From Bacillota bacterium (GTDB lineage Bacteria > Bacillota > Dethiobacteria > DTU022 > UBA8154): a DNA stretch of 39,967 nt. Under the pieces are notes generated by a model. That model was not told where the DNA came from and made no database searches. It worked only from the letters and a program-made list of their open reading frames with translations. The position numbers and the translations under genes were made by a program. The stretch lies in contig DUNV01000130.1 in NCBI GenBank assembly GCA_012839215.1, positions 1 through 39,967 of the forward strand, in the 5' to 3' direction. This document shows positions 1 through 39,967 of this stretch, one piece after another (positions within the stretch are counted from its first letter, which is position 1; each line of letters starts with the position of its first letter).

Positions 1-1258
1 CAGAAAAACCATCCGCACCCTTTAAATATTTTTTAACGAGGTGACCGATTTCAGGGTTTTCGATATCCCGATCCGAGGGTAGGTCTGCCACAAATCCCCC
101 ACAGATATCGATCATCAGGCGGGTAGCCTCCGCCATCTCCTTGCCCTCATGAATTTTGGAGGCATTGGCCAGGACCGTGTCGATGAAATAGGTCCCGGAG
201 GGCTCCTTTTTCCCTTCATAGGAAGAGGCCAGGCAGCACCCATAAAGGGTTTCAGCCCGGTGGATCATATCAATGGCTTTTTGCTTATGATGACTGGCTT
301 TGGCGGTACCGTTATATTCCATCAGGCAAAGCGCTGTACCGACCATGCAATCAATCTTTCCTGCCTTGCAACCGCCATGGCTTTGACGGTGATAGGATGA
401 AAAACGTAAAACCATTTCAGTAGCAAATTCAATCTCGCCACACATGAAAACCCTTTCCCAGGGTACAAAGACATCATCAAAGATAAGTAGGGGGCAGTAC
501 TTGGAATAATAGGCGTTACCGATATCACAGCCATCAATTTCGCGCATATCCAAAGAAGATCGCCCCACCACGTGAATTAGGCCGGGGGTATCCGCAGGAA
601 CAGCAAAGGAAAGGGAATAGTCTTCATCCCCCTCACGAAGCGCCCGGGTGGGCAGGACAATAATTTCATGCGAGGAAAGGGAACCGGTTTGGTGAGCCTT
701 GGCACCCCTGACGATAATGCCATCCTCGCGGCGCTCCACTACATGTATATACATATCCTTGTCTTCCTGGTTGCTGGGGCCCTTGGAGCGATCACCTTTT
801 ACATCCGTTACACCCGCGTTGCAGGTCAGATCATTTTTCTGAACGTATTCCAAAAATTTCAGGAAATTCTTATTGTATGAAGTCCCGTGTTTCTGATCGA
901 TATCATAAGTAACTATGGCCAGTGTGGAAAGGCAGTCCAAACCCGTGCAGCGCTGATGGCAGGTCCCCACGTAGCCACCCAGGACACGGTTTACCTTCAC
1001 CCTGGCAACGAGATCCTCGATCGATTCCGGTGGCAAACAAAAACGGTTGACCGGCTCATTGATCAAAGGACTCTGGGTAACAACCAGATCCCGGTATTCG
1101 TCCTTTTCGGCAATTTCGTAGGTCGAGGCAGTTGCCTCAATGCCCGCCCGCAGTCTGGGGTTGTCCACCACGTTTGTAATCTTTTCGCCAAACATGTAGA
1201 CAGTGGGTTTCATCTTGCGCAAAGACTCAATATACTCTTCCCTCGTTTTTAAAGCCAT
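1..1258 (-). CDS. 4-hydroxybutyryl-CoA dehydratase-like FAD/[4Fe-4S] protein (3' end outside window)
   Basis: The first 419 residues are visible; the C-terminus lies beyond the window edge. The reading frame matches the 4-hydroxybutyryl-CoA dehydratase/vinylacetyl-CoA isomerase (AbfD) family within the HpaB-like flavoproteins. All four [4Fe-4S] ligands of the Clostridium aminobutyricum enzyme are in place: C100 and C104 (CHQRC), H290 and C297 (YHRQSHGGCK). The flavin-region motif RGAKAHQTG is also present. Two residues proposed as catalytic are changed: the Glu257 position is C255 and the Tyr296 position is H294, while the lysine after the last cysteine is kept. The family removes water from 4-hydroxybutyryl-CoA by a ketyl-radical route and is oxygen-sensitive. 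ATG start with AGGAGG eight bases upstream. It follows the ligase genes by 53 bases, where there is only a weak 6-bp hairpin (1290-1304), so co-transcription is likely. The family is clear; the substrate is uncertain. Confidence 0.85.
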   Translation of the reverse strand, partial: MALKTREEYIESLRKMKPTVYMFGEKITNVVDNPRLRAGIEATASTYEIAEKDEYRDLVVTQSPLINEPVNRFCLPPESIEDLVARVKVNRVLGGYVGTCHQRCTGLDCLSTLAIVTYDIDQKHGTSYNKNFLKFLEYVQKNDLTCNAGVTDVKGDRSKGPSNQEDKDMYIHVVERREDGIIVRGAKAHQTGSLSSHEIIVLPTRALREGDEDYSLSFAVPADTPGLIHVVGRSSLDMREIDGCDIGNAYYSKYCPLLIFDDVFVPWERVFMCGEIEFATEMVLRFSSYHRQSHGGCKAGKIDCMVGTALCLMEYNGTAKASHHKQKAIDMIHRAETLYGCCLASSYEGKKEPSGTYFIDTVLANASKIHEGKEMAEATRLMIDICGGFVADLPSDRDIENPEIGHLVKKYLKGADGFS

Positions 1259-1311
1259 AACATTTTCCTCCTAATAACTTTTTATATAAACAAGATTTTC
1301 TTGTGTCCCCC

Positions 1312-2181
1312 CTATTTTAGGCAACCTTTGAGCAGGCCGGCTACATCGCTTGGTTTTTTGGCAATGAGAGCCCCTGCCATATCCAGGGCCTTGATTTTGC
1401 CCTGCACCGTCCCCTGCCCTCTTCTACTGATGATTGCCCCGGCATGACCCATCCTGCGTCCTGAAGGAGCGGTACGCCCGGCGATATATGCGATAACCGG
1501 TTTTGCCATCTCTTTGATAAAATCTGCCGCCTCTTCCTCAGAGCTTCCCCCTATCTCGCCGACGATAATTACTGCCTCTGTCTGGGGATCAGCTTCAAAT
1601 TCCTGCAGGATTTTTATCATCCGCGAACCCACCACGGGATCGCCTCCTACACCGATCACGGTGCTTTGCCCCAGCCCGGCTTCATTTAAAATCCCGGCAA
1701 GTTCATAGGACAATGTGCCACTGCGGGAGATGATACCCATTTTACCTTCAGTAAACATATTCCCAGGCATGATCCCCAGCTTACCAATACCCGGGCTGAT
1801 AATACCGGGAGTATTGGGGCCCAGGAGCCAGACGCCTTTTTTTTCAGCAGCACTTTTCATCTGCAGCACATCATGGAGGGGCACATGTTCGGGGATGGCC
1901 ACGATCAATTTGATACCGGCATCAATGGCCTCTAGGACAGCATTGCGCAGGAAGACCCCGGGAACAAACATTACAGAGGCATTAGCCCCATGTTTTTCCA
2001 CCGCTTCATAAACATCATCATAGACGGGCAGGCCATGGACAATTTCACCGCCCCTGCCGGGTGTTATTCCGGCAACAAGCCTGGTCCCATATTCCAGCAT
2101 CCAGTTGGTCTGGACGCTGCCGATGCGGCCGGTGATGCCCTGCACGATTGCCCTGGTGTTTCTGTCGAGCAGAATGCTCAT
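1312..2181 (-). CDS. sucD: Succinyl-CoA synthetase family ligase, alpha subunit
   Basis: 289 residues, the usual length of the alpha subunit of ADP-forming succinate-CoA ligase. It has an N-terminal CoA-binding Rossmann domain (GITGRIGS near residue 15, ITPGRGG near residue 40) and a ligase domain ending with the phospho-histidine motif RRMGHAGAI near residue 245. The GIGGDPIPG-type loop is present as GVGGDPVVG, and EIGGSSEEEAA matches the family. The motif that reads GPNCPG in E. coli is GPNTPG here. The enzyme would join an acid to CoA with ATP through a phosphohistidine, in a complex with the beta subunit encoded immediately upstream; the two genes overlap by one base (TAATG). Substrate cannot be fixed from sequence, because the beta subunit diverges at several conserved places and the next gene acts on a CoA ester. 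Confidence 0.88.
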   Translation of the reverse strand: MSILLDRNTRAIVQGITGRIGSVQTNWMLEYGTRLVAGITPGRGGEIVHGLPVYDDVYEAVEKHGANASVMFVPGVFLRNAVLEAIDAGIKLIVAIPEHVPLHDVLQMKSAAEKKGVWLLGPNTPGIISPGIGKLGIMPGNMFTEGKMGIISRSGTLSYELAGILNEAGLGQSTVIGVGGDPVVGSRMIKILQEFEADPQTEAVIIVGEIGGSSEEEAADFIKEMAKPVIAYIAGRTAPSGRRMGHAGAIISRRGQGTVQGKIKALDMAGALIAKKPSDVAGLLKGCLK

Positions 2182-3350
2182 TACATCATCCCCTTGCCCG
2201 ATGTTTTCGCTTGAACTTTACGTGCATCTATCAATTCTAAAAGGCTTTCCACCGCATCCTCTGTTTTTACCGAGTTTATGACGGTAATACCACCCTCCCT
2301 AAGCGTTTCCCAGCATTCTTCCTGTTTATTGCCCAGTGCTTTTACGACAATGGGGGGTGTGCCCCTTTCCCTGATAAAGCGCACGATACCCTTGGCCCCT
2401 TTTTCTATGGGATTGACCCCGCCGTAAATATTGATGACTACACCGGTTACATTGCCGTTTTTGCAAACTAGTCTCAGCGTATTATACATCAGTTCCTCAG
2501 TGATTCCCCCGCCGGTTTCCAAAAAATTTGCCGGCGGAAATCCCCTATCCTCAAGCATATCCATCGTAGCCATGGCTAGTCCCGCCCCACTGCCGACCAC
2601 ACCGATGGAACCATCAAGCTTGATATAGGTTACGCCGATCCCGCGGGCCTCTTTTTCCAACTGGTCGCGCTCCTCCCAGAATTTTTTCTCGAACTTCTGC
2701 CGGGAAAGTGCGTTGTCATCTACCTCCACCTTGGCATCAAGAGCGACAATCTGGTTATCCGGAAGTATAACAAGGGGATTTATTTCTGCCATCAAAAGAT
2801 CGTATGCAAAGAAAAGATGTAATAATTTTTCAGCAATCCCCGTCAGCCCTTCCAAAACTTTACCATGGAAGCCGCCCCGGCGGATAAAACGCCTCAACTG
2901 GTAGACAGGGGGAAGGCTGAGGGGATCCACGGGCAGGCGGTAAACTTTTTCAGGCCTGCCGGCAACGATCTGTTCTATATTAACACCGCCCTCGGGAGAA
3001 AAAAGGAAAATTATCTCCCCGGTGTTGATATCAACCACCAGGCCCATATATATTTCTTCAACAATATCCAGCCGCTCTTCCACGAGCAATTTTTCGATGG
3101 AGAATTCCTCCATGTTCATTTTGAACAACCTTCCTGCCTCCGAGTGGACGTGGAAGGAATTGTCAACAAATTTAATGCCTCCGGCTTTGCCCCTTCCCTC
3201 TGCAGGCACCTGGACTTTTAGGACGATGTCTCCACCGAGCTGTTCTGCAGCCTCTACTGCCTCCAGGGCGTTCGTTACTACCTTACCCTGTGGGATAGGT
3301 ATACCATTGGCAGCAAACAGTTTTTTGCCCTGGTATTCCAAGAGTTTCAT
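2181..3350 (-). CDS. sucC: Succinyl-CoA synthetase family ligase, beta subunit
   Basis: 389 residues: an ATP-grasp domain (start MKLLEYQGKKLFA, EGRGKAGGIKF near residue 52), the EINPLV metal/nucleotide motif near residue 190, and a C-terminal CoA-ligase domain (GSGAGLAMATMD, FLETGGGITEE). It pairs with the alpha subunit downstream. Compared with E. coli and Bacillus SucC, the HAGGRGKAGG motif is PAEGRGKAGG, and the IFGGI..CD segment is IYGGVNPIEKGA, so acyl specificity may differ from succinate. ATG start with an AAGGAGG ribosome site six bases upstream. It is the first gene after the spoIVA terminator and the likely head of a sucC-sucD-abfD-like operon. I see only poor sigma-A-like hexamers in the 165 bases in front of it. 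Confidence 0.87.
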   Translation of the reverse strand: MKLLEYQGKKLFAANGIPIPQGKVVTNALEAVEAAEQLGGDIVLKVQVPAEGRGKAGGIKFVDNSFHVHSEAGRLFKMNMEEFSIEKLLVEERLDIVEEIYMGLVVDINTGEIIFLFSPEGGVNIEQIVAGRPEKVYRLPVDPLSLPPVYQLRRFIRRGGFHGKVLEGLTGIAEKLLHLFFAYDLLMAEINPLVILPDNQIVALDAKVEVDDNALSRQKFEKKFWEERDQLEKEARGIGVTYIKLDGSIGVVGSGAGLAMATMDMLEDRGFPPANFLETGGGITEELMYNTLRLVCKNGNVTGVVINIYGGVNPIEKGAKGIVRFIRERGTPPIVVKALGNKQEECWETLREGGITVINSVKTEDAVESLLELIDARKVQAKTSGKGMM

Positions 3351-3514
3351 GATATTTCCTCCTTAATGCCCGCTAACTTGTCAGGCTTATTCGCTTCTAT
3401 GTCTACAAGGATATCAAAACCAAATTTCATTTTACCATAAAAAAGGGCAAAATAAACTAGTTTTTTGTATTATTTTGAAAGAATACTCTATAATTGCCAC
3501 GATATTTTTCTTCC

Positions 3515-3549
3515 CAAAATAAAAAAGATGCTTTTTAAGGCATCTTTTT
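3515..3549 (-). terminator. Rho-independent terminator of spoIVA
   Basis: Perfect 10-bp inverted repeat (3522-3531 with 3540-3549, 8-base loop). On the minus strand the stem is followed by a T-rich tract running into TTTTTTATTTT. It lies 73 bases past the spoIVA stop and separates spoIVA from the ligase operon. The stem is AT-rich, so efficiency may be moderate. Confidence 0.75.
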
Positions 3550-3621
3550 AATAATCCCGATGCTTACCCTATGATTTTATCAGATAATCTGTGCGTTGAT
3601 AATCCCCCAGGCAGTATTACC

Positions 3622-5097
3622 TTAAAGAATAATTACGATTATCCCGCCGCTTCCCTCATTGATAATTTTTTCCAACGTTTCCTGAAGTTTATTTTGGGCA
3701 CTCTGCGGCATGTTGCCAAGCTTACCGGAAATTCCGTCCCTGACAAGTTCATACAGCGATTTCCCCAGCAGATTGGATTCCCAAAGTTTTTGCGGGTTTT
3801 CAGCGTACTCCTCCATGAGATAGTTAACGAGCTCTTCGCTTTGTTTTTCAGTACCAACAATAGGTGTAAATTCGGATTTGATATCCACCTTGATCATATG
3901 CAATGAAGGGGCACTGGCCTGAAGTCTTACGCCAAAGCGGCCCCCTTGGCGGATAATTTCCGGTTCTTCCAGGCTTATTTCTTCCAAGAGCGGGGGCATG
4001 ATGCCATAACCATTTTCTTTTACTTCCTCCAAAGCCTGGGCAACTTTATCATACTCCCTCTTGGCATGGGAATAATCCCTCACGATTTTGAGCAGATCGG
4101 CCTGATCTTCAATTTCTGTGCCACAGATTTCCGAGAGTACTTTATCATACAGCTCCTGGGGGGCAGTTATTTCTATAAAAGCCGAGCCACTGCCCAGTTC
4201 GATATTTTTTACTTGGGCGTTTTCGATCAGATCGTTTTTTTCCAGCGCGATGATTGATGTTTCCACATCCCGGATTTTTTCTGCGCTGAGCACATGTTCC
4301 CTTATAACTGCGGTAAACTCCTTTACGACCCAGTGGGCTGGTTCTAGTACTTCGATCCAGGAAGGCAGATTTATGCTGATTTCCTGAACAGGAAATTCAA
4401 AGAGGACTTCTCTGAAAATCAGGTTGATATCATTTTCATTTAGTTCCAGGCAATTGAGGGCTACAACCGGCACCTCATATTCCCTGGCAAGTTCATTTTT
4501 GAGTTCAATAGTACTCTGGGAATAGGGTTTGGATGAATTGAGAATGATGACAAATGGTTTGCCAATCTCCCTTAGTTCTGCAATGACACGCTGTTCTGCC
4601 ATAATGTAGTTTTCCCGATCCAGATCGGTAATCGTCCCATCGGTTGTCACGACAAACCCAATGGTGGAATGCTCATTTATGACCTTTTGCGTTCCAATCT
4701 CGGCAGCCTCCTCGAAAGGGATAGGATGCTCAAACCATGGGGTAGAAACCATGCGCTGGCTTCCCTCATCATCGTATCCAACCGCTCCGGGAACAGTATA
4801 GCCAACGCAATCCACTAGTCTAACCCGCATGGTGATATTTTCTGCCAAAGTTATTTCAATAGCCTCATCGGGGATAAATTTGGGTTCGGTGGTCATAATG
4901 GTTTTGCCAGCACTTCCTTGCGGAAGTTCATCCTTGGTTCTTTCCAAAACATGGGGGTTATCTATATTGGGGAGAACGAGTATCTCCATAAACTTTTTTA
5001 TAAAGGTTGATTTACCCGTTCTGACCGGACCAACCACACCTAAATAGATATCCCCTCCAGTCCGTTCCACAATATCTTGAAAAAGGTCGAATTTCAC
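3622..5097 (-). CDS. spoIVA: Stage IV sporulation protein A (coat morphogenetic ATPase)
   Basis: 491 residues, almost exactly the length of Bacillus subtilis SpoIVA. The start region FDLFQDIVERTGGDIYLGV, the Walker A motif GPVRTGKST near residue 24, and the short conserved hydrophobic C-terminus ending GGIIVIIL are all typical. SpoIVA hydrolyses ATP to polymerise on the outer forespore membrane in the mother cell and forms the base on which the spore coat assembles. The start is GTG with AGGAGGGG about seven bases upstream; no ATG gives a better N-terminus. It stands alone between gpsA (193 bases upstream) and a terminator. A sigma-E-type promoter at 5153-5180 fits its mother-cell role. Confidence 0.97.
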   Translation of the reverse strand: MKFDLFQDIVERTGGDIYLGVVGPVRTGKSTFIKKFMEILVLPNIDNPHVLERTKDELPQGSAGKTIMTTEPKFIPDEAIEITLAENITMRVRLVDCVGYTVPGAVGYDDEGSQRMVSTPWFEHPIPFEEAAEIGTQKVINEHSTIGFVVTTDGTITDLDRENYIMAEQRVIAELREIGKPFVIILNSSKPYSQSTIELKNELAREYEVPVVALNCLELNENDINLIFREVLFEFPVQEISINLPSWIEVLEPAHWVVKEFTAVIREHVLSAEKIRDVETSIIALEKNDLIENAQVKNIELGSGSAFIEITAPQELYDKVLSEICGTEIEDQADLLKIVRDYSHAKREYDKVAQALEEVKENGYGIMPPLLEEISLEEPEIIRQGGRFGVRLQASAPSLHMIKVDIKSEFTPIVGTEKQSEELVNYLMEEYAENPQKLWESNLLGKSLYELVRDGISGKLGNMPQSAQNKLQETLEKIINEGSGGIIVIIL

Positions 5098-5152
5098 GGT
5101 TTCTCCCCTCCTGTATCAATTCCGGCACGACTAGAAACGTTTCAATGATATA

Positions 5153-5180
5153 TTTATATGAAGATGAGGGGACAATATTA
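5153..5180 (-). promoter_or_regulatory. Candidate sigma-E promoter of spoIVA
   Basis: Minus-strand TAATATT (5180-5174) matches the sigma-E -35 consensus KMATATT. After a 13-base spacer comes CATATAAA (5160-5153), close to the -10 consensus CATACAHT. It lies about 55 bases before the spoIVA start, and spoIVA is sigma-E dependent in Bacillus. Seen by eye only; the -10 has two deviations. Confidence 0.55.
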
Positions 5181-5290
5181 CTCAAAATAAAGAAAAAGCT
5201 GTATAGATCCTTTATACTATACAACCCGTCTGGTTTTTGTATGGCCATCACCCGGAGAGCCAACCATTTTGGGCAGCCCTCCGTTCCCGT

Positions 5291-6301
5291 TCAGTCAAAA
5301 GCCAGATCCTCCATTTCTACCGTTTTTTCCCGCCCCATAAGGTTTTTACTGGCCACTCGGGGATCGATCCCCTGGAAGAGTATATTATAGACCTCCGTAG
5401 TGATAGGCATATTTACCCTATACTGCAAGGATAGCTGGTGGGCTGCACGGGTTGCCTTGATCCCTTCGGCAACCATCTTCATGGAAGAGGTAATTTCCTG
5501 CAGGTTTTTCCCTTTTCCCAGCATGAGGCCAACGTAGCGGTTCCTGCTATGGGAGCTTGTACATGTCACAAAAAGATCGCCTACCCCGGTAAGCCCGCTG
5601 AAAGTTCTGCTCCTGGCACCCATAGCCACGCCCAGGCGGGTCATCTCCGCCAGTCCTCTGGTGATAATGGCGGCCATGGTATTATCACCGTAACCCAGCC
5701 CCACACATAAACCGGCAGCAATGGCAATAACATTTTTGAGGGCCCCCCCTAGCTCCACCCCGGTTATATCCGGATTTGTATAGACCCTGAAATAGTTTGA
5801 CATAAAAAGATCCTGTACAATTTTTGCTGCTTCCTCTTTTTCAGAGGCAACAACAGAGGCAGTGGGGATAAGGCGCCCGACCTCCTCAGCATGGTTTGGG
5901 CCGGAAAGGACAGCAATTTCACACCCGTTCGTTATTTTGTCACCGATAACCTGGGATAACCGCCTAAAGGTTTTTTCCTCCAGGCCCTTGGCAACGTTAA
6001 CAATAATTGCACCATCATTAATATGCCGGCTGATCATGCCACATACAGTTTCCACGGCATGGGAGGGTACCGCCAGGACTAAAAGCTCCCGGCCGCGCAC
6101 CGCATCTGCAAGATTGTTGGTCAGAACAACATTTTCAGGAAGCAGAACCCCGGGAAGATATTCCTTGTTTTCCCTCATTTGTCTTATCTTCTGCAAAAGA
6201 TCGTTTCGGCGCAGCCACAGTGTCACGGGCATACCCTTATGCCCTAATAAAGCACAAAGCGCTGTTCCCCAACTGCCGGCCCCGATAATACTGATTTTCA
6301 T
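5291..6301 (-). CDS. gpsA: NAD(P)H-dependent glycerol-3-phosphate dehydrogenase
   Basis: 336 residues. It reduces dihydroxyacetone phosphate to sn-glycerol-3-phosphate, the backbone for phospholipids. The N-terminal Rossmann motif GAGSWGTAL (residues 7-15) binds the nucleotide; the catalytic-lysine region GALKNVIAIAAG and the following GDNTMAAIITRGLAEM helix are typical. ATG start, six bases after plsY, so the two genes that make and then acylate glycerol-3-phosphate are coupled. The order der-plsY-gpsA-spoIVA resembles the der(yphC)-gpsA-spoIVA neighbourhood of Bacillus, with plsY inserted. Confidence 0.96.
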   Translation of the reverse strand: MKISIIGAGSWGTALCALLGHKGMPVTLWLRRNDLLQKIRQMRENKEYLPGVLLPENVVLTNNLADAVRGRELLVLAVPSHAVETVCGMISRHINDGAIIVNVAKGLEEKTFRRLSQVIGDKITNGCEIAVLSGPNHAEEVGRLIPTASVVASEKEEAAKIVQDLFMSNYFRVYTNPDITGVELGGALKNVIAIAAGLCVGLGYGDNTMAAIITRGLAEMTRLGVAMGARSRTFSGLTGVGDLFVTCTSSHSRNRYVGLMLGKGKNLQEITSSMKMVAEGIKATRAAHQLSLQYRVNMPITTEVYNILFQGIDPRVASKNLMGREKTVEMEDLAFD

Positions 6302-6307
6302 GTGTAT

Positions 6308-6916
6308 TTACCTGCCTTTAGGGGCGATATCCACTTTTTCGCCTATTTTTAGTTCTTTACCCCGCAACAATCTTTTAATATTAGGAATATGGCGCCAAAT
6401 GATCAACACAGTTATAGATAAACCAAAGATTAGATATTCCCTTGGGTAATCAAATAATGGAACGCAAAAGGGCATAAGGATCGCTCCTGTTATGGAGGCC
6501 ACAGAGACATAGCGTGCTACAAGAATAATAACGATGATAATGCCAAAAACGATCAAGGCGGCGATGGGCATAATGCCAAAAAAAATGCCTAAGGCTGTCG
6601 CAGCGCCACGCCCTCCTTTAAAAGAAAAATAGAGCGGCCAATTATGTCCAAGAAGAACCCCGTAGGCGCAAAAAATAGTCACCCAGGGACTGGGTAAAAG
6701 CCATTTGGCCAGAAGCACAGCAAGTAATCCCTTGCCCAGATCCAGAGCAAAAACGATCAAGGCATATTTAATACCCAGGACCCGGGAAATATTCGTTGCC
6801 CCTGTATTGCCGCTGCCCATTTTTCTAATATCCACATTTTTTACCCTTTTGGCGATCAGGTATCCGAAAGAAACGGAGCCAAGCAGGTATGAAAAAATTA
6901 CTAAAATAACGCTCAT
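6308..6916 (-). CDS. plsY: Acyl-phosphate glycerol-3-phosphate acyltransferase
   Basis: 202 residues, mostly hydrophobic, with about five to six membrane segments. The three PlsY loops are visible: SVSFGYLIAK with GSGNTGATN (residues about 15-43), GHNWPLYFSFKGGRGAATALG (about 92-112), and the RHIPNIKRLLRGKE basic C-terminal loop. It transfers an acyl group from acyl phosphate to sn-glycerol-3-phosphate, the first step of membrane lipid synthesis in most Gram-positives. The start codon overlaps the der stop by four bases (ATGA), and gpsA, which makes its substrate, follows directly. Confidence 0.95.
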   Translation of the reverse strand: MSVILVIFSYLLGSVSFGYLIAKRVKNVDIRKMGSGNTGATNISRVLGIKYALIVFALDLGKGLLAVLLAKWLLPSPWVTIFCAYGVLLGHNWPLYFSFKGGRGAATALGIFFGIMPIAALIVFGIIIVIILVARYVSVASITGAILMPFCVPLFDYPREYLIFGLSITVLIIWRHIPNIKRLLRGKELKIGEKVDIAPKGR

Positions 6917-8262
6917 GATCCTTTCGCCCCTTTTTTGCTGCGCCCCCGCACAGTCAAGCGCAAAGGTGAGCCTTGAAAGCCAAAAGCCTCACGCAAACGA
7001 TTTTCTAAATATCTTAGGTAGGAGAAATGGATGGACTTGGGATCGTTGGCAAAAAGGATAAAAGTCGGTGGTTTAACCGCCGGCTGCGTCCAGTAATAGA
7101 TGCGAGCCTTCCTTTTCCCGGAGGTGGGCAAGGGATTCATACTCAGGGCATCCGAAAGAAGATGGTTAAGCAAAGGCGTAGAAATACGTCTGGTGTATTC
7201 CCCATAAACTACCCCAAAGAGTGAAAATAGTCTTTTTAGGCGGCGGGGTTCATGAATAGATGTAAAAACCACCGGGGCATAGTTAAAAAATTTGAGATTC
7301 TCACGCACATTATCCACCTGGGTCACTGCAGCGTTTTCCCTGCCCGCACCCTTGAAAAGATCCCATTTATTTAGGGCTATAATTACTGCTCTACCACTAT
7401 CTTGGATATAACCAGCAATTTTTTGATCCTGCTCCGTTACCCCTTCAGTAGCCTCCAGCAATAGTAGGGCTATATCTGCGTTGTCAATAGCCTTTAGGGC
7501 ACGGAGAACGCTATAGTATTCCACATCCTCCCTGACCCTGCTTTTTCTTCTTATGCCGGCTGTATCGACAAAGGTAAATGCCTTTTCGTCCTGCACCAGG
7601 GTTATATCCACCGCATCCCGCGTCGTACCGGGAATAGTGCTGACAATATTTCTATCCTCGCCGAGCAGCGCATTTATAAAGGAGGATTTCCCCACATTGG
7701 GGCGCCCGACCACAGCTATGCGGATCGTTTCCATAGCCGTTTCCGGACGCTTTTCCCGCGCAGGGAAAAAGGAAACAACGCGATCGAGAAAATCGCCGAT
7801 GTTTAGACCATGCGCTGCTGAAACCGGGATGGGCTCCCCAAAGCCGAGCCGGTAAAAATCCTCCAGACCCACCATCTTCCCCTCCGTTTTATTGGCAGCC
7901 AGGATGACAGGTCTGCCCTGGCGGTGGAGTAACATGGCAATCTCCTCATCGAGCGCCGTCAACCCCTCCCGCCCATCAGTCAAAAAAACGATAACATTTG
8001 CCTCTTCCATAGCCAGCAGGGCCTGGTTTTGCACAAGGCGTTCCAGCTCCATGGTTTCGGAAAAAGTAATACCCCCGGTATCGATAACGAAAAATTCCGT
8101 ACCCAGCCAGGTTGCACGCCCATGAATACGATCCCTCGTAACCCCGGGCATTTTTTCCTCTATCGCCTTTCTTTCCCCGATCAACCGGTTAAATAGTGTA
8201 GATTTTCCCACGTTGGGGCGGCCAACGATAGCCACCATCGGTATGGTCAATGTTTTTACCAC
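6913..8262 (-). CDS. der: Ribosome-associated GTPase Der (EngA)
   Basis: 449 residues with two tandem GTPase domains and a KH-like C-terminal domain. P-loops are GRPNVGKST (near residue 14) and GRPNVGKSS (near residue 187); the second domain has the NKWD specificity motif, while the first has NKTE where NKxD is usual. DTGG and DTAG switch-II motifs are present. Der assists 50S subunit assembly. I took the GTG directly after the upstream stop codon as the start; an ATG eight codons later (8238) would begin at MVAIVGRPN but has no ribosome site. The 3' end overlaps plsY by four bases. Confidence 0.95.
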   Translation of the reverse strand: MVKTLTIPMVAIVGRPNVGKSTLFNRLIGERKAIEEKMPGVTRDRIHGRATWLGTEFFVIDTGGITFSETMELERLVQNQALLAMEEANVIVFLTDGREGLTALDEEIAMLLHRQGRPVILAANKTEGKMVGLEDFYRLGFGEPIPVSAAHGLNIGDFLDRVVSFFPAREKRPETAMETIRIAVVGRPNVGKSSFINALLGEDRNIVSTIPGTTRDAVDITLVQDEKAFTFVDTAGIRRKSRVREDVEYYSVLRALKAIDNADIALLLLEATEGVTEQDQKIAGYIQDSGRAVIIALNKWDLFKGAGRENAAVTQVDNVRENLKFFNYAPVVFTSIHEPRRLKRLFSLFGVVYGEYTRRISTPLLNHLLSDALSMNPLPTSGKRKARIYYWTQPAVKPPTFILFANDPKSIHFSYLRYLENRLREAFGFQGSPLRLTVRGRSKKGAKGS

Positions 8263-9588
8263 TTACTTTCTCGCAATCTTACCTGCTATCAGTTTTTTGC
8301 GGAGATGCAGGGGGCCATCTACAGGGATCATTTGCACCTGAAGCCTATCGGAAACTTCCTCCACAGCTAAATTATCCAGAAAAAAACTGCTACCCTCTCT
8401 CAACATAGAGCGATGAAAAAAAAGTGCCTCTCCCAGGTCCTTTTGGATGGATAACACCCGGAGGAGATCGCTCCCTACCAATAGGCCCGTTACCGTTACA
8501 TTTCCTCCCCAAAAATGATGGGGAATGACATAGAGGTGGGTTTTTAGAAAGGAAATTTTCTTGAGTTCCGCAACTAGGCCTTCCAAAAGTGGTTTTGCCG
8601 CCTCCGCCGTAATTAAAGAAATTTCCCTATAATTTATCACCTTGGGTGCCCCTGTTTTTTTCCACTGATCAAGCTCATTTAAAAAGAGGCGGGCCAGGCC
8701 CACCCCGTTTTCCCGCTGGGGGTAGCCTCTATAGTGCTGATGGGAAGGAAAGGGACAGCCGGCAAGCAAATAGAACTCATCGGCTAGATAAACAAAAGGT
8801 ACCCCGTTCCTCCGGCAAAATTTTTCCTGCCATGCCGAATATATTTCTATAATTGTGCGGGCCTCTTCAGGTGTAACTGCCCGCAAAGGCGCTAACCCCC
8901 GGCGGTATTTGGTTAAACCAACCGGGACGAGAGCAACAGTTTGGAGATATGGAAAAAGTTCTGAAAGGTCGTTAATCGTTTTTTCCAGAATGGCCCCATC
9001 ATTATAGCCCGGGCATATTACCACCTGGCCGTGCATCCTGATGCCCGCCCGGGCCAGCTGCCAGAGCAGCTCCAGAATGCCACCGGCATTTTTGGAACCC
9101 ATCATTCTTTTCCGAACCGTGGGATCCGTGGCATGAATTGAAACATAAAGAGGTGACAGTTTTCGTCGTATTATCCTTTTAATATCCAACTGCCCCATAT
9201 TAGTTAGTGAAATATAATTCCCATCAAAAAAGGAAAGCCGGTAATCATCATCTTTTTCATAAAGTGAAGGGCGCAAGTTCGGAGGCTGCTGATCGACAAA
9301 ACAGAAAATACAATGGTTTTGGCAATTCCTTAAGGGCCCGATCACCGGCGAAGAAAAATTAATCCCGGTATCCTCATCATAATCTTTATACAAGGTTAAC
9401 CTTTTGATAGCACCGCTATTTTTTTTTACTTTTAGGGAGACCCTTTTTTCGGCACAAAGGTAATAATAATCGAGAATATCGTAAAAACGTGAACCGTTGA
9501 TGCTAATTAGCCTGTCGCCTGCCTCCAGGCCGGCTTTTCCGGCCGGGGATCCAGGTGTAACACCGGAAATAAGCGAACCTTTGTCCAT
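8263..9588 (-). CDS. PDZ/radical-SAM protein of the DUF512 family
   Basis: 441 residues. The N-terminal 60 residues form a PDZ-like fold (GVTPGSPAGKAGLEAGDRL). A radical-SAM-like centre follows, with cysteines in CQNHCIFC near residue 92 (CxxxCxxC) and then FVDQ. The C-terminal half matches DUF512. This architecture is widespread in Clostridia and cyanobacteria, usually beside der; the reaction is not known to me. Phospholipid and ribosome-assembly genes follow with no gap (its TAA directly abuts the der GTG), so it heads the der-plsY-gpsA operon. It is preceded by a good sigma-A promoter (9695-9724) and a leader of about 100 bases containing a small hairpin near 9640 and one copy of a 16-bp repeat (9614-9629). 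The family assignment is firm; function is open. Confidence 0.9.
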   Translation of the reverse strand: MDKGSLISGVTPGSPAGKAGLEAGDRLISINGSRFYDILDYYYLCAEKRVSLKVKKNSGAIKRLTLYKDYDEDTGINFSSPVIGPLRNCQNHCIFCFVDQQPPNLRPSLYEKDDDYRLSFFDGNYISLTNMGQLDIKRIIRRKLSPLYVSIHATDPTVRKRMMGSKNAGGILELLWQLARAGIRMHGQVVICPGYNDGAILEKTINDLSELFPYLQTVALVPVGLTKYRRGLAPLRAVTPEEARTIIEIYSAWQEKFCRRNGVPFVYLADEFYLLAGCPFPSHQHYRGYPQRENGVGLARLFLNELDQWKKTGAPKVINYREISLITAEAAKPLLEGLVAELKKISFLKTHLYVIPHHFWGGNVTVTGLLVGSDLLRVLSIQKDLGEALFFHRSMLREGSSFFLDNLAVEEVSDRLQVQMIPVDGPLHLRKKLIAGKIARK

Positions 9589-9613
9589 AACTATTTATCC
9601 TTGTCATAATGGC

Positions 9614-9629
9614 ATGATTCAACTGCATA
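9614..9629. repeat. 16-bp intergenic repeat, copy 1
   Basis: ATGATTCAACTGCATA on the plus strand, identical to 11346-11361. It lies 26 bases upstream of the DUF512 gene start, inside its leader. Confidence 0.5.
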
Positions 9630-9694
9630 GGCTCTATTTGCGAAATGTTCGCGGCAAACGGCAACCATTCCCAGGGCCTTGCCTGCTGAAAAAC

Positions 9695-9724
9695 ATTATC
9701 CTATATTTCTTTGCTTTTTGTCAA
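9695..9724 (-). promoter_or_regulatory. Sigma-A promoter of the DUF512-der-plsY-gpsA operon
   Basis: Minus-strand TTGACA (9724-9719, perfect -35), 18-base spacer, GATAAT (9700-9695, five of six). Transcription would begin near 9688, leaving a leader of about 100 bases before the start at 9588. This is the best vegetative promoter in the window and fits the housekeeping genes it precedes. Confidence 0.75.
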
Positions 9725-9749
9725 GTTTTGCCTTGCCCTATAAATATCC

Positions 9750-10217
9750 TTAACCTTTTGTTTTCCGCAGTATGTATCTGGCTCTTTCCACGGTTTCCCC
9801 GACCTTATCCAGGGATTGCCTGGCCCCTAGCAATAAAAAAAACCTCCCCAAGGTTACCAGTCCGGCCCTCCTGGAAAGGTAACCCCCCAGACGCAGTAGG
9901 ATGTTTAGGCAGGGGATGGTACAAACTAAAAGAATACTTCCCGGATCGACTCCAAGCAGTTGGCAAAACTCCGGCAGTATCTTTTCCACAAGGGCACCGG
10001 CATTTTTGCAACCCATGACATAAATTTCATGGCCCTCCTTGTCCTTGCCTATCATGTTTATGGAACCTATCTGCCCATGTTCCAGCTGATCGAACATGGG
10101 GCAGGAGAAAAGTTTCCGTGCCGATAGTGGCCCGTTTTTTTGCAATAGGCCAAGATGTATTGCTGCAGCAAGAACGGAGGAATGGGTACCGCCATAACAG
10201 TGGTATATTACTTTCAT
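9750..10217 (-). CDS. DUF3189 family protein
   Basis: 155 residues. The N-terminus MKVIYHCYGGTHSSVLAAAIHLG with its GGTHSS motif is the hallmark of DUF3189, a family confined to spore-forming Firmicutes as far as I know. A second conserved stretch is YVMGCKNAG near residue 67. The last third is more variable and partly hydrophobic. I know no assigned reaction. It follows the YIEGIA capping-subunit gene by 11 bases and closes the YIEGIA group; the next promoter lies 26 bases past its stop. I see no clear terminator after it. Confidence 0.85.
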   Translation of the reverse strand: MKVIYHCYGGTHSSVLAAAIHLGLLQKNGPLSARKLFSCPMFDQLEHGQIGSINMIGKDKEGHEIYVMGCKNAGALVEKILPEFCQLLGVDPGSILLVCTIPCLNILLRLGGYLSRRAGLVTLGRFFLLLGARQSLDKVGETVERARYILRKTKG

Positions 10218-10228
10218 AGGAAGCCCCT

Positions 10229-10417
10229 TCAGTGCCTGACAAGAAAATAAACCCCATTTTCCAAATCATGAACAACCCCTCCCATCACGCGGGCCAAAGT
10301 TGTGGCAATCCTATCTTGTTCTTCATCAGTTTTGGAGATAAAAACGGGAGCACCCCCGCCTGATACCTTTTCGGGTTTAGTCGTTATGATGGCCAGGATA
10401 TACTTTTCAAACTCCAA
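10229..10417 (-). CDS. Capping complex subunit for YIEGIA
   Basis: About 62 residues (MEFEKYILAIITTKPEKVSG near the start, then GGAPVFISKTDEEQD, GGVVHDLENGVYFLV at the end). This is the small partner protein always found beside YIEGIA. The open frame extends back to a TTG at 10432 immediately after the YIEGIA stop, but that TTG has no ribosome site, and a GGGAGGG lies five to six bases before the in-frame TTG at 10417, so I chose the latter. It lies between YIEGIA and DUF3189 in a tight three-gene unit. Function is inferred only from the family name and its constant partner. Confidence 0.8.
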   Translation of the reverse strand: MEFEKYILAIITTKPEKVSGGGAPVFISKTDEEQDRIATTLARVMGGVVHDLENGVYFLVRH

Positions 10418-10432
10418 CTCTTTCCCTCCCAA

Positions 10433-11302
10433 TCAGTCGGCCGCCTTTTTACCAAGCGTGGTTTTTAGGGGTGTGGAAAGGGCGCTTTCCAGAACAGGAA
10501 CCCTTTTAACGGCCTCTATTAAAACAGAAATGTCCTTTTCCATGGGGACAATGACGAGGCCGACGCGCCCGGTATCCAGGCTTCGCCGCACCAGCGGGGT
10601 AAATTCCGCCGAGTCCACATCTTTATAAACCCCCAGCAAGGCCGCGGCATCATGGGCAATGGCCTTTCTTTGACCGTTATTGGCCAGGGTGGCCCGGCCA
10701 TTATCATTGAGCGGTTCAACGATGATCCCCAGGCCCCTTTTCAGATAGGTTTCCCTTGATTGTTGTAGAGCAAGGTTCATAAACTGAATATTATCAACGA
10801 AGAGTTTGGCGCCCTCAAAGTGTACCCTTCCCGCCCTGACCAGGGCAATATCCCCAATATTTTTCCCTTTCATCAGGGTTTTAGAAATAATAAAGGTAGC
10901 CACTCCCATCAGCAGCCCATAATAAATATTACCGATAAAGGTAGCGCCACTAATTAGCAGGGCCGCGAGCATAACCAGATAGTTTCTCGCCTCAAAAACT
11001 CTAGCAATGCCTTCGATATAATCCGGCCCCCTGGGGACTAGGTTAGTACGATCCAGGCCCTCGAGCATATCCCTTTCCATGCCCCGCACCTCACGAAATT
11101 GGGTCGCTGCCAGGGCAAGAAAGGTTACCGCCGTAAATTCTTTTTCCAGAAGTGCGGGTATGGCCACGGCACCGATCACGGCTGCGATAAAACCAAGGGC
11201 GAGGTGGATGACAACACCGTGAGGGTAACTGGGGTATAGTCTATAATCCCGTTTCAGCATATCATAGCGAATTAAAGAGCCGATGATTATCCCTGTTGTC
11301 AT
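10433..11302 (-). CDS. YIEGIA family membrane protein
   Basis: 289 residues from the first ATG. It contains the family-defining sequence YIEGIARVFE (near residue 88) and hydrophobic segments around residues 30-65 and 105-140, followed by a soluble C-terminal half. The family is found in endospore formers, usually with the small capping subunit that also follows here. The ATG at 11302 has no ribosome site. A CTG at 11323 in the same frame is preceded, at nine bases, by a run of nine G residues and would add LPGFVQA, so the true start may be that CTG. It follows spoIIP by 82 bases, suggesting a shared sporulation transcript. Function at the molecular level is unknown to me. Confidence 0.85.
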   Translation of the reverse strand: MTTGIIIGSLIRYDMLKRDYRLYPSYPHGVVIHLALGFIAAVIGAVAIPALLEKEFTAVTFLALAATQFREVRGMERDMLEGLDRTNLVPRGPDYIEGIARVFEARNYLVMLAALLISGATFIGNIYYGLLMGVATFIISKTLMKGKNIGDIALVRAGRVHFEGAKLFVDNIQFMNLALQQSRETYLKRGLGIIVEPLNDNGRATLANNGQRKAIAHDAAALLGVYKDVDSAEFTPLVRRSLDTGRVGLVIVPMEKDISVLIEAVKRVPVLESALSTPLKTTLGKKAAD

Positions 11303-11345
11303 GGCCTGTACGAATCCGGGCAGTTTGGATCGCCCCCCCCCGTTG

Positions 11346-11361
11346 ATGATTCAACTGCATA
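11346..11361. repeat. 16-bp intergenic repeat, copy 2
   Basis: Exact copy of 9614-9629, located 44 bases before the annotated YIEGIA ATG and just outside the nine-base C run (11333-11341). Both copies sit in leaders of minus-strand genes in the same orientation. Confidence 0.5.
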
Positions 11362-11384
11362 AACCCAAGGTATGGAAAAGGTAC

Positions 11385-12551
11385 CTATTCATTTCCTTCC
11401 CCTTTATTTTCCTCACCCGTTTTGTTTCCTCCTAGTTCGGCAAACTCTTTCTTGAAAAAATGATTTATTTTGGCGCGGAGTTCCTCAGTGTTTTCTGTGC
11501 TGACCAGCAGATAAACCCCAAGGATCAGACCAGCGATCAAAACCAGCCAAAGCACACTTCTTAGAGCTGTTACCCCGGCCTTTTCCTGCATTTGCCGCCC
11601 CTCAGGGCCCACAAAATAAGTAGAGACACCATCGGCAAACATGGCAATGGATTCTTCCGCCCCCTCTTTGGAATTCTCATGGCTCCCGACCTCAACTAGC
11701 AGGGCAAGCGGTGTCATATCCTGATTGTAATTTCCTTTGGCCATAAAGATTCCTTTGATTAGATGGGGGTGCACATCATCCGTAATTTTTTTTAGGCTTT
11801 CTGCGTAGGAGCGATTGACCTCCATGTTTTGGTTTTGCCGCCCGACAACAAACTGTATCTGTACTATTTCCTTGTTATCGGAACTTGCCAGGTATTCCTC
11901 CGCGGGCACAGCATCCCTGTGTACATCGTAAAGGACATCCACCCCTTCCGCCAGGAGATCCTCGACCGTCCGCCTCGACCGGTAGTAGGCGCCGGCATCA
12001 TGGGGTATATGTGTTTCTTCGTTATGGATAACATTTAGGCCATGACTTTCCAGCGCTTCGACAAAAGATACCCCCACATCCATAACCCCGCCCCCCTCAG
12101 GCTTGCTTTCTGTTCCATCCGAGGGGACGTAGGATTCATCACCGTGGGAATGGTAAACGCCGATAGTGGGAGGAGCCACCTGCTCCTGTTTTCCTCCGCC
12201 GGCGACCCCCACCTGCATAAAAGTTTCCTTGAGCCATTCCGAGGGGGGAATTACTTTTAATTCAACCCTTTCCTGATAATCAGCCCAGGCCACATTTCCC
12301 TCAATACTTTCTACCCGGTAAAGATCGTTCCTAGCATCGATGTACTCGTCACCGGGTGTAATAATGCGGGCGGTACGCATGATCGTCTCGCCATTTTCCC
12401 TATTTTTCATGGTAATAAAGCTAAGGCTGAGTTCATCCAGCTCATCGGGGATACCCTCAGCCAAAAGGATATTGCCGCTGGAGGGGGGAAAAAATATTAG
12501 CAGCGCCATAAAAAGCAAAGCGGGCCAAAATACACGTGCCTTTATCATCAA
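11385..12551 (-). CDS. spoIIP: Stage II sporulation protein P (cell-wall amidase/endopeptidase)
   Basis: 388 residues. An N-terminal signal/anchor segment (about residues 7-30) is followed by the SpoIIP domain: GVYHSHGDESYVP near residue 130 (zinc-binding HxH motif), YDVHRDAVP near residue 215, and LLVEVGSHEN near residue 292. SpoIIP cuts glycan stem peptides and, with SpoIID and SpoIIM, drives thinning of septal peptidoglycan and engulfment. An additional membrane segment lies near the C-terminus (ALRSVLWLVLIAGLILGVYL), followed by a charged tail; the classic Bacillus protein is anchored only at the N-terminus. ATG start with GGGAGG seven bases upstream. It lies between a DUF1614 gene and the YIEGIA group. 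Confidence 0.93.
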   Translation of the reverse strand: MMIKARVFWPALLFMALLIFFPPSSGNILLAEGIPDELDELSLSFITMKNRENGETIMRTARIITPGDEYIDARNDLYRVESIEGNVAWADYQERVELKVIPPSEWLKETFMQVGVAGGGKQEQVAPPTIGVYHSHGDESYVPSDGTESKPEGGGVMDVGVSFVEALESHGLNVIHNEETHIPHDAGAYYRSRRTVEDLLAEGVDVLYDVHRDAVPAEEYLASSDNKEIVQIQFVVGRQNQNMEVNRSYAESLKKITDDVHPHLIKGIFMAKGNYNQDMTPLALLVEVGSHENSKEGAEESIAMFADGVSTYFVGPEGRQMQEKAGVTALRSVLWLVLIAGLILGVYLLVSTENTEELRAKINHFFKKEFAELGGNKTGEENKGEGNE

Positions 12552-12636
12552 ATAGCCTCCCTTTGACAGTAATACGAATAATTACCACCCAAAGAAAATC
12601 TAATTTACTGCAAAAACAGACGGCTAAGCCTGTTGA

Positions 12637-13302
12637 TCATTCATTTTTTTCGGGTTGTTCCGGGTTTTGCCCTTCCCCTTGACTGCGATCTTTTCCTGAC
12701 AGTTTCAGCATGAGTTTTTCAGCGGTTTCGCCGAATATTTCCGCCAGGCCAAGGGCAATAAAACCGGAAATAATAATGGCATCAAAAACACCTGCCCCGC
12801 CGATTACACCCGATGGGGCCGCACCAGCTGCAATATTTTCGATCTGGGCAATGCCATCGTTGAGGATGAGGGACATCGTTCCGGCTATAAAGGCCCCCCT
12901 CCTGCTTCTTCCTGCCAGGTAGCCGACGAGGCCTGCAATAAGGGCGACTAGGTAAAAGGGATCCAAAAAAAAGTTATATGTGGGCTCATACGGCATTATT
13001 TTAAAGACGAGGAAAACGATAGCCGTAGTGATCAAGACAGCCAGCAGGGATCTATTAACTTCCTTTCTTTCAGCATTGCTCCATAGATAGCCCACCAGAA
13101 CGAGGGGAACGATTCCGCCTCCCGGGTTGATGCTCAGGTTGCCACCTAGTGGGATATCCGGCAGGAAACCTCCAATGATGATCGCCAATAAAAACAAGAG
13201 CGCGGCGCGATCGCTGAGACGCAGGCGATCAAGGGCCCGCTGGGCAAAGCCCAGGTAGACGAGGATTGCTGCCGCCGTAAGAATGACAATGCCAATATTC
13301 AT
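12637..13302 (-). CDS. DUF1614 family membrane protein
   Basis: 221 residues from the ATG at 13302, which has GGAAGGAG eight bases upstream; the frame extends to a TTG at 13320 that overlaps this ribosome site and is unlikely. About six hydrophobic segments are visible, with the conserved stretches GGFLPDIPLGGNLSINPGGGI (split over residues about 47-68) and GAPSGVIGGAGVFDAI-like sequence near residue 167. The C-terminus is charged. DUF1614 is a family of unknown function common in Clostridia. Here it heads a transcript with spoIIP 85 bases downstream; a forespore-type promoter may precede it, so a role in engulfment or spore membranes is an inference. Confidence 0.85.
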   Translation of the reverse strand: MNIGIVILTAAAILVYLGFAQRALDRLRLSDRAALLFLLAIIIGGFLPDIPLGGNLSINPGGGIVPLVLVGYLWSNAERKEVNRSLLAVLITTAIVFLVFKIMPYEPTYNFFLDPFYLVALIAGLVGYLAGRSRRGAFIAGTMSLILNDGIAQIENIAAGAAPSGVIGGAGVFDAIIISGFIALGLAEIFGETAEKLMLKLSGKDRSQGEGQNPEQPEKNE

Positions 13303-13338
13303 CTGTCTTGCTCCTTCCAAATTTACTTATCCTGTCCT

Positions 13339-13367
13339 AGAATTACCCCCCTTATGAAAATTTATGC
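13339..13367 (-). promoter_or_regulatory. Possible sigma-F/sigma-G-type promoter of DUF1614-spoIIP
   Basis: Minus-strand GCATA (13367-13363) fits the forespore -35 element GYWTA. After 15 bases, GGTAATTCT (13347-13339) fits GGNRANAHT with one deviation. It is just after the preceding terminator and 37 bases before the start. Short degenerate motifs; tentative. Confidence 0.35.
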
Positions 13368-13392
13368 GATTTTATGGCTTTACCTGGGGAAT

Positions 13393-13422
13393 AAAAAAAG
13401 CTGCCGAGTTGAATTCGGCAGC
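13393..13422 (-). terminator. Rho-independent terminator of the cmk-plsC-ispH/rpsA operon
   Basis: Perfect 8-bp GC-rich stem (13400-13407 with 13415-13422, 7-base loop) followed on the minus strand by seven T residues (13399-13393). It lies 34 bases past the ispH/rpsA stop. Strong intrinsic terminator. Confidence 0.92.
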
Positions 13423-13455
13423 AAAAAGGAGTAAACCCCCTGAGCAATTTTCCAT

Positions 13456-15471
13456 TTATTTTTCCTTGTTAAAAAGATCCCCAAAAACATCCCCAAGGGT
13501 AACACTGCCATCTGCCCCATTATCTTTTTGGGAAGAATGGGATGAGAAATCCCTCGGTGCAGGGCGGGCTTCCTTAATACTTAGGCTGATTCTTTTGCTT
13601 TCCAGGTTTATATCCAATATTTTGGCTTCTATCTCTTCCCCTTCCTGCAAGATCTCGGATGGATGCTTGACATGAAAATCGGCCATTTGTGAAATATGGA
13701 CAAGACCTTCCACGCCTGGAGTCAGCTCTACAAATGCCCCAAAGGTGACAATTCTCGTAACCTTACCCTTCACTATCTCATTGACTGAAAAGTTTTCCCC
13801 GACAAGAGACCATGGGTTTGGCTGGGCCTGTCTGATACTGAGGCTAATTTTTTCTTTTTCCGGGATGACATCCAGAATTTTTACTTGGACTTCCTCTCCT
13901 ACCTTTAATACATCCCGGGGATGTCCCACCCTTTGCCAGGAAACCTCAGAAATATGCACTAGGCCATCAATGCCTCCCACATCGACAAATGCCCCGAAAT
14001 CTGTCAGGCGCTTAACCGTCCCGTTTATAACAGAATCTTTTTCCAGGCTGGCAATGGTCTCCTTTTTGATTTTCTCAATCTCTTCTTCGATAGTATGTTT
14101 TCTGGAAAGGATGACTTTGTCTCTTTCCCAGTTAAGTTCAATAACTTTAAAGGAAAACTCTTCACCTAAAAATTTGTTGAAATCGGGAATATAGCGAACA
14201 TCCACCAAAGAGCCGGGCATAAAACCCTCTATCCCACTACCGAGGTTGATAATAATACCGGCGGGAACCACCTCTTTGACGTTTCCCTGCATATTCTTTC
14301 CGTTTTCTAAGGCATCCTCGAGCTCCTTCCAGCGTCTTTCCCTTTCCAGCCGCTTGGCGGAGACGATGATGTTATCATCCTGCTCGTTTATTTTTAGTAT
14401 TAACAAATCAATGCTATCCCCCGGGGAAAATTTTTCCTGCAAGGTTGCCCCCTCTTCCAAAAATATCTCCCCCTTGGGAAGTGTAGCTTCTGCCTTGGAG
14501 CCAATGTCCACAAGGATCTGTTCATCCTCAACCAGAACGATTTTCCCATTGACGACATCGCCAATACGGTAGTTCCTTATTTCTGTGTTTTCTGGACTTT
14601 GCTCTTCAGTTTTTGCCTCTAGATTCCCATTTTCCATTTTCACCAAAACCTCCTTTATCGTCCACTCCGGGGTTGAAGCGCCAGCAGTCACCCCAACAGT
14701 TTGAACCCCTGCAAACCATTCTTCTAAGATATCCTCGGCACCGGATATTTGGTATGTTTTTGTTTTTTCAAGACATACCTGTGTTAATTTTGCTGTATTT
14801 GAACTTCTAGGGTCCCCTATGACCAGCATTAAATCCACCCTGGAGGAAAGCTCCTGGGCTTTTTCCTGCCTAAGCCTTGTGGCATGGCAAATTGTGTTTT
14901 TGATCTCGAGATGCGGGCAAAGATCCTTGATTTCCTGGGCAAGACTAAAAAAATTGCTTTCCCTTTGCGTAGTCTGGGAAAGTAAAAGAATATTTCCTGA
15001 GAGATCCTGACCTTCAAGTTTACTTCTGATTTGCCCGATATCCGATGGCTCAATGATCTGTGCCCTGTTTCCGGACCAGTCAAGCAATGCCTGCACCTCG
15101 GGATGGGCACTATCGCCGAAAATGAGGATCTTGTACCCTTTCTGGGAATAAAGGTGAACCATTTGCTGGACCTTGCCTACGTACTGGCAGGTTGCATCGA
15201 CAACTTCTATTTTTTTGTCATTTTGCAGAAGCCCCAGGGTAGCAGGGCCGATTCCATGGGCGCGAATAATAACAGCCCCCCCTTCCAGCTCTTCCGGCCG
15301 ATGAACAACCTTCACCCTTCTGGCTGCCAGAAAATCGGCCACCTTTTGGTTATGCACCAGGGGCCCAAAAGTATTAACCTCCTTTCCCCCGGCAACCTCG
15401 TTTAAGGTGAGCTCCAGGGCACGCTCAACGCCCTTACAAAAACCTGCATATTCCGCCAAAAAAACCTGCAA
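13456..15471 (-). CDS. ispH-rpsA: Fused HMBPP reductase (IspH) and ribosomal protein S1
   Basis: 671 residues in one frame. Residues 1-280 are IspH, the last enzyme of the MEP isoprenoid pathway: the three [4Fe-4S] cysteines occur at AGFCKGV (C12), VDATC (about C95) and NTIC (about C195), with AHGIG, HPEV, SQTTQ and GASTPE motifs. Residues about 300-630 carry four S1 RNA-binding repeats (for example GFMPGSLVD, GLVHISEVSW, GLVHISQMAD), and a charged, low-complexity tail follows. The fusion is known from many Clostridia. The GFCAGV motif is GFCKGV here. TTG start preceded by a G-rich site seven bases upstream. It is the last gene of the cmk-plsC-ispH/rpsA transcript, as in other Clostridia, and ends at a strong terminator. 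Confidence 0.95.
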   Translation of the reverse strand: MQVFLAEYAGFCKGVERALELTLNEVAGGKEVNTFGPLVHNQKVADFLAARRVKVVHRPEELEGGAVIIRAHGIGPATLGLLQNDKKIEVVDATCQYVGKVQQMVHLYSQKGYKILIFGDSAHPEVQALLDWSGNRAQIIEPSDIGQIRSKLEGQDLSGNILLLSQTTQRESNFFSLAQEIKDLCPHLEIKNTICHATRLRQEKAQELSSRVDLMLVIGDPRSSNTAKLTQVCLEKTKTYQISGAEDILEEWFAGVQTVGVTAGASTPEWTIKEVLVKMENGNLEAKTEEQSPENTEIRNYRIGDVVNGKIVLVEDEQILVDIGSKAEATLPKGEIFLEEGATLQEKFSPGDSIDLLILKINEQDDNIIVSAKRLERERRWKELEDALENGKNMQGNVKEVVPAGIIINLGSGIEGFMPGSLVDVRYIPDFNKFLGEEFSFKVIELNWERDKVILSRKHTIEEEIEKIKKETIASLEKDSVINGTVKRLTDFGAFVDVGGIDGLVHISEVSWQRVGHPRDVLKVGEEVQVKILDVIPEKEKISLSIRQAQPNPWSLVGENFSVNEIVKGKVTRIVTFGAFVELTPGVEGLVHISQMADFHVKHPSEILQEGEEIEAKILDINLESKRISLSIKEARPAPRDFSSHSSQKDNGADGSVTLGDVFGDLFNKEK

Positions 15472-15483
15472 ATAAAGGCCCCC

Positions 15484-16083
15484 CTAACAACCAGACCATA
15501 ATCTGGACATTTCCCCAAAGATTTTGGAACTGGCATCCTCCAAAGTTTTCCTATCTATTTTGCCCTCTCTATGAAAATATATCAAAGGGCCAATTTTAAT
15601 TTTAACCGGCCTAAAACATTTTTCCGGCCACTTAATAACTACAGGCAAAACTGGCCTATTACTTTTTAAGGCAAGAAAAGCAGGCCCATGAAAAAAACTA
15701 CCCAATTTCCCTGTTTTTATCCTTGTTCCTTCAGGGAAAAGGCCGACAATCTGGCCGCTTGCCAGTAGCTCAAGGGCATGGGAAAGGGAACGCCTGTCCA
15801 CGCTACCCCTCTTGACGGGGAAGGCCCCCAGTAGCGGTAGTGCCCAAGCCATGATATAATTTTTAAACAATTCCTCCTTGGCCATAAAGTGTATTTTTCT
15901 ACCCGGCACCAAATTACCTACGAGCGGGGGATCTAGGTTACTGGTATGGTTTGCGCAGATAATAAAGGAACCGTCGGGCGGAATATCTTTTAATAAATGG
16001 GAAGGCCTTCGGCCGAAAAAGATTATAAAATAAACATTAAAAAGAAAGCGGATTATGGTATAAAACACTTTTTCAGACCCCAT
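15484..16083 (-). CDS. plsC: 1-acyl-glycerol-3-phosphate acyltransferase
   Basis: 199 residues. The acyltransferase motif NHTSNLDPP (HX4D, near residue 42), the FPEGTR motif near residue 117 and a short N-terminal hydrophobic segment identify the PlsC family. It adds the second acyl chain to lysophosphatidic acid, making phosphatidic acid at the membrane. The start overlaps cmk by 11 bases, which suggests translational coupling. The order cmk-plsC-ispH-rpsA is a well-known Clostridial arrangement. Confidence 0.93.
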   Translation of the reverse strand: MGSEKVFYTIIRFLFNVYFIIFFGRRPSHLLKDIPPDGSFIICANHTSNLDPPLVGNLVPGRKIHFMAKEELFKNYIMAWALPLLGAFPVKRGSVDRRSLSHALELLASGQIVGLFPEGTRIKTGKLGSFFHGPAFLALKSNRPVLPVVIKWPEKCFRPVKIKIGPLIYFHREGKIDRKTLEDASSKIFGEMSRLWSGC

Positions 16084-16786
16084 CAGTTGTCCTATTCTTC
16101 AGGCACCGTGTATCGAATTTGCTGGATTTATCCTTAATAAAATTTAGGATTTTTTCTATTACTTCTTCCTGGGAATAGTGTGTTGTGTCAATAACCACCG
16201 CGTCCCTGGCTATCGTTAGCGGGGAGACATCCCGTTTTTCATCAATGCTATCCCGCATGGCAATTTCCTTCATGACATCATTAAAAGGAAGAACTACCCC
16301 CGCCGCTTTCATTTCCTTCCAGCGCCTGCGGGAACGTTCTTCCAGGCTGGCAAAAATATAAAATTTTATATTCGCGTTTTCCAGTACCTTTGTTCCAATG
16401 TCACGGCCTTCCATAACAATGCCGCTGCTTTTTTTCGCCACTCTTTTTTGCAAAAGGACGAGTTCATGTCGCAATTCGGGAGATTTGGAAACGATGGAGA
16501 CATGCTTGTTGATTTCGGGGGAACGAATTTCCGGGGTTATATCCTTGCCATCGAGGAAGATACGGTTGCCTAAGATTTCATCATAACCGATTTCCAGGTT
16601 GCACTTTCGTGCTATTTCGGCCAGAAGTGTTCCATTGTGTAGACAAATCCCTTCTCTTAGGGCTTTAAGGGTAATAGAGCGGTACATAGCTCCCGTATCC
16701 AGATATTTCAACCCCAACCGGCGCGCCACTTCCTTTGCCACGCTGCTTTTACCTGCACCGGCAGGGCCATCGATGGCAATTTGCAC
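16073..16786 (-). CDS. cmk: Cytidylate kinase
   Basis: 237 residues from the GTG at 16786. The sequence then begins with QIAIDGPAGAGKSSVAKE, containing the P-loop; YLDTGAMYR and MEGRDIGTKV (CMP-binding region) and RRRWKEM follow, as in CMP kinases. The open frame continues upstream to a TTG at 16825, but only the GTG has a ribosome site (GGAG, seven bases), and the family starts here. The C-terminus is about ten residues longer than usual and overlaps plsC by 11 bases. Cmk phosphorylates CMP/dCMP for nucleotide and phospholipid precursor supply. First gene of its operon, behind a sigma-A promoter at 16895-16923. Confidence 0.93.
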   Translation of the reverse strand: MQIAIDGPAGAGKSSVAKEVARRLGLKYLDTGAMYRSITLKALREGICLHNGTLLAEIARKCNLEIGYDEILGNRIFLDGKDITPEIRSPEINKHVSIVSKSPELRHELVLLQKRVAKKSSGIVMEGRDIGTKVLENANIKFYIFASLEERSRRRWKEMKAAGVVLPFNDVMKEIAMRDSIDEKRDVSPLTIARDAVVIDTTHYSQEEVIEKILNFIKDKSSKFDTRCLKNRTTDGV

Positions 16787-16853
16787 TGGGTTACTCCACT
16801 CCCTACAGCCAAAAAATCCTTCCAATGGGGGGATCTTCTGGGCAAATTACTGC

Positions 16854-16891
16854 AAAAAATAAATTGACCGGATACTACCTACTATCCAGTC
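16854..16891 (-). terminator. Hairpin with T-tract at the start of the cmk leader
   Basis: Nine-bp inverted repeat with one G-T pair (16891-16883 with 16874-16866, 8-base loop), then a T-rich tract ending in six T residues (16859-16854). It could end transcripts coming from the upstream unknown gene. It also begins only four bases after the -10 box of the cmk promoter, so it may lie at the very 5' end of the cmk mRNA. Confidence 0.55.
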
Positions 16892-16894
16892 ATA

Positions 16895-16923
16895 ATAATA
16901 TAATATTACTTTCTTTTTGACAA
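16895..16923 (-). promoter_or_regulatory. Sigma-A promoter of cmk-plsC-ispH/rpsA
   Basis: Minus-strand TTGTCA (16923-16918), 17-base spacer, TATTAT (16900-16895): five of six in both boxes at ideal spacing. It lies about 110 bases before the cmk start. Confidence 0.7.
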
Positions 16924-16937
16924 GACCTAATCGGATC

Positions 16938-17429
16938 TTAGGGAATAATCCAGGCAAGAAGTTCCCTTTCTCCAAATGTAGCTATTTCATACCCAGGGAG
17001 CGGCTGGGAAAGGCTGCCCTCAACCTTTTTTACGCGCACAACAGCCGGGGTTCCGCCGGCAACGCTCCCAAATACCTCCAGCATATCCCCCGGGTTTACA
17101 GCAAGCCGGAGGGGTTCATCTGTTAGTTCACCCGAAACTTTGCCATTTTGCAAAATGATCAGTGTCTGAGCGTTTCCCGGCGGATAAACTGCCTCTATTA
17201 GGACAGCATACCTGTTTTCCTCAACGATACTTCTTCCAAAGGCCTCTTGGACCTCTTCTATCAGGGGCCTTCCCTCGAATTGATCTGTAGTACTGAAAAG
17301 CTGGCGAATAGTATTCTGTGTCATCAAAGCCTGGACAACAAAAAGAAAGACAATAAACAATAAGGTCCCTCTAAAAAGAAATTTTTCTATTCTGCTGACA
17401 AATCGCTGTAACCAGCGATCGAAGTCCAT
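16938..17429 (-). CDS. Unknown protein with one N-terminal membrane segment
   Basis: 163 residues from the ATG at 17429, which has GAGGAGG nine bases upstream; the open frame runs back to 17480 without a ribosome site. One hydrophobic segment (about residues 22-38, LLFIVFLFVVQALM) suggests an anchored protein with a mostly extracytoplasmic domain of about 120 residues. That part includes GELTDEPLRLAVNPGDMLEVFG, which reads like a small beta-rich domain. I do not recognise a family. It follows another unknown gene by 64 bases, and a hairpin covers its ribosome site (17432-17477). Its position after rluB in a spm-containing transcript makes expression during sporulation possible, but this is only context. 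Confidence 0.65.
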   Translation of the reverse strand: MDFDRWLQRFVSRIEKFLFRGTLLFIVFLFVVQALMTQNTIRQLFSTTDQFEGRPLIEEVQEAFGRSIVEENRYAVLIEAVYPPGNAQTLIILQNGKVSGELTDEPLRLAVNPGDMLEVFGSVAGGTPAVVRVKKVEGSLSQPLPGYEIATFGERELLAWIIP

Positions 17430-17431
17430 AT

Positions 17432-17477
17432 AAAAAAGCCTCCTCGCAATATAATAATATGCAAAAAAGGAGGCTTT
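17432..17477 (-). terminator. Terminator-like hairpin containing the ribosome site of the next gene
   Basis: Perfect 10-bp inverted repeat (17477-17468 with 17444-17435) with a 23-base AT-rich loop, followed by a six-T tract (17437-17432, partly within the stem). The 3' arm contains the AGGAGG that serves the gene starting at 17429. It may be a terminator of the upstream gene, an RNA switch that hides the ribosome site, or both. Confidence 0.6.
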
Positions 17478-17493
17478 CATACCGCAATGTTTT

Positions 17494-17997
17494 TTAACGG
17501 GTATTTTCTTTAAGTTTTAGAAAAATATTTTGTTGCAGCAACTCGTTGATTTTAAAAAGAAGTTTTTCCGTTTCCTTATTGCTAAGGCTGATATTTTTTG
17601 GTTCTATGATCTCAATACGCCGGAACTCCTCCCGCAAAACGAAATAAAGCATGTCTTCCAGGCAATCGGCCCGGACGAGCATCTCCAGCGGGGCAAAGGA
17701 AACTTCCTCTTCAAATTCTTCATCATAGATATTATACAGTTCGCCCAGTTCGATATCCTCAACAAATAAACCCTGCAAAGGAATATTGCGCCACAGTGAA
17801 ACCTGTTGATCACGAACCTCCAGGGCCACATCTTCAGTTTTTTTGCCACCAAAAAATAAACGTGCCGGCCTGGGTTTTCCTTTGTAATCGAAACGAATCT
17901 TAAATTTTAGCATAGAACCGGTTTCCCCCGGGGCATCCTTTGGCACACGTTCAATTTTTTCGTTGTTTTCCCATGGATGCGTTTCAGATTTTAACAT
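17494..17997 (-). CDS. Unknown soluble protein
   Basis: 167 residues, acidic in the middle, without membrane segments or a recognisable family motif. Notable stretches are MLKFKIRFDYKGKPRPARLFF (split; residues 29-49), ELYNIYDEEFEEEVSFAP and the basic C-terminal helix ELLQQNIFLKLKE. The start used is the ATG at 17997 (AGGAG 11 bases upstream). An in-frame ATG at residue 29 is an alternative, with GGGGG 11 bases upstream. It lies 95 bases after rluB and 64 bases before another unknown gene. Codon use looks like that of its neighbours. No function can be offered. Confidence 0.65.
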   Translation of the reverse strand: MLKSETHPWENNEKIERVPKDAPGETGSMLKFKIRFDYKGKPRPARLFFGGKKTEDVALEVRDQQVSLWRNIPLQGLFVEDIELGELYNIYDEEFEEEVSFAPLEMLVRADCLEDMLYFVLREEFRRIEIIEPKNISLSNKETEKLLFKINELLQQNIFLKLKENTR

Positions 17998-18092
17998 TTG
18001 GTTTCTTACTCCTAAACAATTATAAATATTTTGTCCGTTTTTAGATATTTAATTCGGCGGAGGAGAAGGCTTTCCTGCATATGGCTAAAAAA

Positions 18093-18839
18093 TTATTCAG
18101 GCGCCAGACAGTAGAGTCTGTCGACTTCCCCCTTTTTTAAACGACGATAGGATCCAGGTTTGAGCCCCCCAAGGGTTAAGAAGCCTAGCGAAACCCTTTT
18201 TAGAAAAATAACCGGGTGGCCCACTGCCTTGCACATCAGCCTGACTTGCCGTTTTTTCCCCTCGGCAAGAACTATTTCTAGTTTCGCCTGCTGGGTGCTT
18301 TTTCCGGCAGACAAAAGTTTTACCCGGGCAGGTAAAAAGGTTTTCCCATCTAAAACAAGGCCCTTTCTAAGAGTTTGGAGTTCGCTCCGGGAAGGAATGC
18401 CCCGCACCAGGGCATGGTAAGTTTTATTGATCTGAAAACGGGGATGGGTCAGATAATGGGCCAGTTGGCCATCGTTTGTCATGATCAGCAGGCCTTCTGT
18501 ATCCAGGTCAAGCCTGCCAACGGGAAATAGCCCCTTTTGCAGCTGCGGGGGAAACAGATCCATGACCGTGGGCCTACCAAAGGGATCCTTTACTGTCGAG
18601 AGGTAGCCGCCGGGCTTGTACAATAGAAAATAATGTTTTCGTGCCGGGCCGGAAATCGGGATACCATCAACTTCCACCCGATCCTCCCTGGGATCGATTT
18701 TCTTACCCATTTCCTGAACAATTTCGCCGTTGACGCGCACACGTCCCTCCCCGATCATTTTTTCGGCCGATCGCCGGGAGGCCAAACCGGCGGAGGCCAG
18801 GAACTTTTGTAGCCTCACACTAACATTTATCTGTTGCAT
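18093..18839 (-). CDS. rluB: Pseudouridine synthase of the RluB/RsuA family
   Basis: 248 residues: an N-terminal S4 RNA-binding domain (RLQKFLASAGLASRRSAEKMI) and a pseudouridine synthase domain with the catalytic aspartate in GRLDLDTEGLLIMTNDG near residue 110, and KTYHALV, EGKKRQVRLMC further on. RluB modifies U2605 (E. coli numbering) in 23S rRNA. The ATG start is 17 bases after the spmB stop. In Bacillus and Clostridia an rluB-like gene (ypuL) follows spmB, as here, so the neighbour order supports RluB rather than RsuA or RluE. Confidence 0.92.
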   Translation of the reverse strand: MQQINVSVRLQKFLASAGLASRRSAEKMIGEGRVRVNGEIVQEMGKKIDPREDRVEVDGIPISGPARKHYFLLYKPGGYLSTVKDPFGRPTVMDLFPPQLQKGLFPVGRLDLDTEGLLIMTNDGQLAHYLTHPRFQINKTYHALVRGIPSRSELQTLRKGLVLDGKTFLPARVKLLSAGKSTQQAKLEIVLAEGKKRQVRLMCKAVGHPVIFLKRVSLGFLTLGGLKPGSYRRLKKGEVDRLYCLAPE

Positions 18840-18856
18840 ACCCTTATTATACTCTT

Positions 18857-19399
18857 TTATGAGGAAAAAACCAATCTACTGATGAAGATAGCCACAAGAA
18901 TCCCCACTGTATCCGCAAAAAGTCCTACCGTCAAAGCGTGGCGAGTTTTTTTAATCCCAACGGCACCAAAATAAACTGCCAATACAAAAAGGGTGGTATC
19001 GGTACTGCCCTGCATAGTGGCAGCCATGCGCCCCAAAAGCGAATCCGGGCCATTGGACCTCATAATTTCGGTGGCAATAGCCAAAGCACTGCTACCAGAA
19101 ACTGGGCGCATAATGGCCAGGGGCAGGACCTCCAGGGGGATCCCCACTGTTCTAAGCAGGGGGGCCAACGCGTTTCCAAGTATCTCCAGGGCGCCACTAT
19201 CCCTGAACAACCCGATGGCCACAATCATCCCCACCAAAAAAGGGATAAGCCTTACTGACATGGCAAAACCCTCCTGTGCTCCCTCGACGAACATTTCAAA
19301 GACCTTGATACCCCGCAAATAGGCATAAAAAATGGCCGAAAAAATTATACAGGGTACGGCCCATGTAGAGATATTGGTTAGAAGATCATAAAGATTCAC
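18857..19399 (-). CDS. spmB: Spore maturation protein B
   Basis: 180 residues, five or so membrane segments with the nucleoside-recognition (Gate) domain: FVEGAQEGFAMSVRLIPFLVGM near residue 37 and MRPVSGSSALAIATEIM near residue 97. SpmA and SpmB are needed for full dehydration of the spore core; how they do this is not established. GTG start with GGGG six bases upstream. spmA lies 99 bases upstream; the interval holds a stem-loop element (19431-19485). Confidence 0.95.
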   Translation of the reverse strand: MNLYDLLTNISTWAVPCIIFSAIFYAYLRGIKVFEMFVEGAQEGFAMSVRLIPFLVGMIVAIGLFRDSGALEILGNALAPLLRTVGIPLEVLPLAIMRPVSGSSALAIATEIMRSNGPDSLLGRMAATMQGSTDTTLFVLAVYFGAVGIKKTRHALTVGLFADTVGILVAIFISRLVFSS

Positions 19400-19430
19400 A
19401 GCACACCCCTTAATATTAGCACATAAAATG

Positions 19431-19485
19431 AGATTTGCTTTTCGTTGCGGGTTGCAAAAGCAGCCCTTTGGGAAACAGCAAATCT
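19431..19485 (-). other. Structured intergenic element between spmA and spmB
   Basis: A perfect 9-bp outer stem (19485-19477 with 19439-19431) encloses a second hairpin at 19466-19449 (GGG/CCC and TGC/GCA with one mismatch, TTTT loop). No long T-tract follows, so it does not look like a simple terminator. It may protect the mRNA or adjust SpmB output relative to SpmA. Confidence 0.45.
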
Positions 19486-19498
19486 AAGGTAAAGCTAA

Positions 19499-20098
19499 TT
19501 ACCGCCTTTCATTTTTCTTATGATGATTATATAGGCGAAAAAAGCGATCTAACAGAATTGCTGCCACGGTGGCAGAAAGGGAGGCAATAAATGTAGTACC
19601 GATAATATCTGTCGGGTTTTGCGCACCCGTGGCGGCGCGGAGCGCGACAACTGTGGTAGGAATCAATGTCAACCCGGCTGTATTGATGGCCAGGAAGGTG
19701 CACATATCATCGGTTGCCGTTTCCGGCCTGGTATTCATTTTCTGCATTTCCTCCATAGCTTTGATGCCAAACGGGGTTGCTGCATTACCCATGCCCAGGA
19801 AATTGGTACTCATATTCATGAGCATGGCATTCATTGCTTTACTTTCCGCGGGGACGCCAGGGAAAAGCCAGCGGGCCAGGGGTTTTAGAAAAAAGATAAT
19901 AACATGGATAAAGCCGGATTTTTCAATAATTTTCATCATGCCCAGCCAAAAGGCCATGATACTTATTAGGCCAAGGGCGATGACGACGGCCTGCTCGGCG
20001 GAAGAGAAAATACTCTGCGTTATCAGACTGCTGCGGCCATTTAACCCGGCGACAATGATGGCAACAAGTATCATTCCCGCCCATAGTAGATTTACCAC
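19499..20098 (-). CDS. spmA: Spore maturation protein A
   Basis: 199 residues, several membrane segments, Gate/nucleoside-recognition domain: FWLGMMKIIEKSG near residue 50, NMSTNFLGMGNAATPFG near residue 93 and INTAGLTLIPTT near residue 137. It is the partner of SpmB in spore core dehydration. The GTG start follows the dacB stop by three bases and uses an AGGAGG located at the dacB stop. The order dacB-spmA-spmB is the same as in Bacillus subtilis. Confidence 0.95.
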   Translation of the reverse strand: MVNLLWAGMILVAIIVAGLNGRSSLITQSIFSSAEQAVVIALGLISIMAFWLGMMKIIEKSGFIHVIIFFLKPLARWLFPGVPAESKAMNAMLMNMSTNFLGMGNAATPFGIKAMEEMQKMNTRPETATDDMCTFLAINTAGLTLIPTTVVALRAATGAQNPTDIIGTTFIASLSATVAAILLDRFFRLYNHHKKNERR

Positions 20099-20101
20099 TG
20101 T

Positions 20102-21223
20102 TTATCCTCCTTCGAACAGCTTTTTAAGCTTTCCCCAGAAGTTAATTTTTTTGATCTCACTCCCAGCAAGCAGGTCTATTGAGCCGGCAATTTCCCCCTC
20201 ATAGTAAATTTCCAGTTCTCCAATCCTTTCACGTTCCCTAATGGGCGCCCGAAGGGGTTCCTCTATAAGAAAACGATAGGTTATCTTATCCATTTCCTCT
20301 TCGCTCTGCAGGGGGTAGGAAAAAGACTTGCTTGCCAGTGCCTCGACTTTTCCCGTTACACCTTCCTCGACTGCCACTGACTTGAGGTACTGCCCGCTTT
20401 TAACCACAGGATAAAGCTCAAAGCAGTCAAAACCATAATCCAATAGTGCTATGGCATCTTCCCACATTTGGGGGGCATTCAGGACAATGGCAATAAGCCT
20501 TCGGCCGCCCCTCATGGCGGAACCGGCAAAACAGCGACCCGCAGGTGTCGTCCAACCAGTTTTGATCCCTTCGGCGCCTTGGTAAAAATCCAGCAGTTTG
20601 TTTTGGTTATAAAGGTGCCGATCCCAGGGGTGGCCGGGCCAGGAAATAGTTATCTGCGGGGTGGCAATAATTTTTTGAAAGTTTTTGATTCCCATGGCAT
20701 GGGCCGAGATGATAGCCAGATCATAGGCAGTGGTAAAGTGTTCTGGGTGATGCAGCCCGTGGGGATTGCGAAAGGATGTTTTCCCCGCACCAAGTTCGCC
20801 AGCCCTTTGTATCATTTCTGCAGCGAAAGCACTAACACTTCCACTGATATGTTCCGCAATAGCTACCGCGGCATCATTTCCCGATCTAAGCATCAGGCCG
20901 TAAAGCAATTCCTCCAGGGTTTTTTTTTCACCAGATTCCAGCCAGATGGATGAACCCCCTGTCGCAGCCGCCTTTTCACTAATCGTCGTCACATCGCCCA
21001 ATTTTCCTCTCTCTAAGGCGATGATGGCTGTCATTATCTTTGTTGTACTGGCCATGGGCTTTTGCAGATGGGGGTTTTTGGCATAAAGGATTCTTCCGCT
21101 GTTCCAATCAAGCAGTACAGCGGCTTCAGCGGAAATAGGCCCCATTTCAGCACCAGCAACACCAGGGAAGAAAACAGAAAACAAAAAAACGATCGCCAAA
21201 AACCATAACGGAAATTTTCTCAA
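20102..21223 (-). CDS. dacB: D-alanyl-D-alanine carboxypeptidase (DacB-type, sporulation)
   Basis: 373 residues with a signal peptide (about residues 1-25, cleavage near VAGAEM). The penicillin-binding motifs are STTK (SxxK, near residue 60), SGN (near residue 114) and KTG (near residue 222), followed by a C-terminal beta domain and a basic, weakly amphipathic tail. In Bacillus, DacB (PBP5*) trims spore cortex peptidoglycan and is co-transcribed with spmA-spmB, as arranged here. TTG start with a GGGGGG site upstream. The window has a second paralogue, dacF. Confidence 0.93.
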   Translation of the reverse strand: MRKFPLWFLAIVFLFSVFFPGVAGAEMGPISAEAAVLLDWNSGRILYAKNPHLQKPMASTTKIMTAIIALERGKLGDVTTISEKAAATGGSSIWLESGEKKTLEELLYGLMLRSGNDAAVAIAEHISGSVSAFAAEMIQRAGELGAGKTSFRNPHGLHHPEHFTTAYDLAIISAHAMGIKNFQKIIATPQITISWPGHPWDRHLYNQNKLLDFYQGAEGIKTGWTTPAGRCFAGSAMRGGRRLIAIVLNAPQMWEDAIALLDYGFDCFELYPVVKSGQYLKSVAVEEGVTGKVEALASKSFSYPLQSEEEMDKITYRFLIEEPLRAPIRERERIGELEIYYEGEIAGSIDLLAGSEIKKINFWGKLKKLFEGG

Positions 21224-21280
21224 CGTCCGCCCCCCTCTTCATAAATAACTTTATTCCCATAGAAACCTATTTATGAACAA

Positions 21281-21320
21281 AAGAAAACGGTTTTCGTCCC
21301 AGGAAGGGGATTAAAACCGT
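21281..21320 (-). terminator. Rho-independent terminator after gerW
   Basis: Eight-bp stem (21320-21313 with 21294-21287), a 2x2 internal loop, then four more pairs, closed by a 6-base loop. On the minus strand TTTTCTTTT follows. It lies 56 bases past the gerW stop and separates the scp/ytf operon from dacB-spm. Confidence 0.8.
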
Positions 21321-21375
21321 AGTTCATCATCAATAGTTGGAAATAAACTTTTTTCCAGGGGAGGTCGGTATTCCA

Positions 21376-21789
21376 TTAATCCTTGTTAGATTTTGATTCC
21401 CCGCTAATCATTTCCTTCACCTGTTGAACAATCCGTGGAGCAAGCTCAACAATTCTATCCAGAATGGCATTCCTATCTGCTGGTAGAAGGCGTATTTCCT
21501 CCGGTCCTGTCACAAGGAAAGCGACAGGTTGGATAGAAACCCCTCCTCCGCTGCCCCCGCCAAAAGGGAAAAGCCCTTGATCGTTTTCTTCAGCAGGCTT
21601 GTCATTTTCGCTTTCTGCATCAAATTCACTGCCCCCGGCAACGAAACCAAAGGTCACCCGGGAAACTGGGACAATAATATGCCCATCGGGGGTTTCTATA
21701 GCATCGCCGATAACCTTATTAACATCCACCATTTCCTTTAAATTTTCCATGGCTGTTTTCATGAGACCTTGGATTGGATGCTCCGGCAT
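21376..21789 (-). CDS. gerW: GerW/YtfJ family spore protein
   Basis: 137 residues. VIGDAIETPDGHIIVPVSRVTFGFVAGG (split near residues 26-53) followed by a glycine-rich FGGGSGGGVSIQPVAFLV segment is the YtfJ signature. GerW is a small spore-associated protein required for normal germination in Bacillus. ATG start with a strong GGAGGTGG site seven bases upstream. The first 71 bases lie inside the 3' end of the ytfI-like gene in another frame. ytfI-ytfJ adjacency is conserved with Bacillus; here the pair has joined the scpAB cluster. Confidence 0.93.
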   Translation of the reverse strand: MPEHPIQGLMKTAMENLKEMVDVNKVIGDAIETPDGHIIVPVSRVTFGFVAGGSEFDAESENDKPAEENDQGLFPFGGGSGGGVSIQPVAFLVTGPEEIRLLPADRNAILDRIVELAPRIVQQVKEMISGESKSNKD

Positions 21790-22351
21790 TTTTTAACCAC
21801 CTCCCCGCTACAAGGTATGCTGCCAGAAAGATACCGATATACAACAATCGTCCGATACTGGTTTTAAATACAAGATACAGATCAAAATAAAGAACCCTCG
21901 TTGTAAAAGATGGATAAACAAGAATACTGGGGCGTTTTTCAAAATAATAATATTCCTGCAAGTAACGGCTTACTAGCCTGGATGTGCCCATCAACCCTCC
22001 GGCAAGAAGTGCAGTATTAGCCGGATCCCCACTGCCGACTTTTATTTTAAATGTCAGGGATTTCCAGTTTAAGATCTTTAGTTGTTGATTTAAAAAAGAA
22101 AGGCCGGTCCGTAAATATGCAATTTCCCTAAAAAGTGGGAACCAGGATGTTAATTTTTGTCTGGCTAAAGAAAACTTTTTTAGAGTAAATCTTTTATGCC
22201 CGGTAAAAAATAAAAATCCCACCCCCAGGGAGATACTTTTATTTTTCCGCCAATTATCCATTTTTATACGGATTGTTAAAGGCACAACTACAATAGCCGT
22301 GGCAAGGCCAATGGACAGAAAGAGAAGGTATAAGGAGAGGGCCGGTTTCAC
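21719..22351 (-). CDS. DUF2953 (YtfI-like) protein
   Basis: 210 residues. An N-terminal membrane segment (LYLLFLSIGLATAIVVVPL) is followed by a domain of the DUF2953 type; the mid-region WKSLTFKIKVGSGDPANTALLAGGL and a hydrophobic stretch near residue 170 are family-like. Function unknown. It resembles B. subtilis YtfI in size, topology and position next to gerW (ytfJ). The GTG start is chosen for the membrane segment; the ribosome site AGGTG is weak. The last about 23 residues are read out of frame with the gerW start, and are rich in Asn, Gly and Lys, unlike the rest of the protein. Confidence 0.8.
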   Translation of the reverse strand: MKPALSLYLLFLSIGLATAIVVVPLTIRIKMDNWRKNKSISLGVGFLFFTGHKRFTLKKFSLARQKLTSWFPLFREIAYLRTGLSFLNQQLKILNWKSLTFKIKVGSGDPANTALLAGGLMGTSRLVSRYLQEYYYFEKRPSILVYPSFTTRVLYFDLYLVFKTSIGRLLYIGIFLAAYLVAGRWLKNAGASNPRSHENSHGKFKGNGGC

Positions 22352-22407
22352 TGATAGGCACCTGCTTTTATTGTCTTCCCCCTTAGTCTCTCCATTTCCA
22401 AAAAAAA

Positions 22408-22947
22408 CTACAACTCCTCTTCCCCCCTGTTTTCCATTTCCAGTTCTTCGAGATCCTTCAGACCAAAATAGTGGAGAAATTCCGGCGTGGTGACATACAG
22501 GAGCGGTCGCCCTAGCCCTTCTTTCCTCCCGGATACCCTGATTAGCTGTCTTTTTAGTAAATTGTCTAGAACACCATCCACCTTTACACCGCGAATGGTT
22601 TCTATCTCGATTCTTGTCACAGGTTGCCTAAAAGCAATGATCGATAGGGTTTCCAATGCTGCCTGGGAAAGTGGGGCTTCAGGCCGATCTTCGGAAAATA
22701 GCACTTCCAAATGGGCTGCTGCTCCCGGTTTGGTTCCCAGTTGGTACCCCTCAGCACTTTCAAGCAGGGTCAGACCTCGATCATTTTTTTCAAGGGCCAT
22801 CCCAAGCCTTTCCAGGACATTTCTAACCTCTCTTCCGGGTTGAGCCTGGCAAACTAAAGCCAGCTGCTTAATGGAAAGGGGTTCCTGTGACAGAAATAAG
22901 GCAGCTTCCAGCAGGGCCTCGGCAGAAAGGTTCCCTTTATCTACCAT
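22408..22947 (-). CDS. scpB: Segregation and condensation protein B
   Basis: 179 residues with two winged-helix domains: LEAALFLSQEPLSIKQLA near residue 11 and QAALETLSIIAFRQPVTRIEIETIRGV near residue 95, followed by GLGRPLLYVTTPEFLHYFGL, all standard for ScpB. It forms the Smc-ScpAB condensin with ScpA. ATG start; scpA ends five bases upstream. A short acidic tail (LEELEMENRGEEEL) closes the protein. Confidence 0.96.
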   Translation of the reverse strand: MVDKGNLSAEALLEAALFLSQEPLSIKQLALVCQAQPGREVRNVLERLGMALEKNDRGLTLLESAEGYQLGTKPGAAAHLEVLFSEDRPEAPLSQAALETLSIIAFRQPVTRIEIETIRGVKVDGVLDNLLKRQLIRVSGRKEGLGRPLLYVTTPEFLHYFGLKDLEELEMENRGEEEL

Positions 22948-22952
22948 AACAA

Positions 22953-23780
22953 CTACCCCCTTTTCACCTTTTCCGTTAAAGAAATCTCTATACTATCAAA
23001 AAGCTTTTTCTGATCTAAAAATATTTTTCCCCTTCTGGCAAGTTCGAGTATGGCAAAAAAGGTAGCCACTATTTCCTTTTTGCCTCCCCGGCCAAGGAGT
23101 TTTTCCAGGAAAAATTTCCTTGCATTCATTTTTTTTATAGCCCTAAAAACAGATTTTATTTTTTCTAGCAGGGTATTCTCTTCAAAAAAGGTAAAAACAA
23201 TATTTTTTTCTTCCTCTTTTTTCTTTTTTTCCAACAAGGCCTGGTAAATCCCCCGCAGCATCTCCCGATTATATGACGGGTAAAGAGAAACCTGCCTATG
23301 GGTAACAACAACTGCAGGCAGGCCGAAAGGGCGCAAATATATTTTTTTAAGTGCGGTTTCCCGCAGTTTTAACCTTCTGGATATTTCCTTAAAACGGCTG
23401 TACTCCAGCATGCGGTGAACGAGTTCCTCTTTGGAACCAAAGAAAAAAAACTCCTCTTCGTTTAACCCATCTTCTTGCGGCAATTTAGGAAGTAACATCC
23501 TTGATTTAAGAAAGAGCAAGTTTGCCGACATGACCAGAAAACTCCCGGCAAGATCTGCCTCAAGTTTTTCCATCGATCGCAGGTAGGCAAGGTATTCCTC
23601 TGTTATTCCCGCCAGTGAAATATCCCAAATGTTTATTTCTTCTTTTTTGATGAGATGGTAGAGCAATTCAAATGGGCCCTCAAAAACTGGAAGCCTGATA
23701 GTATAAATTTCACTCCCGGCATCTTCCCGCTGGGAAAGCCCCTTTTCAGGCCTGTCTACCCCATTTTCATTTGGGATCAT
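22953..23780 (-). CDS. scpA: Segregation and condensation protein A (kleisin)
   Basis: 275 residues. The N-terminal kleisin segment FEGPFELLYHLIKKEEINIWDISLAGITEEYL (near residues 34-65) binds Smc; SANLLFLKSRMLLP follows, and the C-terminal winged helix ends at residue 275. A lysine- and glutamate-rich linker lies near residue 190. ATG start, 29 bases after trpS. scpA-scpB lie together as in almost all Firmicutes. Confidence 0.96.
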   Translation of the reverse strand: MIPNENGVDRPEKGLSQREDAGSEIYTIRLPVFEGPFELLYHLIKKEEINIWDISLAGITEEYLAYLRSMEKLEADLAGSFLVMSANLLFLKSRMLLPKLPQEDGLNEEEFFFFGSKEELVHRMLEYSRFKEISRRLKLRETALKKIYLRPFGLPAVVVTHRQVSLYPSYNREMLRGIYQALLEKKKKEEEKNIVFTFFEENTLLEKIKSVFRAIKKMNARKFFLEKLLGRGGKKEIVATFFAILELARRGKIFLDQKKLFDSIEISLTEKVKRG

Positions 23781-23809
23781 TTTTCCCCCACCCTGAAATT
23801 AATGGAAAT

Positions 23810-24802
23810 CTAGACAAGCTTCATGACCTGCCGAACTTCCTCCATGGTTTCCCTGGCTACCGCACGTGCTTTTTTGCCTCCTTCGGCCAGCACCTCCTTG
23901 ATCAATAACGGGTTATTTTCAAATTCCTTACGTCTATGATAGATGGGATCAAGAAAGTTTTGCAGATGTGTAGCCACGGATTTTTTACACTCCACGCAGC
24001 CAATACTACCTTCCTTGCAACTTTCTTCCACCTCACCAAGATTATCCTGATTAAAGATACGGTGATAGGCAAAGACACTGCAAATATGCGGGTTTCCCGG
24101 ATCATCTTTTTTGATCCTTCCCGGATCGGTGATCATCATTCTAACCTTGGCAGGAATTTCCTTTGGGGGAGTAGAGATTTCGATAACGTTATTATAGCTT
24201 TTGCTCATTTTTCTGTTGTCAAGTCCGGGAACCACTTTATAAACGTTGAGCAGCGTTTCCGGTTCCGGAAAAATTTTTTTCTGGTAAAGATGATTAAAAC
24301 GCCGGGCGATTTCCCGTGTCAATTCGATATGCGGGGCCTGATCTTCCCCTACGGGCACTGCATTTGCCCTGTAAACAAGAATATCTGCCGCCTGCAAAAG
24401 CGGGTAACCAAGGAAACCATAGGTAAAGAGGTTCCTTCCCTTGATTTGCTGCAACTGCTCTTTATAGGTCGGCACCCTTTCCAACCAGGAAAGTGGTGTC
24501 AGCATGGAAAGCAGAAGATGTAATTCGGCATGTTCCTTGACATCAGATTGTTTAAAAACCACTGCCTTTTGTGGATCAATGCCGCAACTAAGCCAGTCAA
24601 TGACCATTTCGCGCACATTATCCCTAATCCTTAGTGGGTTTTCGTAATCCGTCGTCAGGGCATGCCAATCCACGACACAATAGTAACAATCATAGTCATC
24701 CTGCATCTTGACCCAATTTTCCAGTGCACCGAAAAGGTTACCCAGGTGGAGTCTCCCGGTTGGCCGCATACCACTCAATATGATTCCCTTTTTATCCGAC
24801 AA
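23810..24802 (-). CDS. trpS: Tryptophanyl-tRNA synthetase
   Basis: 330 residues, class I synthetase. The HIGH motif occurs as PTGRLHLGN (residues about 14-22) and the KMSKS motif as DNRKMSKSY near residue 194; GEDQAPHIELTREIARRFN lies between them. TTG start after an AAAGGA site; no ATG is available in frame. The gap to the upstream gene is only 25 bases, so there is no room for a T-box leader and trpS must be read from an upstream promoter. Confidence 0.97.
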   Translation of the reverse strand: MSDKKGIILSGMRPTGRLHLGNLFGALENWVKMQDDYDCYYCVVDWHALTTDYENPLRIRDNVREMVIDWLSCGIDPQKAVVFKQSDVKEHAELHLLLSMLTPLSWLERVPTYKEQLQQIKGRNLFTYGFLGYPLLQAADILVYRANAVPVGEDQAPHIELTREIARRFNHLYQKKIFPEPETLLNVYKVVPGLDNRKMSKSYNNVIEISTPPKEIPAKVRMMITDPGRIKKDDPGNPHICSVFAYHRIFNQDNLGEVEESCKEGSIGCVECKKSVATHLQNFLDPIYHRRKEFENNPLLIKEVLAEGGKKARAVARETMEEVRQVMKLV

Positions 24803-24827
24803 CTTGGTTTCATCCTTTCAAAAAAGT

Positions 24828-25439
24828 TCAGGTAAAAAGTACAGCAATAAAATAAAAAAGTTTAATTATTGCCGAAGCAACGGGGACAAGAACGAACGAT
24901 ATTATTCCCAGAAAGAGCAGCAGAATCAAAATAAAAGGTCCATATGGTTCAATGCTATAATAAATCCTTAGGGCTGAATCCGGTAGGAATGAGGTAAGTA
25001 TTTTTGAACCATCCAGCGGGGGCAGGGGGATAATATTAAAAACTGCCAAATATACATTGTAAAGCAATAGGTTTTCCATGATTAGGGTATAAATAGTACC
25101 GGGTCTGTTGAAGAAAGCCAGCAGGAATGCCGAGGCGAGGCCCAGCAAAAGATTCATCCCCGGCCCTGCCAGGGAAACCCAAAAAAGTCCTTTACGGTAA
25201 TCGCTAAAATTGCGTGGATCGATGGGCACAGGTTTCGCCCAGCCAAAACGTACCACCCAAAGCATGAGCAGGCCAATGGGATCCAGATGGGCCAAGGGGT
25301 TTAGCGTTAGGCGGCCGGCCAGTTTGGCAGTTGGGTCTCCCCAAGCATAAGCCATCCTACCGTGGGCATATTCATGGAAGGTAATAGCAATAAGCAAAGC
25401 CGGGATACGATATAATAAATCACCGGAAAAAAAGGTCAT
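24828..25439 (-). CDS. Site-2 protease family (M50) membrane metalloprotease
   Basis: 203 residues with four or five membrane segments. The zinc-binding HEYAHG (HExxH, near residue 22), the NPLAHLDPIG motif near residue 47 and the third-ligand motif LPPLDGSKIL near residue 143 identify the M50 peptidase group of the YwhC type. Such short S2P proteins are widespread in Firmicutes; targets are not known. ATG start with AAGGAG five to six bases upstream. It follows the nucleotidyltransferase-like gene by 15 bases and precedes trpS by 25, so all three are in one transcript. Confidence 0.92.
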   Translation of the reverse strand: MTFFSGDLLYRIPALLIAITFHEYAHGRMAYAWGDPTAKLAGRLTLNPLAHLDPIGLLMLWVVRFGWAKPVPIDPRNFSDYRKGLFWVSLAGPGMNLLLGLASAFLLAFFNRPGTIYTLIMENLLLYNVYLAVFNIIPLPPLDGSKILTSFLPDSALRIYYSIEPYGPFILILLLFLGIISFVLVPVASAIIKLFYFIAVLFT

Positions 25440-25454
25440 CGTTTTCTCCTTAAA

Positions 25455-26456
25455 CTATATGGAGGCAAATAATATTTCCCCATGAGGGATAGTAGCCTTG
25501 TTTTTAAGTATGCGCTGGATTTCCTGCCTTTCCCTCCTTTTAAGACGCATGATGTGGCACATATAGTGCAAATCATGCTCGGATAGCTCCGAAAAAAGCA
25601 GGGACAGGTAAGTTAATAAAATATCGCTTGTCCGCATGGCATTTTCTTTCTCCACTTGATGCAAAAATCCTTCCAGATGTTTTAGACGATGAACGAGTCC
25701 CGCATTTAATTCAATCCGAGGGAATAATTGCTTGAAAAGCCCTAGCTCGGCAAGACGCAAAATTATTTTTATGGGTGAGGGTTCTCTGAAAAGCCTGCGA
25801 ACCTCCCGATAAAGGCTTTCCCTGCTAGCCCTGCCCAGGATGCGGTGGGCGATTCCCTGTCGTAAAAGATTACCTGTTTCCTTCCCAAGTGAAAAACCCA
25901 ACCTTTGTTCCAAGCGAATGAGGCGCAGAATCCTGAGAGGTTTATCTACCAGACTAAGCTGATAAAGCACCTTAAGGCTTTTTTCCCCCAGATCGGCCAG
26001 CCCCCCAAAAAAATCATAAAGCTGGCCGAAGTTTTCCTTGTTCAGCGAGCAGGCCAGCGTATCAATGGTAAAATCCCTTTCAAATAAATTTTTCTTTAAC
26101 AAATTATCTTCGGCGGATGTTTTTGATTCCATGATAAAGGGGTTAAATTCCGCTCGGGCCGAGGCCATCGTAAAAACAAAACCCTTTGGCAGGATTAGTG
26201 TCGCTGTTTCTAATTTTTCATAAACAGACAGTTTGCCAGGTAAGAGCCCCGTCAATTTTTGGGCAAAATTAACGGCGGAACCAACGACGATCAAATCTAA
26301 TTGCCGATTTTCCCTGCCAAGGAGAAGATCCAGCAGAAAGCCCCCGGCGCAATAAATATGCTGGGAATTTCTATGGGCCTCTAATGATAGAAAATACAAA
26401 GTCCCCTGCATTTCCGGGGTAAGGTTGCTGTTAATCAGGGGTATAAGGTTAGTCAT
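25455..26456 (-). CDS. CCA-adding enzyme/poly(A) polymerase-like protein with degenerate active site
   Basis: 333 residues. The head domain of class II tRNA nucleotidyltransferases is recognisable: CAGGFLLDLLLGRENRQLDL (near residue 36), ERDFTIDTLA near residue 118, and DKPLRILRLIRLEQRLGF near residue 170. Normal enzymes read GGxVRD and have DxD; here the arginine is replaced (GGFLLD) and the first carboxylate is Gln52 (QLD, D54 kept). The tRNA-binding helical part (residues about 200-330) remains. It may therefore be inactive, or act as an RNA-binding protein. ATG start, weak ribosome site. First gene of the trpS-scpAB transcript, 79 bases after spoVAF. Confidence 0.8.
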   Translation of the reverse strand: MTNLIPLINSNLTPEMQGTLYFLSLEAHRNSQHIYCAGGFLLDLLLGRENRQLDLIVVGSAVNFAQKLTGLLPGKLSVYEKLETATLILPKGFVFTMASARAEFNPFIMESKTSAEDNLLKKNLFERDFTIDTLACSLNKENFGQLYDFFGGLADLGEKSLKVLYQLSLVDKPLRILRLIRLEQRLGFSLGKETGNLLRQGIAHRILGRASRESLYREVRRLFREPSPIKIILRLAELGLFKQLFPRIELNAGLVHRLKHLEGFLHQVEKENAMRTSDILLTYLSLLFSELSEHDLHYMCHIMRLKRRERQEIQRILKNKATIPHGEILFASI

Positions 26457-26528
26457 AAAAGTTGTGGGCCTTTACAAAATTTTTTATGTTAAATTTTCTT
26501 AATACCATTGTACCATATAATTACAGAA

Positions 26529-26549
26529 AGGGGAACTATTTGTTCCCCT
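26529..26549 (-). terminator. Hairpin over the spoVAF stop codon
   Basis: Perfect 8-bp stem (26549-26542 with 26536-26529, 5-base loop) that includes the last codons and the TAG of spoVAF. The tail TTTCTG is short, so termination may be partial. Confidence 0.45.
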
Positions 26550-28029
26550 GATCTTCAATTTCCTTGATATCTGCATCCTTCGGCTGTAAAAAACTTGGCC
26601 TCATATCTCTCAAGGGAAGTGGTTTGCGGAACAAAACATCCATCAGTGAATGCCAATTGAATGGGATAAGGGGATACAGGTAGGGTACTCCAAAAGAACG
26701 GGTTCTTCCCAGATAAATCAATAATATGAGCAGACCTGCCAGGAAACCCGGCAGTTTAAATAGGCCTGTTAGGATGAGCAAAAACAGGTTTGTCAACCTG
26801 TTGGCAAGACCTAGTTCCCAGCTTGGGGTGGAAAAGACCCCGATGGCAACGATGCTGATATATAGCAAGATCTCTGGGGCGAAGAAACCGACCTTTACAG
26901 CAATATCCCCAATTAACAGTGCCCCAACGAGCCCCAGGGCAGTGGCAAGGGGGGATGGCGTATGGATACTGGCCAGACGAATCAGATCAAGGCCAATATT
27001 GGCCATAATAAATTGCACAAAAAGGGGAACGTGGGCAGCTTCTTTCGGACCAATAAATTTGAGGAAATCCGGAAGCATAGATTGGTGTTCGGCAAGCAAA
27101 AGCCAAAGTGGAATTAAAAAGACGGATAAAAAGACTCCCAGAAGGCGTACCAAACGTATATAGGCCCCAACGATGGCATTATGGCGAAATTCCTCAGCGT
27201 GTTGAATATGGTGAAATAGCGTCACTGGGGCAATGATGACCGAGGGCGAGGTATCTACAATAATACAGATATGCCCCTCGAAGAGGTGGGCAGCGGCCAC
27301 ATCCGGCCTTTCCGTATAACGTACATTGGGAAAGGGGTTCCAGCGTGTGTTCGTTATAAATTCCTCCACAGATTTTTCTGCCATCGGCAATCCATCAATA
27401 TCTATGGCGGCAAATCTGTCTTTAATTATCTCTAGAATATGGGGATTGGCAATATCCTCGATATAAACAAGTGCAACTTCAGAAAGTGAACGCTTGCCAA
27501 TTTTAAATATTTCCGTACGCAGTTTGGGATCCCTAACCCTCCTGCGGATCAGTGTGGCATTAAAAAGCAGGGTTTCTACGAAACCATCCCGAGAGCCCCT
27601 CGTAATCTTTTCGATGTCCGGTTCCTCAGGCCCCCTGGCCGGGTATTGCCTGATATCGATGATGAGCGCCTCTTTTTCCCCGTCCATAAAAAAGATGAGT
27701 GGCCCGGAAAGGAATTGCTGCACTGCCTCCTCCAGATTGTCCACCGTGGAAACTTCCCCATAGGGAAGGAAGAGCGTAACAATCTTTTGCATCGTGTGAG
27801 GAACAATTTCTTCCCGCTTGGCAACGAAAAGCGATTTCATGATATGGATAATTTCGCTGGAGTTGGCGAAACCATCCAGGAAAAGAAAAAGTGCCCTTTT
27901 TTGCCCAATCATGAATTCCCGTAGAAGAATATCGAAGCAAAGATCGATACCCAGTTCACGGCGTAAATATTCTATGTTCTGATCCAGCTTGGGATAAATA
28001 TACGTTTTCTTTTCATCTTCGGCGGGCAT
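26536..28029 (-). CDS. spoVAF: GerA-family protein SpoVAF
   Basis: 497 residues. An N-terminal soluble domain of about 280 residues (FLDGFANSSEIIHIMKSL, DIANPHILEIIKDRFAAIDIDGL) is followed by several membrane segments and the GerA-type stretch EGHICIIVDTSPSVIIAPVTLF near residue 253. The protein resembles GerAA germinant-receptor subunits but belongs to the SpoVAF group because it sits directly after spoVAC-AD-AE. In Bacillus SpoVAF lies in the spore inner membrane and assists germination. ATG start with an AAAGGTG site; 10 bases after spoVAE. Confidence 0.93.
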   Translation of the reverse strand: MPAEDEKKTYIYPKLDQNIEYLRRELGIDLCFDILLREFMIGQKRALFLFLDGFANSSEIIHIMKSLFVAKREEIVPHTMQKIVTLFLPYGEVSTVDNLEEAVQQFLSGPLIFFMDGEKEALIIDIRQYPARGPEEPDIEKITRGSRDGFVETLLFNATLIRRRVRDPKLRTEIFKIGKRSLSEVALVYIEDIANPHILEIIKDRFAAIDIDGLPMAEKSVEEFITNTRWNPFPNVRYTERPDVAAAHLFEGHICIIVDTSPSVIIAPVTLFHHIQHAEEFRHNAIVGAYIRLVRLLGVFLSVFLIPLWLLLAEHQSMLPDFLKFIGPKEAAHVPLFVQFIMANIGLDLIRLASIHTPSPLATALGLVGALLIGDIAVKVGFFAPEILLYISIVAIGVFSTPSWELGLANRLTNLFLLILTGLFKLPGFLAGLLILLIYLGRTRSFGVPYLYPLIPFNWHSLMDVLFRKPLPLRDMRPSFLQPKDADIKEIEDQGNK

Positions 28030-28039
28030 ATTTTCACCT

Positions 28040-28393
28040 TTATCCTTTGGGATTAAAAACCAGGGCCATAAAAAAGCCGAAAAGAATTGCTGCCGTTATC
28101 CCCGTCGATGTCAATTCAAACATACCGGTCAGCACCCCCATTACCCCATGCCGGGCCGCTTCGGACATTGCTCCCTTGACGAGGGAGTTTCCAAAACTGG
28201 AAATTGGCAGCAGGGCACCTGCACCGGCAAAGTCTATTAGCCTGTCATAAACCCCAAACCCCCCCAGGATACCCCCGGCGACGACAAAACCGGATAAAAC
28301 ATGCCCCGGCGTAAGTGGCGTCAGATCAAAAAGCAACTGTCCAATGACGCAAATGAGGCCCCCGACTAGAAAGGCCATAAAATAACTGCCCAT
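28040..28393 (-). CDS. spoVAE: Stage V sporulation protein AE (membrane subunit)
   Basis: 117 residues, three or four membrane segments, with the SpoVAC/AE-type pattern FLVGGLICVIGQLLFD at the start, TPGHVLSGFVVAGGILGGFG and GALLPISSFGNSLVKGA. It corresponds to SpoVAEb and forms part of the channel that moves dipicolinate into the forespore. ATG start, 20 bases after spoVAD. spoVAA and spoVAB of Bacillus are absent, as is usual in Clostridia. Confidence 0.94.
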   Translation of the reverse strand: MGSYFMAFLVGGLICVIGQLLFDLTPLTPGHVLSGFVVAGGILGGFGVYDRLIDFAGAGALLPISSFGNSLVKGAMSEAARHGVMGVLTGMFELTSTGITAAILFGFFMALVFNPKG

Positions 28394-28413
28394 AGATAAT
28401 AATCATCCTTTTT

Positions 28414-29451
28414 CTAAATTTCCAAAGCGACTGCATGGGCGATGGCGGGTATGCTCTCCCCCTGCTGATAGGTAGTTGTGCTGTGCAGCGCACCGGTAGC
28501 CACGAATAAAACCCTGCCCAGCCTTTTTTCCAGCATATCCTTGTATACTTTTCCTAAAAAGAAAAGTGCGCAGCATGCACATCCGCTTGCCCCGGCATGG
28601 ACTTTCTGATGGGGATAATATAGCTGTATACCACAATCTGTGTAATTAAGCAGGTTGAGGCCCTTTCTGGCCAGGATGTCTTCATTTAGTTGCTTTCCAA
28701 CCTCCCCTAAATCCCCGGTTAGGATAAGTTGATAATAATCTGCATCCCTCCCCAGATCAGTTAGGTGACGGTAAATAGTATCTGCTGCGGCCGGAGCCAT
28801 GGCCATGCCCATGTTGTAAGGATCCTTTATTTCGGGATCGACCACCTTCCCGATAGTAATGGATTCAATGCGAGGCCCTTCCTCCAGGGAAGAACCTAGG
28901 ACAACCGCCCCGGCACCGGTAACGGTCTGCTGGGAGTAGCCAGGCCTTTGAAAACCATATTCCGTAGGATAGCGGTATTGCCTTTCCGAACTACAGTTAT
29001 GGCTGGAGGTGGCCACGAGGATCCGCCCGGCAAAATTTCCTTCGAGGAGCATGGCCCCGAGGGAAAGTCCTTCCACAAGTGAAGAACAGGCACCATAAAT
29101 GCCCAGGAAAGGTAGGGCCAGTTTCCTGGCACAAAAGGAGGAACTAATAATTTGGTTCAAGAGGTCACCTGCAATAAAAAAGTCAATATCATCGGGACTC
29201 AGGCCCAGCTTACCCAGGGCCAGAAAACAAGTTTCCTCCAGCATACGGCGTTCAGCCTTTTCAAAGCTGCCCTCTTTGAGGAGGTTATCCGGGTAGATAC
29301 GATCGTAGTGCTCCGCGAGCGGGCCGGAACCCTCCTTGGGGCCGGCAACTGTTGCTGCAGCTGCCAATACCGCTTTTTTTTCCATGATCATGCTCTGGTT
29401 TCCAGCCCTTTTGCCTACCGGCCTAATTTTTTCAGTTACGGTTTCCGCCAA
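28414..29451 (-). CDS. spoVAD: Stage V sporulation protein AD
   Basis: 345 residues, thiolase-like fold. The conserved AGDLLNQIISSSFCARKLALPFLG (split; near residues 93-117), ATSSHNCSSERQYRYPTEYG and TVTGAGAVVLG motifs are diagnostic. SpoVAD binds dipicolinic acid as part of the SpoVA system. TTG start with a GGGGGG site nine bases upstream; this adds 13 residues before the point matching the Bacillus N-terminus, and no ATG or GTG lies between. A 20-codon open frame overlaps its start (29436-29498). Confidence 0.95.
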   Translation of the reverse strand: MAETVTEKIRPVGKRAGNQSMIMEKKAVLAAAATVAGPKEGSGPLAEHYDRIYPDNLLKEGSFEKAERRMLEETCFLALGKLGLSPDDIDFFIAGDLLNQIISSSFCARKLALPFLGIYGACSSLVEGLSLGAMLLEGNFAGRILVATSSHNCSSERQYRYPTEYGFQRPGYSQQTVTGAGAVVLGSSLEEGPRIESITIGKVVDPEIKDPYNMGMAMAPAAADTIYRHLTDLGRDADYYQLILTGDLGEVGKQLNEDILARKGLNLLNYTDCGIQLYYPHQKVHAGASGCACCALFFLGKVYKDMLEKRLGRVLFVATGALHSTTTYQQGESIPAIAHAVALEI

Positions 29452-29498
29452 GGGAACGTGCCCCCCTTGCCGACATCCTGTTTTTTTAATATGTTCAT
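29436..29498 (-). CDS. Possible 20-residue leader peptide overlapping the spoVAD start
   Basis: ATG with a GGGGAG site nine bases upstream; the frame MNILKKQDVGKGGTFPWRKP ends at a TAA 16 bases inside spoVAD. The arrangement would allow translational coupling to the TTG start of spoVAD. Short frames arise by chance, so support is modest. Confidence 0.3.
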   Translation of the reverse strand: MNILKKQDVGKGGTFPWRKP

Positions 29499-29543
29499 AA
29501 TAAACAGCTCCCCATGTTGTATCAATTTTAGACTGGTTTTACC

Positions 29544-30014
29544 CTAATGTATTAGGGCAGAAATAATCCCCACGACGAAAGCTGTCACCACGCCAAAGAC
29601 GATCACAGATCCGGCCAGAGCAAACATTTTTGATCCCGTTCCCAGAACAAGGCCTTCCCTTTTAAATTCTATGGCCATGGAGGTTATGGAGTTGGCAAAT
29701 CCGGTCACAGGTACAGCCAGGCCCGCCCCGACTATTCGGGCCATTTTATCAAAAACGCCCAACCCCGTCAGCATGGCAGCAATAAAAATAATGGTGGTTA
29801 TGGTAGGATTTCCAGCCAATTCTTTCGGCATCCCCTGACTGATAAAAAGATTTAGAATAAATTGCCCCAAAAGACATACTGCCCCTCCACCAAGGAAGGC
29901 ACTAATAATATTTTTACTGAGCGGGGGGCGTGGTTTTTTTTGCCTGTTCCACTCGTTTAGCCACTTCTTATCTAATAGTAATTCCTTATTTGGGTTCTGT
30001 TCCATTCTAGACAT
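29544..30014 (-). CDS. spoVAC: Stage V sporulation protein AC
   Basis: 156 residues, four or more membrane segments: FLGGGAVCLLGQFILNLFI near residue 40, MLTGLGVFDKMARIVGAGLAVPVTGFANSI (near residues 80-110). SpoVAC is a mechanosensitive channel subunit of the dipicolinate transport complex in the spore inner membrane. ATG start, ribosome site AGAGGTG. First gene of spoVAC-AD-AE-AF. I could not find a convincing sigma-G promoter in the 154 bases upstream, although the family is forespore-expressed in Bacillus. Confidence 0.94.
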   Translation of the reverse strand: MSRMEQNPNKELLLDKKWLNEWNRQKKPRPPLSKNIISAFLGGGAVCLLGQFILNLFISQGMPKELAGNPTITTIIFIAAMLTGLGVFDKMARIVGAGLAVPVTGFANSITSMAIEFKREGLVLGTGSKMFALAGSVIVFGVVTAFVVGIISALIH

Positions 30015-30086
30015 TTTCTCACCTCTTACAAAAATGTGCAGTATCGATCAGGACCTAGGCGTCAACATCGTGAAGATTAATCACCT

Positions 30087-30148
30087 AGAATAAACCGCGG
30101 GGGATTCTGCCCATTATCAATGTATTACTTTAGGGCCCCTGCCCGCGG
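30087..30148 (-). terminator. Composite hairpin between the dodecin gene and spoVAC
   Basis: Seven-bp GC stem (30148-30142 with 30101-30095) with a further GCCC/GGGC stem inside the 40-base loop, followed by TTTATTC. Likely the terminator of the dodecin transcript; the long loop lowers certainty. Confidence 0.5.
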
Positions 30149-30168
30149 CTATTTTAATTCCCTACAAA

Positions 30169-30378
30169 TTACCTATTATCCCTGACTCCGAAAGCCATTT
30201 TTACATTTGCCTTATACTCTACCACTTCGCCATTTTGCACATTTGCTGTTAAATTAAGTACTTCTACCCCCGTGATATGATCTACAGTAGTAGATGCGTT
30301 TTTAACAGCATTTTGGATGGCATCCTCCCATCCTGTCGTCGATTCACCGATTAATTCAATTATCTTGGCAACCTGCAT
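30169..30378 (-). CDS. Dodecin family flavin-binding protein
   Basis: 69 residues from the ATG at 30378. The pattern GESTTGWEDAIQNAVKNA near residue 10, HITGVEVLNLTANV and GEVVEYKANVKMAFGV is the whole of a bacterial dodecin. Dodecins form hollow 12-mers that store or buffer flavins (and in some bacteria CoA). The frame extends ten residues upstream (30408), but that start overlaps no ribosome site; GGAAAGGCGGG precedes the chosen ATG. It is placed between sigF and spoVA behind a small membrane protein gene (84 bases upstream), an unusual place for a dodecin. Confidence 0.9.
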   Translation of the reverse strand: MQVAKIIELIGESTTGWEDAIQNAVKNASTTVDHITGVEVLNLTANVQNGEVVEYKANVKMAFGVRDNR

Positions 30379-30461
30379 TAATCGCCCGCCTTTCCAATTT
30401 AAGATCATGTTGGGAACGTGTTTAGCTTTCCTCTATTTTTGAAGTTTATACAGTTATATGG

Positions 30462-30632
30462 CTAGTTATACTGATAATACCCAAGGAAATTAAGGCTGAT
30501 CACCGGGCGGGAGCGTTTGGGAGCTTCCTCTTCACGGGGAGACCAGGAGTAGCTGAGCAGAAAAGTAAACATGGCCAACAAAAGGAGGGTAAGCAATAGA
30601 AACAGGATGAGTGAACGCGTATTTTTTGGCAA
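30462..30632 (-). CDS. Small single-pass membrane protein, unknown
   Basis: 56 residues starting at TTG (AAGGGG site seven bases upstream) and ending in TAG. Residues 8-28 form one strongly hydrophobic segment (SLILFLLLTLLLLAMFTFLL); a basic N-terminus (PKNTR) and a charged C-terminal part (SPREEEAPKRSRPV) suggest the N-terminus is inside. The tail ends in FLGYYQYN. No family recognised. It is 84 bases before the dodecin gene. Codon pattern and ribosome site favour a real gene over the alternative frame in the same place. Confidence 0.55.
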   Translation of the reverse strand: MPKNTRSLILFLLLTLLLLAMFTFLLSYSWSPREEEAPKRSRPVISLNFLGYYQYN

Positions 30633-30681
30633 TTTTTTCCCCTTAAATAAACTACAGCAGCATGATTGTTTTTCCTGTCGA

Positions 30682-30691
30682 TAGTATCCCC
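30682..30691 (-). promoter_or_regulatory. Possible forespore-type -10 element before the small membrane gene
   Basis: Minus-strand GGGGATACTA fits the sigma-F -10 consensus (GGnnAnAHTR) in every fixed position, but no good -35 element stands 15-16 bases upstream. It is 50 bases before the TTG at 30632. Confidence 0.25.
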
Positions 30692-30722
30692 CACTTTTCT
30701 AATTTAATGAGATAAATTGCTA

Positions 30723-31067
30723 CTATCTACTGCCCATAACCATATGAAAAAACCTGCCGAACCATTTCGTTATTTTTTGTAAAAGCGGTAAGCGCACTAT
30801 TATCTGGAGGTATAGATCCCCGGGTTCCCCCCCTCTCTTCCCACTGCCACCCATCCCCTTTAAACGTATCTTCTGGCCACTTTTTAGGTTGGGAGGAACC
30901 TTTATAGATATCTTTTTTAATCCTTTCCACTTTCGCCAGGTGTAGAATATTTTTCCGCCACGCTCGGCTTCTACCGGGTTCAAGAAAAGAAGATCATAAA
31001 AATCTTTGCCTTTTTCGGCAAGCCCTATACAAAAAGATTTTTCCAGCCTGTGCCTCAAAAAATTATT
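30723..31067 (-). pseudogene. C-terminal part of an interrupted DnaJ-like gene
   Basis: The frame continues in phase after the TAA at 31070-31068 and encodes about 114 residues of a DnaJ-type substrate-binding C-terminal domain: DLLFLNPVEAERGGKIFY, IKVPPNLKSGQKIRLKGMG, GEPGDLYLQIIV. The first possible start is a TTG at 31058, and it has no ribosome site, so independent translation is unlikely. It joins the upstream J-domain part without gap or frameshift, which argues for a single gene broken by one nonsense codon, unless the stop is a sequencing error or is read through. Confidence 0.75.
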
Positions 31068-31520
31068 TTATAAATTATTTAACAGTCCACCCGGGGAAAA
31101 AACTGTTCCCCTATTTGGGGGAACAGAGCGTTTAAAAACAAAAGTTTGGTACCTGGGGCCATAAAAATCCCTAAAGATCTCCTCAAAGTTTCTAAAACCA
31201 AACCTCCTGGACATCTCCTCCAGGATTTGGTTGATATCTGAGCCGCTGAAAATATCCTCCTCCGAATGGCTTTCCCTGTACCTCTGTGAGGCAGCTGATC
31301 CAAAATTATGTTGAAAAGCATCATATTCCCTTCTTTTGGTCCGGTTGGAAAGCACAGCATAGGCCTCATTGATTCTTTTCATTTTTTCAGCAGTTCCCGG
31401 ATTTTCCCTGTTTTTATCAGGGTGATATTTAAAGGCCAGCTTGCGGTAAGCCTCTTTTATTTGCTCCTGGGTTGCCCCGTTATCTAATCCTAAAATCTGA
31501 TAGTAATCTTTGTCCATCAT
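31068..31520 (-). CDS. J-domain protein, N-terminal part (ends at in-frame TAA)
   Basis: 150 residues from the first of two adjacent ATGs, 7 bases after sigF. The J-domain is complete ([13 protein letters not shown] at residues 33-35, [20 protein letters not shown]) and would stimulate the ATPase of DnaK-type Hsp70. A charged linker, [23 protein letters not shown], is followed by a stop. The open frame extends upstream into sigF, but that part is read out of phase with sigF and is not coding. The next 114 codons in the same frame encode the expected C-terminal domain. A terminator hairpin lies inside the last 60 bases (31097-31126). Gene decay or conditional expression are both possible. Confidence 0.8.
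31097..31126 (-). terminator. Intrinsic terminator inside the J-domain gene
   Basis: Perfect 9-bp stem (31126-31118 with 31111-31103, 6-base loop) followed on the minus strand by six T residues (31102-31097). Energetically one of the best terminators in the window, yet it lies in the coding frame, 27 bases before the in-frame TAA. It would end the spoIIAA-spoIIAB-sigF transcript here. Confidence 0.75.
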
Positions 31521-31527
31521 CTTCTGC

Positions 31528-32256
31528 CTAACTTTCCAGGGAAAGGTACTTAAGTTTGGCCAGCACCCCCCGCTCCAAGCGTGAAACATACGATTGAGAC
31601 AGGTGCAGGGTTTCCGCAACCTCTGCCTGGGTTTTACCCAGGATATGGCGCAGGACAATGACCTGTCTTTCGCGGTGGGAAAGGTTTGCCAACTGCTCCT
31701 TTAGAAAAAGGGCGCTGTCAATGTCATTTGTGGTTAGAACCCTGTCACTTTCCAGGCCTGGTTGATTGGCCCCATCGGGCCCCCCATCGAGGGATACAGG
31801 AGGGTGCTGCAGCTCCATTAACCAGACTATTTCTTCCCTTTCCAATCCCATCCTTCCGGCAAGTTCCTCCAAGCGGGGAGACCTCCCAAGCTCCTGTTCC
31901 ATCTTATTTTGAGTTTTCAGCAACTGTGTAAAGTGATCATAATGGGAGCGTGAAACCTTAACTAAAAGTCCGTTTTCCCTCAAATAGGACCTTATTTCAC
32001 CAAGGATAAAGAAAGCAGCGTAGGTTGAAAAAGTTGTACCCCTATCGGGATCAAATCCTTGCAGGGCCTTTAATAGGCCTAGGCAACCCTCTTGGAATAG
32101 ATCATCGAAATCCTCCCTGCCCCGATAGACTTTTTTAACCATAGAATAAACGAGGGGGAGATTCTGAGAAAAAAGCTCATCCCGAGCCTCAAGATCGCCT
32201 TTTTTGTTTTTATGAAACAATTCGTCTCCAGGTTGTTTGTTTTTTAAATGTGGCAT
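31528..32256 (-). CDS. sigF: RNA polymerase sigma factor F (forespore)
   Basis: 242 residues. Region 2 ([30 protein letters not shown], split, near residues 51-80), region 3 ([14 protein letters not shown]) and region 4 with the helix-turn-helix [22 protein letters not shown] at the C-terminus. Gene order spoIIAA-spoIIAB before it makes it sigma-F, the first forespore-specific factor. ATG start, 15 bases after spoIIAB. The J-domain gene follows. Confidence 0.97.
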
Positions 32257-32271
32257 TTCATCTTTTCCCCT

Positions 32272-32706
32272 CTAGTGATCATGCCCGGCGATCTTGCCAA
32301 TATTTTTGCTCATGGTAATGACTGTGCCCTCGCCCTTGCGGGACTGCACTTTGAGAGCATCCATAAAATTTTCCATAATGGTAAAACCCATTCCCGAGCG
32401 CTCGAGTTCTGGCTTATCAGTATATAAGGGTTCCTTCGCCTTGGCAATATCCTCTATTCCCTTCCCCCGATCAGCTACTTCTACTATCAGGTTGTTATTT
32501 TCCGCCATTACTTTCACTATAATAACGCTATCCGCATCATCATAGGCATGCAAAATACAGTTCGTCACCGCCTCGGAAACGGCGGTTTTCAATTCATTCA
32601 ACTCCTCTAAGGTGGGATCGAGACGAGCCGCAAATGCAGCAACCACAACACGGACAAATCTTTCATTCTCCGATCTTGCCGGTATTTCCAGATGCATATA
32701 ATCCAT
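32272..32706 (-). CDS. spoIIAB: Anti-sigma-F factor and serine kinase SpoIIAB
   Basis: 144 residues from the ATG at 32706, giving MDYMHLEIPARSENERF, which aligns with the Bacillus start MKNEMHLQF. The frame extends to a TTG at 32748, giving 14 more residues without a family match. GHKL kinase motifs are SEAVTNCILHAYDD (N box), VADRGKGIED (G1 box) and RSGMGFTIM (G2 region). It binds sigma-F and phosphorylates SpoIIAA. Positions within the spoIIA operon are standard. Confidence 0.96.
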   Translation of the reverse strand: MDYMHLEIPARSENERFVRVVVAAFAARLDPTLEELNELKTAVSEAVTNCILHAYDDADSVIIVKVMAENNNLIVEVADRGKGIEDIAKAKEPLYTDKPELERSGMGFTIMENFMDALKVQSRKGEGTVITMSKNIGKIAGHDH

Positions 32707-32757
32707 TTCTCCACTGGCAAAAGGCCAGCACGCACCTCCCTTTTTCAAATTGCCACA

Positions 32758-33090
32758 TTATTTTTCCAGGGCATTTTTTTCGTCCCCAACAAGCGGAATG
32801 ATTTTGGGAATACCCCCCATTTGCAATATTTTTTGAATATGCGGGCTGGCACTACAGATTACCATTTTCCCATCATTTGCCCTCACCTGTTTATACCTGC
32901 CCAAAATGGCACCGATACCGGAACTGTCCATAAATGTGACACTTTTCATATTCAAGATTAGGTCTTGCACCTTGTTTCCCATCAGCTCTTTTTCTACGGC
33001 ACCCCTGAAGATCTGGGCGCTATGATGATCGAGCTCCCCTTTCAGCCGGACGACTAACTTTTCCTTCCTCCTGAACAATTGTACCTGCAA
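32758..33090 (-). CDS. spoIIAA: Anti-anti-sigma factor SpoIIAA
   Basis: 110 residues, STAS domain. GELDHHSAQIFR near residue 18 and FMDSSGIGAILGRY near residue 53 contain the phosphorylated serine (second Ser of DSSG, near residue 57). Unphosphorylated SpoIIAA frees sigma-F from SpoIIAB. TTG start with GGGGAG eight bases upstream. First gene of the operon, 37 bases from a consensus-matching sigma-H promoter. Confidence 0.96.
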   Translation of the reverse strand: MQVQLFRRKEKLVVRLKGELDHHSAQIFRGAVEKELMGNKVQDLILNMKSVTFMDSSGIGAILGRYKQVRANDGKMVICSASPHIQKILQMGGIPKIIPLVGDEKNALEK

Positions 33091-33126
33091 TAAATTTTCT
33101 CCCCTTCACTGGCTACTACTGGAAAA

Positions 33127-33155
33127 TAATTCTGCATTTAAGATTAATTTCCTGC
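33127..33155 (-). promoter_or_regulatory. Sigma-H promoter of spoIIA
   Basis: Minus-strand GCAGGAAAT (33155-33147) fits the sigma-H -35 consensus RNAGGAWWW, then 11 bases, then GCAGAATTA (33135-33127), which fits RNNGAATWW. Both match at every fixed position. spoIIA is a classic sigma-H target. The -35 box directly abuts the T-tract of the dacF terminator. Confidence 0.85.
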
Positions 33156-33180
33156 AAAAAAATAAAGCCCCAAAGGGCTT
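33156..33180 (-). terminator. Rho-independent terminator of dacF
   Basis: Six-bp GC stem (33180-33175 with 33170-33165, CAAA-type tetraloop) followed by TATTTTTTT on the minus strand, ending at 33156. It begins 9 bases past the dacF stop and insulates spoIIA from the pyn-dacF transcript. Confidence 0.85.
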
Positions 33181-33189
33181 ATTAATTTT

Positions 33190-34383
33190 TTAGCGGCCAA
33201 AGCGTATCCAAAGACCCAGATAACGTTTAAAAAGAAGGCCAAAGGAGGCTTTCTCTACATCTTTTGAAACAATCAGGTCAACTTCCTTTAATATTTTATT
33301 GCCACTTATAATCTGCATACTTCCCACCCTATCCCCCTTTCGTAGGGGGGCATTAAGTCTTTTGGGATGGATCATTTCCGTTGCATAATCCCCTTTTTCC
33401 TCTTTGCCAGCCAGAAGGCCGACCATTTCCGCTGTGATGATTTCTATTTCCTGCAGGTTACCCTTTTCGATAGGGAGTGTTGCCACGATCTCATTTTTTT
33501 TTGCCAGTTGGATGCTTTTAAAATTGGCAAAACCAAAATCCAATAGTTGGCGGGCTTCCAGATAGCGAATATCGCTGGTCGGGGCATTGAAGGCAATAGC
33601 TATAAAGCGCATTCCATTTCTTTCGGCTGTTGCAACAATGCTGTGCAGCGACTCGTCCGTATAACCAGTTTTTACCCCATCGCAGCCTTGGTAAAAACGC
33701 ACCAGCCTGTTCGTATTACTAAGGTATACCTTCCCACTTTTTATTTTGCCCTCAAGAAAATTTTCATCCATCCAGATGGTGCTCCACTTAAAGAAAATTG
33801 GATGTGATCCAAGAAGTTCTCTGGTCATGAGGGCGGTATCATAAGCTGTTGTATAATGATCCTCATCGTGTAGGCCGGTCGGGTTGATAAAATGGGTATT
33901 TTCCATTCCCAGTTCCTTGGCCCTGCGATTCATCAGATCCACAAAACCTTCCACACTGCCGGCAAGATATTCCGCCAGGGCCACAGCGGCATCATTCCCC
34001 GAGCCAACAGCGATGCCAATCAAAAGAGATTCGACATCCACCACATCCCCAACATCCAAAAATATTGTTGAACCGCCGAAGCCAGCTGCTGTTTTGGTAA
34101 TGGGGACCTGATCTTGCAGGGTAATGTCACCCCGCTCCAAGGCTTCTAGTGCTAAAAGCATGGTCATGATCTTTGTCACGCTGGCAGGAAAAACTTTTTC
34201 CTGATCGTTTTGGGAGAAAATGATTTCCCCGGTAGAATTATCCATCAACAGGGCTGCCTTGGATTGCAGCATGAATTCCTGGGCACCTGCGCCATCGGTA
34301 AGAGGCAGAAGAACAATTCCCAGCATGAGCAGCACAAAAAGGATAGTTTTCTGACACAAAATTTTCGTATGGTATCTTTTCAT
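33190..34383 (-). CDS. dacF: D-alanyl-D-alanine carboxypeptidase DacF
   Basis: 397 residues from the ATG at 34383 (AGGAGGG nine bases upstream); the frame runs back to 34470 into the gene upstream but without a start signal. A signal peptide covers about residues 1-34. Motifs: SVTK (SxxK, near residue 66), SGN (near residue 128), KTG (near residue 240), then the beta-rich C-terminal domain. DacF helps set cortex cross-linking in the forespore and sits before spoIIA in Bacillus too. It is about 45% alike by eye with the window's dacB in motif regions. Confidence 0.94.
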   Translation of the reverse strand: MKRYHTKILCQKTILFVLLMLGIVLLPLTDGAGAQEFMLQSKAALLMDNSTGEIIFSQNDQEKVFPASVTKIMTMLLALEALERGDITLQDQVPITKTAAGFGGSTIFLDVGDVVDVESLLIGIAVGSGNDAAVALAEYLAGSVEGFVDLMNRRAKELGMENTHFINPTGLHDEDHYTTAYDTALMTRELLGSHPIFFKWSTIWMDENFLEGKIKSGKVYLSNTNRLVRFYQGCDGVKTGYTDESLHSIVATAERNGMRFIAIAFNAPTSDIRYLEARQLLDFGFANFKSIQLAKKNEIVATLPIEKGNLQEIEIITAEMVGLLAGKEEKGDYATEMIHPKRLNAPLRKGDRVGSMQIISGNKILKEVDLIVSKDVEKASFGLLFKRYLGLWIRFGR

Positions 34384-34441
34384 CTTCAGGATCCCTCCTG
34401 AAAATATTATTCCCCGCAGCTGCCAATTTATCATTAATCCG

Positions 34442-35758
34442 CTAGCTGGGGAAAGGAGGGACAATACCATGGATCATCTCAGGCGGTTCAACCTGATCAT
34501 CGGCAATTAAAAAAGCGTTGCCCAGCTCCTTCAGGGAGGCGGAAAGGATCTCTTCCTTATTCCCATGGAGAAAGGCTAGCACTTCGCCTTCTTCAACGCT
34601 GTCCCCAACTTTACGGGTTAAAACTATACCGACAGTGGGGTCAATTGTTTCCCCCTTTACTGATCTACCCGCCCCGAGGAAGGAGGCCACCTTTCCCACT
34701 CTTAGAGCATCCATTTCTTTTAGATAGCCGCCCCGGGGAGCCCTGAGGGTTTCTAGATATGAAGCCCTGGGGAAAAGATCCTCCTTTTCCAGATAGCCGG
34801 GATCCCCCCCCTGAAGGGTAACCATTTGCTTAAATTTTTCCAGGGCAAACCCGCTTTTAAGCAACCGGGACAGTTCCTCTTGCCCATCTTCCGGGTTGCG
34901 TACCTTGCCCACGAGGGCCAGCATCAGGCCACCAAGAAAAAGGCTGAGCTGTTCAACATCACTTGGGCCCTCGCCTCTCAAAACACTAAGGGCTTCCTTA
35001 ACTTCCAAAATATTGCCTACGGCAAAGCCCAGGGGCTGGCTCATATCTGTCACGACAGAAACAACACGCCTGCCCATCTCTTTTCCGATGCGCACCATAC
35101 TTTCGGCCAGTTGAAATGCCTGCTCCTTGCTATGCATAAAAGCCCCCCGGCCAGTTTTTACATCGAGCAAGATGGCACCGGCCCCGGCAGCAATTTTCTT
35201 GCTCATGATGGATGCGGCAATAAGCGAAATGTTTTCGATAGTACCGGTGACATCCCTAAGGGCATACAACTTTCCATCGGCAGGTGTTATGAGGTCCGTC
35301 TGGGCCATAATGGCAAGATTGTTGTCACGGACTAATTCAGTGAACTCCTTGATGGACAGGTTTGCGCTAAATCCGGGGATGCTTTCCAGCTTATCGATAG
35401 TTCCTCCTGTAAAGCCTAGGCCCCTGCCCGATATCTTGGCCACGGGGACCCCCGCGGCGGCGATCAGCGGTGCCAGAACAAGTGTAACCTTATCCCCCAC
35501 TCCCCCACTGCTATGTTTGTCCGCCACAATTTTTCCCAGTGAGGAAAAATCAAGCATCTCACCCGTTTCGGCAAGGGAGAGTGTAAAGGCACTCGTTTCC
35601 TTGTTGTTCAGCCCTTGAAAATAGATAGCCATCAAAAGGGCGGACATTTGATAGTCGGGAACCTTACCCCGGTTGTATTCACGGATAATAAATTGTATTT
35701 CCTCAGGCGCAAGGCTTTCCCCATCCCTTTTTTTATGAATTAAATCCAAAAATCTCAT
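34442..35758 (-). CDS. pdp: Pyrimidine-nucleoside phosphorylase
   Basis: 438 residues from the ATG at 35758, which overlaps the deoB stop by four bases. The family signature KHSSGGVGDKVTLVLAPL near residue 81, GRGLGFTGGTIDKLESIPGF, DVKTGRGAFM near residue 194, and the C-terminal biotin-like domain (VLTRKVGDSVEEGEVL) are present. It cleaves thymidine, uridine or deoxyuridine to base and (deoxy)ribose-1-phosphate. deoB, which converts that product, lies directly upstream. Confidence 0.95.
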   Translation of the reverse strand: MRFLDLIHKKRDGESLAPEEIQFIIREYNRGKVPDYQMSALLMAIYFQGLNNKETSAFTLSLAETGEMLDFSSLGKIVADKHSSGGVGDKVTLVLAPLIAAAGVPVAKISGRGLGFTGGTIDKLESIPGFSANLSIKEFTELVRDNNLAIMAQTDLITPADGKLYALRDVTGTIENISLIAASIMSKKIAAGAGAILLDVKTGRGAFMHSKEQAFQLAESMVRIGKEMGRRVVSVVTDMSQPLGFAVGNILEVKEALSVLRGEGPSDVEQLSLFLGGLMLALVGKVRNPEDGQEELSRLLKSGFALEKFKQMVTLQGGDPGYLEKEDLFPRASYLETLRAPRGGYLKEMDALRVGKVASFLGAGRSVKGETIDPTVGIVLTRKVGDSVEEGEVLAFLHGNKEEILSASLKELGNAFLIADDQVEPPEMIHGIVPPFPS

Positions 35759-36942
35759 CTCGCACCCTCTCCTCCAAATAGTGTTTCGGCAAAACTTTGA
35801 CCAAACAATGTCGACGGGCACTTCAGAAGCTCACAGACAGTTGCCCCCAGATCGGCAAAAGATTGCCTTATGCCCAGCGAGGTGGGAACAATATTGGGAC
35901 TAAAAAGGAGGAGCGGAACATATTCTCTGGTATGATCAGTGCCCGGAAATGTGGGATCACAGCCGTGATCGGCGGAAATCACCAACAGATCCCGAGGCGT
36001 TAAAAATTGCAAAACCTCCCCCAAAAAATCGTCGAACTCTTCCATGGCAACAGCGAAACCGGATACGTCATTCCTGTGGCCATAAAGCATATCAAAATCG
36101 ACCAGCGTGGCCCACATAAGCCCACGAAAATCCTCCTGCAATCCTTGACGGAGCACATTAATAATTTCCGTGTTGCCCGAAGCCGGGATATGGCGGGTAA
36201 CACCCTGCCCGGCAAAAACATCCTTTACCTTTCCCACAGCTAGGACTTGGTAGCCTGAATTGGCAAGTTGGTCCAAGAGTGTCGGGCCCGGTGGCGGAAG
36301 AGAAAAATCCCGCCTTCCGGCTGTCCGGTAAAAAAGGCCGGGCTCTCCCTTAAAAGGCCTGGCAATAACCCTACCGGTTGCATGTTCCCCTGTCAGGACC
36401 TTTGTGCGGGCCAGCATGCACCATTTATAAAGAGTTTGTGGTGGAACCACCTCTTCATGGGCAGCAATCTGAAAAACGCTATCTGCCGAAGTGTAAACGA
36501 TAGGGTAACCTGTTTTTAAATGTTCCTCACCCAAAACCTGAATAATCTCTGTTCCCGACGCGCTAATGTTCCCCAGCACTTTTCTGCCTATTTCCTTCTC
36601 AAATAGGGTTATTATCCCTTCAGGAAAACCCCGGGGATAAAGTGGAAAAGGTTTTTCCAGGACAATTCCGGCCAGCTCCCAGTGCCCGGTTGTTGTATCC
36701 TTTCCCGGGGAGGACGATGCCGCCTTGCCATAGGCGCCCCTTGGCCGTCCCTTCCTTTGGAAATTGGGTAGGGTGATCAGTTTGTCCAAACCTAAAGAAA
36801 TCAGATTGGGTATCTGCCAATTTTCTGTTGCCATAGCAATGTGGCCCAAGGTGTTGCTTCCCTGGTCACCATATTTATCCGCATCCGGCAAAGCCCCGAC
36901 TCCAGCACCATCCATTATCATAACAAAGACCCGCTCGATCAA
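35755..36942 (-). CDS. deoB: Phosphopentomutase
   Basis: 395 residues, alkaline-phosphatase superfamily. The metal-binding start VMIMDGAGVGALPDADKYGD and SNTLGHIA, the catalytic region SSPGKDTTTGHWELAG, and SADHGCDPTFPGTDHTREYVP near residue 330 are all conserved. It interconverts (deoxy)ribose-1- and -5-phosphate. TTG start, with GGAGG ten bases upstream; xerD lies 18 bases upstream. With pdp it forms a nucleoside-salvage pair between xerD and dacF, an order shared with several Firmicutes. Confidence 0.96.
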   Translation of the reverse strand: MIERVFVMIMDGAGVGALPDADKYGDQGSNTLGHIAMATENWQIPNLISLGLDKLITLPNFQRKGRPRGAYGKAASSSPGKDTTTGHWELAGIVLEKPFPLYPRGFPEGIITLFEKEIGRKVLGNISASGTEIIQVLGEEHLKTGYPIVYTSADSVFQIAAHEEVVPPQTLYKWCMLARTKVLTGEHATGRVIARPFKGEPGLFYRTAGRRDFSLPPPGPTLLDQLANSGYQVLAVGKVKDVFAGQGVTRHIPASGNTEIINVLRQGLQEDFRGLMWATLVDFDMLYGHRNDVSGFAVAMEEFDDFLGEVLQFLTPRDLLVISADHGCDPTFPGTDHTREYVPLLLFSPNIVPTSLGIRQSFADLGATVCELLKCPSTLFGQSFAETLFGGEGAR

Positions 36943-36960
36943 AACAGGATTGCCTCCTTC

Positions 36961-37848
36961 CTAGGCACGGGGATGGGTTTGATTGTAAACATCCTTGATT
37001 TTGCGTCTGGCTACATGGGTATAAATCTGCGTTGTAGCGATGTCAGCGTGACCCAACATCTCCTGCACAGAACGAAGATCTGCGCCATTTTCCAGTAGGT
37101 GTGTGGCGAAAGAATGGCGCAGTGTGTGGGGAGTTATATCCGTTTGAATCCCGGCCTTGTGAGCATACTTTTTTAAAATTTTCCAGAAACCCTGCCTAGT
37201 CAACCTTGTACCCTGCTGGTTAACAAAAAGTGCTTTCTCCTCTCTAGCCTTCAACATTTTCAGTCTACTGTTCCTAAGGTATTCTTGAACACTGCGAATG
37301 GCTACTGATCCCATAGGAATAATCCTTTCCTTATTCCCTTTTCCATGGCATTTTACGAAACCCATCTTCATATTGACACTGCTCACATCCAAAGAGACGA
37401 GTTCGGAAACTCTCATCCCGGTGGCATAAAGTAATTCCAGCATGGCGCTATCCCGGAGCCCGGCGGTATTCCCCGGATCCGGTTGATCCAACAAAAGTTC
37501 AATTTCACTGAGAGAAAGAACTACGGGAAGTTTCTTTTCCGCTTTGGGAGTTTCCAGTTCCATCGCTGGATTCACGGTGGTGATTTGCTCCCTGAGAAGA
37601 AATTGGTAGAAAGAACGGATTGCGGCTAAATTTCTTGTCAGTGTAGATGAAGCAAGCCCCCTTTCCCTTTGTTCGGCCAAAAAATCAATAATGACAGCCC
37701 GGGTGATGCTTTCCACCTTGCTGATCCCTTTTTTCCGCAAAAAAAGAAAAAACTTGCGCAAGTCCCGCTGGTAAGATTCAAGGGTATTGCTGGCAAGCCC
37801 TCTTTCAACGGACAAAAAGTAGATAAATTCCTTTAATAACCTTTCCAT
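36961..37848 (-). CDS. xerD: Site-specific tyrosine recombinase XerD
   Basis: 295 residues. A SAM-like N-terminal domain (FIYFLSVERGLASNTLESYQRDL) is followed by the catalytic domain with R (GMRVSELVSL, near residue 147), K (KGNKERIIP), HTLRHSFATHLLENGADL (HxxR), GH (LGHADIATTQIYTHV) and the nucleophile Tyr of that last motif. It resolves chromosome dimers at dif with a partner. ATG start. A sigma-H promoter lies 44-73 bases upstream, which would link chromosome resolution to entry into sporulation. Confidence 0.94.
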   Translation of the reverse strand: MERLLKEFIYFLSVERGLASNTLESYQRDLRKFFLFLRKKGISKVESITRAVIIDFLAEQRERGLASSTLTRNLAAIRSFYQFLLREQITTVNPAMELETPKAEKKLPVVLSLSEIELLLDQPDPGNTAGLRDSAMLELLYATGMRVSELVSLDVSSVNMKMGFVKCHGKGNKERIIPMGSVAIRSVQEYLRNSRLKMLKAREEKALFVNQQGTRLTRQGFWKILKKYAHKAGIQTDITPHTLRHSFATHLLENGADLRSVQEMLGHADIATTQIYTHVARRKIKDVYNQTHPRA

Positions 37849-37891
37849 CCAGGGTTATCCCCTTTAGTATAATTGCAGCAATTTTTATAAG

Positions 37892-37921
37892 TTATTCCAC
37901 ATAATGCCTCACAATTCCTCT
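37892..37921 (-). promoter_or_regulatory. Sigma-H promoter upstream of xerD
   Basis: Minus-strand AGAGGAATT (37921-37913) fits RNAGGAWWW, then 12 bases, then GTGGAATAA (37900-37892), which fits RNNGAATWW. All fixed positions match and the spacing is allowed. The only other promoter-like sequence here is a TATACT without a -35. Confidence 0.8.
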
Positions 37922-37932
37922 TTAGTAAAATA

Positions 37933-38571
37933 TCAAAAGATAAATGATACAACTTGACGCATAAATATTGGCGATATATATGCTTCTACCAAACCGGCGG
38001 CAAGAATTAAAACCGCCGATAAAAACATATAAATACAATATTCCCTGAAATGTAATTTTAGCTGCGCCTTCTTTTTATATGACACTTTTTCACTATAATT
38101 CATGTAGGAATAAGCTGTTGCTACAGCTACCACTAGGAGAAGTGCCGGAACTAAAATTATATGATGGGGCAGAAGTGCCAGGGAAAGAATCAAACCCTTC
38201 AGGGCAAAACTATAAACTAAAAAACCGCTGGTAAAACCCAGGGCAAGACCCCTCAACAGGAGGGCAAGAAGAACAAAGGGAAATCCTAAACGCAAAAAAC
38301 CAAATAGCCAGGCCAGGATCAAAAAGGAAATGTTTTTCCGGTAAGACGCCTTGAGAATATAGTAAGGATCCAGCCCCCTATCGGGATAAAACCTAAGATC
38401 CTGAAAAAACATGTCCAAAGAGATCTGCATTTTTTGAAGGCATTCGGCCCCCAGAAACCTGACGAAAAGCGTGCCCATAGTAATGCCTGCGATAAAAGAG
38501 GAAATCGTTAGGATGCTCAACCCTAGATTACCCCTAAAATATCGTTGTATAATTCTACGCAAAAATCGCAA
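37933..38571 (-). CDS. spoIIM: Stage II sporulation protein M
   Basis: 212 residues, five or so membrane segments. RYFRGNLGLSILTISSFIAGITMGTLF at the N-terminus, SFLILAWLFGFLRLGFPFVLLALLLRGLALGFTSGFL (residues about 71-108, multi-pass core) and ALLPHHIILVPALLLVV match SpoIIM. It anchors the SpoIID-SpoIIP engulfment machine in the septal membrane. ATG start, 44 bases after the DUF3866 gene. In many Clostridia spoIIM and xerD are neighbours, as here. Confidence 0.95.
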   Translation of the reverse strand: MRFLRRIIQRYFRGNLGLSILTISSFIAGITMGTLFVRFLGAECLQKMQISLDMFFQDLRFYPDRGLDPYYILKASYRKNISFLILAWLFGFLRLGFPFVLLALLLRGLALGFTSGFLVYSFALKGLILSLALLPHHIILVPALLLVVAVATAYSYMNYSEKVSYKKKAQLKLHFREYCIYMFLSAVLILAAGLVEAYISPIFMRQVVSFIF

Positions 38572-38615
38572 GATAAATCGCCTCTTTTTAAAATTGTATT
38601 ACTGTGGGCCAAGCT

Positions 38616-39722
38616 TTAGAAGGTAAAAGATGGTTTAAGTAACTTTCCTGTAAAAAATGCAGCAGCGTTTATAGCAGTAAAAAATTCGGGATCCTGTTTC
38701 ACGTTTCTGCCCATCGTTTCAAGCCCCTTAAAATGTTCCAGCTCTTGCAAAGGGGGTTGTTTTATTAGTACTAGTCTATGTTTTTTAGGGAGCCCCGCCT
38801 CCTTAAGCTGGCGAAAAAGAAATCGCCTCTTGTTTTTACTATAGATGGGGAGGGGGAGGCAGGCTCTAGTTAAAGCAATCTCTTCCAATGATGTGATGGA
38901 ATGATGACTGAGACCATAGTGCCTCGATCTTTTATCGGCAAAACTGATTCTGGGGATAAAAACGGGTACCCCTTTCAAATTGTTGACCCGATCGATATGC
39001 TCACCCTGCTCAATGCCGCTAAATCCATACCTGGTTGCCGTACCTACCACCCCTGGGCCGGGAACGAGCAGGATAACATCTGCCGCCAGTTCCTCCTTCG
39101 CCGCCATCAGGGCCGAATATACGTTGACCGTCTCCAGATCTCCCCCAAATGCATGGCCACAGGTAATCGTTCCAGCCAGCAGGTGATCGCTTTCCAGCCT
39201 GGAAATAGCTTTACTTAAATGAAGCGGCAAGGAAGCAGTATCTGTCATGATATAAACGATGCGTTTTGTGGGAAATTTTCTGGAAAAGGATAAAACAAAA
39301 GGTGCAACCATACTGTGAAGTTCACCAATAACTACCGGAGTGTTCCCTAGCCCAGGATATTTGCTAAGCGCCCTATCCGGGTGCTTTTCTGCTAAAATTT
39401 CTTCATATGTCTTGACCCTGAGCTGCAGGGGTGTGTAGCGAAGCTTGATAATATGACCTTGGGCCTGCAAAAGGGCAGTGCCCCCTCCCGTTTTTGAGGC
39501 AGGCCCGGGAAGCACAAAATGATAACCGCCACTCCCAAGCCCCAATTTCACCGCGGTTGTATTTAGATGAACACCTTGCCCAACCTCTATTTTCCCAGAC
39601 AGGCACGTATAATTTAAGGCCTTTTCCCGGGCACTTCTCCCTGGAAGACTAACCTCTAAACATTGCATTCCCTTCCTTTCCCAGCAAATTTTATGCACAG
39701 TCCCCTTTTCCAGGCTGATCAA
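38616..39722 (-). CDS. DUF3866 family protein
   Basis: 368 residues. Characteristic stretches are LNTTAVKLGLGSGGYHFV near residue 53, RYTPLQLRVKTYEE, VVIGELHSMVAPFVLSF near residue 130, VPGPGVVGTATRYGFSGIEQGE near residue 210 and ARISFADKR-like sequence near residue 255. The family is known from Gram-positive bacteria and actinobacteria; function is unknown. It is always located near spoIIM/xerD in spore-forming Clostridia in my experience, but its wider distribution argues against a purely sporulation role. TTG start whose first base overlaps the preceding stop by four bases. Confidence 0.9.
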   Translation of the reverse strand: MISLEKGTVHKICWERKGMQCLEVSLPGRSAREKALNYTCLSGKIEVGQGVHLNTTAVKLGLGSGGYHFVLPGPASKTGGGTALLQAQGHIIKLRYTPLQLRVKTYEEILAEKHPDRALSKYPGLGNTPVVIGELHSMVAPFVLSFSRKFPTKRIVYIMTDTASLPLHLSKAISRLESDHLLAGTITCGHAFGGDLETVNVYSALMAAKEELAADVILLVPGPGVVGTATRYGFSGIEQGEHIDRVNNLKGVPVFIPRISFADKRSRHYGLSHHSITSLEEIALTRACLPLPIYSKNKRRFLFRQLKEAGLPKKHRLVLIKQPPLQELEHFKGLETMGRNVKQDPEFFTAINAAAFFTGKLLKPSFTF

Positions 39723-39967
39723 TGACTTTTCCCACCCCTCAAAAACATTTTTTCCATGATGCTGTTCAAAGAATATTTTTCACAAAACAAATGTAAAGCA
39801 AGTAAAAATAAATTTAACAAGATGACAACTTTAAATGATAAAACGAAAAGACTGGCAAAGCCTAAAAATCCCCCCAACAGGTAAGCTCCCGCATCACCCA
39901 GCATAATTAACCTTTTTTCCTCCCAGGGAAGGTAAATGGCCAGGCCTACCCAGATGGGGGCCAACAA
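39719..39967 (-). CDS. MraY/WecA-like phosphoglycosyl transferase, C-terminal part (5' end outside window)
   Basis: 82 residues visible; the N-terminus lies past the right edge. The motif RLIMLGDAGAYLLGGFLGF near the start of the fragment matches the conserved MLGDAGA helix of MraY/WecA/TagO enzymes, which attach a sugar-1-phosphate to undecaprenyl phosphate. At least two membrane segments are seen. The short, basic C-terminus (IMEKMFLRGGKSH) ends in TGA overlapping DUF3866 by four bases. It is followed by DUF3866-spoIIM and is probably in their operon. Which lipid-linked product it makes cannot be told from this fragment. Confidence 0.7.
   Translation of the reverse strand: MLAPIWVGLAIYLPWEEKRLIMLGDAGAYLLGGFLGFASLFVLSFKVVILLNLFLLALHLFCEKYSLNSIMEKMFLRGGKSH

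Follow-up and report, generated by a model that had tools for sequence, protein, structure and literature searches.

The window, meaning the whole stretch of 39,967 nucleotides analysed here, is one entire contig (C103) of a 2.06-Mb assembly, which is made of 156 contigs and is 97% complete. At its left end, on the minus strand, lie the first 419 codons of a gene (2–1258) for an AbfD-like protein, here called CH, whose frame is open at the contig end; about 60 C-terminal residues are lost beyond that end (full-length relatives mostly have 476–485 residues). The gene is the only match to its protein in the source assembly. Upstream of it, on the same strand, are found two genes for subunits of a ligase of the ADP-forming SucCD family: SucD* (1312–2181), which reaches the curated TIGR01019 cut-off (392.3 bits against 353.2) and is 57–86% identical to the SucD proteins beside other CH genes, and SucC* (2181–3350), which stays under its curated cut-offs (347.8 and 326.5 bits against 370 and 375.55). 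SucC* is the only close SucC in the assembly, the other match being 26% identical over part of a 699-codon frame.

Elsewhere in the window, a minus-strand frame of 671 residues (13456–15471) looks like an IspH-type reductase fused to S1 repeats, an arrangement known from Clostridia. The frames at 3622–5097 and 28414–30014 (minus strand) resemble by eye what we take to be the sporulation genes SpoIVA, SpoVAD and SpoVAC, and the source organism may therefore be a spore former.

The window protein matches the Pfam families HpaB_N and HpaB, and its nearest solved structures are 1u8v, the AbfD of Clostridium aminobutyricum (E 6.7e-126), and then 6vjr, named in the structure-match listing as the dehydratase of Nitrosopumilus maritimus; over the whole length the CH class and these enzymes show 41–45% class identity. 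An AlphaFold2 model of a full-length relative (L031), built on a 30-row alignment, reached a mean pLDDT of 88.4 and a pTM of 0.89, and its best PDB match was again 1u8v, with a TM-score of 0.95. The stretches 241–243 and 440–444 are under pLDDT 50; the latter is the place of AbfD E455, about which the model therefore says little. HpaB-type enzymes come next, with TM-scores of about 0.83–0.86. They share the two Pfam families, but HpaB (4-hydroxyphenylacetate 3-monooxygenase) sequences lack the cluster cysteines in our alignments, and the window protein falls far under the cut-offs of the NCBIfam HpaB models (172.4 against 480.2, and 73.7 against 885.2).

In AbfD we take C99, C103, H292 and C299 to be the ligands of the [4Fe-4S] cluster, E257 and Y296 to be the proposed catalytic residues, and Glu455 to be a third acid. 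The alignment to 1u8v and 6vjr bears out the original prediction that the four ligands are matched in the window protein, by C100 and C104 (within CHQRC, 947–961, minus strand) and by H290 and C297 (the ends of HRQSHGGC, 368–391, minus strand), and the column map also places C255 (494–496, minus strand) at Glu257 and H294, within the second motif, at Tyr296. The constant offset of two residues on which this had been based does not hold for the first pair of ligands: C100 and C104 are shifted by +1, whereas H290 and C297 are shifted by -2, three residues at about AbfD 241–247 being missing from the window protein. The assignment of the two catalytic columns is nevertheless secure, since both lie after the gap and share the -2 offset of H290 and C297.

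Relatives were collected as the best 80 of 541 matches from one scan of genome contigs, and duplicate loci (L002–L006) were dropped before residue alignment. His occupies position 296 in 76 alignment rows, and so many rows sharing it show that the residue switch is neither a sequencing error nor chance. Of these rows, 67 carry Cys at position 257 and 8 carry Ala, the letter being unread in one; among full-length rows the figures are 66 and 7 of 73. The ligand columns are kept throughout, C99 and C103 in 74/74 rows with a letter and H292 and C299 in 76/76. Glu257 and Tyr296 are present in all 32 rows without His at 296, which represent the two solved enzymes plus 30 genes from 29 loci; Glu455 is present in 31 of them, the sole exception being the second AbfD-like gene of L107. 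Characterised dehydratases carrying Cys and His had been named as the case that would speak against a changed enzyme; both solved ones, 1u8v and 6vjr, have Glu and Tyr.

The claim of two missing catalytic residues holds for both positions, but understates the change. The Glu455 column, which the truncated window protein does not reach, is Ser in 71/71 full-length relatives, N442 is replaced by Lys in 71/72 CH rows and A460 by Gly in 71/71, and about 20 more columns differ as well. Q101, T190 and K300, instead, are kept in 73, 73 and 74 of the 74 full-length CH rows (longer than 380 residues, with His at 296). Altogether 26 columns hold one near-fixed residue in these 74 rows and another in 44 E/Y/E rows, a count in which some states are fixed by construction, E/Y/E rows having been picked by E257, Y296, E455 and C299 and CH rows by His296. 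Switched columns add both positive (K253, R334, K432, in L031 numbering) and negative charge (D392, E436, D443), and we therefore do not read them as a clear adaptation to an anionic substrate.

A tree of 78 thinned rows, calculated with columns 257, 296, 442, 455 and 460 left out, separates all 39 His rows from the others by a branch of SH-aLRT 100, so that CH is a clade provided that the root falls outside these 39 rows. The E/Y/E rows (n=23) form a separate group with support 86, with which CH does not group. A Dehalococcoidales sequence (L103, 55% identical) is the first to branch within CH, and the Firmicute group of the window is placed among Desulfobacterota rows; L103 apart, CH proteins of different phyla are 69–89% identical. 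The suggestion that the Cys/His pair defines a clade thus stands for the His-bearing proteins; it is His that defines the clade and not the pair, because some of its rows have Ala instead of Cys. Those same rows (8/76 when fragments are included) leave special cysteine chemistry unsupported and weaken a catalytic cysteine at 257 as a candidate.

No His at 296 was found in 59 further AbfD-like rows from Firmicute relatives (L169, too short, was left out). Some AbfD-like groups in L111–L168 and L170 (for instance L127, L126 and L147) keep most cluster-ligand positions and have other residues at 257/296/455, namely D/Y/G (HRHSYTGCKPA), T/C/G (HRMNCGGACK) and Q/I/G with Tyr at 292 (YRACIGGCV). Judged from these residues, each of them may be another unnamed enzyme. 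Two CH genes are split over two frames, by frameshift or sequencing error (L093, 6495–8555; L105, 1501–2884). The gene often lies at a contig end (L001, L031, L175, L285, L287), possibly because strong conservation of CH breaks metagenome assemblies, and its absence from draft genomes is thus weak evidence.

The ligase encoded beside CH is also a distinct type. SucC proteins from CH loci, of Firmicutes and Desulfobacterota alike, cluster together as 42 rows (FastTree support 98), to the exclusion of 24 other SucC-like rows; the linked Firmicute rows include one from a genome without CH (L173, G023), and four "unlinked" rows inside the clade are copies of linked genes. In the window SucC* the loop NIYGGVNPIE (2403–2432, minus strand) stands in place of the usual NIFGGI(V/T/L)RCD, and GG(I/V)NPI instead of GG..RCD is found in exactly the 42 rows of the clade out of 66, and all 42 have ETGG. 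SucC* belongs to the same two-subunit family as ADP-forming SucCD, but differs from it in its N.YGG(I/V)NPI loop, which in the usual form (NIFGG..RCD) presumably contacts the acid. The changed loop, along with the missed cut-offs of the beta subunit, argues for a changed acid as substrate of SucC*D*. A SucC identity of about 40–45% between the two phyla had hinted that each recruited SucCD on its own, an idea that was discarded because the tree joins the two groups with the support given above.

Gene neighbourhood separates CH from ordinary AbfD. Genes for Kor, a 2-oxoacid:ferredoxin oxidoreductase, or for SucC*D* lie within 1.5 kb in 55/75 CH loci and in 0/37 ordinary AbfD loci, the total flank being at least 2 kb in 65/75 and 33/37 of them, respectively. 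Within 2.5 kb of CH, Kor is found in 23 of the 75 loci, SucC*D* in 33, both in none and neither in 19, many of these being on short contigs. Within 8 kb the 75 loci feature GntR-type regulators (25 and 8, in two clusters), an LhgO/GlpA-like FAD dehydrogenase (13), DctM (12), D-2-hydroxyacid dehydrogenase (11), CaiB-type CoA-transferase (9), Ldh_2 (8), acyl-CoA dehydrogenase (8), LarA-type nickel isomerase (6), beta-keto acid cleavage enzyme (3) and ILVD_EDD (2). Family labels come from BLAST clusters, whose representatives rather than all members were scanned, and gene picking can miss a gene beneath an opposite-strand reading frame.

Several operons combine these genes: GntR-D2HADH-KorA-KorB-KorC-CH-Ldh2 in L283, GntR-KorABC-LarA-D2HADH in L282, and LarA-GntR-SucC*-SucD*-CH, cut by the contig end, in L175. 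Two relatives of the window (L101 and L032) carry SucC*-SucD*-CH with a convergent Ldh_2, and in the complete genome of Desulfonema magnum 4be13 (L102) CH is accompanied by SucC*D*, by the FAD dehydrogenase set and by a GntR regulator. In G023 (L173) the operon D2HADH-LarA-SucD*-SucC*-KorC-KorB-KorA is whole, and no CH match was found in this assembly, which is 87% complete. A further stretch (L289, G139) shows SucC*D* with GntR and a set of FAD dehydrogenase, Pyr_redox and DUF1667, and no CH gene; the FAD set seems to accompany the ligase also where CH is missing. A protein of about 290–300 residues, lacking a Pfam match, lies near TRAP transporter or LarA genes of CH loci (L252, 15319–16227; L053, 12853–13713). 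The LarA-type gene of L053 belongs to nickel-isomerase group 22, for which no function is named in excerpts of PMC7583248, PMC11770544 and PMC12393405.

The association holds by genome as well. Among 70 Firmicute relatives, CH is present in 7 (in one by a 99-residue fragment), SucC of the window type in 8 (58% identity or more) and KorA of the G023 type in 4 (69% or more). Either partner occurs in 7/7 genomes with CH and in 2/63 others (p 3e-8, a value that ignores kinship). Among 297 Desulfobacterota, with no more than five candidates scored in each genome, CH was found in at least 22, 21 by identity with motif confirmation and one (G342) by motif only, SucC* in 14 (66% or more) and KorA* in 12 (60% or more); matches of 54% (G132) and 45% (G304) to SucC and of 55% (G132) to KorA were left out, and all identity limits were set after the lists had been seen. 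Here a partner is found in 21/22 CH genomes and in 4/275 others (p 3e-27, again ignoring kinship). In two of these four a contig breaks off within a CH gene, whose start is preserved next to KorC in G281 and next to GntR-SucC*D* in G391; in the other two, G139 and G154, which have SucC*, no CH match was found, and in G139 the ligase stands with the FAD dehydrogenase set. The one CH genome with neither SucC* nor KorA*, G256, has Ldh_2 next door (L267). SucC* and KorA* occur together in only one Desulfobacterota genome (p 0.45), which fits alternatives or unrelated uses, and neither KorA of the G023 type nor LarA had a match in the assembly of the window at the strict limits used.

As originally proposed, action on another CoA ester, or another reaction, is likely, given the His clade, residues unlike those of both solved dehydratases and the different neighbourhood. 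On the whole we consider CH, with fair but limited confidence, an AbfD subfamily of new function, most likely an FAD/[4Fe-4S] radical enzyme that would act on a CoA thioester within an anaerobic 2-hydroxyacid pathway. The cofactor site is preserved while the acid-base set has changed, and 2-hydroxyacid, 2-oxoacid and acyl-CoA genes recur nearby; radical chemistry like that of AbfD, on a new CoA ester, is the best explanation of this combination. In the pathway we infer, a 2-hydroxyacid would be racemised by the LarA-type enzyme and oxidised to the 2-oxoacid by D- or L-dehydrogenases; the dedicated KorABC would turn the 2-oxoacid into an acyl-CoA, and the specialised SucC*D* would interconvert acyl-CoA and free acid with ATP. 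Since KorABC and SucC*D* replace each other beside CH, the ester that CH consumes or forms is probably an acyl-CoA which each of the two can make or use. Such a compound, R-CO-SCoA, could derive from R-CO-COOH through KorABC, from R-COOH through SucC*D* and, in three loci, from R-CO-CH2-COOH through the beta-keto acid cleavage enzyme.

By analogy with AbfD, the thioester would sit between FAD and cluster and a one-electron step would give an enoxy or ketyl radical, with a hydroxyl held by the cluster iron leaving or adding according to the direction in which the enzyme runs. Acid-base work would move from Glu257, Tyr296 and Glu455 to His290 and His294.

As acyl groups we weighed 4-hydroxyglutaryl, glycolyl, lactyl and 3,4-dihydroxybutyryl, and nothing in the present data decides among them. 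The leading single guess, tentative and by itself rather unlikely to be right, is that 2-hydroxyglutarate is activated at C5 and that CH would interconvert 4-hydroxyglutaryl-CoA and glutaconyl-CoA. AbfD needs a gamma-hydroxyl on its substrate, and 2-hydroxyglutarate is, to our knowledge, the only common 2-hydroxyacid whose CoA ester is also a gamma-hydroxyacyl-CoA. This guess is also favoured by KorA, nearer to 2-oxoglutarate synthase (234 bits) than to pyruvate oxidoreductase (57 bits), though nearest to an archaeal 2-keto acid enzyme (360 bits), by the LhgO-like FAD dehydrogenase (218 of 299 bits to LhgO, 272 of 460 to glycerol-3-phosphate oxidase), and by the CaiB gene beside CH in L256, nearest to succinate-glutarate CoA-transferase (352 of 750 bits). 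Against it, the D-2-hydroxyacid dehydrogenase of CH loci is nearest to phosphoglycerate dehydrogenase and glyoxylate reductase, and KorABC would run beside CH and not feed it; apart from that CaiB-type gene, KorABC-type loci offer no evident candidate for attaching CoA at C5.

Other readings of the same loci are less probable. CH might be a radical dehydratase for 2-hydroxyacyl-CoA or 3,4-dihydroxyacyl-CoA, converting for example lactyl-CoA to acryloyl-CoA or 3,4-dihydroxybutyryl-CoA to acetoacetyl-CoA; it would then do on the AbfD fold what the ATP-activated 2-hydroxyacyl-CoA dehydratases do. Passages of PMC8473912 describe these (2-hydroxyglutaryl- and lactyl-CoA dehydratases) as an ATP-driven activator with a two-subunit Fe-S enzyme. 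CH would resemble them in function only, as enzymes that dehydrate CoA esters by radicals when 2-hydroxyacids are fermented. We regard this reading as improbable: acyl-CoA dehydrogenases that score best to acryloyl-CoA reductase, both below cut-off, lie beside or near CH in L103 and L073, and ILVD_EDD dehydratases near it in two loci, but such neighbours are a minority (within 8 kb, 8/75 and 2/75, respectively). Next in probability, and doubtful too, is a reductive enzyme which would remove the alpha-hydroxyl from a small 2-hydroxyacyl-CoA, turning for example glycolyl-CoA into acetyl-CoA, and would receive its electrons from a flavoprotein encoded nearby. As the beta carbon would not have to be deprotonated, the loss of acid-base residues would be explained; the kinship of the D-2-hydroxyacid dehydrogenase to glyoxylate reductase and phosphoglycerate dehydrogenase is in its favour, and flavoproteins with Fe-S motifs do stand beside some CH genes (Pyr_redox with Fer4 in L090, BaiCD-like in L053, DAO with Fer2_BFD in L037). 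The CH loci, however, share no constant electron partner, and we know of no AbfD-fold enzyme catalyzing such a reaction.

Less probable still is that CH remains a 4-hydroxybutyryl-CoA dehydratase or vinylacetyl-CoA isomerase with a drifted active site, His doing the work of Tyr. Fold, ligands, Q101, T190 and K300 are indeed the same, and a SucCD-like ligase could activate 4-hydroxybutyrate, but all three acid-base columns have changed to a near-fixed new state, the Kor and SucC*D* neighbours are missing from all ordinary AbfD loci, and at least one genome (G143) has both CH and ordinary AbfD. A catalytically dead or regulatory paralogue, suggested by the three changed columns, is very unlikely in view of the identity between phyla, the kept ligands and the recurrent catabolic operons.

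A few further candidates were dropped. 3-Hydroxypropionyl-CoA was discarded as a substrate because crotonases dehydrate it without radicals. A link to benzoyl-CoA or benzene, hinted at by the hosts, found no footing, the one paper holding all three terms (PMC13101534) citing AbfD, in the passage concerned, as a mechanistic analogy only. The gamma-butyrobetaine enzyme BbuA is analogous in function, its identity to AbfD being about 10% according to passages of PMC8364193.

Returning to the preferred reading of CH as a radical enzyme with a new CoA ester, it is about an even chance that it represents a new radical activity on the AbfD scaffold, with His replacing the Tyr/Glu set, and the core of an undescribed anaerobic 2-hydroxyacid pathway, common to Firmicutes and Desulfobacterota and equipped with a 2-oxoacid oxidoreductase and an ADP-forming acyl-CoA ligase of its own; excerpts of the open-access literature searched contain no description of a pathway of this kind. 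The reaction would perhaps be the dehydration of 2-hydroxyglutarate via its C5 CoA ester, with no ATP-driven activator. AbfD is a standard example of a flavin/iron-sulphur enzyme performing a radical dehydration with no net redox change, and a clade in which the cofactor site is kept but the acid-base residues are swapped amounts to a natural experiment on the determinants of the reaction. The genes that recur as its partners indicate a catabolic route in bacteria that are syntrophic or reduce sulphate.
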